Below are positions 1 through 64,000 of a DNA stretch of 64,000 nucleotides, in pieces. Both the position numbers and the translations under genes were made by a program. Every line of letters begins with the position of its first letter. Position 1 is the first letter of the stretch. The notes below the pieces were generated by a model that saw nothing but the letters and a program-made list of their open reading frames with translations, was not told the DNA's origin and did not search any database. The stretch lies in contig JAURVI010000005.1 in assembly GCA_030655515.1 (NCBI GenBank), positions 1-64,000 of the forward strand, read 5' to 3'. This stretch comes from Polaromonas sp. Lineage in GTDB: Bacteria > Pseudomonadota > Gammaproteobacteria > Burkholderiales > Burkholderiaceae_C.

Positions 1-200
1 GCTTTTCACTTCGTGTAATGCGCTGCCCCCCGAGGGGGCTGTGCTTGCTTGGGGCGGCCCTGCGCTGCGCACGGCACGCGCCCCCACGCTTTTCACTTCG
101 TGTAATGCGCTGCCCCCCGAGGGGGCTGTGCTTGCTCGGGGCGGCCCTGCGCTGCGCACGGCACGCCTCCACGCTTGTCGCCTCGCGCACAAGTAATCCC
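1..200. repeat. Tandem GC-rich repeat, period 87 bp
   Basis: Two nearly identical 87-bp units begin at 1 and 88, both opening with GCTTTTCACTTCGTG and containing the palindromic core GCTGCCCCCCGAGGGGGC. A third degenerate start (GCTTGTCGCCTCGCGCAC) lies at about 173. The core recurs at about 19.7, 27.0, 36.4, 38.9 and 46.7 kb, so this is a dispersed family. ORFs drawn through it (18..398) are repeat-encoded artefacts. The array may extend left of the window. Confidence 0.9.
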
Positions 201-202
201 AA

Positions 203-838
203 GTGGCCCAGTTTTTCGAGATTCACCCCGACAACCCGCAAACTCGCCTGCTCAAGCAAGCCGTGGCGCTGCTGGCGCGCGGTGCCGTGGTGGCCGTGCC
301 AACCGATTCCAGTTACGCGCTGGTTTGCCATCTTGACGACAAGGCGGCGGCCGACAACCTGCGCCGCATCCGCGGGGTGGACGACAAGCACCACCTGACG
401 CTGCTGTGCCGCGACCTGAGCGAACTGGCCAACTATGCGCGGGTCGACAACAAACAGTTCCGCCTGATCAAGGCCGCCACGCCCGGGCCTTACACCTTCA
501 TTCTGGAAGCCAGCAAGGAAGTGCCACGCCGCCTGAGCCACCCGTCCCGCAAAACCATTGGCCTGCGTGTGCCGGGGCACAAAACCCTGCAGGCGCTCTT
601 GGCCCTGCACGGCGCGCCGCTGCTGGCTACCACGCTGATCCCACGCGGTGAAACCGAACCGCTCAACGATGCGCACGACATCCGCGATCAAATGGAGCAT
701 GAACTGGCGGCCGTGATTGACGCCGGCGCCTGCCCGCTGGAGCCCACCACGGTGATTGATTTGACGGCCATGGGTGATGGCGGCGAGCCGGTGGTGGTGC
801 GGCGGGGGCGCGGCGACTTGGCCGCCCTGGGTCTCTGA
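203..838 (+). CDS. YciO/Sua5/YrdC-family protein (threonylcarbamoyl-AMP synthase-like)
   Basis: This 211-residue protein has the YrdC fold, which in TsaC/Sua5 makes threonylcarbamoyl-AMP from threonine, bicarbonate and ATP for tRNA t6A modification. The substrate-pocket region appears as VPTDSSYALVC (about 32-42) instead of the usual PTETVYGLG. That, with KHHLTLLCRDL (about 62-72), resembles the YciO subgroup, whose exact role is less settled than TsaC. The ORF starts with GTG at 203, directly after the repeat. An M50 protease gene follows 12 bp downstream on the same strand, so the two are probably co-transcribed. The fold assignment is secure; the activity is inferred. Confidence 0.85.
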   Translation: MAQFFEIHPDNPQTRLLKQAVALLARGAVVAVPTDSSYALVCHLDDKAAADNLRRIRGVDDKHHLTLLCRDLSELANYARVDNKQFRLIKAATPGPYTFILEASKEVPRRLSHPSRKTIGLRVPGHKTLQALLALHGAPLLATTLIPRGETEPLNDAHDIRDQMEHELAAVIDAGACPLEPTTVIDLTAMGDGGEPVVVRRGRGDLAALGL

Positions 839-850
839 GACAATCCGGTC

Positions 851-1519
851 ATGAATATCGCCAACCTGATTCAAACCGTCGCCATTTATGCGCTCCCCGT
901 GCTGTTCGCCATCACCGTGCATGAGGCCGCGCACGGTTATGTGGCCCGACACTTCGGCGACAACACCGCCTGGATACTGGGCCGCGTCACGCTCAACCCG
1001 CTCAAGCACATTGACCCGCTGGGCACCATCGTGATGCCGCTGATGCTTTACTTCGCCACATCGGGCGCATTTCTGTTCGGCTATGCCAAACCGGTGCCGG
1101 TGCAGTTTGGCAAGCTGCGCAACCCCAAGCGCCACATGGTCTGGGTGGCATTGGCCGGGCCGGGCGCCAACCTGGTCCAGGCTTTGTTGTGGGGTGTCTT
1201 GTTCTACCTGCTGCAGGGCGCCGCCGTCACCGAGCCTTTTTTCATCAAGATGTGCCAGGCCGGCATCCTGGTCAATGTGGTGATGTTTGTCTTCAATCTG
1301 TTTCCGCTGCCGCCGCTGGACGGCGGCCGCATCCTGGTCGGCCTGCTGCCCCACAAACAAGCCGAGCTGGTCTCGCGCATCGAGCCCTGGGGCTTTTTTG
1401 TGGTGATGGCGCTGGTGATTGCCGGCGTCATCACCACGTTGTGGATGCGCCCGCTGATGGCGCTGACTTACAGCTTTATTGAAACCGTTTTGATGCCTCT
1501 GGCGCTGCTGGTGCAATGA
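851..1519 (+). CDS. Site-2 protease-type M50 zinc metalloprotease, integral membrane
   Basis: This 222-residue multi-spanning membrane protein has the zinc motif HEAAH (24-28) in its first helix and the distal metal ligand in NLFPLPPLDGGR (Asp157). Both are diagnostic of the M50/site-2 protease family, which cleaves within membranes. It is the short form: no PDZ or CBS domain is visible, unlike RseP. The protein substrate cannot be read from the sequence. Its stop overlaps the trpS start by 4 bp (ATGA), suggesting translational coupling. A GACAAT box ends 6 bp before its ATG, a possible -10 element. Confidence 0.9.
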   Translation: MNIANLIQTVAIYALPVLFAITVHEAAHGYVARHFGDNTAWILGRVTLNPLKHIDPLGTIVMPLMLYFATSGAFLFGYAKPVPVQFGKLRNPKRHMVWVALAGPGANLVQALLWGVLFYLLQGAAVTEPFFIKMCQAGILVNVVMFVFNLFPLPPLDGGRILVGLLPHKQAELVSRIEPWGFFVVMALVIAGVITTLWMRPLMALTYSFIETVLMPLALLVQ

Positions 1520-2877
1520 TGACGAACCCACAAGTTGGCGCCACCTCGCATTCGACCTCAACCGTCGCGCCCCTGCGTTTTCTGACCGGTATCACGACCA
1601 CCGGCACGCCGCATCTGGGCAACTATGTCGGCTCGATCCGGCCTTCCGTGGCAGCCAGCCGGGGCACCGGCGCAAGCAGTTTTTATTTTCTGGCCGACTA
1701 CCATGCCCTCATCAAGTGCAACGAGCCAGACCGTATCCAGCGCTCCACACTGGAAATTGCCGCCAGTTGGCTGGCCGCCGGGCTGGACCCGGAGCGCGTG
1801 ATCTTTTACCGCCAGTCCGACATTCCCGAGATTCCTGAACTGACCTGGCTGCTGACCTGCGTGACGGCCAAAGGCGTGCTGAATCGCGCCCACGCCTACA
1901 AGGCCGCGGTCGACAAAAACACGGCCACCGGCAACGACCCGGATGCCGACGTCAGCGCCGGCCTGTTCATGTACCCGGTGCTGATGGGCGCCGACATCCT
2001 GATGTTCAAGGCGAACCAGGTGCCGGTCGGGCGCGACCAGGTCCAGCACATCGAAATGGCGCGCGACATGGCGCAGCGCTTTAACCATCTGTATGGCGAG
2101 CACTTTGTGTTGCCACAAGCACAGGTCGAGGAATCGGTGGCCCTGCTGCCCGGCCTGGACGGGCGCAAGATGAGCAAAAGCTACGACAACACGATTGCGC
2201 TGTTCACGCCGCGTGAGCAGTTAAAGAAACTGATCGCCAGCATCGTGACCGACTCGCGCGCGCCGGGCCAACCCAAAGAAGTGGAGGGCTCGGCGCTGTT
2301 CCAGATCTACCAGGCTTTTGCCGACGAGCAGGAAACCGCCGCACTGCGCAAGGCTTACAGCGAGGGGATTGGCTGGGCAGACGCCAAGCAACTTTTGTTT
2401 GAGCGGATTGACCAGGAAATCGCTCCCATGCGGGCTCACTACCAGGCCTTGATGAAGGACCCCGCAAAGATCGAGGCCATCCTGCAGGCCGGTGCCGGCA
2501 AGGCGCGCCAGTTGGCGGCCCCTTTCATGCGCGAGCTGCGCCATGCGGTGGGCCTGCGCAAGCTCACTGCCCACGACCTGTCGCCGGCCACGACCGCTGC
2601 CGGGGAAAAAGCATCAAAAACCGCCTTGCCGGTGTTCAAGCAATACCGCGAAGCCGATGGCAAATTCCACTTCAAACTGATCGACGCGCAAGGCCGGCTG
2701 CTGCTGCAAAGCCATGGCCTCGATTCGCCCAAAGACGCTGCGCAGGCCATTGGCCTGCTGCAAATACAGGGCGCCGCCGCCTTGCCAGCGCTGCAGGGCA
2801 GGCTGCAAATCGCCGGCGACGTCACGTCCGCAGAGGTGAATTCGGCTTTGCAACAACTGATGGCGGCCAGGCACTGA
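1516..2877 (+). CDS. trpS: Tryptophanyl-tRNA synthetase with C-terminal extension
   Basis: This class I synthetase charges tRNA-Trp. The HIGH-type motif is TPHLGNY (about 31-37) and the KMSKS loop is present intact at about 218-222 in GRKMSKSYDN. At 453 residues it is roughly 100 longer than typical bacterial TrpS (about 335-350). The extra C-terminus includes a segment beginning FHFKLIDAQGRLLLQS (about residues 384-399) that resembles the small YegP/DUF1508 fold. The ATG overlaps the stop of the M50 protease gene. The enzyme call is certain; the role of the extension is unknown. Confidence 0.97.
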   Translation: MMTNPQVGATSHSTSTVAPLRFLTGITTTGTPHLGNYVGSIRPSVAASRGTGASSFYFLADYHALIKCNEPDRIQRSTLEIAASWLAAGLDPERVIFYRQSDIPEIPELTWLLTCVTAKGVLNRAHAYKAAVDKNTATGNDPDADVSAGLFMYPVLMGADILMFKANQVPVGRDQVQHIEMARDMAQRFNHLYGEHFVLPQAQVEESVALLPGLDGRKMSKSYDNTIALFTPREQLKKLIASIVTDSRAPGQPKEVEGSALFQIYQAFADEQETAALRKAYSEGIGWADAKQLLFERIDQEIAPMRAHYQALMKDPAKIEAILQAGAGKARQLAAPFMRELRHAVGLRKLTAHDLSPATTAAGEKASKTALPVFKQYREADGKFHFKLIDAQGRLLLQSHGLDSPKDAAQAIGLLQIQGAAALPALQGRLQIAGDVTSAEVNSALQQLMAARH

Positions 2878-3043
2878 GAAAATGCAACGCCGCCAGGGCG
2901 GCTCAATCGGGTGCGTCGCGCGGCTCACCCCAGGGGTGAAACAGTTCGTGGGTACGAAATTCACTCGCCGACGTCACTTTGAAGGCGTATGCTTATTTTT
3001 TTCCAACAACTCACAGTCCTTCATTCACCTGAAAACTGTACCC

Positions 3044-3553
3044 ATGCGTATCTTCGTCATAGATGACCATCCCTTGATGCGCGAGACGCTGGTCATGTTG
3101 ATTCGCCGCCTGCACGGCCATGCCAGCATCACCGAGCTGGACCAGTTGACCGCGATTGGCCCGGCAGTGGCGCAGCATGGCACACCGGACTTCATCTGCC
3201 TGGAGCTCAAACCGCCTGACATGCAAAGTATGTCAGGCGTGCGCGAATTGCGGCAACAGTTTGCCGGGGTGCCGATTTTGGTGCTGTCTGCCACACCGGC
3301 CCAGGGCTACCAGGAACTGTCGCTGGAAGCCGGCGTCGGCGCCGAAAGCAGCACAGAACCCGAAAAGCTGTCAAAGCGCCAGCAGCAACTGCTGGTGCTG
3401 CTGGACAAAGGCCTGAGCAACCGCGACATTGCCACCGAACTGCAGATCAGCGAGCACACCGTCAAGGTTCACTTGTGGCGCCTGTTTCGCAGGCTCAACG
3501 TTAAAAGCCGCTCGCAGGCCAGCCACCTGGCCCGCACGCAGGGGCTGCTGTAG
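3044..3553 (+). CDS. LuxR/NarL-type regulator with degenerate, shortened receiver domain
   Basis: The start is placed at ATG 3044 (MRIFVIDDHP) rather than the ORF-track start 2882, because the 54 extra residues have no resemblance to receivers. In the 169-residue product the acidic pair D7 D8 is present. The phospho-acceptor position in PDFICLELKPPD is Glu54 instead of Asp. The receiver stops after LVLSATP with no beta5-alpha5 segment or conserved Lys. The C-terminal helix-turn-helix (LSKRQQQLLVLLDKGLSNRD onward to VKSRSQA) is a normal LuxR type. It therefore probably binds DNA independently of phosphorylation. No histidine kinase gene is adjacent. A bidirectional terminator follows. Confidence 0.85.
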   Translation: MRIFVIDDHPLMRETLVMLIRRLHGHASITELDQLTAIGPAVAQHGTPDFICLELKPPDMQSMSGVRELRQQFAGVPILVLSATPAQGYQELSLEAGVGAESSTEPEKLSKRQQQLLVLLDKGLSNRDIATELQISEHTVKVHLWRLFRRLNVKSRSQASHLARTQGLL

Positions 3554-3572
3554 AAAACCACCCTCCGAAAAG

Positions 3573-3601
3573 AAAAATGCCCACATGAAGTGGGCATTTT
3601 T
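3573..3601. terminator. Bidirectional rho-independent terminator
   Basis: A perfect 12-bp inverted repeat, AAAAATGCCCAC / GTGGGCATTTTT (3573-3584 and 3590-3601), has a 5-nt loop. It is A-rich at one end and T-rich at the other, so it can terminate from either side. It lies between the 3' end of the LuxR-type gene on + and the initiator tRNA/rplQ end on -, and suits both. Confidence 0.9.
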
Positions 3602-3626
3602 CGACCAGCCTTGACGGCCTGGGTGT

Positions 3627-3703
<77 letters not shown>

Positions 3704-3721
3704 ATAAAGGATTATTGTAAC

Positions 3722-4123
3722 CTATTCTGCCTTGGCAATGTTGGTAGTGGTGTTTTCCGCAAGCTCTGGCCGGTCGACAAGCTCAACCAATGCCATCGGC
3801 GCATTGTCACCCACGCGAAACCCCATCTTCAAGATACGGGTGTAGCCACCCGGGCGTGCTTTGTAGCGGGGGCCGAGCTCGGCAAAAAGCTTCACGACCA
3901 TGTCGCGATCACGCAGGCGATCAAAGGCGAGGCGCTTGTTGGCGACAGAAGGATCTTTTGCCAGCGTAATCATGGGCTCGACGACGCGGCGCAATTCTTT
4001 GGCTTTGGGCAAGGTCGTTTTAATGACTTCATGCTGAATCAGGGAATTCATCATGTTGCGCAGCATGGCCAGCCGGTGAGAACTGGTGCGGTTGAGTTTA
4101 CGAAGTCCGTGTCCGTGACGCAT
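3722..4123 (-). CDS. rplQ: 50S ribosomal protein L17
   Basis: The 133-residue product begins [17 protein letters not shown], the conserved L17 N-terminus, and has the usual family core followed by a short variable tail. L17 is a large-subunit protein near the exit tunnel. The gene is last in the alpha operon, 83 bp downstream of rpoA. An initiator tRNA follows 18 bp after its stop. Confidence 0.98.
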
Positions 4124-4206
4124 TGTGCTTTCCTTTCATTTTTTAATTCAGGTAGCCGTATCAGGTACTACCCATGCACTTGCCTCTCCAGGGAGGCTAT
4201 TTCAAA

Positions 4207-5196
4207 TTAACGCTTGTCCAGGCCAGCCGGAGGCCAGCTTTCCAGCCGCATACCGAGCGTCAGGCCGCGTGAGGCCAGCACTTCCTTGATTTCATTGAGC
4301 GACTTGCGTCCGAGATTTGGCGTCTTGAGAAGTTCATTCTCGGTACGCTGGATCAGGTCGCCAATGTAATAGATATTTTCTGCTTTCAGGCAATTGGCAG
4401 ACCGAACCGTCAGTTCGAGCTCGTCGACAGGACGCAGCAGGATCGGATCGAATTGCTGCGAGCTGCGCTGGACCGGCGTATCGAACGCGGCAAGTTCATT
4501 GCCTTCGAGCTGCGCGAACACGGCGAGTTGTTCGACCAGAATTTTAGCCGAAGCGCGAACGGCGTCTTCCGCAGTCACGGCCCCGTTGGTTTCGATTTCA
4601 AGAACCAGCTTGTCGAGGTCGGTACGCTGCTCGACGCGGGCGCTTTCGACGGTGTAGCTCACGCGCTTGACTGGCGAGAACGACGCATCGAGAACAATAC
4701 GGCCGATGGATTTGGGCGACTCGTCGCCGTAGCGGCGGATCGTACCGGGAACATAGCCGCGGCCATTTTCGACCTTGATCTGCATGTCGATCTTGCCGCC
4801 GTGCGACAGATTGACGATGACGTGCTCGGGATTGATGATCTCGACGTCGTGCGGCGTCTGAATGTCAGCCGCAGTCACGGGGCCTTCGCCATCCTTGCGC
4901 AGACTCAGCGTCACCTCATCGCGATTGTGCAGTTTGAAGACCACGCCTTTGAGGTTCAGAAGGATATTGACAACGTCTTCCTGGACACCATCAATCGACG
5001 AGTACTCGTGCAACACGCCGGCGATCGTGACTTCAGTTGCGGCGTGACCCACCATGGACGAAAGCAAAACGCGACGCAGGGCGTTGCCGAGCGTATGGCC
5101 ATAGCCACGCTCAAAAGGCTCCAGAGTCACCTTGGCGCGGTTGGCGGCAAGCTGCTCAACGTTGATGGTTTTCGGTTTCAGTAAATTGGTTTGCAT
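4207..5196 (-). CDS. rpoA: DNA-directed RNA polymerase alpha subunit
   Basis: The 329-residue alpha subunit has the N-terminal dimerisation domain (motif [20 protein letters not shown] near residues 29-48) and the C-terminal domain (about 250-329) that contacts UP elements and activators ([20 protein letters not shown] onward). Length is normal for betaproteobacteria. It lies between rpsD and rplQ, the standard alpha-operon order, with 97 bp separating it from rpsD. Confidence 0.99.
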
Positions 5197-5293
5197 GCAT
5201 TCTTCCTCTCAATACCCTCGGCTCGTTACACCGATAAGGTCGGGTGAAGCGACCCTGCGGCTACAGTGCCCCGTAACCGCCAGGGAACGAAAA

Positions 5294-5917
5294 TTAACGT
5301 GAGTACAGTTCGACAATCAGCGATTCGTTGACGTCAGCGGCAAACTCGTCGCGATCAGGCACTTTCTTGAAGATACCCTCGCCTTTGTCAATGCTGACAT
5401 CGACCCAAGCCGGCAAACCAACTTGTTGGGCCAACTGAAGTGCTTCCGCTACGCGGGTTTGTTTCTTGGATTTATCGCGAACGGCAATGACATCACCGGT
5501 TTTGACCATGTAGGATGGAATGTTGACCGAGCCGCCATTCACGGTGATCGCTTTATGAGACACCAGTTGACGCGCTTCAGCGCGGGTGGAGCCAAAGCCC
5601 ATCCGGTAAACAACATTGTCAAGCCGTGACTCAAGAATGAAAAGCAGGTTGGCGCCCGTGTTGCCCTTGCGGCGATCAGCTTCCTCGAAATAGCGGCGGA
5701 ACTGCTTCTCGAGCACACCGTACATGCGCTTGACCTTCTGCTTTTCGCGAAGCTGCAGGCCAAAGTCGGACGTCCGGGTGCCGGAGGTACGACCGTGCTG
5801 ACCGGGCTTGGAGTCAAATTTCGCCTTGTCCCCGATCGCTCTGCGAGCGCTTTTCAGGAAAAGGTCTGTGCCTTCACGACGGGATAGTTTGGCCTTGGGG
5901 CCTAGGTAGCGTGCCAC
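5294..5917 (-). CDS. rpsD: 30S ribosomal protein S4
   Basis: The 207-residue protein begins [18 protein letters not shown] and contains the S4 RNA-binding domain ([20 protein letters not shown]). It uses a GTG start at 5917 with AAGGA upstream. S4 nucleates 16S rRNA folding and in gammaproteobacteria autoregulates the alpha operon. Here a 133-nt spacer between rpsK and rpsD carries hairpins (separate entry). It is the longer proteobacterial S4 and lacks a CXXC zinc site. Confidence 0.98.
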
Positions 5918-5938
5918 TTGAATTCCTTATGTCATCTG

Positions 5939-6040
5939 CTGCAGACTCTGCAGGAGCCTTCGGTATGAACCTAACGGCGGTGGGCTTGATAAAATGTTCC
6001 CCGGGTATGGCTATGCACACGAATGCCACGCCACCCCGGA
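5939..6040 (-). promoter_or_regulatory. Structured spacer between rpsK and rpsD (possible r-protein leader)
   Basis: On the - strand, 5998-6040 can fold into a hairpin. TCC/GGA and GGGT/ACCC pair, then GGC/GCC after a 2-nt bulge, closing an 18-nt loop. Closer to rpsD there is a 15-bp dyad CTGCAGA-C-TCTGCAG (5939-5953), 21 nt before the GTG start. Most other gaps in this operon are under 30 bp, so a 133-nt structured spacer stands out. S4 autoregulation is a reasonable guess but is not shown. Confidence 0.4.
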
Positions 6041-6050
6041 CAACTCGAAC

Positions 6051-6455
6051 TTAAATACGGCGGCGTTTCTGAGGACGGCAACCATTGTGAGGAACTGGCG
6101 TCACGTCGGCAATCGAGTTGATTCGAATACCTAACGCTCCCAGCGCACGCACCGACGATTCGCGTCCAGGGCCAGGGCCCTTGATTTCAACATCCAGATT
6201 CTTGATGCCTTGCTCAATGGCGGCACGACCGGCGACTTCTGAAGCGACTTGGGCTGCGAAAGGAGTCGATTTACGCGAACCCTTGAAACCCTGACCGCCG
6301 GAAGAGGCCCATGACAAGGCGTTGCCTTGGCGATCCGTGATCGTGATGATGGTGTTGTTAAAGGACGCGTGAACATGCGCGACGCCGTCGGCAACGTTCT
6401 TGCGTACTTTCTTGCGAACGCGTTGCGCTGCGTTACTGCTGGGGGCTTTTGCCAT
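6051..6455 (-). CDS. rpsK: 30S ribosomal protein S11
   Basis: This 134-residue small-subunit platform protein has the conserved core [20 protein letters not shown] and the basic C-terminus [13 protein letters not shown]. It is encoded 20 bp downstream of rpsM in the alpha operon. A 133-nt structured spacer separates it from rpsD. Confidence 0.98.
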
Positions 6456-6475
6456 GACTACTACCTCTTACTCAA

Positions 6476-6841
6476 TTATTTCTTCAAGGACGCTGCAGCC
6501 TTGCGCGGACCCTTGCGGGTGCGCGCATTGGTGCGCGTACGCTGACCGCGCATGGGCAGGCCGCGACGATGGCGAAAGCCACGGTAACAGCCAATGTCCA
6601 TCAGACGCTTGATGTTCATCGTGGTTTCGCGACGCAGATCACCTTCGATGGTGAATTGCGCGATTTGGTCACGAATTTTTTCCAGGTCGCCGTCCGTGAG
6701 GTCTTTGACTTTTTTGGAATACGCAATATCACATGCCGCGCAAATCTTGCGGGCACGAGTGCGACCGATGCCGAAAATAGCAGTCAAGCCGATTTCGGCA
6801 TGTTGCTGCGGCGGAATATTGATACCAGCGATACGAGCCAT
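6476..6841 (-). CDS. rpsM: 30S ribosomal protein S13
   Basis: The start is set at ATG 6841 ([14 protein letters not shown]) because this matches the universal S13 N-terminus. The ORF-track start four codons upstream adds MRTH, which has no counterpart. The 121-residue product has the helix-two-turn-helix rRNA/tRNA-contact region and the C-terminal [16 protein letters not shown] tail. It follows rpmJ by 28 bp. Confidence 0.97.
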
Positions 6842-6869
6842 GTGCGTCCTCAATAAAACTCTTTGAAAA

Positions 6870-6983
6870 TCAGCCTTGACGCTGTTTATGACGTGGGTCT
6901 GTGCAGATCACGCGTACAACGCCTTTGCGGCGGATGATTTTACAGTTGCGGCAAATCTTCTTGACCGAAGCTGAAACTCTCAT
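6870..6983 (-). CDS. rpmJ: 50S ribosomal protein L36
   Basis: This 37-codon gene is too short for the ORF track. It reads [20 protein letters not shown] and continues through [13 protein letters not shown] to TGA. The C-x2-C and C-x4-H residues form the zinc-ribbon of the zinc-binding L36 type. AAGAAATG-type sequence containing GGAG/GAAA precedes the ATG. It sits between infA (28 bp upstream) and rpsM, the standard position. Confidence 0.96.
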
Positions 6984-7011
6984 TTCTTTCTCCTAAACTT
7001 CTGAACTGTGC

Positions 7012-7230
7012 TTATTTGGCGCGGAACACGATGCGTGCGCGCGACAAATCGTAAGGCGTTAACTCAACCGTCACTTTGTCACCAGGCAGTATGCGAATGT
7101 AATGCATGCGCATTTTCCCCGAGATGTGACCCAAAACAACATGTCCATTTTCCAGCTTCACGCGAAATGTCGCGTTGGGCAAGTTCTCCACAACTTCACC
7201 CTGCATCTGGATGACATCATCTTTAGACAT
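7012..7230 (-). CDS. infA: Translation initiation factor IF-1
   Basis: The 72-residue single OB-fold protein begins [20 protein letters not shown] and contains the conserved [19 protein letters not shown] strand. IF-1 occupies the 30S A site during initiation. It starts 4 bp after the secY stop, so it is translationally linked to secY and precedes rpmJ. Betaproteobacteria often have a second infA elsewhere; that cannot be judged here. Confidence 0.97.
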
Positions 7231-7234
7231 TCCA

Positions 7235-8554
7235 TCAGCCGCCCGGTGAAGTTTTAAAGTTTGCCTTTTTCAGCAGGGATTCATACTGCTGAGACATCAT
7301 GTAGTTCTGCACCTGCGCCATGAAATCCATGGTGACAACCACAATAATCAGCAAAGAAGTTCCTCCAAAATAAAACGGCACGTTGTATTTCAAGATCAGG
7401 AACTCCGGCAGCAGGCAGACAAAGGTGATGTACACAGCGCCCGCCAATGTCAGGCGCACCAGGATCTTGTCGATATACCGCGCTGTTTGATCACCTGGCC
7501 GAATACCGGGAATAAAGGCGCCGCTCTTTTTCAGGTTATCGGCTGTTTCCCGGCTGTTAAAAACAAGCGCCGTATAAAAGAAACAGAAAAACACAATCGC
7601 CGCCGCATACAGCAACACATAAATAGGCTGTCCGGGCGTCAATGTCGCGGCAATGTCTTTGAGCCAGCGCATGCCATCGCCAGTGGTCAGCCAGCCAACC
7701 ACCGTGGCCGGCAGCAAAATAATCGAGGACGCGAAAATTGGAGGAATGACACCCGCCATGTTCAGCTTCAAAGGCAGATGGGATGATTGCCCGCCATAAA
7801 CTTTGTTGCCCACCTGCCGTCTGGCGTAATTCACCAGTATCTTTCGCTGGCCGCGCTCGACGAATACAACAAAGTAAGTCACCAGCACCACCACGGCCAC
7901 GATCACGATGGCCACCAGAATACTCATGGCACCGGTGCGTACAAGCTCAAGCAGGCCGCCGAGCGCGCTGGGAAGTCCCGCCGCGATACCGGCAAAAATC
8001 AGGATCGAAATACCATTACCCAAACCACGCTCGGTAATCTGCTCGCCGAGCCACATCAAAAACATCGTGCCGGCGGTCAAGCTCATCACCGCCGTCATGC
8101 GAAAACCGAATCCGGGCGCCAACACCAGGCCGGGCGAGCTCTCTAGTGCAATCGCGATGCCCATGGACTGAAACAGTGCCAGCCCCAAAGTGCCATACCG
8201 GGTGTATTGCGTGATCTTCCTGCGTCCGGCTTCACCTTCTTTTTTCATCTGCTCAAATGTTGGAACAACATAAGTGAGCAGTTGCATGATGATGGAGGCC
8301 GAAATGTAAGGCATGATGCCCAACGCAAAAACCGTGAAGCGCGACAAGGCCCCGCCGGAAAACATATTGAACAGGCTCAGTATGCCGCCCTGCTGCCCCT
8401 TGAAGAGCTGCTGCAATTGCGTCGGATCGATGCCCGGCACCGGAATGTGCGCGCCCACGCGATAGACCACCAGCGCAAGCAGCAAAAACACAAGCCTGTT
8501 GCGCAGATCACCGAACTTGCCGGTTTTTGCAATTTGTGCGGAGCTGGTGGCCAC
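7235..8554 (-). CDS. secY: Preprotein translocase subunit SecY
   Basis: This 439-residue channel subunit of SecYEG has about ten membrane helices. The N-terminal [20 protein letters not shown] and plug-region residues match the family, as does the cytosolic loop [20 protein letters not shown]. It lies between rplO and infA in the spc operon, and works with SecA, encoded at 21.9-24.6 kb in this window. Confidence 0.98.
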
Positions 8555-8576
8555 TGATCGTTATCCGTGTAAAGAT

Positions 8577-9011
8577 TTAAGCGAGCGCGCCGCCGACGGC
8601 TTCGATGGCCGCCTTGGCACCCGCAGTCGCACCAACGCCATTGAGCTTGACGGCCTTCGTCAGCGCGCCAGACTTGATGACCTTGACGTTCTTCACGAGC
8701 TGTCCGACGAGGCCCGCCGTTTTGAGCGCCAGCAAATCGACTTCCGCCAGACCGAGCTGCTCAAGGGCCGTCAGCGTGACTTCGGCGTTGAACTTGAGCT
8801 GGTGTGACTTGAAGCCGCGCTTTGGCAAACGGCGCTGCAAAGGCATCTGACCGCCTTCAAAACCCACCTTGTGGTAGCCGCCTGCGCGGGACTTCTGACC
8901 TTTGTGGCCGCGCCCGGCGGTTTTTCCCAGGCCCGAACCGATGCCGCGGCCGACGCGGCGTTTGGCATGTTTTGCGCCTTCGGCAGGCTTGATTCCGTTC
9001 AATTCCATCAT
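8577..9011 (-). CDS. rplO: 50S ribosomal protein L15
   Basis: The 144-residue protein has the glycine/basic-rich N-terminus typical of L15 ([20 protein letters not shown]) and the motif [17 protein letters not shown]. It binds 23S rRNA late in assembly. The gene is 9 bp downstream of rpmD and 22 bp upstream of secY in standard spc order. Confidence 0.98.
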
Positions 9012-9020
9012 AGGCTCCGC

Positions 9021-9203
9021 TTACAGCACCTTGACCAGGTAGCTGATCTTGTTGATCATGCCGCGCACCGCGGGCGTATCCTGCAATTCGCTCTTGCTGT
9101 TGATGCCGCGCAGGCCCAGGCCGCGCACGGTGGCGCGATGGGATTCCTTGGTGCCAATCGGGCTGCGAACCAGGGTCACCGTGAGTTTTTTCTCTGTCGT
9201 CAT
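9021..9203 (-). CDS. rpmD: 50S ribosomal protein L30
   Basis: This 60-residue protein ([20 protein letters not shown]) has the L30 motif [20 protein letters not shown] and normal length. It lies 11 bp after rpsE and 9 bp before rplO in the spc operon. Identification rests on sequence and position together. Confidence 0.97.
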
Positions 9204-9214
9204 TGGGTACCGCC

Positions 9215-9733
9215 TTAGCCGAAGATGTCTTCGACCGATTTACCACGCTTGGCAGCGATTTCCGAAGCCGTCGTGGAGTTGTTCAGCGCGTCCATCGTTG
9301 CACGCACCATGTTGTAAGGGTTGCTGGAGCCATGGCTCTTGGCGACGATGTCGGTGATGCCCATCACCTCGAACACCGCACGCATCGGACCGCCGGCAAT
9401 GATGCCCGTACCCTTGGCAGCCGGCATCATCATGACGCTGGCGGCACCGTGGTGGCCGAACACATTGTGGTGAAGCGTGCCGTTTTTCAAGGACACTTTC
9501 GTCATGTTGCGACGGGCTTCTTCCATGGCTTTCTGCACGGCAGCCGGCACTTCTTTCGACTTGCCCTTGCCCATGCCGACGCGACCGTCGCCATCCCCCA
9601 CCACGGTCAGCGCAGCAAAACCGAGAATCCGGCCGCCTTTGACAACTTTGGTCACGCGGTTGACCGCGATCATCTTTTCCTTCAGACCATCGTCTGGAGC
9701 GTCGTTTTGTGATTTTGCTTGAAACTTAGCCAT
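9215..9733 (-). CDS. rpsE: 30S ribosomal protein S5
   Basis: The 172-residue decoding-fidelity protein has the N-terminal double-stranded RNA-binding domain ([20 protein letters not shown]) and the C-terminal domain with [20 protein letters not shown]. Length and the [20 protein letters not shown] helix are normal. It sits between rplR and rpmD. Confidence 0.98.
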
Positions 9734-9750
9734 ACTTAATTCCAGTCTGC

Positions 9751-10116
9751 TTAGAACTGCAAGCCCGCTTCGCGAGCCGCCTCGGCCAGCGCTTTGACGC
9801 GGCCATGGTACGCAAAGCCAGCGCGGTCAAACGCTACTTTTTCCACACCTGCCGCTTTTGCCTTTTGAGCAATGCGCTTGCCAATGGCCTGCGCAGCAGC
9901 AACATTGGCACCCCTGCCCGAAGCGCCAAGCTCCTTGCGGATTTCGACTTCCGCCGTCGAGGCAGAGGCCAGAATTTTGGTGCCGTCGCCAGAAATAACG
10001 CTGGCGTAAATATGCAAGTTGGTGCGATTCACGGTCAGACGGGCAACGCCTTGCGTGGCAATGCGGATACGGGTCTGGCGCGAACGGCGAAGGCGCTGCT
10101 CTTTTTTGGTCAACAT
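9751..10116 (-). CDS. rplR: 50S ribosomal protein L18
   Basis: The 121-residue 5S-rRNA-binding protein begins [20 protein letters not shown] and ends [20 protein letters not shown], both conserved in L18. The gene is between rplF (11 bp) and rpsE (17 bp) in the spc operon. Confidence 0.98.
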
Positions 10117-10127
10117 GGTGCAGCTCC

Positions 10128-10661
10128 TTATTTCTTCTTGGTTTCTTTGATCGTGATCTTTTCATCCGCATAACGGATGCCCTTGCCCTTGTAGGGCTCG
10201 GGAGGACGAACCGCACGAACCTCGGCGGCGATCTGACCGACGCGTTGACGATCCGAGCCCTTGATCACCACCTCGGTGGGCGTCGGCGTGGCGACCTGAA
10301 TACCGGCAGGCATATCCATCACCACCGGATGCGAATAACCAACCGTCAGGTTCAGCTTGGCGCCCTGGGCCTGGGCCTTGTAACCCACGCCGACCAGGCT
10401 CAGCTTCTTCTCGAAACCTTTGGTCACACCGGTGACCATGTTGTTGACCAACTGCCGCATCGTGCCACTCATGGCATTGGCTTCACGCGAGTCATTGGCC
10501 GGCACAAACGTCAACTTGCCGGCATCATTCTTGATGGTCACCAGGGCATTTTGCGCCAGGCCCAGAGCACCGAGGGCACCCTTGACATTGATCTGGTCGT
10601 CTTTCATCGCCACATCCACGCCCTGGGGCACGATGACTGGCATTTTTCCTACACGAGACAT
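10128..10661 (-). CDS. rplF: 50S ribosomal protein L6
   Basis: This 177-residue protein ([20 protein letters not shown]) has two repeated L6 domains and the C-terminal signature [16 protein letters not shown]. It binds 23S rRNA near the factor-binding site. It lies between rpsH (24 bp) and rplR (11 bp). Confidence 0.98.
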
Positions 10662-10685
10662 TTCAGTTACTCCTCAATGCCGCCG

Positions 10686-11081
10686 TCAGGCCACGTAGCA
10701 AAGCACTTCACCACCGATTCCGGTAGCGCGCGCTTTACGATCAGTCATCACGCCCTTGGGCGTCGTGACAATGGCCACACCCAGTCCATTCATGACCTGG
10801 GGGATGGCGCCGTGGCCTTTGTAGACGCGCAGGCCGGGGCGGCTGACGCGCTCGATGCGCTCAATCACCGGGCGTCCTGCGTAATACTTCAGGGCGATTT
10901 CCAGTTGGGGCTTGCCATCGTCGGTCTTGACGGAAAAGCCATCAATGTAGCCCTCGTCCTTCAAAACCTGCGCGATGGCGACTTTGACTTTTGAAGACGG
11001 CACCAGCACAACGGCTTTTTCAACCATTTGTGCATTGCGGATGCGCGTCAGCATGTCGGCAATAGGATCACTCATGCTCAT
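10686..11081 (-). CDS. rpsH: 30S ribosomal protein S8
   Basis: The 131-residue protein begins [20 protein letters not shown] and ends with the signature [21 protein letters not shown]8 binds the 16S central domain and in E. coli represses the spc operon by binding near rplE. Whether that holds here is not readable. A start at the second ATG (MSDPIADML) is equally possible. Confidence 0.97.
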
Positions 11082-11098
11082 TGGTAGTTCTCCTATGC

Positions 11099-11404
11099 TT
11101 ACCAGCTTGCCTTGGTGATACCAGGGATATCACCCGCAAAAGCCAACTCACGAATCTTGGCGCGAGCCAAGCCGAACTGACGGAATGTGCCACGCGGACG
11201 GCCCGTGATCGCACAGCGGTTGCGCTGACGCGTCGGGTTCGCATTGCGCGGCAGCTTTTGCAGCTCCAGACGGGCCAGGGCGCGCTCTTCATCGGAGCGC
11301 TTGGCGTCGTTGGACGTTGCTTTGAGTTCTGCGTGTTTCTTGGCGAACTTGGCGACGAGTTTGTCGCGCTTGAGTTCACGTTGCAATAAAGCCTGTTTTG
11401 CCAT
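11099..11404 (-). CDS. rpsN: 30S ribosomal protein S14 (zinc-free type)
   Basis: The start is moved from the track's 11530 to ATG 11404 ([15 protein letters not shown]), since the 42 upstream residues overlap rplE and match nothing. The 101-residue product is the longer S14 form without the CXXC zinc motif. It ends [20 protein letters not shown] through ITKASW. Position between rplE and rpsH is standard. Confidence 0.97.
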
Positions 11405-11411
11405 GTCCGCC

Positions 11412-11951
11412 TCAGTTCTTGAACGGAAAACGGAAGCCGGAGAGGAGCGCCTTGCACTCTTCGTCGGTCTTAGCCGTGGTGGTGATGCTGATATTGAGGC
11501 CGCGCAGGGCGTCAACCTTGTCGTACTCAATCTCAGGGAAAATGATCTGCTCTTTCACGCCGATGTTGTAATTGCCGCGGCCATCGAAGGCCCGGCCGGA
11601 AATGCCGCGGAAGTCGCGGACGCGAGGCAGCGCCACCGTCACGAAACGATCGAGGAATTCGTACATCTGGACGCCACGCAGCGTGACCATGCAGCCGATG
11701 GGAAGGTCTTCGCGGATCTTGAAGCCGGCGATGGCCTTCTTGGCCTTGGTCACGACAGGCTTCTGGCCGGCGATCTTGGCCATGTCGCTGACAGCGTGAT
11801 CCATGACCTTCTTGTCGGCGACCGCCTCGCTCACACCCATGTTGAGGGTGATCTTGGTGATGCGGGGCACCTGCATCGGCGAGGTGTAGCCAAACTTTTC
11901 CATCAAGCTTGGGGCGATTTTTTCGCGGTATTGCTGTTGTAAGCGTGCCAT
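11412..11951 (-). CDS. rplE: 50S ribosomal protein L5
   Basis: This 179-residue 5S-rRNA-contact protein ([20 protein letters not shown]) has the conserved [16 protein letters not shown] and [19 protein letters not shown] segments. An alternative ATG two codons upstream (11957) overlaps the rplX stop as ATGA and could be the coupled start. MARLQQ is chosen by similarity to other L5 N-termini. Only six bases are at issue. Confidence 0.96.
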
Positions 11952-11953
11952 GT

Positions 11954-12274
11954 TCATGCAGCCTTAATTTCTTCGCCGCTGGACTTGAAGACGCGCACTT
12001 TTTTGCCGTCGGCCAACAACTTGATGCCCACCCGATCCGCCTTGCCCGTTGCAGCATTGAAAATGGCCACATTGGACTGGTGAATCGGCATGCTTTTCTG
12101 AACGATGCCCCCCGTGGTGCCTTTGAGCGGATTGGGCTTGGTGTGTTTTTTCACCAAGTTGATCCCGTCCACCAGCACGTAGCTGTCGTCCTTGCGCAGC
12201 GAAATCTTGCCGCGCTTGCCTTTGTCGCGACCTGCGATCACGATGATCTCGTCGCCTTTGCGAATCTTGTTCAT
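11954..12274 (-). CDS. rplX: 50S ribosomal protein L24
   Basis: The 106-residue assembly-initiating protein begins [20 protein letters not shown], the KOW motif of L24. It continues with [15 protein letters not shown]. Its stop is at or just before the rplE start, and it follows rplN by 9 bp, so the three genes are tightly coupled. Confidence 0.98.
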
Positions 12275-12283
12275 GGCGCGTCC

Positions 12284-12652
12284 TTACAGAACTTCAGGAG
12301 CCAGGGACACGATCTTCATGAACTTTTCGGTGCGCAACTCGCGCGTCACCGGTCCGAAGATGCGGGTGCCGATGGGCTCCAGCTTGGCATTGAGCAACAC
12401 GGCTGCGTTGCCATCGAATTTGACGAGCGAGCCATCACCGCGGCGAATACCCTTGGCGGTGCGAACCACCACAGCGCTGTAAACCTCGCCTTTTTTGACG
12501 CGGCCACGCGGAGCGGCTTCTTTGATGCTCACCTTGATGACGTCACCGACGCTGGCGTACCGGCGCTTGGATCCGCCCAGCACCTTGATGCACATCACGG
12601 ATTTGGCACCCGTGTTGTCGGCAACATCGAGTTTGGATTGCGTTTGAATCAT
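12284..12652 (-). CDS. rplN: 50S ribosomal protein L14
   Basis: The 122-residue protein ([20 protein letters not shown]) contains the L14 signature and the conserved [10 protein letters not shown] segment. It is the first gene of the ribosomal cluster in this window. rpsQ, rpmC and rplP, which usually precede it, are absent; glpD lies upstream instead. A good promoter is found about 150 bp before its start. Confidence 0.98.
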
Positions 12653-12679
12653 TTAAATAGTCCCAACTTGCACCGGCGC

Positions 12680-12695
12680 GCCTCCCGAAGGAGGC
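12680..12695 (-). promoter_or_regulatory. UUCG-capped hairpin in the rplN leader
   Basis: On the - strand GCCTCC-TTCG-GGAGGC forms a 6-bp GC-rich stem closed by a UUCG tetraloop, 28 nt before the rplN start. No U-tract follows, so it is not an intrinsic terminator. It could stabilise the leader or serve as a protein target. Confidence 0.55.
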
Positions 12696-12799
12696 CTTGC
12701 CAGTCAGTCTTGGGCCCGTCGTCCGCATCGCGAACCACTCGCAATGCTTCCTTTAGGCAGGTTAGGCAGAATTCTTGGCTTTTTCAAGCGAAGCCCATT

Positions 12800-12828
12800 A
12801 TTGTCATCAAATTGACCCGCCTTGTCAA
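12800..12828 (-). promoter_or_regulatory. Sigma-70 promoter of the spc/alpha ribosomal operon
   Basis: On the - strand a perfect -35 TTGACA (12823-12828) is separated by exactly 17 bp from -10 GACAAT (12800-12805, 4/6). The predicted start is near 12793, giving a leader of about 140 nt before rplN. It is the only strong promoter seen in the 333-bp gap between glpD and rplN. Confidence 0.75.
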
Positions 12829-12909
12829 CACCCCCGATCAAATTACCTGACAAAGACACGAAAGGGATCGCCAAAGTCATGCGGAAAATTCGGTTGAGCC
12901 CTTGCTACC

Positions 12910-12935
12910 CATGCATTGACAGCTATCAATACATG
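12910..12935. promoter_or_regulatory. 26-bp imperfect palindrome (operator-like dyad)
   Basis: CATGCATTGACAGC / TATCAATACATG reads as its own reverse complement except for two mismatched pairs. It lies 82 bp upstream of the spc -35 box and 50 bp after the glpD 3' end. It could be a regulator site, or one of the short AGCTATCAA-type dyads I associate with Comamonadaceae intergenic regions. Confidence 0.4.
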
Positions 12936-12985
12936 AGCGTGACAGCGAGTTTTCCGGGTTTTGCGGGGCGCGGCGGGCGGGAAAA

Positions 12986-14581
12986 TCAGGCCGGAACGAG
13001 CAGATATTGATCGGCCAGCGGCAGAAAATCAGCAAGCCGGGGGTCTGCCTGATTTTCCTGCGCCAGCAGGTCGGCCACCGCGCCCGCCAGCGACTTGGCG
13101 AGTGCGGCGTCCAGAAAAAGAAGCCGGGAGCGGCGTGCCAGCACATCCTCGACCGTCCTGGCGTACTCGTAGCGCGCCGAAAATCGCACCATCGCCTCGG
13201 TCAGGCCGCCGCCCAGAACCCGGTCGGCCCCTGGCAAGGCAAGCACGGCTGCCGCCTCGCTGCCATACAGGTGCAAGCCGGGTGAATCGCTGATCTTGTG
13301 GCCTGATGACTGAGCGCCGACCAGCTTGAGGTCGGCAGTCACCCCGCCGGGGCGTTTTGCAAGCAACCCCGCGCCAAAGCAGTTGTCCAGCACATCTTCG
13401 GCCATGGCGCGGTACGTCGTCCACTTGCCACCGGTCACGGTGACCAGACCGCTTTTGCTGACCCGCACCGTGTGTTCGCGCGACAACGCCTGGGTGTTGT
13501 CGCCATCGTCTTCGAACGGTTTCACCAGGGGCCGCAGACCCACCCAGATGCTTTTGATGTCGGCCGGCCCCGGCGCCCTGCTTAAATACCGTGCCGACTC
13601 GCCAAGGATGAAATCGACTTCCTCGCGGAAGGCCAGCGGTTCGCGCGGCAGGTCGTTGCGCGGTGTATCGGTCGTGCCGAGGAGAGTCTTGCCGAGCCAC
13701 GGCACGACAAACAACACCCGCCCGTCGGTGGTTTTGGGTACCAGCAAAGCATGGTCAGTCGGCAAAAACGAGCGCTCGACGACCATATGGACACCCTGGC
13801 TGGGCGCGACCATGGGTTGGGTAGCGCGGCCTATGGCCTGGCCGTCGAGCATGCGCAACTGATCGACCCAAACACCTGTAGCATTTACGATGCATTTGGC
13901 ACGTAACGAAAGTGGATGCCCACTTTCTTGATCAATCACATGCAGTCCGACAAGCTTGCCGCCCTCATGAACGAGGCCGGTGACGGGGCAATAATTGACG
14001 AGCAGCGCACCCGCGCGGGCCGCGCTACGCGCCAGCGCCAGGGCCAGGCGCGCATCGTCGAACTGGCCGTCCCAGTATTTGACGCCGCCCTTGAGCCCGG
14101 CCTGGCGGGCCGTCGGCAGGCAGCGCAGTGTCTGTGCAATATTTAAAAATTCGGTGGGGCCGAGGCCGGCCTTGCCGGCCAGCGCGTCATACATCATCAG
14201 GCCGACGCCGTAAAGCGGAGCCTCCCAGAACTTGTACGAAGGCATCACGAAAGGCAGCGGCTGCGCCAGATGCGGCGCATTGGCCAGCAGGCGCGTTCGT
14301 TCGTGCAGCGCTTCGCGGACCAGAGAGAGATTGCCCCGGGCCAGGTAACGGACACCGCCATGAACCAGTTTGGTGGCGCGCGACGACGTGCCCTTGGCAA
14401 AGTCGTGCGATTCGACCAGGACGACGGAAAATCCGCGGGCCGCGGCATCGAGTGCCACGCCGAGCCCGGTCGCCCCGCCGCCGATGATCGCGAGGTCATA
14501 GGTATGGGGCGCCTTGAGGCGCTCTATCAAGTCTGCGCGCCGCGTCGGCAACTGCGGGAATTCAAAAGTCATGAACTCCAT
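12986..14581 (-). CDS. glpD: Aerobic glycerol-3-phosphate dehydrogenase
   Basis: This FAD enzyme at the inner membrane oxidises glycerol-3-phosphate to dihydroxyacetone phosphate and passes electrons to quinone. The dinucleotide-binding motif YDLAIIGGGATGLGVALDAA is near the N-terminus and KLVHGGVRYL follows. The start is placed at ATG 14581 (531 aa, GGGGA 6 nt upstream); 14572 is an alternative. The track start 14677 adds 32 low-complexity residues and would leave only 46 bp for the divergent glpK promoter. Pairing with glpK gives the glycerol-utilisation route; no glpF or glpR is in view. Confidence 0.96.
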   Translation of the reverse strand: MEFMTFEFPQLPTRRADLIERLKAPHTYDLAIIGGGATGLGVALDAAARGFSVVLVESHDFAKGTSSRATKLVHGGVRYLARGNLSLVREALHERTRLLANAPHLAQPLPFVMPSYKFWEAPLYGVGLMMYDALAGKAGLGPTEFLNIAQTLRCLPTARQAGLKGGVKYWDGQFDDARLALALARSAARAGALLVNYCPVTGLVHEGGKLVGLHVIDQESGHPLSLRAKCIVNATGVWVDQLRMLDGQAIGRATQPMVAPSQGVHMVVERSFLPTDHALLVPKTTDGRVLFVVPWLGKTLLGTTDTPRNDLPREPLAFREEVDFILGESARYLSRAPGPADIKSIWVGLRPLVKPFEDDGDNTQALSREHTVRVSKSGLVTVTGGKWTTYRAMAEDVLDNCFGAGLLAKRPGGVTADLKLVGAQSSGHKISDSPGLHLYGSEAAAVLALPGADRVLGGGLTEAMVRFSARYEYARTVEDVLARRSRLLFLDAALAKSLAGAVADLLAQENQADPRLADFLPLADQYLLVPA

Positions 14582-14723
14582 TGTCGATCCCCGCGCGCGC
14601 CCGGGCAACGATTCGGCAAATCGGCCGCCCGGACCCTTTCCGGCGCTGCTGGCCGAAGCCGGGGTAAGCTGCGACATGGCCCACCCCTGAGGTCGCCCTC
14701 ACGCCAACCATTTCGCCCCCACC

Positions 14724-16223
14724 ATGACTTACCTGCTCGCCCTGGACCAGGGCACCTCCAGTTCCCGCAGCATCGTGTTCGATGCGCGGGGCCATCTCGT
14801 GGCGCTGGCGCAGCAGGAACTGCCGCAGATCTACCCGAGGCCGGGCTGGGTCGAGCACGACGCCATGACCATCTGGCGCACGCAACTGGCGACGGCGCGC
14901 GAGGCCCTGACCAAAGCGAATATCCAGGCGGGCGACGTCCGCGCGCTCGGCATCACGAACCAGCGTGAAACCACCGTCGTCTGGAACCGCCAGACGGGCC
15001 AGCCGATCCACCACGCCATCGTCTGGCAGGACCGCCGCGCCGAATCGACCTGCGCGAAGCTGCGCGAGGAGGGCAAGGCATCCATGATCCAGGCAAAAAC
15101 CGGCCTGCCGGTCGATGCCTATTTTTCAGGCACCAAACTCAAGTGGCTGCTGGACAAGGTACCGCAGGCGAGAGAGCAGGCCGTGCGTGGCGAACTCGCG
15201 TTCGGCACCATCGACAGTTGGCTGATGTGGCAGCTCACCGGCGGGCAGGTCCATGCGACCGACGTCAGCAATGCGTCGCGCACCCTGCTTTTCAACGTAC
15301 ACAGCAACACATGGGACCAGGAACTGCTGGCGCTGCTCGACATCCCGGAAAGCCTGATGCCCCGGGTGCTGCCGTCCAGCGCGCACTATGGCGAAGTGCT
15401 GCCGGAGCTGCTCGGTGCCGCGATAAGCATTGGCGGAGTCGCCGGCGACCAGCAAAGCGCGCTGTTCGGCCAGGCTTGCTTCAAGGAAGGCATGGTCAAA
15501 AACACCTATGGCACGGGGTGCTTCATGCTGATGCATACCGGCCAGAAATTCCAGACCTCGCACAACGGCCTGCTCACGACCAGCGCGGCGCAGGTCACGC
15601 GGCAGACGGAGTATGCGATTGAAGGCAGCGTGTTTGTCGGCGGTGCCGTGGTGCAGTGGCTGCGCGACGGCCTGCACGCGATCGAGAACAGCGGCGAAGT
15701 GCAGGCGCTGGCCCAGAGCGTGCCCGATTCCGGCGGCGTCATGATGGTGCCGGCGTTCACCGGCCTGGGCGCGCCTTACTGGAAGCCCGATGCGCGCGGC
15801 ACGATCACCGGCCTGACACGCGGCACCACGCTCGCCCATATCGCGCGCGCCGCGCTGGAAAGCATCGCCTACCAGAGTGCCGCGCTGCTGCAGGCCATGA
15901 GCCGTGACGCGGTTGCCACCGGTGCCTCGCCCGTCGCCGAACTGCGGGTGGACGGCGGTGCCTGTATCAACAACCTGCTGATGCAGTTCCAGGCTGACCT
16001 GCTCGGCATCCCGGTCGTTCGCCCGGTCGTTACCGAAACGACGGCCCTGGGAGCGGCCTACCTCGCGGGCCTGTCCAGCGGTGTCTACAAAAACACGGCG
16101 GAGCTCTCGGATTTATGGCGCGCTGAGCGCCGCTTTTTGCCGGCCTTGGATGCCGGGCGCGCCGCCGAGCTGATGGCGCGCTGGGAGCATGCGGTCCGGC
16201 AAACCGTGCTCGTGCAATCCTGA
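14724..16223 (+). CDS. glpK: Glycerol kinase
   Basis: The 499-residue FGGY-family kinase phosphorylates glycerol to sn-glycerol-3-phosphate, the GlpD substrate. The N-terminal [20 protein letters not shown] is the phosphate-binding motif, and [20 protein letters not shown] is a GlpK signature. Length equals the family norm. It is divergent from glpD, so both may share regulation from the 142-bp interval. Confidence 0.98.
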
Positions 16224-16314
16224 TCTGGGCGCTCGTGCAACACTGCACTAGACTTCAAGCTAAACCCATTCACCCCGACCGGGCCGTCGCCCGCATCTCT
16301 GGACAGCACACCAC

Positions 16315-17142
<828 letters not shown>

Positions 17143-17174
17143 TAACTTTCAAGACGAAGTGGATGACCCGATGA

Positions 17175-18044
17175 TCAAAATCCGGCCAGCGCATACGACA
17201 GCGCAATACCCGCAAACACCGTAAAGCCGAGCCAGTGGTTCAGGCGGAAGGCCTTGAAGCAGCCCTCGCGCTCGCGCCTGCGGATCAGCCGTCCGTGCCA
17301 CAACGCTTGCGCCAGCGCCAGCCCGAGCGCTATCCAATAAATAGCTGGTTGGGCCATATCCATCAGCGCAAAAGCCCAGATCGACAGATAAATCAGGTAA
17401 CTCGCCATGACGCCCGCCACGTCGAAACGACCGAGCGTGATGGCGGAGGTCTTCATGCCGATTTTCAGGTCATCGTCGCGGTCCACCATCGCGTATTCGG
17501 TGTCGTAGGCAATCACCCAGAACAGGTTGCCCAGCAGCAGCAGCCAGGCCAGAAGCGGCACACGCGACTGCACGGCCGCAAACGCCATGGGAATGCCCAA
17601 GCTGAAGGCCACGCCCAGCACGGCCTGCGGCATGGACACATAACGCTTGGCATAGGGGTAGACCAGCGCCACGGCCAGCGCGGCAAAAGACCAGGCGATG
17701 GTGGCGGTGTTGGTCGTGAGCACCAGGGCGAAGGCCAGCAGGGCCAGCACGGCGCCCAGCAGCAGCGCCTCCCTGCTGGAGACCGCACCGCGGGTCACCG
17801 GCCGTTGCGCCGTGCGCTTGACGTGCCGGTCGAAGTCGCGGTCGGCCACATCGTTGAGGCAGCAACCGGCGCTACGCATCAGGATGGTTCCCAGCGTGAA
17901 CACCGTCAGCAGATGCCAGCCGGGAAAACCTTGCGCCGCGACCCACAGCGCCGACAGCGTGGGCCACAGCAGCAGCAGCCAGCCGGCAGGGCGGTCCCAG
18001 CGGATCAACCCCAGGTAGAGCGCCAGCTTGTTCTTCACTTTCAA
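17175..18044 (-). CDS. ubiA: 4-hydroxybenzoate polyprenyltransferase
   Basis: This membrane prenyltransferase attaches the polyprenyl tail to 4-hydroxybenzoate in ubiquinone synthesis. The 289-residue protein has both Asp-rich motifs, [15 protein letters not shown] (about residues 65-79) and [12 protein letters not shown] (about 181-192), which hold Mg-pyrophosphate, with about eight membrane helices around them. It lies 18 bp downstream of oxyR on the same strand. Ubiquinone feeds the bc1 complex encoded at 27.8-30.7 kb. Confidence 0.97.
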
Positions 18045-18062
18045 AAAGCGCCACCCGAGGGC

Positions 18063-19046
18063 TCAGGACAGGCGTTTGACACCGGGCAGCTCGCAGGCAT
18101 AAATCGCATTGCGCAGCGCCGCGATCGCTTCATAGCGCGTGAAGCTGCGGCGCCAGGCCAGCACCACGCGGCGCGTCGGCACATGGCCATCAAAGGGCAG
18201 GTAGCGTATGTACGAGAGCAATTCTGCAACTTCCTTTCTTTTGGTTTTGCCGGGGGTTCTGGCCGGAATTCCGGGTGCCAGCGCATCCTTGGGCACGCTC
18301 AAACGCGGCACCAGCGTCACGCCCATGCCGGCAGCCACCATGTGTTTGATGGTCTCCAGCGAAGAGCCCTCAAAGGTCTTGCGGATGCCCTTGGCGTTGC
18401 TGGAAAAGCGCGCGAACTCAGGGCAAACCTCCAGCACATGGTCGCGGAAACAATGGCCGGTTCCGAGCAGCAGCATGGTCTCTTTTTTCAGTTCCTCGGC
18501 AGTGATGCTGCGACGCGCGGCCAGCGGGTGGGCGCTGGGCACGGCCGCCATGAACGGTTCGTCGTAGAGCGGCGCAATCGCCAGGTTGGCGTCGGGAAAA
18601 GGCTCGGCCAGAATCGCGCAGTCAATCTCGCCGGTGCGCAGCTCTTCGAGCAGCTTGACGGTGAAGTTTTCCTGCAGCATCAGCGGCATTTGCGGCGTTC
18701 TCGCAATCGCCTGGCGGACCAGGTCGGGCAGCAGGTAGGGGCCTATTGTGTAGATCACGCCGAGGCGCAAGGCACCCGCCAGCGGGTCTTTTCCGCGCTT
18801 GGCGATCTCGCGGATGTTCTCGGCCTGCTCCAGCACGCTTTGCGCCTGGCGCACGATCTCCTCGCCCAGCGGCGTCACCGTGATCTCGTTGGCGTTGCGC
18901 TCGAACAGCTTGACCTGCAGCTCTTCTTCCAACTTCTTGATGGCCACGCTCAGCGTCGGCTGCGACACATGACAGGCCTCCGCACCCTTGCCGAAGTGTT
19001 TTTCCCGAGCGACGGCGACGATGTATCTCAGTTCGGTAAGCGTCAT
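18063..19046 (-). CDS. oxyR: Peroxide-sensing LysR-type regulator OxyR
   Basis: The start is at ATG 19046 (MTLTELRYIVAVAREKHFGK), the conserved OxyR beginning; the track start adds 22 unrelated residues. The 327-residue protein has the N-terminal winged helix and, in GTGHCFRDHVLEVC, cysteines at residues 199 and 208. These are the same positions as the redox pair of E. coli OxyR, so disulphide-based H2O2 sensing is well supported. Targets cannot be read here. It is probably co-transcribed with ubiA. Confidence 0.95.
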   Translation of the reverse strand: MTLTELRYIVAVAREKHFGKGAEACHVSQPTLSVAIKKLEEELQVKLFERNANEITVTPLGEEIVRQAQSVLEQAENIREIAKRGKDPLAGALRLGVIYTIGPYLLPDLVRQAIARTPQMPLMLQENFTVKLLEELRTGEIDCAILAEPFPDANLAIAPLYDEPFMAAVPSAHPLAARRSITAEELKKETMLLLGTGHCFRDHVLEVCPEFARFSSNAKGIRKTFEGSSLETIKHMVAAGMGVTLVPRLSVPKDALAPGIPARTPGKTKRKEVAELLSYIRYLPFDGHVPTRRVVLAWRRSFTRYEAIAALRNAIYACELPGVKRLS

Positions 19047-19152
19047 GGCCTTATTGTCTACTTTTCGCGCCGGGATTTTTTCAGCGCCCGCCAGCACGGC
19101 CAGATTGCTCAACTTGTTCTCGCTCGGCCCTAAGCAGACACGCCCGCCGGAC

Positions 19153-19620
19153 TCAGGTCAACTGAGTCGCTCCGGAGAAGCCACGCTCCTCGGCAAACCA
19201 AGCCAGCACGGGGATAGCGCCCGGCAACACGGGCCGCACAGCGACCGGCAAACGCTGCCACGCGAACAACTGGCCTTCGCGCATTTGCAGTTCGCCCGTC
19301 CAGTCAAACACTTTGCAGAAATTGAGCCGCACCAGCGCATGAGGATAGTCCACCAGCGCAATCTTCCACGGCTGGACGGCGCCCATCGCGATGCCGATTT
19401 CCTCGATCAACTCGCGCCGCAGCGCCTGCTCGACCGTCTCGCCCTGCTCCAGCTTGCCACCCGGAAATTCCCAGTAGCCTGCGTAGGCCTTGCCGGGTGG
19501 GCGTGAGGTCAGCAGGAAATCGCCGTCGGGTTTCACCAGCACACCGACGGCTACGTCGACCACCTTGCGGTCAGCGCCGCCCTGGCGTGGCTCGTCCGCA
19601 TCGGCTATCAGTACAGCCAT
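19153..19620 (-). CDS. mutT: NUDIX hydrolase, MutT-like (8-oxo-dGTP diphosphatase)
   Basis: A complete NUDIX box GGKLEQGETVEQALRRELIE running to EIGI (about 54-77) defines a pyrophosphohydrolase. The short single-domain length (155 aa) and the YAGYWEFPGGK lead-in match MutT, which removes oxidised dGTP. The first about 18 residues are variable and a later start is possible. It sits directly upstream of oxyR on the same strand; both relate to oxidative damage, though no functional link is shown. Confidence 0.88.
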   Translation of the reverse strand: MAVLIADADEPRQGGADRKVVDVAVGVLVKPDGDFLLTSRPPGKAYAGYWEFPGGKLEQGETVEQALRRELIEEIGIAMGAVQPWKIALVDYPHALVRLNFCKVFDWTGELQMREGQLFAWQRLPVAVRPVLPGAIPVLAWFAEERGFSGATQLT

Positions 19621-19639
19621 TTCAAATCCTGGCTGAACA

Positions 19640-19719
19640 ATTTTCCGACGGGCCGCCCCTAGGAAAATTAGCCCCCTCGGGAGGGCAGAGAGTTACGCGA
19701 AGCGAACGAGCGTGGGGGC
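19640..19719. repeat. Degenerate copy of the dispersed GC-rich repeat
   Basis: Between mutT and the DUF815 gene, the sequence GGGCCGCCCCTAGGAAAATT, then GCCCCCTCGGGAGGGCAG, then GCGAACGAGCGTGGGGGC matches the repeat family found at 1-200, 27.0 and 46.7 kb. The central palindrome is partly eroded. A single copy is present. Confidence 0.8.
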
Positions 19720-20586
19720 TCACAGTTTGCCCGCGTAATCGCGCGCAAACTGGTAGGCCACACGGCCACTGCGCGAGCCGCGCTCCAGCGCCCACACCAG
19801 CGAGGCCGGACGGGCTGCGGCAATAGCTTGACGGTTGATGCCGAACGATGACAGCCACTGTGCGACGATGGCGAGGTATTCGTCCTGGCTGAAAGGGTAA
19901 AAGCTCACCCACAGCCCAAAACGCTCGGACAGCGATATCTTTTCTTCCACACCCTCGCCGGGATGGACTTCGCCGTCGTCGGTGTGGGTGTAAGTCAGGT
20001 TTTCGGCCATGTACTCGGGCAACAGATGGCGCCGGTTGCTGGTGGCGTAAATCAGCAGGTTGGGGGCGGCGGCGGCCACCGAGCCGTCCAGGATCGATTT
20101 GAGCGCCTTGTAGCCGGGTTCCCCCTCGTCAAAGCTCAGGTCATCGCAAAACACGATGAATTTTTCCGGGCGCCCGGCCACCACGTCGACGATGTCGGGC
20201 AAGTCCGTCAGGTCCGCCTTGTCCACTTCGATCAAACGCAGGCCCTGGGGAGCGTATTCGTTCAGGCAGGCTTTGATCAGCGAAGATTTTCCGGTGCCGC
20301 GTGAACCGGTGAGCAGCACGTTGTTGGCCGGCTTGCCATCGACAAACTGCCGAGTATTGCGCTGGATTTTTTCTTTTTGCCCATCAATTTCCTTCAGGTC
20401 GGTCAGACGCATGGCGCCCAGGTGTTTGACCGGCTCCAGCGCGCCATGGCCGGCGCTGCGTTTGCGGTAGCGCCAGGCGATCACTGCGCTCCAGTCGGGG
20501 GCAGACAGCGGCTGCGGCAACACGGACTCGATGCGCGCAAGCAGGGATTCAGCGCGCACCATCAGGAGTTCAAATTGCTCGTTCAT
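19720..20586 (-). CDS. DUF815-family P-loop ATPase
   Basis: The start is set at ATG 20586 (MNEQFELLMVRAESLLARIE), directly after the argJ stop at 20589. The track start 20646 would run into argJ. The 288-residue AAA+-type protein has Walker A GSRGTGKSS (about 94-102) and Walker B EKFIVFCDDLSFDE. An arginine-containing helix near the end (ERGSRSGRVAYQFARDYAG) also matches the DUF815 family. The cellular role of the family is not established. Confidence 0.9.
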   Translation of the reverse strand: MNEQFELLMVRAESLLARIESVLPQPLSAPDWSAVIAWRYRKRSAGHGALEPVKHLGAMRLTDLKEIDGQKEKIQRNTRQFVDGKPANNVLLTGSRGTGKSSLIKACLNEYAPQGLRLIEVDKADLTDLPDIVDVVAGRPEKFIVFCDDLSFDEGEPGYKALKSILDGSVAAAAPNLLIYATSNRRHLLPEYMAENLTYTHTDDGEVHPGEGVEEKISLSERFGLWVSFYPFSQDEYLAIVAQWLSSFGINRQAIAAARPASLVWALERGSRSGRVAYQFARDYAGKL

Positions 20587-20588
20587 GA

Positions 20589-21842
20589 TCAACTGCGGTA
20601 GTCGGCGTTGATTTTGACGTAGTCGTAAGACAGGTCGCAAGTCCACACGGTGTCAGCGGCTGCACCACGGCCCAGCAGAACACGCACGGTGATCTCGCTT
20701 TGCTTCATCACGCGCTGGCCGTCGGCTTCGACATAATCCACATGCCGACCACCGTTTTTGGCAACCAGCACGTCGTCCAGGTACAAATCAATTTTGGTCT
20801 GGTCCAGGTCGGCGATGCCGGCGTAACCCACGGCGCACAGGATGCGGCCCAAGTTGGGGTCGCTGGCGAAAAACGCGGTTTTGACCAGCGGCGAATGGGC
20901 AATCGCATAAGCCACCTGGCGGCACTCGTCGCCGGTTTTTCCACCCTCGACCTGGAGGGTGATGAACTTGGTCGCACCCTCGCCGTCGCGCACAATGGCT
21001 TGCGCCAATTTTTGCGCGATGCCCAGCATGGCGACACGCAGCGCTTGGCCATCGGCGCTGTCCAGAGAAGTGATCTGCGGGTGTTTGGCCTGGTTCGTGG
21101 CGATCACGACAAAAGAATCGTTGGTCGAGGTATCCCCATCCACCGTGACACGGTTGAAAGAGCCTTCGGCCAGCTCCTTGGCAAGCCGCACCATGAGGTC
21201 CTGGGACACGCAGGCATCCGTGGCCATGAAACCCAGCATGGTCGCCATATTGGGGCGAATCATGCCGGCGCCTTTGCTGATGCCGGTGATCGTCACGGCC
21301 ACCCCGCCCAGCGTGATGCGGCCGGAAAACACCTTGGGCACCGTATCCGTGGTCATGATGGCTTGCGCTGCGTTCGCCCAGTTGTTTTCTTTCGCGTCGG
21401 CCAGCGCAGCGGGCAAGCCCGCCGCAATGCGCTCATGCGGCAAAGCCTCCATGATGACCCCGGTTGAAAACGGCAGGACTTGCTCCGGGGCAAGATTGAG
21501 TTCGCGGGCCAGCGCAATACAACTGGCGCGTGCCCGGCTCAAGCCATCGACACCGGTGCCGGCATTGGCGTTGCCGGTGTTGACCAGCAACGCGCGAATG
21601 CCCGGGCCTTGAACCGGGGTTTTCCCGGCGCTTTTGGCCAGGTGCTCGCGGCAGATTTGCACCGGTGCGGCGCAGAAACGGTTTTGCGTGAACACCGCGC
21701 CGACCGAGGCCCCCTCATCGAGCAACAGCACCGCCAGGTCCTTGCGCCCGGCCTTTCGTATCCCCGCTTCGGCGATGCCCCAGCGCACGCCCGGCACCGG
21801 GTGAATATCTGCGGCGGGCGTGGCAACCAGATTGACGGGCAT
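20589..21842 (-). CDS. argJ: Bifunctional ornithine acetyltransferase / N-acetylglutamate synthase
   Basis: ArgJ recycles the acetyl group from N-acetylornithine to glutamate in arginine synthesis. The 417-residue precursor has the self-cleavage site in [20 protein letters not shown], with Thr201 as the new N-terminal nucleophile. It sits between secA (40 bp) and the DUF815 gene on the same strand. Whether it also makes N-acetylglutamate from acetyl-CoA cannot be decided from sequence. Confidence 0.98.
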
Positions 21843-21882
21843 GTTCTCTTGACTCCGGGTGGCGGACGGGGAATTAAACGGA

Positions 21883-24648
21883 TCAGTTCAGCTTGCCGTG
21901 GCAGAGTTTGTATTTTTTCCCTGAACCGCAGGGGCAGGGGTCGTTGCGGCCGACGCGGGGCACAGCGCCGGCGGGTAAGGCCTGTTTGCGCGGGTACGAA
22001 TCCGCATCGACCGTGGTTTCCACCTCACCGGTTTCAGTCGGCGCCGTGTAGGTCACATTGGAAATTCTCTCAGCCCGGTCTTCCATTTCCTCGGCCGCCT
22101 GCCCGAGCTGCTCGCCCGACTGCACCTGAACCGTCATCAGGATTTTGGTGACTTCGTTTTTCACGCTGTCGAGCAACTGGCCGAACAACTCGAAGGCTTC
22201 GCGCTTGTATTCCTGCTTGGGCTGCTTTTGGGCATAGCCGCGCAAGTGAATGCCCTGGCGCAAGTAGTCGAGCGCGCTCAGGTGCTCCCGCCAGTGTGTG
22301 TCTATGCTTTGCAAAAGCACAACGCGTTCGAACTGGGTGAAGTCTTCTTCGCCGATTTTTTCGACCTTGCCGGCAAAGGCCTCGTTAGCGGCGGCGAGCA
22401 CCTTTTCCAGCACGTCCTCGTCGGCGATGGCGCTCGCTGCCTGAATTTCTTTCTGAAGCGCCAGCTCGATCTGCCATTCTTCGCGCAGCACTTTTTCAAG
22501 GCCGGCAATGTCCCATTGTTCCTCGACGCTTTCCGCCGGCACATATTGCCGGGTCAGATCGGTAAAGCAACCCTCGCGCAGGGAAGCGATCTGCTCCTGC
22601 AGGCTGGCCGCGTCCATGATGTCGTTGCGCTGCTGGTAAATCACCTTGCGCTGGTCGTTAGCCACGTCATCGTATTCAAGCAACTGTTTGCGGATATCGA
22701 AGTTGCGCGCTTCCACCTTGCGCTGCGCCGACTCGATGCTGCGCGTCACGATGCCGGCCTCGATCGCCTCGCCGTCGGGCATCTTGAGCCGCTCCATGAT
22801 GGCCCTGACCCGATCGCCGGCAAAGATGCGCATCAGCGGATCGTCCAGGCTCAGGTAAAAACGCGAGGAGCCGGGATCGCCCTGGCGGCCGGAACGGCCA
22901 CGCAACTGGTTGTCGATGCGGCGCGACTCATGGCGCTCTGTTGCAATGATGCGCAAACCGCCGAGCGCCTTGACCTTCTCGTGCTCCTGCGTCCACAGTG
23001 CGCGCAGGCGGGTTACCTCAGCCTGTTTGGCACTGGCCGCCAGCGACTCATCGGCCTCCACCGCTTCAACCCCTTTTTCGACGTTGCCGCCGAGCACAAT
23101 GTCAGTCCCCCGCCCGGCCATGTTGGTGGCGATCGTGATCATGCCGAGGCGTCCGGCCTGGGCCACGATGTCGGCCTCGCGCGCATGCTGCTTGGCATTG
23201 AGCACCTGATGCGGCAGTTTTTCCTTGTCCAGCAGTTGGTCGATGATTTCCGAATTTTCAATCGACGTGGTGCCCACCAGCACCGGCTGGCCGCGCTCGT
23301 GGCATTCGCGGATGTCCTTGATGGCCGCTTCGTATTTTTCACGCGTGGTTTTGTAGACGCGGTCAAGCTGGTCTTCACGCCGGCTCGGACGATTCGGCGG
23401 AATCACCGTGGTCTCCAGCCCGTAGATTTCCTGGAATTCGTAGGCCTCGGTATCGGCGGTGCCGGTCATGCCGGCCAGCTTGCCGTACAAGCGGAAGTAA
23501 TTCTGGAAAGTGATCGACGCCAGGGTCTGGTTTTCCGCCTGGATCTGCACCCCCTCCTTGGCCTCGACGGCCTGGTGCAGCCCTTCGCTCCAGCGCCGGC
23601 CCGACATCAGGCGGCCGGTGAACTCGTCGACAATGACAATCTCGCCGTTCTGAACCACGTAGTGCTGGTCGCGGTGGTAGAGGTGGTTGGCCCGCAGCGC
23701 CGCATACAGGTGGTGCATCAGCGAAATATTCGCCGGATCGTACAGCGTGGCGCCTTCCGGAATCAGGCCCAGGCCGAACAATATGCGCTCGGCGTTTTCA
23801 TGCCCCTGCTCGGTCAGGAAAACCTGGTGCGTCTTTTCATCGAGCGTGAAGTCGCCGGGCTTGATGATGCCTTCTCCGGTGCGCGGATCGGCCTCGCCTT
23901 CCTGGCGCGTCAGCGAAGGCACCACCTTGTTGATGGCCAGGTACATCTCGGTGTGGTCCTCCGCCTGGCCGCTGATGATGAGCGGTGTGCGGGCCTCATC
24001 GATCAGGATCGAGTCCACCTCGTCGACGATGGCGTAGTTCAGACCGCGTTGAACGCGGTCGGCCACTTCATAGACCATGTTGTCGCGCAGGTAGTCGAAG
24101 CCGAATTCGTTGTTGGTGCCGTAGGTGATGTCGGCGCGGTAGGCTTCCTGCTTTTCGGGACGCTGCATGTTCGGCAGATTGATGCCGACCGTCAGGCCGA
24201 GGAAGTTATAGAGCTTGCCCATCCAGCGGGCATCCCGGTTGGCCAGGTAGTCGTTGACGGTCACGACATGCACACCCTTGCCGGTCAGCGCATTGAGGTA
24301 GACCGGCAGGGTCGCCGTCAGGGTTTTGCCTTCGCCGGTTCCCATTTCGGAAATCTTGCCGTTGTGCAGCGCCATGCCGCCCAGCAACTGCACATCGAAG
24401 TGGCGCATCTTCATGGCGCGCTTGCTGCCCTCGCGAACGACGGCAAAGGCCTCGGGCAGGATGGCATCGAGCGTTTCACCCTTGGCCACACGGCCCTTGA
24501 ACTCCTCGGTTTTGGCTCGCAGTGCGCTGTCGTCGAGCTTTTCCAATTGCGCTTCCGCCGCATTGATGCGCGCTATGGTGTTTCGGTAAGTTTTGAGCAA
24601 CCTGTCGTTGCGGCTGCCGAAAATTTTGGTCAGGATAGTGGAAGCCAT
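21883..24648 (-). CDS. secA: Protein translocase ATPase SecA
   Basis: This 921-residue motor drives preproteins through SecYEG. It has Walker A in [20 protein letters not shown] and Walker [17 protein letters not shown], plus the helicase-type motif [20 protein letters not shown]. The C-terminal zinc-binding SecB-docking tail is [20 protein letters not shown]. Length is normal. The 5' leader can form a long hairpin (24657-24694). Downstream argJ is co-directional. Confidence 0.99.
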
Positions 24649-24656
24649 AAATGCGA

Positions 24657-24694
24657 GGCCGCGCTGGCAGCCCCTTGGAGCAGCCAGTGCGGCC
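24657..24694 (-). promoter_or_regulatory. Stem-loop in the secA leader
   Basis: On the - strand GGCCGCACTGGC (24694-24683) and GCCAGCGCGGCC (24668-24657) pair over 12 positions with one A:C mismatch, around a 14-nt loop. The 3' arm ends 8 nt before the secA start. There is no U-run. It would occlude or be unfolded near the ribosome-binding site; this is an inference from structure only. Confidence 0.5.
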
Positions 24695-24768
24695 GAAATC
24701 CCTTATTGTGAGTATCGACTGAGGTGTGGGCGCTTCCGGTTTGTTGAACTGCGCGCGAACCGTCGATT

Positions 24769-25755
24769 TTACCTCTGCCCCGGAGCTGCCTGGGACGGGC
24801 GGCCTGCACGGGCGGCACCGATGGCGGCAACCACCGCCGCCGCTGGCAGCTTCTGGCCGGCCGTCAGGAATTTCTGCGGGTCCTGGTACACGCCCTGCAC
24901 CAGCACTTCGAAATGCAGATGCGGACCGGTCGAGCGTCCGGTCGTACCCACCTCGGCTATTTTCTGGCCGCGCTTGATCAAATCGCCCTTCTTGACCCAT
25001 ACCCTGGACGCATGGGCATAACGGGTCACCAAATCGTTGCCATGGTCCACTTCGACCATGTTGCCGTATGCGGGGTGATACTCCTGCGTCACGACGACGC
25101 CACCGGCAGCGGCCAGAATCGGTGTGCCGGGTTCCGCCGGAAAATCCAGCCCGGTATGCAGCGCCGAGCGGCCATTGAGGGGGTCAATCCGCCAGCCGAA
25201 TGAGGAGCCGAGAATCCCCCCGGCCACAGGCTGCTGGGTGGGCACCATCATCTTCTTGATTTTCTGGTCAAAAAGACGGGACTCCATCACCGTCATCAGG
25301 TCCACCCGCTGGTCGGTCAATTTGTCGAGGTCGGCCAGCGTGGTTTGCAACTCTTCCATGGTCAACGAGCGCCCGGTGACCAACACCCCGCCGCGACCGG
25401 GCATGGCCTTGATGTCATTGGGGTTGACCCCCGCCAGGCCGGAAACCCGCTCGCCCAGGGCTTCAAGCTGCATCATCTTGGCCTGCATTTCGCCCAGCCT
25501 CTTGGCCAAAACGTCGAGGTTTTCCCGCAGGAAGCGGTCGCGCTGCTCAAACTCGTCCCTCACCATCAGTTTGACGAGCGCGCCGACCACCGGCCAGCCT
25601 TCGCGCGCTCCCTTGAGAAAGACCCAATGGTACAAGCCTGCGGCCACCAGCATCAGCGCCAATGCCGCGACAAAGCCCGCCAAAACCAGTTTGGTGCCAC
25701 TTAAATAAATGGCACGGCTTTTGGCAAGCCACGCGTCCGTGATAATCAAGTGCAT
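24769..25755 (-). CDS. M23-family LytM-type endopeptidase, membrane-anchored
   Basis: The 328-residue envelope protein has an N-terminal membrane segment (about 21-46), a coiled-coil-like stretch (about 65-165) and a LytM domain. The zinc ligands are intact: H200 and D204 in HTGLDF and the HLH motif at 279-281. It should be able to cleave peptidoglycan cross-links from the periplasm. It is encoded upstream of secA and divergent from dciA (34 bp apart). This trio is common in betaproteobacteria. Confidence 0.93.
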   Translation of the reverse strand: MHLIITDAWLAKSRAIYLSGTKLVLAGFVAALALMLVAAGLYHWVFLKGAREGWPVVGALVKLMVRDEFEQRDRFLRENLDVLAKRLGEMQAKMMQLEALGERVSGLAGVNPNDIKAMPGRGGVLVTGRSLTMEELQTTLADLDKLTDQRVDLMTVMESRLFDQKIKKMMVPTQQPVAGGILGSSFGWRIDPLNGRSALHTGLDFPAEPGTPILAAAGGVVVTQEYHPAYGNMVEVDHGNDLVTRYAHASRVWVKKGDLIKRGQKIAEVGTTGRSTGPHLHFEVLVQGVYQDPQKFLTAGQKLPAAAVVAAIGAARAGRPSQAAPGQR

Positions 25756-25789
25756 GTATCCAACTCCTTAAACCCTGAGTCTGCTTGCC

Positions 25790-26110
25790 GTGAACTCCAG
25801 CCCCCGTCTGCACCGGGTTCTCACCTTCAGCCAGGCTGCCGAAAACTCGCCGTCTCTGGCCCGGCTGACCGGGCTTGTTCAGGAGTCCAACGACAGACTC
25901 CAGGCGGTTGAGTCACTGATCCCCGAAGCCTTGCGTCCCGCCATTCAGGCCGGACCGATTGAGGGTGACGTCTGGTGCCTGCTGGTCAGCAGCAATGCCG
26001 CCGCCGCCAAAGTCCGCCAACTGCTGCCCCTCATCCAAACTCGCCTGATTGACAAAGGTTGGAAGGTTACCTCAATTCGGCTGAAGATACTAATAACCCG
26101 AAAGCAGTAG
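25790..26110 (+). CDS. dciA: DciA-like (DUF721) helicase-loading protein
   Basis: This 106-residue basic protein of the DUF721 family includes the typical segment IEGDVWCLLVSSNAAAAKVR followed by GWKVTSIRLKI. DciA loads or modulates DnaB helicase in bacteria that lack DnaC. It uses a GTG start at 25790, divergent from the M23 gene. The family is short and weakly conserved, so the call rests on motif plus the familiar dciA-M23-secA neighbourhood. Confidence 0.8.
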   Translation: MNSSPRLHRVLTFSQAAENSPSLARLTGLVQESNDRLQAVESLIPEALRPAIQAGPIEGDVWCLLVSSNAAAAKVRQLLPLIQTRLIDKGWKVTSIRLKILITRKQ

Positions 26111-26234
26111 TTTATGAAGTGCCGCACCAGGCGCCGGCTTGCCCGGTTGGATGGATCTTGGATCTGCTATCGAACTGATGGCTACCGATGCTTACCTTCT
26201 CCGACAGTACAAGGCCGGCCTGGGTTTTGATAAA

Positions 26235-26310
26235 TGGTGCCGATTATCGGATTCGAACTGATGACCTACCGCTTACAAGGCGGTTGCTCTACCAACTGAG
26301 CTAAATCGGC
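26235..26310 (-). tRNA. tRNA-Thr (anticodon TGT)
   Basis: The 76-nt tRNA on - has acceptor arms GCCGATT / AATCGGC, the D-arm sequence TAGCTCAGTTGGTAGAGCA, anticodon loop CTTGTAA and T-arm GTTCGAATC, with encoded CCA. Anticodon TGT reads ACA and ACG-type threonine codons. It lies 25 bp after the sspB stop on the same strand. Confidence 0.97.
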
Positions 26311-26321
26311 ATGGGGTCTAT

Positions 26322-26347
26322 TTTACTTGACCCGTTTACTTGACCCG
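26322..26347. repeat. 13-bp tandem duplication at the sspB stop
   Basis: TTTACTTGACCCG occurs twice head to tail (26322-26334 and 26335-26347). The inner copy contains the last codons of sspB and its TAA stop. The second lies in the gap before tRNA-Thr. It looks like a recent small duplication without effect on the protein. Confidence 0.85.
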
Positions 26348-26881
26348 TTTGAGCGAAGGACGTTTGCCCTGTTGCGGCTTGGGCGGATCCGGATCATCGT
26401 CATGCCCGGAAACGGCATGGTTGGCCGGCACCAGGTGGACGATCTTCACGTCCGATTCCGACGCAGGCGTCGGCTCTGCAAGCAGCAGGGCCGGCGCCAT
26501 CAACGTCGGTGCGGGGTTCGCGCCAGCCTCAGCCGCGGGCTGCGGACCTGCCGAGGAAAGCACGGGCTGAGGAAACGCCATGCCCTGGCCATTTTCACGC
26601 GCGTAGATGGCAATGACACGGCTGACAGGCACCATGATCTCGCGGGCGCTTCCGGCAAAACGCGCCTTGAACTCAATGAAATCGTTGCCCAGTTTCAGGG
26701 AACTGGTCGCATCAAAACTGATGTTGAGCACGATTTCGTTGTTCTTGACGTATTCACGCGGCACCTGCACCGTCCCGTCCACAGCCACCGCCACATAAGG
26801 CGTCAAGCCGTTGTCGGTACACCACTCGTACAGCGCCCGTATCAGGTAGGGGCGGGTGGACGTGGCGTCCAGTGCGTTCAT
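26336..26881 (-). CDS. sspB: ClpXP adaptor SspB
   Basis: SspB tethers ssrA-tagged proteins to ClpXP. The conserved domain STRPYLIRALYEWCTDNGLT through NISFDATSSLKLGNDFIEFK fills the first about 110 residues. The tail is Pro/Ala-rich and ends in a basic cluster (KPQQGKRPSLKRVK), consistent with the ClpX-binding tail. The start is set at ATG 26881 (MNALDATS) with GGTGG upstream; the track's 26893 is an upstream GTG. It lies downstream of sspA, separated from it by GC-rich repeats. Confidence 0.93.
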   Translation of the reverse strand: MNALDATSTRPYLIRALYEWCTDNGLTPYVAVAVDGTVQVPREYVKNNEIVLNISFDATSSLKLGNDFIEFKARFAGSAREIMVPVSRVIAIYARENGQGMAFPQPVLSSAGPQPAAEAGANPAPTLMAPALLLAEPTPASESDVKIVHLVPANHAVSGHDDDPDPPKPQQGKRPSLKRVK

Positions 26882-26924
26882 CAAATCAGCCACCGCTTGC
26901 AGTCATTGCGCAATAGACTGCCGC

Positions 26925-27121
26925 CGCGCCAAGCAAGGCCTGCCCACTCGGGGGCAGCGAAGTACACGCAGGCCGTCCTTAGGCGGGGCAGCCCCCTCGG
27001 GGGGCAGCGAAGCACACGCAGTGACGAGCGTGGGGGCCAGTCCCGCCGACAGGCCGTCCTTAGGCGGGGCAGCCCCCTCGGGGGGCAGCGAAGTACGCGG
27101 AGCGACAAGCGTGGGGGCCAT
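26925..27121. repeat. GC-rich dispersed repeat, two full units (period 81 bp) plus a partial
   Basis: Units starting at 26970 and 27051 share an identical stretch beginning AGGCCGTCCTTAGGCGGGGC and ending in GGGGGGCAGCGAAG. Each then continues to GAGCGTGGGGGCC or CAAGCGTGGGGGCC. A partial copy with a mutated core (CCCACTCGGGGGCAG) precedes them. The block fills nearly the whole gap between sspA and sspB. Confidence 0.9.
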
Positions 27122-27122
27122 A

Positions 27123-27734
27123 CTACTTGCGCATGACTTTCTCAGACGGTGTGAGCGCCTCAATGTAGGCCGGGCGCGAGAAGATGCGTTCTGCGTACTT
27201 GAGCAGCGGCGCTGCATTTTTCGACAGGTCGATGCCGTAATAGTCCAGGCGCCAGAGCAACGGGGCGATCACCACGTCGAGCATGGAAAAGTTGTCGCCC
27301 AGCATGAACTTGTTTTTCAGGAAGATGGGGGCCAACTGGGTCAAGCGGTCGCGAATGTGGGAGCGGGCTTTTTCCAGCGCTTTTTCATTGCCTTTGGAGG
27401 CCCGTGCTTCCAGCGTGTTGACGTGGACGAACAGCTCTTTTTCAAAATTGAGCAGGAACAGGCGAACCCGCGCCCGGTCGACCGGGTCGCCGGGCATCAG
27501 TTGCGGGTGCGGAAAACGCTCGTCAATGTATTCGTTGATGATGTTCGACTCGTAAAGAATCAGGTCGCGCTCCACCAGAATCGGCACCTGGCCGTAGGGG
27601 TTCATGACATTGATGTCTTCGGGCTTGTTGTACAAGTCCACGTCGCGGATTTCGAAGTCCATGCCTTTTTCAAACAGCACAAAACGGCAACGATGCGAAA
27701 ACGGACAGGTCGTGCCTGAATAAAGGACCATCAT
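27123..27734 (-). CDS. sspA: Stringent starvation protein A homologue (GST fold)
   Basis: The start is set at ATG 27734 (MMVLYSGTTCPFSHRCRFVL), the usual SspA N-terminus; the track adds 15 unrelated residues. This 203-residue glutathione-transferase-fold protein includes NEYIDERFPHPQLMPGDPVD, with the surface PHP motif that SspA uses to bind RNA polymerase. It is encoded after petC and before sspB; the petABC-sspAB order is typical of betaproteobacteria. Confidence 0.94.
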   Translation of the reverse strand: MMVLYSGTTCPFSHRCRFVLFEKGMDFEIRDVDLYNKPEDINVMNPYGQVPILVERDLILYESNIINEYIDERFPHPQLMPGDPVDRARVRLFLLNFEKELFVHVNTLEARASKGNEKALEKARSHIRDRLTQLAPIFLKNKFMLGDNFSMLDVVIAPLLWRLDYYGIDLSKNAAPLLKYAERIFSRPAYIEALTPSEKVMRK

Positions 27735-27822
27735 GGTACGAAACTCCTGAATGCAAAGGAGTGAATGCATGAAAAGCAACCACTCCGGAAGGTGCCGGGA
27801 GCCCAGCCCCTCGACGCAAAAA

Positions 27823-28590
27823 TTACTTGATGTCTTTCCAGAACGCAGCGTTCAGACGCCAGGCGATAAAGGTAAACGCAAGAAGAAACATCAGCACCCA
27901 GACGCCGACCCTGACGCGGGTGTTCTGCGCCGGCTCCCCCATCCATCGCAGGTAGCCGACCAGATCGCCAACGGTCTGATCGTACTGCAGCGGCGTCATG
28001 CTGCCGGGCGTCACCTGTTGCCAGCTCTTGAAGACGGCGACCTTGTGACCGTGCTCTTCTTTTTCGTCAAACAGCGGCCTGCGCTCACCGGACAACTCCC
28101 ACAAGACATGCGGCATGGCCACGCTCGGAAAAGCCAGGTTGTTCCAGCCGGTGGCCTTGGTGTCGTCGCGGTAGTAACTGCGCAAGTAGGTGTAGAGGTA
28201 GTCGGCACCGGTGCCGCCAGCGCCTGAGCGTGAGCGGGCGATCACGCTCAGGTCGGGCGGGTTGCCGCCAAACCACTCCTTGGCCTGCCGTGGATCAATG
28301 GCAGCTTTCATGGTCTCGCCCACCTTGTCGGTGGCGAACAGCAGGTTGTCCTTGATTTGCTGCTCGGTCAGCTTAATGTCCCTGAGGCGGTTGTAGCGCA
28401 TGAACGCGGCGGAGTGGCAGTTCAGGCAGTAGTTGACGAACAGCTTGGCGCCATTTTGCAGGGCGCCAATGTCGTTGGCGTTGTTGGGCGCCTTGTCCCA
28501 TGCCATGCCTCCCGCCGCCTGCGCCCCATTGCCGGCCAATGCCAGCATAGCCGCCAAACCCAAAGCCAGTTGTTTCAGTGTCTTCATCAT
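27823..28590 (-). CDS. petC: Cytochrome c1 of the bc1 complex
   Basis: This 255-residue haem protein has a signal peptide cleaved around residue 25 (GNGAQA-AGG). It has the haem c motif CLNCH (55-59), a likely Met ligand near FPSVAMPHVLWEL, and a C-terminal membrane anchor (VLMFLLAFTFIAWRL). It passes electrons from the Rieske centre to soluble cytochrome c. It is the last gene of petABC, 17 bp after petB. Confidence 0.97.
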   Translation of the reverse strand: MMKTLKQLALGLAAMLALAGNGAQAAGGMAWDKAPNNANDIGALQNGAKLFVNYCLNCHSAAFMRYNRLRDIKLTEQQIKDNLLFATDKVGETMKAAIDPRQAKEWFGGNPPDLSVIARSRSGAGGTGADYLYTYLRSYYRDDTKATGWNNLAFPSVAMPHVLWELSGERRPLFDEKEEHGHKVAVFKSWQQVTPGSMTPLQYDQTVGDLVGYLRWMGEPAQNTRVRVGVWVLMFLLAFTFIAWRLNAAFWKDIK

Positions 28591-28607
28591 TTTGAAAAAT
28601 CTCCAGC

Positions 28608-30008
28608 TCAGTGGGCAGCAAACGTCACGCGATCAGGGACTGGCTTGAAGGTGCCCAGACGGCTCCACCAGGGCATCAACAGGAAGAAGCCGAAGTAAAA
28701 CAGTGTCCCGACCTGCGACACCCTTTCGTTGATCAATGAGGGCGGGTTGATGCCCAGGTAACCGAGCACCAGGAAGTCGATGACAAAAATACCATACAGG
28801 TACGAGTGCCAGGTCGGGCGATAACGGATGGATTTGGCGGCACTGTTGTCCAGCCAGGGCAGGAAAAACAGGATAACCACCGCGCCACCCATGACCACCA
28901 CGCCCCAGAACTTGGCGTCGATCATCAGCATGGCCGCCACCAGCACCACCGCAGCAGCGACGATGACTGCTTTGAACAGTGCCGCGATCCTGGCCTTGAA
29001 CACGCCCAGAACGACGCCCGCCAGGACACAGGCAATCAGCGCATACATCATCTGGCTGGTAATGGCCCGCAGCATCGAGTAATAAGGCGTGAAATACCAG
29101 ACCGGGGCGATGTGTGAAGGCGTCTTCAGCGAATCAGCCGGGATGAAGTTGTTGTATTCGAGGAAATAACCGCCCGCCTCGGGTGCAAAGAAAATGATGG
29201 CGGAAAAAATCATCAGAAACACGCTGACGCCAAAGATGTCATGCACCGTGTAGTAGGGATGGAAAGGAATGCCGTCCAGCGGTTTGCCATTGGCGTCCTT
29301 GCGTGCCTTGATTTCCACGCCATCGGGGTTGTTGGAGCCGACTTCATGCAGCGCAATCAGGTGCGCCACCACCAGGCCCAGCAGGACCAGCGGCACGGCA
29401 ATCACGTGGAAGGCGAAAAAGCGGTTCAATGTGGCGTCACCCACCACGTAGTCGCCGCGGATCAGCAGCGCCAGGTCCGGGCCGATGAAGGGAATGGCGG
29501 CAAACAGGTTGACGATCACCTGGGCGCCCCAGTAGCTCATCTGACCCCATGGCAGCAGGTAGCCCATGAAGGCTTCGGCCATCAGGCACAGGAAAATCGC
29601 GCAGCCGAAAATCCAGACCAGTTCGCGCGGCTTTCTGTAGCTGCCGTAGAGCAGGCCACGGAACATGTGCAGGTAGACCACGACAAAAAAGGCGCTGGCG
29701 CCGGTGGAGTGCATGTAGCGGACCAGCCAGCCCCAGGGCACGTCGCGCATGATGTATTCGACCGAACCGAACGCCAGCGCGGCATCGGGCTTGTAATGCA
29801 TGGTCAGGAAAATGCCGGTCACGATCTGGATGACCAGCACCAGCAGGGCCAGCGAGCCGAACACGTACCAGAAGTTGAAATTCTTCGGCGCGTAGTACTC
29901 GCTCATGTGCTCTTTGTAGAGCTTGCTCGCAGGAAAGCGGTTGTCAACCCAGTTCAGCAACTTGGCGCCGACCGGCGCGGCGGGGGAGATTTCTTTGAAT
30001 TCAGCCAT
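28608..30008 (-). CDS. petB: Cytochrome b of the bc1 complex
   Basis: The 466-residue quinol-oxidising core subunit has about eight membrane helices and a typical Qo-site PEWY-like region. Haem-ligand histidines are visible in YMHSTGASAFFVVVYLHMFR and FAFHVIAVPLVLLGLVVAHL. It uses ubiquinol and drives proton translocation. It lies 76 bp after petA and 17 bp before petC. Confidence 0.98.
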   Translation of the reverse strand: MAEFKEISPAAPVGAKLLNWVDNRFPASKLYKEHMSEYYAPKNFNFWYVFGSLALLVLVIQIVTGIFLTMHYKPDAALAFGSVEYIMRDVPWGWLVRYMHSTGASAFFVVVYLHMFRGLLYGSYRKPRELVWIFGCAIFLCLMAEAFMGYLLPWGQMSYWGAQVIVNLFAAIPFIGPDLALLIRGDYVVGDATLNRFFAFHVIAVPLVLLGLVVAHLIALHEVGSNNPDGVEIKARKDANGKPLDGIPFHPYYTVHDIFGVSVFLMIFSAIIFFAPEAGGYFLEYNNFIPADSLKTPSHIAPVWYFTPYYSMLRAITSQMMYALIACVLAGVVLGVFKARIAALFKAVIVAAAVVLVAAMLMIDAKFWGVVVMGGAVVILFFLPWLDNSAAKSIRYRPTWHSYLYGIFVIDFLVLGYLGINPPSLINERVSQVGTLFYFGFFLLMPWWSRLGTFKPVPDRVTFAAH

Positions 30009-30084
30009 AAGGGATCCTATTCGCTATTCGATGGAGGACGGGGGCGAGCGCGCAGCCGGCACCGGCTAAACGTCCGGCAAAGCT

Positions 30085-30708
30085 TCAGGCTTTTTTGTCC
30101 TCGCCAATCAGCAGCTTGGCGTCTGACAGGTACATGTGAGGGGGCACTTCCAGATTGTCCGGCGCCGGTTTGTTTTTATAAACGCGGCCGGCAAGGTCAA
30201 AAGTCGAGCCATGGCAGGGGCACAAAAAACCACCCGCCCAGTCGTCCGGCAGCGAAGGCTGTGCGCCGAGCTGGAACTTGTCGATGGGCGAGCAGCCCAG
30301 GTGCGAGCAGATGCCGACGCCGACAAAAAATTCGGGCTTGATCGAGCGGCCCTCGTTGCGGGCGTATTCGGGCGTGAGTTCATCCGGCTTGCGCTCGGAC
30401 TTCGGATCGGCCAGCAGCGGATCCAGCGTGGGCAGCCCGGCCAGTTGCTCGGGCGTGCGCTTGACAATCCAGACCGGCTTGCCACGCCACTCCACCGTCA
30501 GCTTTTCACCGGGTTTCATCGCTGAAATATCCACCTCGACGGCGGCGCCGGCGGCTTTGGCTCTTTCGGACGGCTGAAACGAGCTGACAAACGGCACGGC
30601 GACAGCGGCTACACCGGCACCGCCGACGGCGCAGGTGGTGACGATCCAGTTTCTTTTATCTTTATCAATCGGCGCGCCGAGCGGCGCGTGTTGGCTTGCT
30701 TGGGTCAT
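30085..30708 (-). CDS. petA: Rieske iron-sulphur subunit of the bc1 complex
   Basis: This 207-residue protein has an N-terminal anchor helix (about 21-43). The two [2Fe-2S] motifs are CSHLGC (134-139) and CPCHGS (163-168), complete for cluster binding and disulphide. The N-terminal motif is KDKRNW rather than a clean twin Arg; Rieske subunits are often exported by Tat, whose genes are at 34.7-36.3 kb. It is the first gene of petABC. Confidence 0.97.
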   Translation of the reverse strand: MTQASQHAPLGAPIDKDKRNWIVTTCAVGGAGVAAVAVPFVSSFQPSERAKAAGAAVEVDISAMKPGEKLTVEWRGKPVWIVKRTPEQLAGLPTLDPLLADPKSERKPDELTPEYARNEGRSIKPEFFVGVGICSHLGCSPIDKFQLGAQPSLPDDWAGGFLCPCHGSTFDLAGRVYKNKPAPDNLEVPPHMYLSDAKLLIGEDKKA

Positions 30709-30875
30709 GGGTGTCCTACAAGAACATGGCTTTAAAAAACGAGCGTATCAGGGTCAGCTTATGATTGTAGCGGAGCGCGAAAGTGCTTTTCAAGGCACGA
30801 CTCGCCCGGCAGCCCGGCCATGGCGTCCCGCCGCGGCAACAACCATTGCCCAACCAGGCAACAAAGGAGCACAGC

Positions 30876-31307
30876 ATGGAAATGATGCAGGAATTCAAGG
30901 AATTTGCCGTCAAGGGCAACGTGGTCGATCTGGCCGTGGGCGTGATCATTGGTGCCGCTTTCGGCAAGATTGTCGATTCCGTGGTCGGCGACCTGATCAT
31001 GCCGGTGGTGGGCGCGGTGATCGGCAAGCTTGATTTTTCGAGCTTGTTCGTCGTTCTGGGCAGCGTGCCGGCCGGAACGACCACGACGCTGGATGCCCTG
31101 AAGAAGGCTGGCGTCCCCGTGTTTGCCTATGGCAGCTTCATCACGGTGGCGGTCAACTTTGTCATCCTGGCGTTCATCATTTTCCTGATGATCAAGCAAG
31201 TCAACCGCCTGAAAAAAAGCGCGCCAGCCGCGCCCACCGCACCGGCGGCCACGCCCGAAGACGTGGTGCTGCTGCGCGAGATTCGCGATAGCCTGAAAAA
31301 TAGATGA
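30876..31307 (+). CDS. mscL: Large-conductance mechanosensitive channel
   Basis: The start is set at ATG 30876 ([20 protein letters not shown]), with AAAGGAG at ideal spacing; the track's 30783 adds 31 unrelated residues. The 143-residue product has the conserved first helix ([20 protein letters not shown]) and a second helix ending in a charged cytoplasmic bundle. It opens under membrane tension to release solutes during osmotic downshock. It is divergent from petA and convergent with pdxA. Confidence 0.98.
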
Positions 31308-31347
31308 GCGCGCTGGATGCCCTCCGGGCGCAGGGCGGTCAGCCAGT

Positions 31348-32403
31348 TCAGCCCAATAGCCGGCGTGCCATGCGGATGGCCGCGATCAGGCTGGCGGCAT
31401 CGGCCTGGCCGCTGCCAGCGATGTCAAAGGCGGTGCCGTGGTCCGGGCTGGTGCGCACCAGCGGCAGGCCCAGCGTGACATTCACGCCCTGCGCCAGCCC
31501 CAGGTATTTGACCGGGATCAGTCCCTGGTCGTGGTACATCGCCACCACCACGTCGAACTCGCCGGCCTGCCCGGCCCTGGCTCTGGCCCGCATGAAGACG
31601 GTGTCCGGTGCAAAGGGGCCGCTCACGTCCAGGCCTTCGGCGCGGGCCTTCGCTATCGCTGGCGCGATGATGTCCAGCTCTTCCCGGCCAAACCGGCCAC
31701 CTTCGCCGGCATGCGGGTTCAGGCCGGCCACCGCAATTCGCGGCGGGGAGCCGGAGACCCCGCGCACCGACTGGTGTGCAATCTGCAAGGTCTGCAGCAC
31801 GCGCTCAAACGTCACGGCGTTGATCGCATCACGCAAGGACAGGTGGATGCTGACCAGCACGGTCTTGAGTTCATCGTTGGCCAGCATCATGCGCACCGGC
31901 AGCTCGGACACCGCCTTGCCGAGAAAAGCCGCCGCTTCGGCCTGCAGCATTTCGGTGTGGCCGGGGTAGCGCGCAAAAACGGCACCAGCCGCGCCGGCAG
32001 CGGCCAGTGCTTCCTTGTGAATCGGCGCCGTCACCATCGCGGCGACTTCGCCCGACAGGGCCGCCCGGGCCGCCCAGACAATGCAGTCGGCCGCCGCTTT
32101 GCCGGCCAAAGCACTGACCTGCCCATACGGCACCAGCGCGGGTAACTCACATTTTTGCAGCACCGGAATACAGCGCGGCGGCACCGCTTGCCAATCGGCG
32201 GCGGCGGCGAGCTGGGCCACCGGCAGAGACGGCGATGCCCCCCGAACCAGGGAAGTCAGGGCGGCAGCGCGGCGCAGCGTGGCGACATCACCGACCACCA
32301 CGCAGCCCGCCATCTCTGCGGGTGACTCGCAAAAAGCCTTGGCAATGATTTCGGGGCCGATACCCGCAGCATCGCCCATGGTAATGAGAAGGGGTTTGCT
32401 CAT
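31348..32403 (-). CDS. pdxA: 4-hydroxythreonine-4-phosphate dehydrogenase
   Basis: This 351-residue NAD-dependent enzyme of pyridoxal phosphate synthesis has the three metal-binding His segments, FARYPGHTEML, LNPHAGEGG and AMYHDQGLIPVKYLG. The N-terminus is LLITMGDAAGIGPEIIAKAF. Its ATG overlaps the stop of the upstream Nif3-like gene by 4 bp, so it is translationally coupled to it. Confidence 0.97.
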   Translation of the reverse strand: MSKPLLITMGDAAGIGPEIIAKAFCESPAEMAGCVVVGDVATLRRAAALTSLVRGASPSLPVAQLAAAADWQAVPPRCIPVLQKCELPALVPYGQVSALAGKAAADCIVWAARAALSGEVAAMVTAPIHKEALAAAGAAGAVFARYPGHTEMLQAEAAAFLGKAVSELPVRMMLANDELKTVLVSIHLSLRDAINAVTFERVLQTLQIAHQSVRGVSGSPPRIAVAGLNPHAGEGGRFGREELDIIAPAIAKARAEGLDVSGPFAPDTVFMRARARAGQAGEFDVVVAMYHDQGLIPVKYLGLAQGVNVTLGLPLVRTSPDHGTAFDIAGSGQADAASLIAAIRMARRLLG

Positions 32404-33206
32404 GCCGGGTTGTCGATATCAATGAATTCATGCGTCAGCCCGAACTGCGCGGCCACATGCGCCGCCACGGCGGGCGCACCGTATCGCTCGGACGCATGAT
32501 GGCCGCAGGCGATGAAAGCCACGCCCATTTCGCGGGCGTAATGCGCCTGCGGCTCGGAGATTTCGCCGGTGATGAAGGCATCGGCCCCGGCGGCGATGGC
32601 GGCTTCAAAGTAGCCCTGCGCGCCGCCGCTGCACCATGCTATGTTTTTAATGGCTTTCTGCGCATGCCCGACAAGGACAACCGGCCGGTTCAATGCATTT
32701 TTTACATGCTCGGCCAGGCTCTCGGCGCTGTCAAGGCTGGAACCGGCGGGGCCGTCCGCAACGCCGCCGTGGCTGCCCAGAAAACCCAGGTTGTTCTCGC
32801 CGAAGTAGCGGTCCGCACGCAACCCGAGCCGGCGGCCGAGCTGCGCGTTGTTGCCCAGCTCGGGGTGGGCATCGAGCGGCAGATGGTAGGCATAGAGGTT
32901 GATGTCATGCGCCAGCAGCAGCGCCAGACGCTGCTTCATCCAGCCGACGACAGGGCCATTGTTGCGACCGTCCCAGCCGCGCCAGAACAGCCCATGGTGA
33001 ACAAAAATGGCGTCGGCCTTCGCCGCGACGGCCGCTTCAATCAGCGCCAGACTGGCCGTGACGCCGGAGACGATTTTTCGCACCTCGGCCTTGCCTTCGA
33101 CCTGCAGGCCGTTCGGCCCATGGTCCTTGAAGCGCTCCGGCTGCAGCAACTGATCGAAAGCGGCCAGCAGCAGCGCACGCGGCGCGACCGGCCAGGCGGG
33201 ACTCAA
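32400..33206 (-). CDS. Nif3/YbgI-type dinuclear metal-centre protein
   Basis: The 268-residue protein has Nif3-family metal motifs: FKDHGPNGLQVEG near the N-terminus, AIFVHHGLFWRGW, and a C-terminal CGHHASERYGAPA. Family members form hexameric toroids with two metal ions; the biochemical role is not settled. It starts at TTG 33206 with GAGGGAG 7 nt upstream. That TTG overlaps the stop of a 25-codon ORF (TTGA). It is coupled downstream to pdxA. Confidence 0.92.
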   Translation of the reverse strand: MSPAWPVAPRALLLAAFDQLLQPERFKDHGPNGLQVEGKAEVRKIVSGVTASLALIEAAVAAKADAIFVHHGLFWRGWDGRNNGPVVGWMKQRLALLLAHDINLYAYHLPLDAHPELGNNAQLGRRLGLRADRYFGENNLGFLGSHGGVADGPAGSSLDSAESLAEHVKNALNRPVVLVGHAQKAIKNIAWCSGGAQGYFEAAIAAGADAFITGEISEPQAHYAREMGVAFIACGHHASERYGAPAVAAHVAAQFGLTHEFIDIDNPA

Positions 33207-33280
33207 GGCAGGACTCCCTCGACCGGCAGATAACGCTCGCCGGTGTTGCCTATCGTGGCGAGGACGCTGGAGGCTTTCAT
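33203..33280 (-). pseudogene. 25-codon ORF resembling fused ends of a cysteine synthase gene
   Basis: This short ORF has a good Shine-Dalgarno (AAGGA, 7 nt before ATG 33280). It starts MKASSVLATIGNT, like CysK N-termini (ETIGNTP), and passes directly into GERYLPVEG. That part resembles the CysK C-terminal GERYLST. The simplest reading is an in-frame deletion scar of a cysK-type gene whose start and stop survived. The stop overlaps the nif3 TTG. The homology is short and could be chance. Confidence 0.4.
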
Positions 33281-33519
33281 GACATGTTCCTTGTGGGGAG
33301 TTTGTCGCCCGCTCAACACGGGCGGCTGGTTCTGCAAATTATCGCCCTTCCCCGGAAGACCCTTGCACCGGTACGCGGGCCTGCCGTCCGGCTTGCGGCA
33401 ACATGCGCGAATTGGGCGAAAATCGGGCCTGTTGGTTATTGATCATTGCCGATCCGGCCCCATTTCCTGTGCGGACTGTCATTGACTGTCTTTGCCTGCT
33501 GCTTCACCCTGGAACCCCC
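33281..33519. other. Intergenic region between the nif3 leader ORF and the DegS-like gene
   Basis: The interval should hold divergent promoters. A GATAAT box on - (in GGGCGATAATTTGC) and a 6-bp GC stem CGCCCG/CGGGCG with a 7-nt loop (33306-33324) are visible. No clear -35 is seen for either direction. The 80-codon track ORF 33243..33485 has no recognisable features and is not accepted. Confidence 0.5.
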
Positions 33520-34680
<1,161 letters not shown>

Positions 34681-34685
34681 CCTTA

Positions 34686-35486
34686 TCAGGGTTTGGCGGC
34701 TTCGGTTTCGCTGTCGGCCTCAGGCGCTTGGGTGCGCTTGACGAACACCTGCGCCGCCAGAATGCCGACCTCATACAGCCCGCCCACCACCATCAGCAGC
34801 ATGATCATCGAGCCCGCATCGGGCGGCGTGACCAGCGCCGTGCCGACGGCGGCAATCACCCAGAAATAGCCGCGGTACTGGCGCAACTGGGCGATGCTGA
34901 GCACGCCCATGCGAACCAGCAGGATCACCGCGATCGGCACTTCAAACGCCAGGCCGAAAGCCAGGAACATGCCGAGCACGAAGTTGAGGTACTCCTCGAT
35001 ATCCGGTGCGGCGGTGATCGACTTGGGTGCAAAGCTCTGGATGAAAGTAAACACCTGGCCGAACACAAAGTAGTAGCAAAAAGCCACGCCCACAAAAAAC
35101 AGCAGCGTGCTGGAGACCACCAGGGGCATGATCAGTTTTTTCTCGTGCGAATACAGGCCGGGGGCAACGAACGCCCAGACCTGGTACAACACCACCGGCA
35201 GCGCCATCATGAACGCAGCCATGAAAAGAATCTTGATCGGCACCACAAACGGCGAGATGACGTTGGTGGCGATCAGCGTCGCGCCCTTGGGCAGCGTAGC
35301 CACCAGCGGCGCAGCCAGCAGGTCGTACAGGGCGCCGGGGCCGGGCCAGATGGCCAGCAGGGCCGCGGCAAGACCAATCGCAATCACGACCTTGATCATC
35401 CGGTCACGCAGCTCCATCAGGTGCTGCACAAAGGGCTGTTCGGTGCCCGCGAGTTCATCGGGCTTGTCGGAGTTGGGCTCGCTCAT
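34686..35486 (-). CDS. tatC: Twin-arginine translocase subunit TatC
   Basis: This 266-residue receptor subunit of the Tat pathway has six membrane helices. The N-terminal FVQHLMELRDRMIKVVIAIG and the family signature AFGLAFEVPIAVILL are present. It recognises RR signal peptides together with TatB. The tatA-tatB-tatC genes follow hinT in the same direction. Its C-terminal tail is charged and variable. Confidence 0.97.
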   Translation of the reverse strand: MSEPNSDKPDELAGTEQPFVQHLMELRDRMIKVVIAIGLAAALLAIWPGPGALYDLLAAPLVATLPKGATLIATNVISPFVVPIKILFMAAFMMALPVVLYQVWAFVAPGLYSHEKKLIMPLVVSSTLLFFVGVAFCYYFVFGQVFTFIQSFAPKSITAAPDIEEYLNFVLGMFLAFGLAFEVPIAVILLVRMGVLSIAQLRQYRGYFWVIAAVGTALVTPPDAGSMIMLLMVVGGLYEVGILAAQVFVKRTQAPEADSETEAAKP

Positions 35487-35537
35487 GAAAGAAGTTTTCG
35501 CAGGTCAGCGTACCGGGTGCATACGGAAAAAAGAAGA

Positions 35538-36005
35538 TCAGGCATTGCGGCCCGGCCGCGGTCGAAAGCGCGCCACGCGCGCAGCGCCGGACAGCGCCTT
35601 GCTGCGCACACCGGCGCGGGCTTTGTACCATTGCGGGGTAGCCCCTGTTTTTAGCCGCCAGTTCTTTTTCGGGTGTTTGTATTCGGGAAAACGGATCATG
35701 CCGGGCATCTCGCCGCCAGAGGCCGTGCCGGTGGTTTCGGCCCATGATTTCTCAAAGTCGCTGGCGTTGGTCTGGATGGAGTTCTCGACATCGCGGGCGG
35801 CCCCCTCGACCGATTCCTTCATCTTCTTGAGTTCATCGAGCGCCATCGAGCGGTTGACTTCCTGCTTGACATCGGCCACATAACGCTGCGCCTTGCCCAG
35901 CAGGGTGCCCAGGGTACGCGCAAGACGGGGCAATTTTTCCGGGCCGATCACGATCAGCGCCACCGCACCGATCAGGGCGATCTTCGACAGACCGATATCA
36001 ATCAC
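35538..36005 (-). CDS. tatB: Sec-independent translocase protein TatB
   Basis: The 155-residue protein begins [20 protein letters not shown], a single membrane helix followed by [13 protein letters not shown], the TatB hinge and amphipathic helix. The C-terminal half is variable and basic. With TatC it forms the signal-peptide receptor. It lies between tatA (44 bp) and tatC (51 bp). Confidence 0.96.
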
Positions 36006-36049
36006 TGCAGTTCAGACCGGTGAGCCGTCAAGACAGGGATTGCAGCCAA

Positions 36050-36307
36050 TCAGGACTTCTGCTTGGCTTCGACGTCGATCGTGGTTTTGTCGGCACTGGC
36101 ACCCTGTGCGTGGCTGACCTGGCCGGCGCTGGCGTTCGCAGCAGCGGTTTTGTCGTCGGCACTCTGGCCGCCGTCTTTCATGCCGTCCTTGAAGCCCTTG
36201 ACGGCGCCGCCGAGGTCGCTGCCCATGTTTTTGAGTTTTTTGGTGCCAAAAACCATCACCACGATCAACAGCACGATCAGCCAGTGCCAAATGGAAAATG
36301 AGCCCAT
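36050..36307 (-). CDS. tatA: Sec-independent translocase protein TatA
   Basis: The 85-residue pore-forming subunit begins [20 protein letters not shown], then [22 protein letters not shown], the conserved TatA helix-hinge-amphipathic helix. The charged tail is typical. It is first in tatABC. Upstream, a degenerate repeat lies in the 188-bp gap before it. Confidence 0.97.
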
Positions 36308-36429
36308 GTTTCTCTCCTAATCTTCAATTGCAAGCTTGCACAACACTGTGGTCATTCTAAAGGCCTTGCCGCTCCCCTGTTACCGGAATGGACCGCATTG
36401 TGACCCCCTGGCGTGGTATTGAATGAATT

Positions 36430-36495
36430 TAAGGCGGAATGCCTGCCTTGCAAGGGGGCAGCGAAGTACGCGAAGCGACGAGCGCGGGGACGTGG
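36430..36495. repeat. Degenerate single copy of the GC-rich repeat
   Basis: Sequence GGAATGCCTGCCTTGCAAGG, then GGGGCAGCGAAGTACGCGAA, then GCGACGAGCGCGGGGA is recognisably the family seen at 27.0 kb, with a mutated palindrome. It lies between hinT and tatA, both on -. Confidence 0.75.
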
Positions 36496-36870
36496 TTACC
36501 CTCGCAACCAGGGCCGCGGACCGCCAATCACATGGAAATGCAAATGATGCACTTCCTGTCCGCCTTCCGCGCCGGTATTCGTAACAAGCCGAAAACCGCC
36601 TTCGGGGTAGGGTTTGCAGCCTTTCTCCAGCGCCAGCCTGGGGGCCAGCACCATCATGCGGCCCAGCAGCGCCTCGTGTTCAGGCCCGACCTGCGCCATC
36701 GACGCAATATGGACTTTCGGAATCATCAGAAAATGAACCGGCGCCCACGGGTGAATGTCATCGAAGACAAAAATCTCATCGTCTTCGTAAACCTTGCGGC
36801 CAGGAATTTCTCCGGCTGCGATTTTGCAGAAAATGCAATTGTCGCGGGTAGCGATGCTGGGTTGGTTCAT
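36496..36870 (-). CDS. hinT: Histidine-triad (HIT) nucleotide-binding protein, HinT-like
   Basis: This 124-residue protein has the HIT active-site motif HLHFHVIGG near the C-terminus and the N-terminal CIFCKIAAGEIPGRKVYEDD typical of HinT. Such enzymes hydrolyse adenosine phosphoramidates. It lies 15 bp after the DUF4870 gene and before tatA, at the 3' end of the his cluster. Confidence 0.95.
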   Translation of the reverse strand: MNQPSIATRDNCIFCKIAAGEIPGRKVYEDDEIFVFDDIHPWAPVHFLMIPKVHIASMAQVGPEHEALLGRMMVLAPRLALEKGCKPYPEGGFRLVTNTGAEGGQEVHHLHFHVIGGPRPWLRG

Positions 36871-36885
36871 GGGTGCCAGGGTGAA

Positions 36886-37257
36886 TCAGACGAAAGAGGT
36901 GATTTTGGCCGGCCGGTTGCTGTTGAAATGCAGCCAGCCCCGGATGCAGCGGTACAGGTACCAGAGCCAGACGATGGCGTAGGCAATGGCTCCGGGTAGA
37001 AAAAGCAAGAGCCACAGCGGCGACAACAGCACCAGCCAGATCAGCGTCCACCAGAAAGTCTGGATCATGTAATTGTGGTGGTCGATATAAAGCGCATCGG
37101 ACTCGTCGGCGCGCCGGACGTAGTTGACGATGAGCGCAATCACCGCAAAAACACCGCCGCTGAACCAGGCCAGCGTGTGCAGGCCGTACAGCACATGCAT
37201 GACGATGCGGTCGTTGGAGTTTTTGTAGTCGAACTCGGCCAGATCGGTCTCACTCAT
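36886..37257 (-). CDS. DUF4870-type small membrane protein
   Basis: The 123-residue protein has about three hydrophobic segments (LYGLHTLAWFSGGVFAVIAL, TFWWTLIWLVLLSPLWLLLF, IAYAIVWLWYLYRCIRGWL). It matches the DUF4870 architecture. The function is unknown. It is in line with hisE (27 bp upstream) and hinT, as commonly found behind the his operon in this family of bacteria. Confidence 0.82.
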   Translation of the reverse strand: MSETDLAEFDYKNSNDRIVMHVLYGLHTLAWFSGGVFAVIALIVNYVRRADESDALYIDHHNYMIQTFWWTLIWLVLLSPLWLLLFLPGAIAYAIVWLWYLYRCIRGWLHFNSNRPAKITSFV

Positions 37258-37284
37258 GGTTTTTCTCCTGTCTGAATCTTGCCA

Positions 37285-37653
37285 TTACTTCTCGGCGGCC
37301 TCACGGGCCTGCGCCTTGCGCAGGGCTTTTTCCTCGATGCCGCTGGTGCCTTCGCGCCGCTCCAGCTCGGCGATCACGTCGGCAGGGCTCAGGCCGTAGT
37401 GCGCCAGCGCAATCAGGCAGTGAAACCACAAGTCAGCGACTTCCCCAACCAGTTTGGACGGGTCGCCGCCATGGTCCAGGTCTTTCGCAGCCATCACGGT
37501 TTCAGTGGCTTCCTCGCCGATTTTTTTCAGGAAGGCGTCCGGGCCCTTGTGCAACAGGCGGGCCACGTAGCTGGTTTGCGGGTCGCCGCCGCGGGCCGGC
37601 TTGCGGCTTTCGATGATTTGCGCGAGACGCTGCAGGGAGTCGTTGGAAGTCAT
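37285..37653 (-). CDS. hisE: Phosphoribosyl-ATP pyrophosphatase
   Basis: HisE performs the second step of histidine synthesis. The start is set at ATG 37653 ([10 protein letters not shown]), overlapping the hisI stop by 4 bp; the track's 37737 would lie within hisI. The 122-residue protein has the MazG-like motif [18 protein letters not shown] and [13 protein letters not shown]. HisE and HisI are separate proteins here, not a HisIE fusion. Confidence 0.96.
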
Positions 37654-38045
37654 GGCTGTCGATACATGGTTGTCGGGTCTTTCAGTACCGGCTCGGTCAC
37701 CACCCACCGGCCATTTTGGTAGAGGTGGAAAAAGCAACTGTGGCGGCCGGTGTGGCAGGCGATTCCGGGCTGGTGACCCAACTGCGTCACTTTCAGCAAA
37801 ATCACGTCGTTGTCGCAGTCCAGCCGGATCTCATGCACTGTCTGCAGGTGGCCGGACTCCTCGCCCTTGTGCCACAGGCGCCCGCGCGACCGGCTGTAAT
37901 ACACGGCCTGGCCGATCTCGGCGGTTTTCTGCAGCGCCTCGCGGTTCATCCAGGCAAACATCAGCACGTCGCCGCTGGCGGCCTCCTGCGCGATGACCGG
38001 GATCAAACCCTTGTCGTCCCATTTAATTTCGTCGAGCCAATTCAT
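37650..38045 (-). CDS. hisI: Phosphoribosyl-AMP cyclohydrolase
   Basis: The 131-residue HisI opens the purine ring of PR-AMP. The signature includes [14 protein letters not shown] and the metal-binding LDCDND and [10 protein letters not shown]. The ATG is preceded by GACAAT seven nt upstream, a possible -10. It lies 35 bp after hisF and overlaps hisE. Confidence 0.97.
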
Positions 38046-38080
38046 AGGGTCTATTGTCAGGTATCCGATCCCGCTTTTGC

Positions 38081-38860
38081 CTATAGCCGGACCGGAATAC
38101 CCCGCCCGGCCATGTGTTGTTTGGCCTGCTGCACCGTGTACTCGCCGTAATGGAAAATACTGGCGGCCAGCACCGCATCGGCGCCGCCGAGCTGAATGCC
38201 GTCGGCCAGGTGATCGAGGGTGCCGACACCGCCGGAGGCGATCACCGGCACGCTGACCGCGTCGCTGACGGCGCGTGTCAGCGCCAAATCGAACCCGGAC
38301 CTGGTGCCGTCGCGGTCCATGCTGGTCAGCAAAATCTCGCCGGCGCCGCGCCGCGCCATTTCACTGGCCCAGGCAACGGCATCGAGTCCGGTGTTTTTGC
38401 GTCCGCCATGGCTGTACACGTCCCAGCCGGCGCCACGGGTGAGTGCCTCGGCATCGGAACGGCGCTTGGCGTCGATGGCCACGACGATGCATTGCGCACC
38501 GTATTTGCCGGAGGCCTCTTCAATGACCTGCGGGTTGGCCAGCGCCGCCGAGTTGAAACTGGTCTTGTCGGCACCGGCATTGAGCAGGCGGCGCACGTCT
38601 TCGACGGTACGCACGCCGCCGCCGACCGTCAGCGGAATGAAAACCTGCGAAGCCACCGCTTCGATGATGTGCAAAATCAGGTCGCGGCCGTCGCTGGTCG
38701 CGGTGATGTCCAGAAAAGTCAGCTCGTCGGCGCCCTGCTCGTTGTAACGTGCGGCAATTTCCACCGGATCGCCGGCATCGCGCAGCTCGACAAAGTTGAC
38801 GCCCTTGACGACACGGCCGCCGGTGACGTCGAGGCAGGGGATGATTCGTTTGGCTAACAT
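38081..38860 (-). CDS. hisF: Imidazole glycerol phosphate synthase cyclase subunit
   Basis: This 259-residue (beta/alpha)8 barrel joins ammonia from HisH to PRFAR. The catalytic Asp residues are visible in [16 protein letters not shown] and in [11 protein letters not shown]. The C-terminus [20 protein letters not shown] is conserved. It follows hisA after a 127-bp gap containing a repeat copy. Confidence 0.98.
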
Positions 38861-38960
38861 GCGCCCCCACGGTCGCCCACTGCGTGCGGCTTCCTGCCCC
38901 CCGAGGGGGCCGCTGCGCCTGCGGCCCGGCGAAGCCGGTTCCGCGGCCCCTGCTGGTATG
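38861..38960. repeat. GC-rich repeat copy between hisF and hisA
   Basis: GCGCCCCCACGGTCGCCCAC leads into TTCCTGCCCCCCGAGGGGGC and then GCTGCGCCTGCGGCCCGGCG, matching the core and flanks of the family seen at 1-200. It fills most of the 127-bp space between two otherwise tightly packed his genes. Confidence 0.85.
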
Positions 38961-38987
38961 CAGAGCCGCCATTCGTGGCAACTGCGG

Positions 38988-39728
38988 TCATCCGTTCAAC
39001 TCATCTGCGCGGGCCTGTGCCGCGGCGAAATCGAGGTCGCCGCTGTAAATCGAACGGCCGCAGATCACACCTTCGACGCCTTCCTCCTCGACCGCACACA
39101 ACGCATCGATGTCGGCCATGTTCGAAAGCCCACCCGAGGCGATCACCGGGATCGTCAGCGCCTGCGCCAGCTTGACGGTGGCGTCGATGTTGATGCCGCT
39201 GAGCATGCCGTCGCGGCCGATGTCGGTGTAGACGATGGATTCGACGCCGTAGTCCTGGAATTTTTTGCCGAGGTCGATCACCTCGTGGCCGGTCAGCTTG
39301 CTCCAGCCGTCGGTGGCGACCTTGCCGTCCTTGGCGTCCAGCCCGACAATGATGTGGCCGCCAAACGCGGTGCAGGCGTCCTGCAGGAAACCGGGGTTTT
39401 TCACCGCGGCGGTGCCGATGATCACATAGCGCAGGCCGGAATCGAGATAGCGCTCTATCGTGTCGAGGTCGCGGATGCCGCCGCCGAGCTGCACGTCGAT
39501 CTCGCTGCCGACCTCTAGCAGGATTTTGCGGATGGCCGCTTCGTTTTTGGGTTTGCCGGCAAACGCGCCGTTCAAATCCACCAGGTGCAGGCGGCGCGCG
39601 CCCTTGTCCACCCAACTGCGTGCCATCGCGGCCGGGTCTTCACTGAAAATAGTGGATTGGTCCATGTCGCCCTGTTTGAGGCGCACGCAATGGCCGTCTT
39701 TCAAGTCAATCGCAGGGATGAGTAGCAT
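38988..39728 (-). CDS. hisA: ProFAR isomerase
   Basis: The 246-residue barrel enzyme catalyses the Amadori rearrangement of ProFAR. The catalytic Asp pair is in [20 protein letters not shown] and [17 protein letters not shown]. The sequence resembles HisF as expected for the paralogous pair. It lies 98 bp after hisH. Confidence 0.98.
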
Positions 39729-39826
39729 GGGCAGTAAGTAAGGAACGGTGTGAAATGGGGTGAGGAAAACCGGTGCGGCAGAAGGTGGACTGGAAGCAGG
39801 CTGGCGAAGTGCGCTTTAACGTTGAA

Positions 39827-40504
39827 TCAGGGGTTCCAGTGCAGGAAATTGCGGTACAGCGCCAAACCGTGGCCTGCGCTTTTTTCGGGGTGAAATTGCG
39901 TTGCGAAAATATTATCGCGCGCGAGCGCCGCCGTAAAGCACCCGCCGTAGTCGGCCAGGCCGGCAGTGTGGCGCGCATCCGACGGACGCGCGTAATAACT
40001 ATGCACGAAATAAAACCAGGCGGCGTCAGGAATGCCGGCCCACACGGGGTGAGCAGGGGCCGACTGGAACACCTGGTTCCAGCCCATTTGCGGCACCTTG
40101 TAGCGGCTGCCGTCGGGCTGGATGCGCCCGGCCAGATCGAACTTGACGACTTCGCCCGGAATCAGGTCAAGACCCTTTGTTCCGGCACCGCCATCGCCGC
40201 GCTGGCCTTCGTCGCTGTGGGTCAGCAACATCTGCATGCCGACGCACACGCCGAACAAGGGCTTGTTGCGGGCGGCATGCAGCACCGCCTCCTGCATGCC
40301 GGACTCCGCCAGCTCGCGCATGCAGTCGGCAATCGCGCCTTGGCCGGGCAGCACGACGCGCTCTGCATTCATCACGTCCTCGGCCCGGGAGGTGACCACC
40401 ACCTCAAAATCGCTGCCTTGCGCCACATGCCGGACCGCCTGCGACACCGAGCGCAGATTGCCCATGCCGTAATCGACCACCGCGACAGTTTTGGGATTTC
40501 CCAT
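39827..40504 (-). CDS. hisH: Imidazole glycerol phosphate synthase glutaminase subunit
   Basis: This class I glutamine amidotransferase of 225 residues has the nucleophile Cys in [11 protein letters not shown] and the His-Glu pair in [14 protein letters not shown]. It supplies ammonia to HisF. Its ATG shares one base with the stop of a 30-codon ORF (TGATG), so translation may be coupled to it. Confidence 0.98.
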
Positions 40505-40596
40505 CAGGCTGATTGGCGCGGAATTCCGCTACGGAATTTATAGCATCCAGCATTCATGAATAAAGAGCTGAAGGCCAAAATGATGCCAAGAAACAT
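40504..40596 (-). CDS. Small hydrophobic ORF coupled to hisH
   Basis: This 30-residue ORF ([18 protein letters not shown], then a polar tail) fills most of the 113-bp hisB-hisH gap. AAGGA lies 12 nt before its ATG and its TGA overlaps the hisH ATG. The N-terminal hydrophobic run ending AGC looks like a short signal or membrane segment. In several Burkholderiales I recall a MarC-type membrane protein gene in this slot, so it could be a remnant. Coding status is unproven. Confidence 0.35.
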
Positions 40597-40617
40597 GTTT
40601 TTCGGCTTCCTTGCGGC

Positions 40618-41250
40618 CTACAGCGAGCCTTTGGTCGATGGAATCACACCGGCAGCGCGGGGATCTATTTCCAGCGCCATGCGCAACGCGCGGGCAAACG
40701 CCTTGAACACGGTTTCGGCCTGGTGATGCGCGTTGTCGCCGCGCAGATTGTCGATGTGCAGGGTCACGAACGCATGGTTCACAAAGCCCTGGAAAAATTC
40801 ATAGGCCAGTTGGCTGTCAAAGCTGCCGATCATGCCGCTCTTGAAGGGCACATGCATTTGCAACCCGGGACGGCCCGAAAAATCCACCACCACGCGTGAC
40901 AGCGCTTCGTCCAGCGGCACATAGGCGTGGCCGTAGCGGCGCAGGCCTTTTTTATCGCCCACGGCCTGGGCCACGGCCTGGCCCAGCGTGATGCCAACGT
41001 CCTCGACTGTGTGGTGGCCGTCGATGTGCAGGTCGCCTTCGGCCAGGATGTCCAGGTCGATCAGGCCATGCCGGGCAATCTGGTCCAGCATGTGGTCGAA
41101 AAAGCCGATGCCGGTGGCCAGCTTGGCCTGGCCGATGCCGTCGAGGTTGACCCGGACGGTAATTTTGGTTTCGGCCGTATGGCGCGAAACCTCGGCAATG
41201 CGCGGGGAAGCGCTGGGAGCGGGAGCAGAGGCCGTTGCAGGGGTGGTCAT
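40618..41250 (-). CDS. hisB: Imidazoleglycerol-phosphate dehydratase
   Basis: This 210-residue monofunctional dehydratase has no N-terminal phosphatase domain, unlike E. coli HisB. Metal-binding segments are [27 protein letters not shown] and [15 protein letters not shown]. Its ATG overlaps the hisC stop by 4 bp. A separate histidinol-phosphate phosphatase must be supplied elsewhere. Confidence 0.97.
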
Positions 41251-42335
41251 AGTGATTCTTTCAGTGCCGCCAGCATCTGCGTGTTCTCGTCAGCGGCGCC
41301 GACCGTCAGGCGCAAACAGTTGGCAAGCAATGGATGCATTTTAGAAACGTTTTTGACCAGTACCCTGCGCGCCCGCATGCCCTCAAAGGTTTTTTGCGCG
41401 TCAGGCACCCGTACCAGGATCATGTTGGCGTCGCTTTGCCAGGTTTTGATGCCAGGCATGACCCGCAATGCTTCGAAAATAATAGCGCGCTGCGTCCGTA
41501 TTTCTTGGGCTTGCTCCGCAAACACCTCCGCATGTTCAAGCGCAAACAACGCGCATTCGTAATTGAGCACGCTGATGTTGTAGGGCGGCCGCACCTTGTC
41601 GACTTCAAGAATCAGCGCTTTCGGACCCATCATGTAGCCAATGCGCACGCCGGCCAGCCCGAATTTGCTGAGCGTGCGCATCAGCAGCACATGGCTGTAA
41701 AGCTCGGGATTTTTGGCGATGCGGTCGATATAGCTTTTGCTGGAAAAAGGCTGATAGGCCTCGTCGATGACGACCAGCCCCGGTGCCGCCGCGATGATTT
41801 TCTCGATCACCGCGCCGTCCCACAGATTAGCGCTCGGGTTGTTCGGGTAAGCGATGTAAATGATGGACGGTTTGTGCTCGGTGATCGCCGCCAGCATGGC
41901 CGCCTCGTCGAGCTCGAAGTCGGCCGTCAGTGGCACCCCGACGAACTTCAGGCCCTGCAACTGCGCGCTCATGGCGTACATCACAAAACCGGGCAGCGGT
42001 GCGAGGATGGACGCGCCAGGCACATCGCAGGCCATCGCCAGCAGCGAAATCAGCTCGTCCGAGCCATTGCCCAGCATGATGTCAAAGCCTTCTGGCATCT
42101 GCGCGTAGGAGGCGAGCGCCGCGCGCAAGTCGTTGACGCGGCCGTCCGGGTAGCGGTTCAGCGCCAGCGCGCCCAGGCGCTGGCCCAGCGCGGCCTGCAG
42201 TTCGGGCGGCAGGCGGTGCGGGTTTTCCATCGCATCGAGCTTGATCAAACCGGCCGAATCCTGGATCGCATAGGCATGCATGGACTGAACATCCTGCCGG
42301 ATCAGTCTTTTCAGCCTGAGCGCGATGTCGTTCAT
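41247..42335 (-). CDS. hisC: Histidinol-phosphate aminotransferase
   Basis: The start is set at ATG 42335 ([20 protein letters not shown]), overlapping the hisD stop as ATGA. The track's 42539 extends into hisD. The 362-residue PLP enzyme has [14 protein letters not shown] and the PLP lysine in [18 protein letters not shown]. It transaminates imidazole-acetol phosphate. It is also coupled downstream to hisB. Confidence 0.97.
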
Positions 42336-43651
42336 TTTTTCATTCTCATTTCGGCAGCGCGGGCATGGGCCTGCAGGCCTTCGCCATAGGCCAGCTCGGC
42401 GGCAATTTTTCCCAGCGTCTGCGCGCCGGCCTCGCTGACCTCGATCAGGCTGGAGCGCTTCTGGAAATCGTAAACGCCCAGCGGGCTGGAAAAGCGCGCC
42501 GTGCCGCTGGTGGGCAGCACATGGTTGGGGCCGGCGCAATAGTCGCCCAAAGACTCGCTGGTGTAGGCGCCGAGGAAAATGGCGCCGGCGTGTTTGAGCA
42601 AGGGCTCCCAGCGGTGCGGGTCATGGCTGGAGACTTCCAGGTGTTCGGGCGCGATCCGGTTGCTGATGGCGCAAGCCTCTTCCATGCTGCGGGTGTGAAT
42701 CAGCGCGCCGCGGCCGTTCAGCGACTTGGCAATGATCTCTGCGCGCGGCATCGAAGGCAGCAGGCGGTGGATCGCTTCCTGCACCTGGTCAATGTAAGCC
42801 GCGTCAGGGCACAGCAAAATGCTTTGCGCCAGCTCGTCGTGCTCGGCCTGGCTGAACAAATCCATGGCCACCCAGTCGGCCGGCGTGCTGCCGTCGGCCA
42901 GCACCAGAATTTCGGATGGCCCGGCAATCATGTCGATGCCGACGGTGCCGAACACCCGGCGCTTGGCGGCTGCCACATAGGCGTTGCCGGGGCCGGTGAT
43001 TTTGTCGACCTTGGGCACCGTTTGTGTGCCGTAGGCCAGGGCAGCCACCGCCTGTGCGCCGCCAATCGTGAAGGCCCGCGTGACGCCGGCCACGTAAGCG
43101 GCGGCCAGCACCAGCGCGTTTTTTTCGCCCTTGGGCGTCGGCACGACCATGATGATCTCGCCGACGCCGGCCACATGGGCGGGAATCGCGTTCATCAGCA
43201 CCGAGGACGGATAAGCCGCCTTGCCGCCCGGCACATAAATGCCGACGCGGTCCAGCGGCGTGACCTTCTGGCCGAGCAGGCTGCCGTCTTCGTCGCGGTA
43301 GCTCCAGCTCTGGCCATTGGCCTTTTTTTGCGCCTCGTGGTAGGTACGCACACGGCGGGCAGCAGCTTCCAGCGCTTCGCGCTGCGCGGCAGGAATGGTG
43401 TCGAATGCCGCCTTCAGCTCGGCCTGCGTCAGTTCCAGCACGGCCATGGCGGCCACCGTCAACCCGTCGAAACGTGCGGTGTATTCGAGCACTGCGGCAT
43501 CGCCGCGCTGCTGCACATCGGCCAGGATGTCGGCCACGCGCTGCTCGATCGCCGCATCGGTGTCAGCCGACCAGTGCAGACGCGCCTTGAATTTGGCCTC
43601 AAAAATGCTGTCGGCCGTTGACAGGCGAGCGGGTGTAGCGACCATATTCAT
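42332..43651 (-). CDS. hisD: Histidinol dehydrogenase
   Basis: The start is set at ATG 43651 ([20 protein letters not shown]); the track's extra 62 residues overlap hisG. The 439-residue zinc enzyme performs the last two oxidations to histidine. Zinc- and substrate-binding regions are [16 protein letters not shown] and [12 protein letters not shown], and [20 protein letters not shown] is conserved. It lies 7 bp after hisG. Confidence 0.97.
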
Positions 43652-43658
43652 GGCATTT

Positions 43659-44330
43659 TCAGTGCGCGGGCTGGGCGATGGCGGATGCAAAGGCGTCAAT
43701 GATGGCGCGTATCGGCGCCTGCTTGAGCTTGAGCGCGACCTGGTTGACCACCAGGTGCGCGCTGATGTCCATGATGCGCTCGACCTCGACAAGGTGGTTG
43801 GCCTTGAGCGTGTTGCCGCTGCTGACGAGATCGACAATCGCGTCGGCGAGTCCGGTCAGAGGCGCCAGTTCCATGCTGCCGTAGAGCTTGATCAGGTCCA
43901 CATGCACACCCTTGGTCGCGAAAAAATCACGCGCAATGCTGACAAACTTGGTCGCCACCTTCAGGCGAGAACCCTGCTTCACGGCGGCTTCGTAGTCAAA
44001 GCCGCCACGCACCGCCACGCTCATGCGGCATTTGGCAATCCGCAGGTCCAGCGGCTGGTACAGGCCCGCGCTGCTCGCGGCGCCTCCCCAGTTCGCGCCA
44101 TGTTCGATCAGCGTGTCCTTGCCGGTCACGCCGATGTCGGCGCCGCCGTACTGCACATAAGTCGGCACATCGGTGGCACGCACCAGCACGACACGCACGT
44201 CGGGCCGGTTCGTCGCGAGAATCAGCCTGCGCGATTTTTCCGGGTCTTCCAGCACCTCGATGCCGGCCACCTTGAGCAGCGGCAGGGTTTCGTCGAAGAT
44301 GCGGCCTTTGGATAACGCCAGTGTGATCAT
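43659..44330 (-). CDS. hisG: ATP phosphoribosyltransferase, short form
   Basis: This first and committed enzyme of histidine synthesis has 223 residues, lacking the C-terminal ACT-like feedback domain of the long type (about 300). The N-terminus is [20 protein letters not shown]. Short-form HisG normally needs HisZ, an HisRS-like regulatory subunit, for activity and feedback. hisZ is not in this window. The start overlaps the murA stop by 4 bp. Confidence 0.97.
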
Positions 44331-45601
44331 GACTTCACTCTTTCAATGTCGGCGCCAATGCCGCGCAGCTTGGCTTCCATCTGGTCATACCCGCGGTCCA
44401 GGTGGTAGATGCGGTCCACCACCGTCTGTCCTTGGGCCACCAGGCCGGCAATCACCAGGCTGGCCGAAGCCCGCAGGTCGGTGGCCATCACGGTAGCGCC
44501 CGAAAGTCGTTCGACGCCTTCCATGACGGCCACCTTGCCCTCGATCTGGATTTTTGCGCCCAGGCGCACCATCTCGTTGACGTGCATGAAACGGTTTTCA
44601 AAAATCGTTTCGGTCACGGTGCTCGAGCCCTGCGCAATCGCGTTCAGGGCCATGAACTGGGCCTGCATGTCGGTCGGAAAACCCGGGTATTCAGTGGTGC
44701 GAAATGATTGCGCCTTCATCCGGCCCTGCGCCTGAATGCGGATGAAGCCGTCGCCCGCCGTCACCGTGGCGCCGGCTTCGCGCAGCTTGTCGATCACCGC
44801 GTCCAGATGATCGGCGCGGCCATGCCGGAGCACCACGTCGCCGCCCGTGGCCGCGACGGCGCAGAGGAAAGTGCCGGCTTCAATGCGGTCGGCCACCACC
44901 TGGTGCGTGCAGCCATGCAGGCGCTCGACCCCCTGGATGCGGATGCGGCGGCTGCCGTGGCCTTCGATCCTGGCGCCCATCTTGATCAGCATGTCCGCCA
45001 GGTCGCCAATCTCGGGCTCCTGCGCCGCGTTCTCCAGAATGGTTTCGCCCTCGGCCAGGCTGGCGGCCATCATGAAGTTTTCGGTGCCGGTGACCGTCAC
45101 CATGTCGGTCGTGATGCGGCATCCTTTGAGGCGGGTTTGCCCTTTTGGCAACCTGGCAAGCATGTAGCCGTGCTCGACCACAATTTCCGCGCCCATGGCC
45201 TGCAAGCCCTTGATGTGCTGGTCCACCGGCCGCGACCCGATCGCGCAACCACCGGGCAGCGAGACCGTCGCCTCGCCAAAGCGGGCCAGCAAGGGGCCCA
45301 GCGCCAGCACCGAAGCGCGCATGGTCTTGACCAGTTCATACGGCGCTTCGGGCGAGCTCAAAGTCCCGGCGTGGATGCCGATGCTGCCGGGCTCCGTGGG
45401 GCTGTGCTCTGCCGTGACCCCCATGTTGCGGATCAGCTTGAGCATGGTGGTCACGTCCTGCAGGCGCGGCACGTTTTTCAGCGTGACCGGATCGGCGGTC
45501 AGCAGCGCGGCGCACAACTCCGGCAAGGCGGCATTTTTGGCGCCGGAAATGTCCACGGTGCCGGCCAGCGTTCTCCCACCTTTGATCTGTAGCTTGTCCA
45601 T
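44327..45601 (-). CDS. murA: UDP-N-acetylglucosamine 1-carboxyvinyltransferase
   Basis: MurA transfers enolpyruvate to UDP-GlcNAc, the first committed peptidoglycan step. The 424-residue protein has the catalytic Cys119 in [16 protein letters not shown], the residue attacked by fosfomycin. [20 protein letters not shown] and [19 protein letters not shown] are also present. It lies between bolA (24 bp) and hisG (4-bp overlap), the usual betaproteobacterial arrangement. Confidence 0.98.
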
Positions 45602-45625
45602 GAATGAATTGGAAGAATGGGGCTG

Positions 45626-45868
45626 TTATTGCGGGCCGGCAGCCCATTCGGCCGGCGTGTAGGTCTTCATCGACAAGGCATGGACTTCGTCGCTCTGCAG
45701 GCGGCCGCCCAGCGTGGCGTAAACCCGCTGGTGGCGCTGGATCGGGCGCTGGCCTTCAAAAGCGGCAGACACGATGGTGGCATACCAGTGCCGGCCGTCG
45801 CCGGTCAGGGCTATGTGTTCGCAGGGCAGGCCCGCGGCAATGATGGCTTGAAGTTCTTCGCTGGTCAT
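45626..45868 (-). CDS. BolA-family protein (IbaG/YrbA-like)
   Basis: The 80-residue BolA-fold protein contains GDGRHWYATIVSAAFEGQRP and HQRVYATLGGRLQSDEVHAL. Small BolA proteins next to murA correspond to IbaG, which binds [2Fe-2S] clusters with monothiol glutaredoxins through the conserved His. A Cys (Cys16) is also present. It lies between the ABC permease and murA. Confidence 0.92.
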   Translation of the reverse strand: MTSEELQAIIAAGLPCEHIALTGDGRHWYATIVSAAFEGQRPIQRHQRVYATLGGRLQSDEVHALSMKTYTPAEWAAGPQ

Positions 45869-45886
45869 GGTGTTCTGTGAATCCGG

Positions 45887-46642
45887 TCAGTGTCTGATTT
45901 TGTAGCCAATACGCAGCAAGTTCACCGCGATGCCGCTGACGACCAGCAGGGCGCCGCCCACAATCGCCAGGCTCAACCACGGTGACACATCGCTGATACC
46001 GAAAAAGCCGTAACGGAAACCGTCAATCATGTAGAAAAACGGGTTCAGGTGGCTGACGGTTTGCCAGAACGGCGGCAACGAGTGGATGGAGTAGAAAACG
46101 CCGCTCAGAAAAGTCATGGGCATGATGACAAAATTCTGGAAAGCCGCCATCTGGTCGAACTTTTCCGACCACAGGCCGACAATCAGCCCCAGGGCGCCCA
46201 GCAAAGCCGCCCCGAGCAGCGCAAAAACCACAATCCACAACGGTGCGATAAAACCGGGTTGACCGAAATAGACGGTGACCACAAACACACCGAGACCGAC
46301 GGCCAAACCCCGCACTATCGATGAGCCGACATAGGCAAAAAACCAGTGCCAGTGCGACAACGGGCTGAGCAGCACAAACACCAGGCTGCCCATGATCTTG
46401 CTCTGGATCAGCGACGAGGAACTGTTGGCGAAAGCGTTTTGCAGCACACTCATCATGACCAGGCCCGGCACCAGAAACGCGGTGTAGCTGACGCTGCCGT
46501 ACACCTTGACATGGTCCTGCAGCACATGGCCAAAAATCAGCATGTACATGACGGCGGTGAGCACGGGCGCTCCGACGGTCTGGAAGCCGACTTTCCAGAA
46601 GCGCAGGACTTCCTTGTAGAAAAGTGTCTGCCAACCCGTCAT
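45887..46642 (-). CDS. ABC-2 type transporter permease
   Basis: The start is set at ATG 46642 (MTGWQTLFYKEVLRFWKVGF); the track ORF continues through repeat sequence to 46924. The 251-residue protein has six membrane segments and the ABC-2 signature region NFVIMPMTFLSGVFYSIHSL. It pairs with the ATPase 295 bp upstream, from which it is separated by three repeat units. The substrate is unknown; homologues are annotated as YadH-like. Confidence 0.93.
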   Translation of the reverse strand: MTGWQTLFYKEVLRFWKVGFQTVGAPVLTAVMYMLIFGHVLQDHVKVYGSVSYTAFLVPGLVMMSVLQNAFANSSSSLIQSKIMGSLVFVLLSPLSHWHWFFAYVGSSIVRGLAVGLGVFVVTVYFGQPGFIAPLWIVVFALLGAALLGALGLIVGLWSEKFDQMAAFQNFVIMPMTFLSGVFYSIHSLPPFWQTVSHLNPFFYMIDGFRYGFFGISDVSPWLSLAIVGGALLVVSGIAVNLLRIGYKIRH

Positions 46643-46652
46643 GGGAATATTG

Positions 46653-46900
46653 CCCCCACGCTTGTCGCTGTGCGTACTGCGCTGCCCCCCGAGGGGGCTG
46701 TGCTTGCTCGGGGCGGCCCTTCGCTGCGCACACTGACCCCCACGCTTGTCGCTGTGCGTACTGCGCTGCCCCCCGAGGGGGCTGTGCTTGCTCGGGGCGG
46801 CCCTTCGCTGCGCACGCTGACCCCCACGCTTGTCGCTGTGCGTACTGCGCTGCCCCCCGAGGGGGCCGATTTTTCCTTGGGGCGGCCCGGCGGAAAAATA
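46653..46900. repeat. Three tandem units (period 84 bp) of the GC-rich repeat
   Basis: CCCCCACGCTTGTCGCTGTG begins at 46653, 46737 and 46821, exactly 84 bp apart. Each is followed by the core CTGCCCCCCGAGGGGG. The first two units are almost identical; the third diverges after the core. Long ORFs through this block in several frames arise because 84 is divisible by three. It separates the two genes of one ABC transporter. Confidence 0.95.
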
Positions 46901-46937
46901 CCCCCCGCGCCTAGCCTCGCGCAACGCATAGCGGCGA

Positions 46938-47867
46938 TCATGCAGTCACCCCGATTTTTTCAGCCATCACTTCAAGAAACACATCTTCGAGGTCGGCCTT
47001 GCGAATTTCGACGTCTTCGGCCACCAGGCCCGCTTCGCGGATGGCGCTGAGGTACTGCTCGATTTCATGCGCGTTGTGTACAGGAAGCTGCACAATCCGG
47101 CCGGTAATCCGTGCCTTGTCAGCCAGTTCTCTGGGAAGTTCGCTGTCAACCTTGAAGCGAAGTACATTCGAGGAGGCGGACTTGAGCAGCTCGGAAGTTG
47201 GGGCCAATGCGACCATGCGCCCCTGCTTGAGCATGGCAATGCGGCTGCACAAGGCTTCGGCTTCTTCGAGGTAATGGGTCGTCAGCAGCACCGTGCTGCC
47301 CTGCTTGTTGAGTTTGGCGATAAATTGCCACAAGGTCTGGCGCAACTCTACATCCACACCGGCAGTCGGCTCGTCCAGCACAATGACCGGGGGTTGATGG
47401 ACCAGCGCCAGCGCCACCAGCACACGGCGCTTCATGCCACCCGACAGTTGCCGCATGTTGGCGTGGGCCTTGTCGGCCAGGCCCAGGCTGACCAGCAGTT
47501 CGTCGATCCAGTCGTCGTTGTTTTTGACGCCAAAATAACCGGACTGGATGCGCAGTGCCTCGCGTACCGTGAAAAACGGGTCGAACACCAGCTCCTGCGG
47601 CACCACGCCCAGCTTGCGGCGGGCGCTGGCGTAGTCGCTGACCACGTCGCTGCCATGCACCTTCACCGTGCCGCTGGTGGCGCGTGACAGTCCCGCCAGA
47701 ATGTTGATCAAGGTGGTTTTCCCCGCGCCATTGGGCCCGAGCAGGCCGAAGAACTCACCGGGCTGGATGTCAAAGCTCACCTTGTCCAGCGCCATGAGGC
47801 CAGGGCCGGACCGGCTGCCTGTGCTGTGGTAATTTTTGGAGACGGACTGGAAGGAGATGGCTGGCAT
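46938..47867 (-). CDS. ABC transporter ATP-binding protein (YadG-like)
   Basis: The 309-residue ATPase has Walker A LLGPNGAGKTTLINILAGLS, signature MRQLSGGMKRRVLVALALVH and Walker B PPVIVLDEPTAGVDVE, with a C-terminal about 80-residue extension as in drug- and polysaccharide-type exporters. A TAAAAT box lies 9 nt before its ATG. It pairs with the ABC-2 permease downstream. Confidence 0.95.
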   Translation of the reverse strand: MPAISFQSVSKNYHSTGSRSGPGLMALDKVSFDIQPGEFFGLLGPNGAGKTTLINILAGLSRATSGTVKVHGSDVVSDYASARRKLGVVPQELVFDPFFTVREALRIQSGYFGVKNNDDWIDELLVSLGLADKAHANMRQLSGGMKRRVLVALALVHQPPVIVLDEPTAGVDVELRQTLWQFIAKLNKQGSTVLLTTHYLEEAEALCSRIAMLKQGRMVALAPTSELLKSASSNVLRFKVDSELPRELADKARITGRIVQLPVHNAHEIEQYLSAIREAGLVAEDVEIRKADLEDVFLEVMAEKIGVTA

Positions 47868-47968
47868 GAGCCGACTATTTTAAGGGCGCGATCCGTCCGC
47901 TTGTCCAAGCCCGCGCAGATAAGGGCATTCGCTCCGGCAAAATCTGCGGTAGCCGGCCGGCGGCAGGC

Positions 47969-48247
47969 TCAGGCGGCGGCAGGAAGCAGGGCCTCCACCC
48001 CGTACAAGCCTGCGAGCTGGTGCAGGGGGGGAGGCAGACCCTTCACCGAGAAACCCTTTCCTGCCGCCCGTGCTTCGCGGCGTGATTCCAGCAAAACCGC
48101 CAACGCCGACGAGTCGAATGTCTGCAAAGCGCTGGCGTCAACCACCACCCCGGACGGTTCAGACATCACAGCCTGCTTCAAGCCTCGCACGAGTTCTGCC
48201 GCCTCGGCGTGAGTCAGGGTCATGGGCAAGGTCAACACGACAGGCAC
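47969..48247 (-). CDS. mlaB: STAS-domain protein MlaB
   Basis: This 92-residue single STAS domain (VLTLPMTLTHAEAAELVRGL, then VVDASALQTFDSSALAVLLE) has the Ser-containing DSSAL loop. MlaB binds MlaF and is needed for a stable MlaFEDB complex. It lies 4 bp after mlaC in the mla cluster. Confidence 0.88.
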   Translation of the reverse strand: MPVVLTLPMTLTHAEAAELVRGLKQAVMSEPSGVVVDASALQTFDSSALAVLLESRREARAAGKGFSVKGLPPPLHQLAGLYGVEALLPAAA

Positions 48248-48251
48248 TCGT

Positions 48252-48890
48252 TCAGGACTTCTTGTCGCCGTTGTTGTTGGCCTTGTTGCGCTGGGCCAGT
48301 GCGGCGATCAGGCCATCGATGCCTTTCGCGGAAATTTCCTGCGCGAACTGGGTGCGGTAGGTTTCCACCAGCCAGATCCCCAGCACGTTGAGATCATAAA
48401 TTTTCCAGTTGGCGGGGGTCTTTTCCATCCGGTAATCGAGCTGAATCGGGTCGCCGCGGCCTATCACCTCGGTGCGCACCACCACTTCGGTGTCTTCCGG
48501 CGATGCGCGCAGCGGTTTGACACTGACGGTCTGATCCTTGACCTGGGACAGCGCGCCGGAATAAGTACGGATCAGCAAGGTTTTGAATTCGTCCTGCAAA
48601 CGCTTTTTCTGCTCGGGCGTGGCCTGGCGCCAATTCCGGCCCACAGCCGCCGCCGTCATGCGTGTGAAATTCACATGGGGCATGACTTTGTTGTCCACCA
48701 GCGCCATGATTCTCCCCATATCGCCGGCCTGAATCGCCTTATCGGCCCTGATACTGTCCAGCACTTCGGTGGAGCTGCGTTTGATCAAGGCGTCCGGCGC
48801 TTCCTCGGCGGCAAGCACCGGGCCACCGGCTGCCAGCAGGGCCAGCGTCAGGGAAACACCCACCACATGATTAAAAATTCGACGGTTCAT
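48252..48890 (-). CDS. mlaC: Periplasmic phospholipid-binding protein MlaC
   Basis: The start is set at ATG 48890 (MNRRIFNHVVGVSLTLALLA), giving a clear Sec signal peptide ending VLA-AEE. The 212-residue protein belongs to the MlaC/Ttg2D family (VDNKVMPHVNFTRMTAAAVG; WKIYDLNVLGIWLVETYRTQ). It ferries phospholipids between MlaA at the outer membrane and MlaFEDB at the inner membrane. There is a 150-bp gap to mlaA with no feature recognised. Confidence 0.95.
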   Translation of the reverse strand: MNRRIFNHVVGVSLTLALLAAGGPVLAAEEAPDALIKRSSTEVLDSIRADKAIQAGDMGRIMALVDNKVMPHVNFTRMTAAAVGRNWRQATPEQKKRLQDEFKTLLIRTYSGALSQVKDQTVSVKPLRASPEDTEVVVRTEVIGRGDPIQLDYRMEKTPANWKIYDLNVLGIWLVETYRTQFAQEISAKGIDGLIAALAQRNKANNNGDKKS

Positions 48891-49040
48891 GGTTTCTTTC
48901 AAATCGGAACAAGCGACTGCCGGACCGGGCCAAAAGTGCAGTTGATGCGCATCTGATCGGCAAGCCATCGACTTGACGGTATTTTCTCTGCTTTATTCAG
49001 GCAAACCTGTGAAGTTGTGGCTCTACCCTGTAAAGGCTCG

Positions 49041-49784
49041 TTAATTGGCAGGTGCCGGCGGCGCTTCAGGCAGGTCGTAACGCTCTCCGGCATCCCCGTT
49101 GGTTTCAAGAACGACGCCACGACGCTGCAAATAGGCGTCGCGCGTGAAGCTGTATTTGTCCAGCGCGGCCTGGTCGAGCACCTCACCGACGCGCAGCAGG
49201 CTGGCGCGAAGGTCCACCGCGCGCAGGACATACAGCGAATTGCGGCTGGACACATTGTCCATCTGCATCACCAAATCGCCTTTGGCGTCAACCACCAGCG
49301 CAGCGGTGTCACGCACCGTGGACGGGCCCAGCACCGGCAGCACCAGGTAGGGGCCGGTTGCCACCCCCCAGTGACCCAGCGTTTTACCAAAATCCTGGCG
49401 GTTGCGCTGCAAGCCCATTTCGGTGGCCCAATCGAGCACGCCGTACATGCCGAACACCGTGTTGATGCTGACACGCATCAGGCTTTCAGCGGCCGCTTGC
49501 GGCTTGAGCTGAAGGACGCTGTTGACAAAAGACCAGACATCCGACAGGTTGCCGAAAAAGTTGTTGACGCCGGTGCGCACCGGGGAGGGCACGACGTTCT
49601 GGTAAGCCTGGGCCGCCGGCTTGACGATGGCCTCGTCCAGCCCGTCGTTAAAACGGGTCACACTGCGGTTGAAGGGTTCAAAGGGATCACGCGGGTTGGG
49701 GCCGGCGGCACAGCCTTGCAGCAAGGCAAGGGTCAGCAAGCCGGCCCACAGACCGTACCGCTTCATCATGATTCGTGTTTTCAT
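49041..49784 (-). CDS. mlaA: Outer-membrane lipoprotein MlaA (VacJ)
   Basis: The 247-residue protein has a lipoprotein signal (LLTLALLQGCAAG, lipobox LQGC) and the VacJ core beginning NPRDPFEPFNRSVTRFND. MlaA removes phospholipids from the outer leaflet with porins and hands them to MlaC. The start at 49784 overlaps the mlaD stop by 4 bp; an inner ATG at 49766 (MKRYGLWAG) is possible. Its place inside the mla operon differs from E. coli. Confidence 0.95.
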   Translation of the reverse strand: MKTRIMMKRYGLWAGLLTLALLQGCAAGPNPRDPFEPFNRSVTRFNDGLDEAIVKPAAQAYQNVVPSPVRTGVNNFFGNLSDVWSFVNSVLQLKPQAAAESLMRVSINTVFGMYGVLDWATEMGLQRNRQDFGKTLGHWGVATGPYLVLPVLGPSTVRDTAALVVDAKGDLVMQMDNVSSRNSLYVLRAVDLRASLLRVGEVLDQAALDKYSFTRDAYLQRRGVVLETNGDAGERYDLPEAPPAPAN

Positions 49785-50287
49785 TTTTTCTCATTGCTCC
49801 CTGTCGGCGGTGCAGTCGTCGAGCCAGAACTGCTGTCGGCCGCCTTGTTGAACAAAAACTGGCCGATCAGATTTTCCAGCACAACGGCCGACTGTGTTTG
49901 CCTGATCACGTCACCCGCCGCCAGGTTTTTCTCATCCGCGCCGGCTTCAACACCGATGTACTGCTCACCCAACAAGCCGCTGGTCAGGATTTTCAATGAG
50001 CTGTCCTTGGGAAACGCATACCGGCGCTCCAGGGCCAGCGTCACGCGCGCCTGGAAGGATTTGTCGTCGAAGACAATTTTTTCGACACGCCCCACCACCA
50101 CGCCCGCGCTTCGCACCGCGGCTTTGGGCTTGAGTCCGCCGACATTGTCAAATCTGGCGTCAACCTGATAGTTCGTCTGGAAATTCAAACTCAGCAAATT
50201 TGCGGACTGTAAGGCCAAAAACAAAATGGCTGCTGTCCCTACCAGTACAAAAAGGCCAACCCATACATCGTTCTTCGAGCGTTGCAC
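49781..50287 (-). CDS. mlaD: MCE-domain protein MlaD
   Basis: The 168-residue inner-membrane protein has an N-terminal helix (DVWVGLFVLVGTAAILFLAL) and one MCE domain (YQVDARFDNVGGLKPKAAVR), with a Ser/Pro-rich tail. It forms the hexameric ring over MlaE. The start is chosen at GTG 50287 with GGGGGAG upstream; the track's 50302 uses a TTG overlapping the mlaE stop. Strong neighbours on both sides support the call. Confidence 0.94.
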   Translation of the reverse strand: MQRSKNDVWVGLFVLVGTAAILFLALQSANLLSLNFQTNYQVDARFDNVGGLKPKAAVRSAGVVVGRVEKIVFDDKSFQARVTLALERRYAFPKDSSLKILTSGLLGEQYIGVEAGADEKNLAAGDVIRQTQSAVVLENLIGQFLFNKAADSSSGSTTAPPTGSNEKK

Positions 50288-50298
50288 CACACTCCCCC

Positions 50299-51081
50299 TC
50301 AAATAGTAAACATCATCGCAGTCAGGATGAAATCCAGACCAAGAACCGACAAGGACGCGACCACCACGGTTCGGGTGGTGGCACTGGCCACGCCTTCAGG
50401 CGTGGGTTGCGCTTCAAACCCTTGCAACAAAGCCAAGAAAGTCACTGTAAAACCGAACACGATACTCTTGATGACGCCGTTGCCGACGTCCTTCCAGACA
50501 TCAACACCGCCCTGGATCTGACTCCAGAACGAACCCGCATCGACGCCAATCATCAGCACACCCACCACCCAGCCACCGATGATGCCCATGGCGCTAAAGA
50601 CAGCCGCCAGCAGCGGCATGGCAATGACGCCCGCCCAGAATCGCGGCGCCAAAATGCGTTGCACGGGGTCCACCGCCATCATTTCCATCACGCTGATTTG
50701 CTCGCCTGCCTTCATGAGACCGATCTCGGCGGTCAGCGATGTTCCGGCCCGGCCGGCAAACAACAACGCGGTGACAACCGGCCCCAGTTCCCTGACCAGA
50801 CTCAGCGTCACCAGCAACCCCAAGGCTTCGGATGAACCATAGCGCTGCAAGGTGTAGTATCCCTGCAAACCAAAAACAAAGCCCACGAACAGCCCGGACA
50901 CCGCAATGATGACCAGAGAATAGTTGCCTAAAAAATGGACTTGATCGCGAATCAGTCCAAAGCGTTTGAACGCAGGACCCAAGGTCGCCAACAGACGAAT
51001 GAAAAGACGGGCACCGTAACCCAGATCAGCCATTTGGCGGCGAACCGCAAAGCCGATATCGCTCGGCTTGTACCAACTCAT
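50299..51081 (-). CDS. mlaE: Phospholipid ABC transporter permease MlaE
   Basis: The 260-residue permease has the MlaE signature GLQGYYTLQRYGSSEALGLL and SLVRELGPVVTALLFAGRAG and about five to six membrane helices. Its ATG overlaps the mlaF stop by 4 bp. It forms the core of MlaFEDB. Confidence 0.96.
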   Translation of the reverse strand: MSWYKPSDIGFAVRRQMADLGYGARLFIRLLATLGPAFKRFGLIRDQVHFLGNYSLVIIAVSGLFVGFVFGLQGYYTLQRYGSSEALGLLVTLSLVRELGPVVTALLFAGRAGTSLTAEIGLMKAGEQISVMEMMAVDPVQRILAPRFWAGVIAMPLLAAVFSAMGIIGGWVVGVLMIGVDAGSFWSQIQGGVDVWKDVGNGVIKSIVFGFTVTFLALLQGFEAQPTPEGVASATTRTVVVASLSVLGLDFILTAMMFTI

Positions 51082-51962
51082 GGCGCCACTCCGCGCTGCG
51101 CTGGCCGCTGAGCCGGCTCCACGCCGAAACCGAAATCTTCCTCGACGGAAGGCCCCGGATAATGAAAACGCACAGGACCGTCTGGCAAGGCATTCACATA
51201 TTGGTACACCAGCGGATCGGTGCTTTGACGCACCTGAGCGGGCGTACCTTGCGTCGCGATTTTTCCATTGGCCAGAATAATCACATGGTCGGCAATGGCA
51301 AAAGTCTGCTCCAGCTCGTGCGATACGAAAATACTGGTCAACCCCATGGAGTCATTGAGCTGGCGAATCAGGCGCGCCGCCGTTCCAAGGGAAATCGGAT
51401 CCAGTCCGGAAAACGGTTCGTCGTACATCACCAGTTCAGGGTCCAGTGCAATCGCACGCGCCAAGGCAATTCGTCGCGCCATACCGCCCGACACTTCACT
51501 GGGCATCAGCCCATGCGCGCCACGCAAGCCCACCGCATTGAGCTTCATCAGGACGATGTCGTGGATCAGGGCCTCGGGCAAATTGGTGTGTTCACGTAGC
51601 GGGAACGCCACGTTTTCAAACACCGACAGGTCGGCAAACAGGGCGCCAAACTGAAAAAGCATCCCCATTCTGCGACGGGCGGCGTAGAGTTGCTGCTGAT
51701 CCATGAGGGTGACGTCTTGTCCATCAAAAAGCACTTCGCCAGCCTGTGCCCGGTTCTGCCCGCCAATCAGCCGCAAGATGGTTGTCTTGCCGCCGCCCGA
51801 CGCCCCCATGAGCGCCGTCACCTTGCCACGCGGCACAGACAGGGAAATGTCGTCAAGAATGACGCGTTCGCCATAACCAAAGGTCAGGTTGCACAGCTCG
51901 ACAAGGGATTCGGGGGGGGATGAGGCCATAAAAGTAACAAGGCCAGATGATTTCTGGCTCAT
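51078..51962 (-). CDS. mlaF: Phospholipid ABC transporter ATPase MlaF
   Basis: This ATPase has Walker A ALMGASGGGKTTILRLIGGQ, signature VSGGMARRIALARAIALDPE and Walker B LVMYDEPFSGLDP. A start at ATG 51929 (MASSPPES) is as likely as 51962; neither has a strong Shine-Dalgarno. The C-terminal tail is longer than in E. coli MlaF. It follows gltD by 22 bp, so it may be transcribed from the gltB promoter. Confidence 0.94.
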   Translation of the reverse strand: MSQKSSGLVTFMASSPPESLVELCNLTFGYGERVILDDISLSVPRGKVTALMGASGGGKTTILRLIGGQNRAQAGEVLFDGQDVTLMDQQQLYAARRRMGMLFQFGALFADLSVFENVAFPLREHTNLPEALIHDIVLMKLNAVGLRGAHGLMPSEVSGGMARRIALARAIALDPELVMYDEPFSGLDPISLGTAARLIRQLNDSMGLTSIFVSHELEQTFAIADHVIILANGKIATQGTPAQVRQSTDPLVYQYVNALPDGPVRFHYPGPSVEEDFGFGVEPAQRPAQRGVAP

Positions 51963-51984
51963 GAATCATACGGGATTGCAGCGC

Positions 51985-53463
51985 TCAGCGCGGCAGGTCG
52001 CTGCACCCCATCAGGAATTCATCGACCGAGCGCGCGGCCTGGCGGCCCTCTCTGATCGCCCACACGACCAAGCTTTGGCCTCGCCGCATGTCGCCCGCCG
52101 CAAATACCTTGTGGACATTGGTCGCATAACCGCCGGTGAAGTCTGTCGTCGCCCTGGCATTGCCGCGGACATCTTTTTCGACGCCGAAGGCCTCCAGCAC
52201 GGCCGCGACCGGGGCCACAAACCCCATGGCCAGCAGCACGAGGTCGGCCTTGAGCGTCTGCTCCGAACCCGCCACTTCCTGCATCTTGCCGTCTTTCCAC
52301 TCGACCCGCACCGTTTTCAGGCCGCAGACCCTGCCTTTGTCGCCGATGAACGCCTTGGTGGAAATGGCGAACTCGCGCATGCAGCCCTCTTCGTGGCTGG
52401 AACTGGTGCGCAGCTTGATCGGCCAGTCAGGCCAGGTCAGCGGCCGGTTTTCTTCTTCAGGGGGCTGCGGCATCAATTCAAACTGCGTGACGCTGGCGGC
52501 GCCATGGCGGTTGCTGGTGCCGACGCAGTCGGAGCCGGTGTCGCCGCCGCCGATGACGATGACGTGCTTGCCATGGGCGCGCAACTGGTCCTTGATCTTG
52601 TCGCCCGCATTGACCATGTTTTGCTGCGGCAAGAACTCCATCGCAAAATGGATGCCGGCCAGCTCACGGCCCGGCACCGGCAGATCGCGCGACTGCTCGG
52701 CGCCGCCGGTCAGCAGTACCGCGTCAAACTTCTTTTGCAGTTGCTCGGGCGTGACGGTTTCCTTGGCCCAGTTGGTGACTTTGGAGTCCTTGCCCAGCGG
52801 GTCTTTGGCCTTGCCGACCATGACGCCGGTGCGAAAAGTCACGCCTTCGGCCTGCATTTGCTCGACCCGGCGGTCGATATGGTGTTTCTCCATCTTGAAA
52901 TCGGGAATGCCGTAACGCAACAGGCCGCCGATGCGGTCATTCTTCTCGAACAAGGTCACGTCATGGCCGGCGCGCGCCAGTTGCTGCGCTGCGGCCATGC
53001 CGGCCGGACCCGAGCCGACCACCGCCACTTTTTTGCCGGTCTTGTGTTTGGGCAACTGCGGCTGGACCCAGCCCTCGGCCCAGGCGCGGTCGATGATGGC
53101 GTGCTCGATGGACTTGATGCCCACCGCGTCGTCATTCACGTTGAGTGTGCAGGCGGCCTCGCAGGGCGCCGGGCAGATGCGGCCGGTGAATTCCGGAAAG
53201 TTATTGGTGCTGTGCAGTATGTCGATCGCGCTCTTCCAGTCGGCCCGAAACACCATGTCGTTGAAATCCGGAATGATGTTGTTGACCGGACAGCCGTTGT
53301 TGCAAAACGGCGTGCCGCAGTCCATGCAGCGCGCCGCCTGCTTGTTGGCCTGCGCATCGTCCAGTCCGATCACAAACTCCTGGTAGTTTTTCAGGCGCTC
53401 GGGCACCGGCTTGTAGCCCTCCTCGATGCGCTCGTATTCCATGAAACCGGTGATTTTTCCCAT
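51985..53463 (-). CDS. gltD: Glutamate synthase small (beta) subunit
   Basis: The 492-residue FAD/NADPH subunit has the N-terminal Cys-rich motif [20 protein letters not shown] for [4Fe-4S] centres. Two dinucleotide-binding motifs follow ([33 protein letters not shown]). It feeds NADPH electrons to GltB. It lies 24 bp after gltB. Confidence 0.98.
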
Positions 53464-53487
53464 GTGGCTGCTCCAGATACTTGTTGT

Positions 53488-58281
<4,794 letters not shown>

Positions 58282-58353
58282 GGCGCACTCCTAGTCGGTT
58301 GGGGGGACAGTGCTGGCCTGCCGGGTTTCTCAACATATCTCGCAAGGATAAGC

Positions 58354-58382
58354 AGCATAGTGCAGTGCAACAACAATGCCAA
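58354..58382 (-). promoter_or_regulatory. Sigma-70 promoter for gltBD
   Basis: On - the sequence TTGGCA (58377-58382), 17 bp, TATGCT (58354-58359) matches consensus 5/6 and 4/6. The predicted leader is about 65 nt to the gltB ATG at 58281. The left terminal repeat of the RAYT element begins only 2 bp upstream of the -35 box. Confidence 0.7.
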
Positions 58383-58384
58383 GC

Positions 58385-58411
58385 AAAATAATTGGGGTCA
58401 GATTCCAATTA
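58385..58411 (+). repeat. Left terminal inverted repeat of the RAYT element
   Basis: AAAATAATTGGGGTCAGATT plus CCAATTA, with internal dyad AATTGG/CCAATT (58390-58410) and loop GGTCAGATT. It abuts the gltB -35 box. Confidence 0.85.
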
Positions 58412-58498
58412 AAAGTTACTCGACCCGATGAAAATTAAACTGGGGACACGATTGAAATAGTTTGAAAATCCATTCAAGTCAACGTGCTTCGAAGTGTC

Positions 58499-59197
58499 TC
58501 AGCCTGCGACCGGCTTGCGAACCGGGCGGCCAACCCGTGTTTTGCTGACTCTGCGCTCCGTGCGCTTTTGCAAGTCAGCAACAAAATCGGGGTCTCCCAA
58601 GGCCCAGCCGCTGAGCGCTGATTGCGTCAGCGCGGTCTGCTGCCCGGCAGGTACGCCCGCATGCACCATTTCAGCGTAGGCCGCTTCACGGGCAAAAGGA
58701 GTATTACCCAGCGTCCAGAACAGCGGATGCGGCGTCACCAGCCTGTCGCTGCGCAGCCCCGCGTAGTGGCCGTGGCTGGACCAGGGGTAGTCTCGCGCTT
58801 GAGCGACCAGCGCGGCGCGCACCGGGTTGAGGTCAATGTAGGCCATGCAAGCCAACAGATACGACTCGGTCTGGATCAGCGTGGAGCGGTAGCGGCCCTC
58901 CCACAAGGTGCCGGTACGCCCTTGTCTGTCGTTGAAATGCCGCACATAGCGCCGGCCCACGGCCTGCATCATTCGCGGCAATGAATCAGCCGATTCGGGC
59001 GTGACCAACAAGTGAAAGTGGTTGCTCATCAGCACATACGCGTGCAGTGCCACGCCAAATTTTTTGGTATTCTCCTCGATCAGGTCCAGCAGGGTCCGGT
59101 AATCGGCAGCAGATGCAAAAATGGCTTGCCGGTTGTTGCCGCGCTGAATGACGTGGTGCGGGTAGCCGGGAAGGCTCAGACGGGGAAGACGGGCCAT
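58499..59197 (-). CDS. REP-associated tyrosine transposase (RAYT, Y1/IS200-like)
   Basis: The 232-residue protein has GYPHHVIQRGNNRQAIFASA at the N-terminus, the metal-binding HUH-type motif NHFHLL (59-64) and the Y1 helix YLLACMAYIDLNPVRAALV carrying the likely nucleophilic Tyr. These define RAYT proteins, which act on REP-type palindromes by single-strand cleavage. The ORF is intact and reads toward gltB. The C-terminal about 70 residues are basic. Confidence 0.92.
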   Translation of the reverse strand: MARLPRLSLPGYPHHVIQRGNNRQAIFASAADYRTLLDLIEENTKKFGVALHAYVLMSNHFHLLVTPESADSLPRMMQAVGRRYVRHFNDRQGRTGTLWEGRYRSTLIQTESYLLACMAYIDLNPVRAALVAQARDYPWSSHGHYAGLRSDRLVTPHPLFWTLGNTPFAREAAYAEMVHAGVPAGQQTALTQSALSGWALGDPDFVADLQKRTERRVSKTRVGRPVRKPVAG

Positions 59198-59227
59198 GAC
59201 GATGTGCGCGGTGGTTTGGCGCCATCA

Positions 59228-59255
59228 TAATTGGAATCTGACCCCCAATTATTTT
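59228..59255 (-). repeat. Right terminal inverted repeat of the RAYT element
   Basis: TAATTGGAATCTGACCCCCA plus ATTATTTT, inverted relative to the left end, with one additional C in the C-run. It ends 2 bp before the dgt stop codon, so the insertion just spares dgt. Confidence 0.85.
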
Positions 59256-59257
59256 CA

Positions 59258-60472
59258 TCAAGCCGGAAACGCCACGCGGCCATTCAGGCGCTCGTGTTCT
59301 TTGGTGGCAAAACGGTCCGTCATGCCGGCAATGTAATCGGCCACCACACGTCCGGGTTTGGCCTGGCGTTTTGAGCTCGCGGTCGGGCTGCTTTCCAGCC
59401 GGTCAAACCGGTCGGTGTGCGCCTGCGGCATCTGCGCCGGATCGGCCATGTAGGCTGCAAACAGGTCGCGCACCACCTGCCGGGCGGTTTGCGTGGTTTC
59501 GACCACCTGCGGATGGCGGTATAAATTTTGCAGCAGAAAACGCTTGAGGGATGAGGACCTCAAGGCCATTTCATCACTGAAGCAGACCAGCGGCGGGCTT
59601 TCGCGCACGGCCTGCACGCTGTCCGGGGCAGCATCCAGCAAGGCCGCGCGGGTGGCGTCCATCACATCGTAGACCTGGGCGCTGAGCATGCGGCGTATGG
59701 TTTCGAACAGCAGGCGGCGACCCTGCAAGCCGGGGTGCCGGGCCAGCGCTTCGCGGCTGTAGCGGTCGAACAGGTCCACCTCTTTGAGCTGCGCCAGGCT
59801 GAGCAGGCCGGAGCGCACGCCGTCGTCGATATCGTGGGCGTTGTAGGCAATCTCGTCGGCCAGATTGGTCAGTTGGGCTTCCAGGCTGGGCTGCAGTGCT
59901 GGCGGTGTGGCGCCCGATGGCGGCAGAAAACGCCGTGCGACGCCATCTGGTTCACGCTCGCTGATGCGCCGGGCGTTGCGGCGCGAGCAATGCTTGAGAA
60001 TGCCTTCGCGGGTTTCAAACGACAGGTTCAGGCCGTCATAGTCCGGGTAGCGCTCTTCCAGCGAGTCCACCACGCGCAGGCTTTGCAGATTGTGTTCGAA
60101 CCCGGCGCTGTCCGGGTCATGGCTTTTCAAGCAGGCGTTCAGCGCGTCCTGCCCGGCGTGGCCGAAGGGCGTGTGGCCGAGGTCGTGGGCCAGCGCGATG
60201 GCTTCGACCAGGTCTTCATTCAAGCGCAGTGTGCGGGCAATGGAGCGGCCGAGTTGGGCAACTTCGAGGGAGTGCGTGAGCCGGGTGCGGAACAAATCGC
60301 CTTCGTGGTTCAAAAATACCTGGGTCTTGTAGACCAGCCGGCGAAATGCGGTGGAATGCACAATCCGGTCGCGGTCGCGTTGAAAATCGGAGCGGGTCGG
60401 CGCCGCCGGCTCCGGGTAGCGGCGACCGCGCGACTGGGCCGGGTCACAGGAGTAAGGTGCCAGGATCGTCAT
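59258..60472 (-). CDS. dgt: dGTPase-like HD-domain triphosphohydrolase
   Basis: The 404-residue protein has the HD metal site: His67 in RTRLTHSLEVAQLGRSIAR and His96-Asp97 in AIALAHDLGHTPFGHAGQDA. This matches the Dgt-like subfamily that removes triphosphate from dNTPs. The N-terminal RSDFQRDRDRIVHSTAFRRL is conserved. It lies downstream of aroB in the usual aroK-aroB-dgt order. Confidence 0.95.
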   Translation of the reverse strand: MTILAPYSCDPAQSRGRRYPEPAAPTRSDFQRDRDRIVHSTAFRRLVYKTQVFLNHEGDLFRTRLTHSLEVAQLGRSIARTLRLNEDLVEAIALAHDLGHTPFGHAGQDALNACLKSHDPDSAGFEHNLQSLRVVDSLEERYPDYDGLNLSFETREGILKHCSRRNARRISEREPDGVARRFLPPSGATPPALQPSLEAQLTNLADEIAYNAHDIDDGVRSGLLSLAQLKEVDLFDRYSREALARHPGLQGRRLLFETIRRMLSAQVYDVMDATRAALLDAAPDSVQAVRESPPLVCFSDEMALRSSSLKRFLLQNLYRHPQVVETTQTARQVVRDLFAAYMADPAQMPQAHTDRFDRLESSPTASSKRQAKPGRVVADYIAGMTDRFATKEHERLNGRVAFPA

Positions 60473-60555
60473 GGCTCAGGCATCAAACCGGGCTCCAGCC
60501 CTTTTAATACATACATGGCAAGCTGTTGATTTCATGGCGCCCGCTGACACCGTCC

Positions 60556-61671
60556 TCAGCCGCAGCACGCATCAATCACTTCGCGCACCAGCGCATCGGG
60601 CGCACTGCGCAGCGCAGCGCTGCCGGGGCCATCAATCACCACGAACCTGATTTCGCCGGCTTCGGCCTTTTTGTCCACCCGCATCAGTTCCAGGTAACGC
60701 CCCGCGTTGTCGACGGGCGACAGCTTCGGCCCGGTGACAGGCAACCCGGCGCGCTGGACGAGTGTGCGCAAGCGGCTGACAAAAGCGGCGTCGACCAGAC
60801 CCAGCCTCTGCGACAAGTGGGCGGCCATGACCATGCCACAGCCCACCCCTTCACCATGGTGCCACTGGCCGTAACCCAAGCCCGACTCGATCGCATGGCC
60901 AAACGTATGGCCAAAGTTCAAAATGGCGCGCAGACCGGATTCGCGTTCGTCCTGGCCCACCACCGCGGCCTTGATCTCGCAACTGCGCCCGATGGCGTAA
61001 GCCAGCGCCACCGGTTCGCGGGCCAGCAAAGCCTCGATATTCGCCTCGATCCAGCCGAAAAATGCCATGTCGGCAATCGGCCCGTATTTGATGATCTCCG
61101 CCAGCCCTGCGCTCAGCTCGCGCGGCGGCAGGGTCTTGAGCACGTCGAGATCGCAGATGACCCGCTGCGGCTGGTAAAACGCGCCAACCATGTTCTTGCC
61201 CAAGGGGTGATTGATGCCCGTTTTGCCACCGACCGAAGAGTCCACCTGCGCCAGCAAGGTGGTGGGCACCTGCACGAAGGGCACACCGCGCATGTAACAG
61301 GCCGCTGCAAAGCCCGTCATGTCGCCAACCACACCGCCGCCCAGCGCAAAAAGCACGGTTTTGCGGTCACAAGCGTTTGCCAGCAGCGCGTCAAAGATGA
61401 GCTGCAAGGTGGGCCAGTCCTTGTGCATCTCGCCATCGGGCAGGGTGAGCAGCAACACCCTTTGGTAATGCGCCTGCAGCGCGCGCTGCAGCGGCTGTGC
61501 GTAAAGCGGCGCCACCGTGCCATTCGACACGATCAGCGCGGTGCTTGCGGAAGGCAGGTTCCGGTAAGCCGCCGGATCGCCCAACAGGCCAGCGCCAATG
61601 GCAATAGCATAGCTCCGCTCGCCGAGGGCGATGAGGACCTGCTGCGTCGCTGGAGAAAAATTTGCGTGCAT
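60556..61671 (-). CDS. aroB: 3-dehydroquinate synthase
   Basis: The 371-residue NAD- and zinc-dependent enzyme catalyses the second shikimate step. Conserved blocks are [40 protein letters not shown] and the zinc-His region [19 protein letters not shown] lies 7 nt before the ATG. It follows aroK by 83 bp. Confidence 0.98.
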
Positions 61672-61754
61672 GGACTCAAGTGTAGAGGCTCTGCGGGTCG
61701 GGCTGGGCGCCTTGTCTGAGCGCGGCCGAGCCTGATTTTTACGACCCGTTGTCG

Positions 61755-62297
61755 TCAGGCTCGCGGGGCAGGCACGATACCTACCGTTTCAAGCTGCATC
61801 GCGATCATGTTGACCAGCATCGCCACCGAGGGCCGCCCGGTCTCCACGACAAAACGGGCGCTTTCGCGGTACAAGGGATCGCGCAGCGCATACAGCTCGC
61901 GCAAACGCGCCAGCGGGTCAGGCACTTGCAGCAGGGGACGACTCTGGTCATGGCGCAGACGGCGAAAGACTTCTTCAGGCGCCGAATGCAGATACACCGC
62001 ATGGGTGCGCTGCTTCAAGTGCCGGCGATTGACCGGCCGCAGCACCGCACCGCCGCCCGTCGACAAAACGCAGGGCTCGCCCAGCGTCAACTCATCAATG
62101 ACCGCCTGCTCGAGGTCGCGAAACGGCTCCTCGCCTTCCCGTTCAAAAAACGCGCGGATGGACAAGCCGATGCGCTTCTCGATGACGTGATCGGTGTCCA
62201 GGAAGGGCCGTCCCAGCCGTCGGGCCAAATGGCGCCCGACCGTGGATTTTCCGGAGCCGGGAAGACCGACAAAAGCGACGTGGTTAAGGGCAGTCAA
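61755..62297 (-). CDS. aroK: Shikimate kinase
   Basis: The start is set at TTG 62297, with GGAGG 4 nt upstream; the track's 62372 adds 25 unrelated residues and no ATG start fits. The 180-residue product has P-loop [20 protein letters not shown], the DTD shikimate site in [11 protein letters not shown], and [17 protein letters not shown]. It phosphorylates shikimate. It is between pilQ and aroB, as is common in proteobacteria. Confidence 0.95.
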
Positions 62298-62433
62298 TGG
62301 ACCTCCATGACAGAACTGGCCATCGGCGGAGGAAAGAAAAGGGGCGCATCTGCCTGAAAACCGGACCGCCACAAAACCGCCGCAGGCATCACAAGCCCCG
62401 CGAATTTTCCGATGCTTGAAGACAGACCTGAAC

Positions 62434-64000
62434 TCAGCGCAACGCAGCGCCGCTGGAAATCATTTTCGGCGAAATAAAGACCAGCAACTCAGACTTGTTG
62501 GCGGTACGTGTTCGGGTCTTGAACAGATTGCCGATGGCCGGCAGATCGCCGAGCAGGGGAACCTTGGTGACGTCCTCACGCTCGTTCTGTTCAAAAATGC
62601 CGCCGATCACCACCGTGCCGCCGTTTTCCACCAGGACCTGGGTCTGGATATGTTTGGTGTCAATCGCAAAACCATTGCTGGTGGAGCGGCCCACGCTGTC
62701 TTTGTTCACGTCCACCTGCAGGATGATATTGCCCTCAGGGGTGATTTGCGGCGTCACTTCCAGCTTCAGGTTGGCCTTGCGAAAGGCAATCGAGGTGGCC
62801 CCGCTGGAGGTCGCTTGCTGGTAAGGCAGTTCGGTCCCCTGCTCGATCAGCGCCTTGACCTGGTCGGCCGTCACGATGCGAGGGCTGGACACGATCTTGC
62901 CCTTGCCGTCGGCTTCCATGGCCGAAATTTCCAGATTGATGAATCGGGTCAACCTGGATTCGAACAAAGAGATCGCGAAAGTGCCGGCCTGGAAGCCATT
63001 CTGGCCCACGCCCGGCAGATTAATGAAATCGCCCGCAGTGGTTCCGATATTTTGCCCAAGGATAGGCGGATTGGTGGAAGAAAAATTCGGAGCGATATAG
63101 GTCGGCCCAAATTGGGTATTGTTGCTACCGTTCAAGCTAAACGGCCGACCTCCGAGCCGCACGCCCAAGGATTTCCCGAAAGTATCCTGAGCCTCGACGA
63201 TACGCGCTTCAATCAAAACCTGGCGCACCGGGATGTCGATCTTCGCAATAAAACTCTGCACCTGTTCCAGCTTCGACGGGATGTCGGTCACAAACAACTG
63301 GTTGGTTCTGGCTTCGGCAATCGCACTTCCGCGATTGGACAAGATTCTGGCACTGTTCGGGCCGGTGCCGCCGGCCGTGATCTGAGCGCCAATGTCTGTC
63401 GCTTTGGCATAGTTGATCTGGAAAGATTGCGTACGCACGGACTCCAGGGTCTGGATCGCGTTGCGCGATTCCAGATCGAGCTTGTCCTTGGCCGCCAGTT
63501 CGTCCTTGGGCGCAATCAGCAGCACATTGCCGGTTTTTCGCATGCCCAGACCCTTGGCCTGCAGAATGATGTCCAGCGCCTGATCCCAGGGCACATCTTT
63601 CAGGCGCAAGGTCACGGCGCCCGTGACCGTGTCCGAGGTCACAATATTGAAGTTGGTGAAGTCGGCAATGACTTGCAGCAAGGAGCGGGTTTCAATATTC
63701 TGGAAATTCAGCGAAAGTTTTTCGCCGGTGTAACCCGGCCCCTGCGACAGCTTGGATTCGTCCACTTTTTGCTGGCGCACTTCCAGCACAAACTGGTTGT
63801 CGCTTTGATAAGCACTGTGCTCCCACAGGCCTTTGGGCTCCACCACCATGCGCACCTTGTCGCCCAACTGGGTGGTGGTCACGCTTTGCACCGGCGTACC
63901 AAAGTCGGACACATCCAGCCGGCGCCTCAAACCCTCGGGCAAGGCGGTTTTCAGGAATTCGACGACCAGGGTCTGCCCCTGCTGGCGAATGTCCACGCCG
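62434..64000 (-). CDS. pilQ: Type IV pilus secretin PilQ (5' end beyond window)
   Basis: The visible 522 codons are the C-terminal part of an outer-membrane secretin. There is an AMIN-like segment at the window edge, the short N-domain GYTGEKLSLNFQNIETRSLL, an N1/KH-type domain (KLEQVQSFIAKIDIPVRQVL) and the secretin beta-domain ending TRTRTANKSELLVFISPKMI. It forms the gate through which type IV pili pass. The true start lies right of 64000; MDIRQQ is internal. Confidence 0.95.
   Translation of the reverse strand, partial: GVDIRQQGQTLVVEFLKTALPEGLRRRLDVSDFGTPVQSVTTTQLGDKVRMVVEPKGLWEHSAYQSDNQFVLEVRQQKVDESKLSQGPGYTGEKLSLNFQNIETRSLLQVIADFTNFNIVTSDTVTGAVTLRLKDVPWDQALDIILQAKGLGMRKTGNVLLIAPKDELAAKDKLDLESRNAIQTLESVRTQSFQINYAKATDIGAQITAGGTGPNSARILSNRGSAIAEARTNQLFVTDIPSKLEQVQSFIAKIDIPVRQVLIEARIVEAQDTFGKSLGVRLGGRPFSLNGSNNTQFGPTYIAPNFSSTNPPILGQNIGTTAGDFINLPGVGQNGFQAGTFAISLFESRLTRFINLEISAMEADGKGKIVSSPRIVTADQVKALIEQGTELPYQQATSSGATSIAFRKANLKLEVTPQITPEGNIILQVDVNKDSVGRSTSNGFAIDTKHIQTQVLVENGGTVVIGGIFEQNEREDVTKVPLLGDLPAIGNLFKTRTRTANKSELLVFISPKMISSGAALR

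Follow-up and report, generated by a model that had tools for sequence, protein, structure and literature searches.

The window, by which we mean the whole 64,000-nt stretch of Polaromonas sp. DNA analysed here, carries on its minus strand the gene order pilQ-aroK-aroB-dgt-RAYT-gltB-gltD, in which a gene for a REP-associated tyrosine transposase (RAYT) stands between dgt and the two glutamate synthase genes. The transposase gene is directed toward gltB, as the first-pass annotation had stated, and is accompanied by three repeat-type sites and a promoter:

58499..59197, minus strand: RAYT/TIRYT-type Y1 transposase gene, 232 aa, with the HUH motif H60-F61-H62, the catalytic tyrosine Y120, a C-terminal helical extension and a GRP tail
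58385..58411, minus strand: M2, the gltB-side repeat, TAATTGGAATCTGACCCCAATTATTTT on the minus strand, 2 nt from the -35 box
58430..58457, minus strand: M1, the second repeat-type site, TTTCAATCGTGTCCCCAGTTTAATTTTC on the minus strand, with its core lying 48 nt upstream of that of M2
58377..58382, minus strand: -35 box of the gltB promoter, TTGGCA
58354..58359, minus strand: -10 box of the gltB promoter, TATGCT
59228..59255, plus strand: inverted counterpart of M2 on the far side, 5′ of RAYT
53488..58281, minus strand: gltB, glutamate synthase large subunit
51985..53463, minus strand: gltD, glutamate synthase small subunit
59258..60472, minus strand: dgt, dGTP triphosphohydrolase, the upstream neighbour of RAYT

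The gltB-side repeat is 27 nt long and reads AAAATAATTGGGGTCAGATTCCAATTA. The far repeat is inverted relative to it and differs by one inserted G, and the dgt stop codon lies 2 nt from its end. M1, which the first-pass annotation did not include, has its GGGGACA core at 58442-58448. The gltB promoter reads TTGGCA (58382-58377), a 17-nt spacer and TATGCT (58359-58354) on the minus strand, and is the sole promoter-like site within 58200-59400, where shuffled sequences would be expected to give 0.4; the earlier placement of its -35 box 2 nt from the end of the repeat proved correct. No intrinsic terminator was found at the repeat on the gltB strand. The promoter spacer (58360-58375) holds a family-conserved TGCTGCRnYGCAG-like palindrome (TTGCACTGCA in the window), perhaps the site of another regulator. 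Upstream of the RAYT start, at 59200-59228, is a TATSATGGCGC block that is common to many congeners even without the far repeat and is possibly RAYT’s own -10 element.

The window protein matched NF047646 (REP-associated tyrosine transposase; E 2e-24, 86.1 bits against a cut-off of 80) and Pfam Y1_Tnp (E 3e-12, 47 bits against a cut-off of 23), and both its HUH motif and its catalytic tyrosine are present. The solved structure closest to its AlphaFold2 model (mean pLDDT 87.6, with a low-confidence tail) was that of the Escherichia coli RAYT (4ER8; E 1.3e-8), with IS200/IS605 transposases next, and the model has extra helices at residues ~158-220. RAYT group 1 is reportedly the class of Bertels et al. 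2017. To judge from its length, C-terminal extension and repeat motif, the window RAYT probably belongs to that group, or to subclass 2.1 (PMC6006769). Both ends of the element satisfy the TIRYT/TIRtron motif GGGGWSAS (GGGGTCAG), as does the M1 core (GGGGACAC); such repeats together with a tyrosine transposase are the definition of TIRYT/TIRtrons (Di Nocera et al., 2013, PMC3733652).

Conservation of RAYT beside gltB

We found RAYT directly upstream of gltB in 20 genomes of the window’s genus, the window included, with extra sequence between dgt and RAYT in some congeners. Across the window’s family, sampled at about one genome per genus, RAYT and gltB were neighbours on one strand in 115 of 121 genomes, separated by a gap of 135-1118 nt (median 205). 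In three of the other genomes (G108, G122 and G125) the contig breaks off at the gene, and two (G118 and G131) had no match for either RAYT or gltB, leaving G143 as the one true exception. Named loci from Polaromonas, Rhodoferax, Ramlibacter, Curvibacter, Hydrogenophaga and others gave the same picture, with adjacency in 78 of 80 and the other two ending before gltB. RAYT also lies upstream of gltB in six other families of the order (f3, f4, f8, f10, f18 and f32), and in this wider set the two genes can stand farther apart, by 3.8 kb in G199 and about 1.5 kb in G196.

The first-pass annotation had suggested that insertion of the element may have replaced activator sites upstream of gltB. The clean terminal inverted repeats in the window would suit a recent insertion of this kind. 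No empty site was found among genus or family relatives with a contiguous region, and RAYT, M1, M2 and the promoter are conserved together in about 114 genera. Synteny across the family and into other families contradicts a recent insertion beside gltB, and we give virtually no weight to one in this lineage, as the whole family and other families share the gene, the sites and the promoter. The proposed comparison with relatives that lack the element reached distant families only, whose gltB upstream regions are without M1 and M2 and bear little likeness to the window. The earlier proposal is supported in so far as it connects the element with transcription of gltB; a recent displacement of activator sites is not supported.

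Site geometry at the gltB promoter

The spacer between RAYT and gltB holds M1 (TGTCCCYAATTWAAT) and M2 (AATTGGAATCTGACCCCAATTAWTT), with a core-to-core spacing of 48-50 nt in 79 of the 80 genomes in which it could be measured. The promoter is fixed relative to these sites: 93 of 109 genomes have TTG at +18/19 from the M2 core followed 16-18 nt on by TAnnnT, compared with 0.21 expected from shuffling. In genomes with a catalytically intact RAYT and in those with a dead one alike, M1, M2 and the -35 and -10 boxes stand out as peaks of conservation. Outside the family, the strict site pattern occurred in 18 of 21 genomes with RAYT and in none of 14 without it (Fisher 3e-7); at least two of the three remaining RAYT-bearing genomes have variant sites by eye. 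A conserved operator candidate thus lies at a fixed distance from the promoter and co-occurs with the RAYT gene.

This distribution bears on two readings that leave the transposase protein out. According to the first, the repeats were exapted in cis as promoter parts, M2 serving as an AT-rich, UP-like element by the -35 box, and RAYT was retained for some other reason or is hitchhiking. M2 is indeed AT-rich at the -35 junction and fixed in position, but CCC cores such as those conserved in M1 and M2 are foreign to UP-elements, and genomes without RAYT are without the sites. We consider exaptation of this kind unlikely. In the second, another transcription factor, such as a nitrogen regulator, occupies M1 and M2 and RAYT is irrelevant, or the promoter depends on sigma-54. 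TTGGCATTGTTGTTGCA in the window is compatible with -24/-12 spacing, but the -24 GG is lost in most genera, whereas the -35 TTG and the -10 TAnnnT at 17 nt are kept, and we rejected a sigma-54 promoter as one that fits the window and not the family. A different factor is hard to square with the match of M1 and M2 to the consensus for repeats that accompany transposases of this type, similar repeats being found 5′ of many intact copies; we hold this second reading to be very improbable.

Covariation in the M2 dyad showed a modest excess (744 vs 679 pairs) that we do not take as proof. Since M2 stands upstream of the promoter, an effect by way of the gltB leader RNA is unlikely.

The strict M1..M2 pair was present in 9 of 24 genomes searched, and in eight of the nine it was single-copy and at gltB. 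The ninth (G031) has three strict pairs; in this genome of another family, an M1-M2-like pair lies away from gltB at G031:C1:305592-305639 and is a possible second target. Copies of the strict M2 pattern off the gltB promoter occurred in some catalytically intact genomes (G000, the window genome, and G149, G114, G054 and G106), while in the dead genomes tested the gltB copy was the only one, where the pattern matched at all.

Catalytic residues and repeat mobility

Of 115 orthologues, 49 (43%) have lost at least one of two features, the catalytic tyrosine and the HxH motif, and 34 have lost both. On the tree this amounts to about 12 changes between catalytically intact and dead states. The gene itself persists, 113 of the 115 orthologues encoding 220-249 aa. 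In one genus (g123), RAYT is catalytically dead in all 11 species, yet the ORF and both M1 and M2 are retained, and close pairs within the genus gave dN/dS values of 0.10-0.20 by a simple counting method. The residues retained across orthologues instead of the catalytic ones include R3, R6, Q78, R82, R102, S141, G164, T166, R170 and a C-terminal GRP, which is RGRP in many members and may be likened to an AT-hook. Near-full-length reading frames under purifying selection even when catalytically dead also count against exaptation of the repeats in cis, under which a hitchhiking gene should decay.

The gltB-side motif is present with 62 of 66 catalytically intact and 46 of 49 dead copies, compared with 32 of 66 and 5 of 49 for the far-side repeat (raw counts, phylogeny aside). 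When phylogeny was considered, the association between catalytic death and loss of the far repeat was not significant, with just 4 supported independent pairs. The true exception to adjacency, G143, carries a dead RAYT on another contig while its gltB promoter retains M1- and M2-type sites, as would be expected of a trans-acting factor.

The repeat core of the element has 10 exact matches in the 2.65 Mb of the window genome, among them one REPIN-like dimer. This dimer, a 68-nt inverted pair of M2 repeats, lies inside a coding gene that by eye resembles the chaperone HslO/Hsp33 (L064, about 1018-1087; G000:C1:19318-19385), and suggests that the repeat has been mobilised in the window genome in the past. 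More single repeat cores lie at the centres of L069 and L076, at least one of them apparently within a coding region (AAATTGGGGTCAGATTCGAATTT in L076), and a second Y1 transposase of the window genome, at G000:C13:10929-11563, appears to be frame-broken.

These copies raise the alternative of a still-selfish or REPIN-serving RAYT (a TIRtron) that came to lie at gltB by chance and has been inherited vertically. The intact HUH motif and tyrosine of the window protein, the repeats on both its flanks, and the dispersed dimer and few single copies would all suit such an element. It would leave unexplained the 43% of sampled genomes that have lost catalytic residues and still keep the gene and the gltB-side sites, as well as the constant position and the scarcity of extra copies, and we regard it as decidedly improbable. 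Selfish activity and regulation may nonetheless coexist: because its catalytic residues and both flanking repeats are intact and a REPIN-like dimer lies elsewhere in the genome, the window RAYT may still move repeats as well as regulate.

A candidate regulator of gltBD

Since the gene has been kept at gltB with a fixed site pair, often after loss of the cutting residues, a role as a regulator is probable. From these sequence comparisons, we propose that a TIRYT/RAYT transposase was domesticated and now regulates gltBD by binding DNA, a reading to which we give a probability of about 0.68. An ancestral TIRYT-type element, comprising RAYT and GGGGWSA-type repeats, would have been placed upstream of gltB before several Burkholderiales families split. 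Its gltB-side repeats would then have become a fixed two-site operator, with M1 ~48 nt upstream of M2 and M2 touching the -35 box, while the transposase stayed on to regulate gltBD through sequence-specific DNA binding. We infer that the RAYT protein binds M1 and M2 in vivo and that initiation from the gltB promoter is under its control. M2 lies at roughly -40 to -65 from the predicted gltB start, and because it adjoins the -35 box, its position suggests an activator or UP-element-like effect rather than a promoter-blocking repressor. The fixed 48-nt spacing similarly suggests a defined protein-DNA assembly at M1 and M2. We lean, by a little over even odds, toward the wider reading in which a RAYT/TIRYT HUH transposase has become a dedicated glutamate synthase transcription factor, with former transposon ends as its two-site operator, and is a regular component of the control of nitrogen assimilation in several Burkholderiales families.

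Why bacteria retain RAYTs is a standing question, and a promoter or transcription-factor role has so far been speculative. The gltB locus makes the regulator idea testable, as it offers natural dead copies, a fixed operator candidate and a single main target gene. If the idea is true, proteins now labelled transposases by annotation models would include a new regulator of central nitrogen metabolism. In open-licence papers, we found no link between gltB and a RAYT or transposase.

The nearest known systems are the TIRYT/TIRtrons (PMC3733652; subclass 2.1 of Quentin et al., 2018, PMC6006769), with which the locus shares a Y1 HUH transposase with a C-terminal extension, GGGGWSAS inverted repeats and low copy number. 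Unlike these, the gltB locus has a fixed position across many genera and a fixed two-site geometry on a host promoter, and its RAYT has often lost catalytic residues while the gene and sites are retained. The tree of Quentin et al. (2018, PMC6006769) was restricted to proteins carrying both motifs, to keep out pseudogenes that could distort it. The E. coli TnpAREP/RAYT with its REP/BIME sequences (PDB 4ER8) has the fold, as the best structural match, and the HUH-Y active site in common with the window protein, but its REPs are GTAG-tagged, whereas the gltB-locus element has repeats of the GGGGWSA kind, extra C-terminal helices and adjacency to gltB. A RAYT acting as a transcription factor was put forward, as speculation only, by Bertels and Rainey (2011), as cited in PMC8049555. 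As that citation presents it, their hypothesis shares with ours the idea that a RAYT and its repeats form a system of regulator and sites, but concerns dispersed REPINs acting partly at the RNA level, whereas the gltB locus presents one conserved promoter and natural catalytically dead variants.
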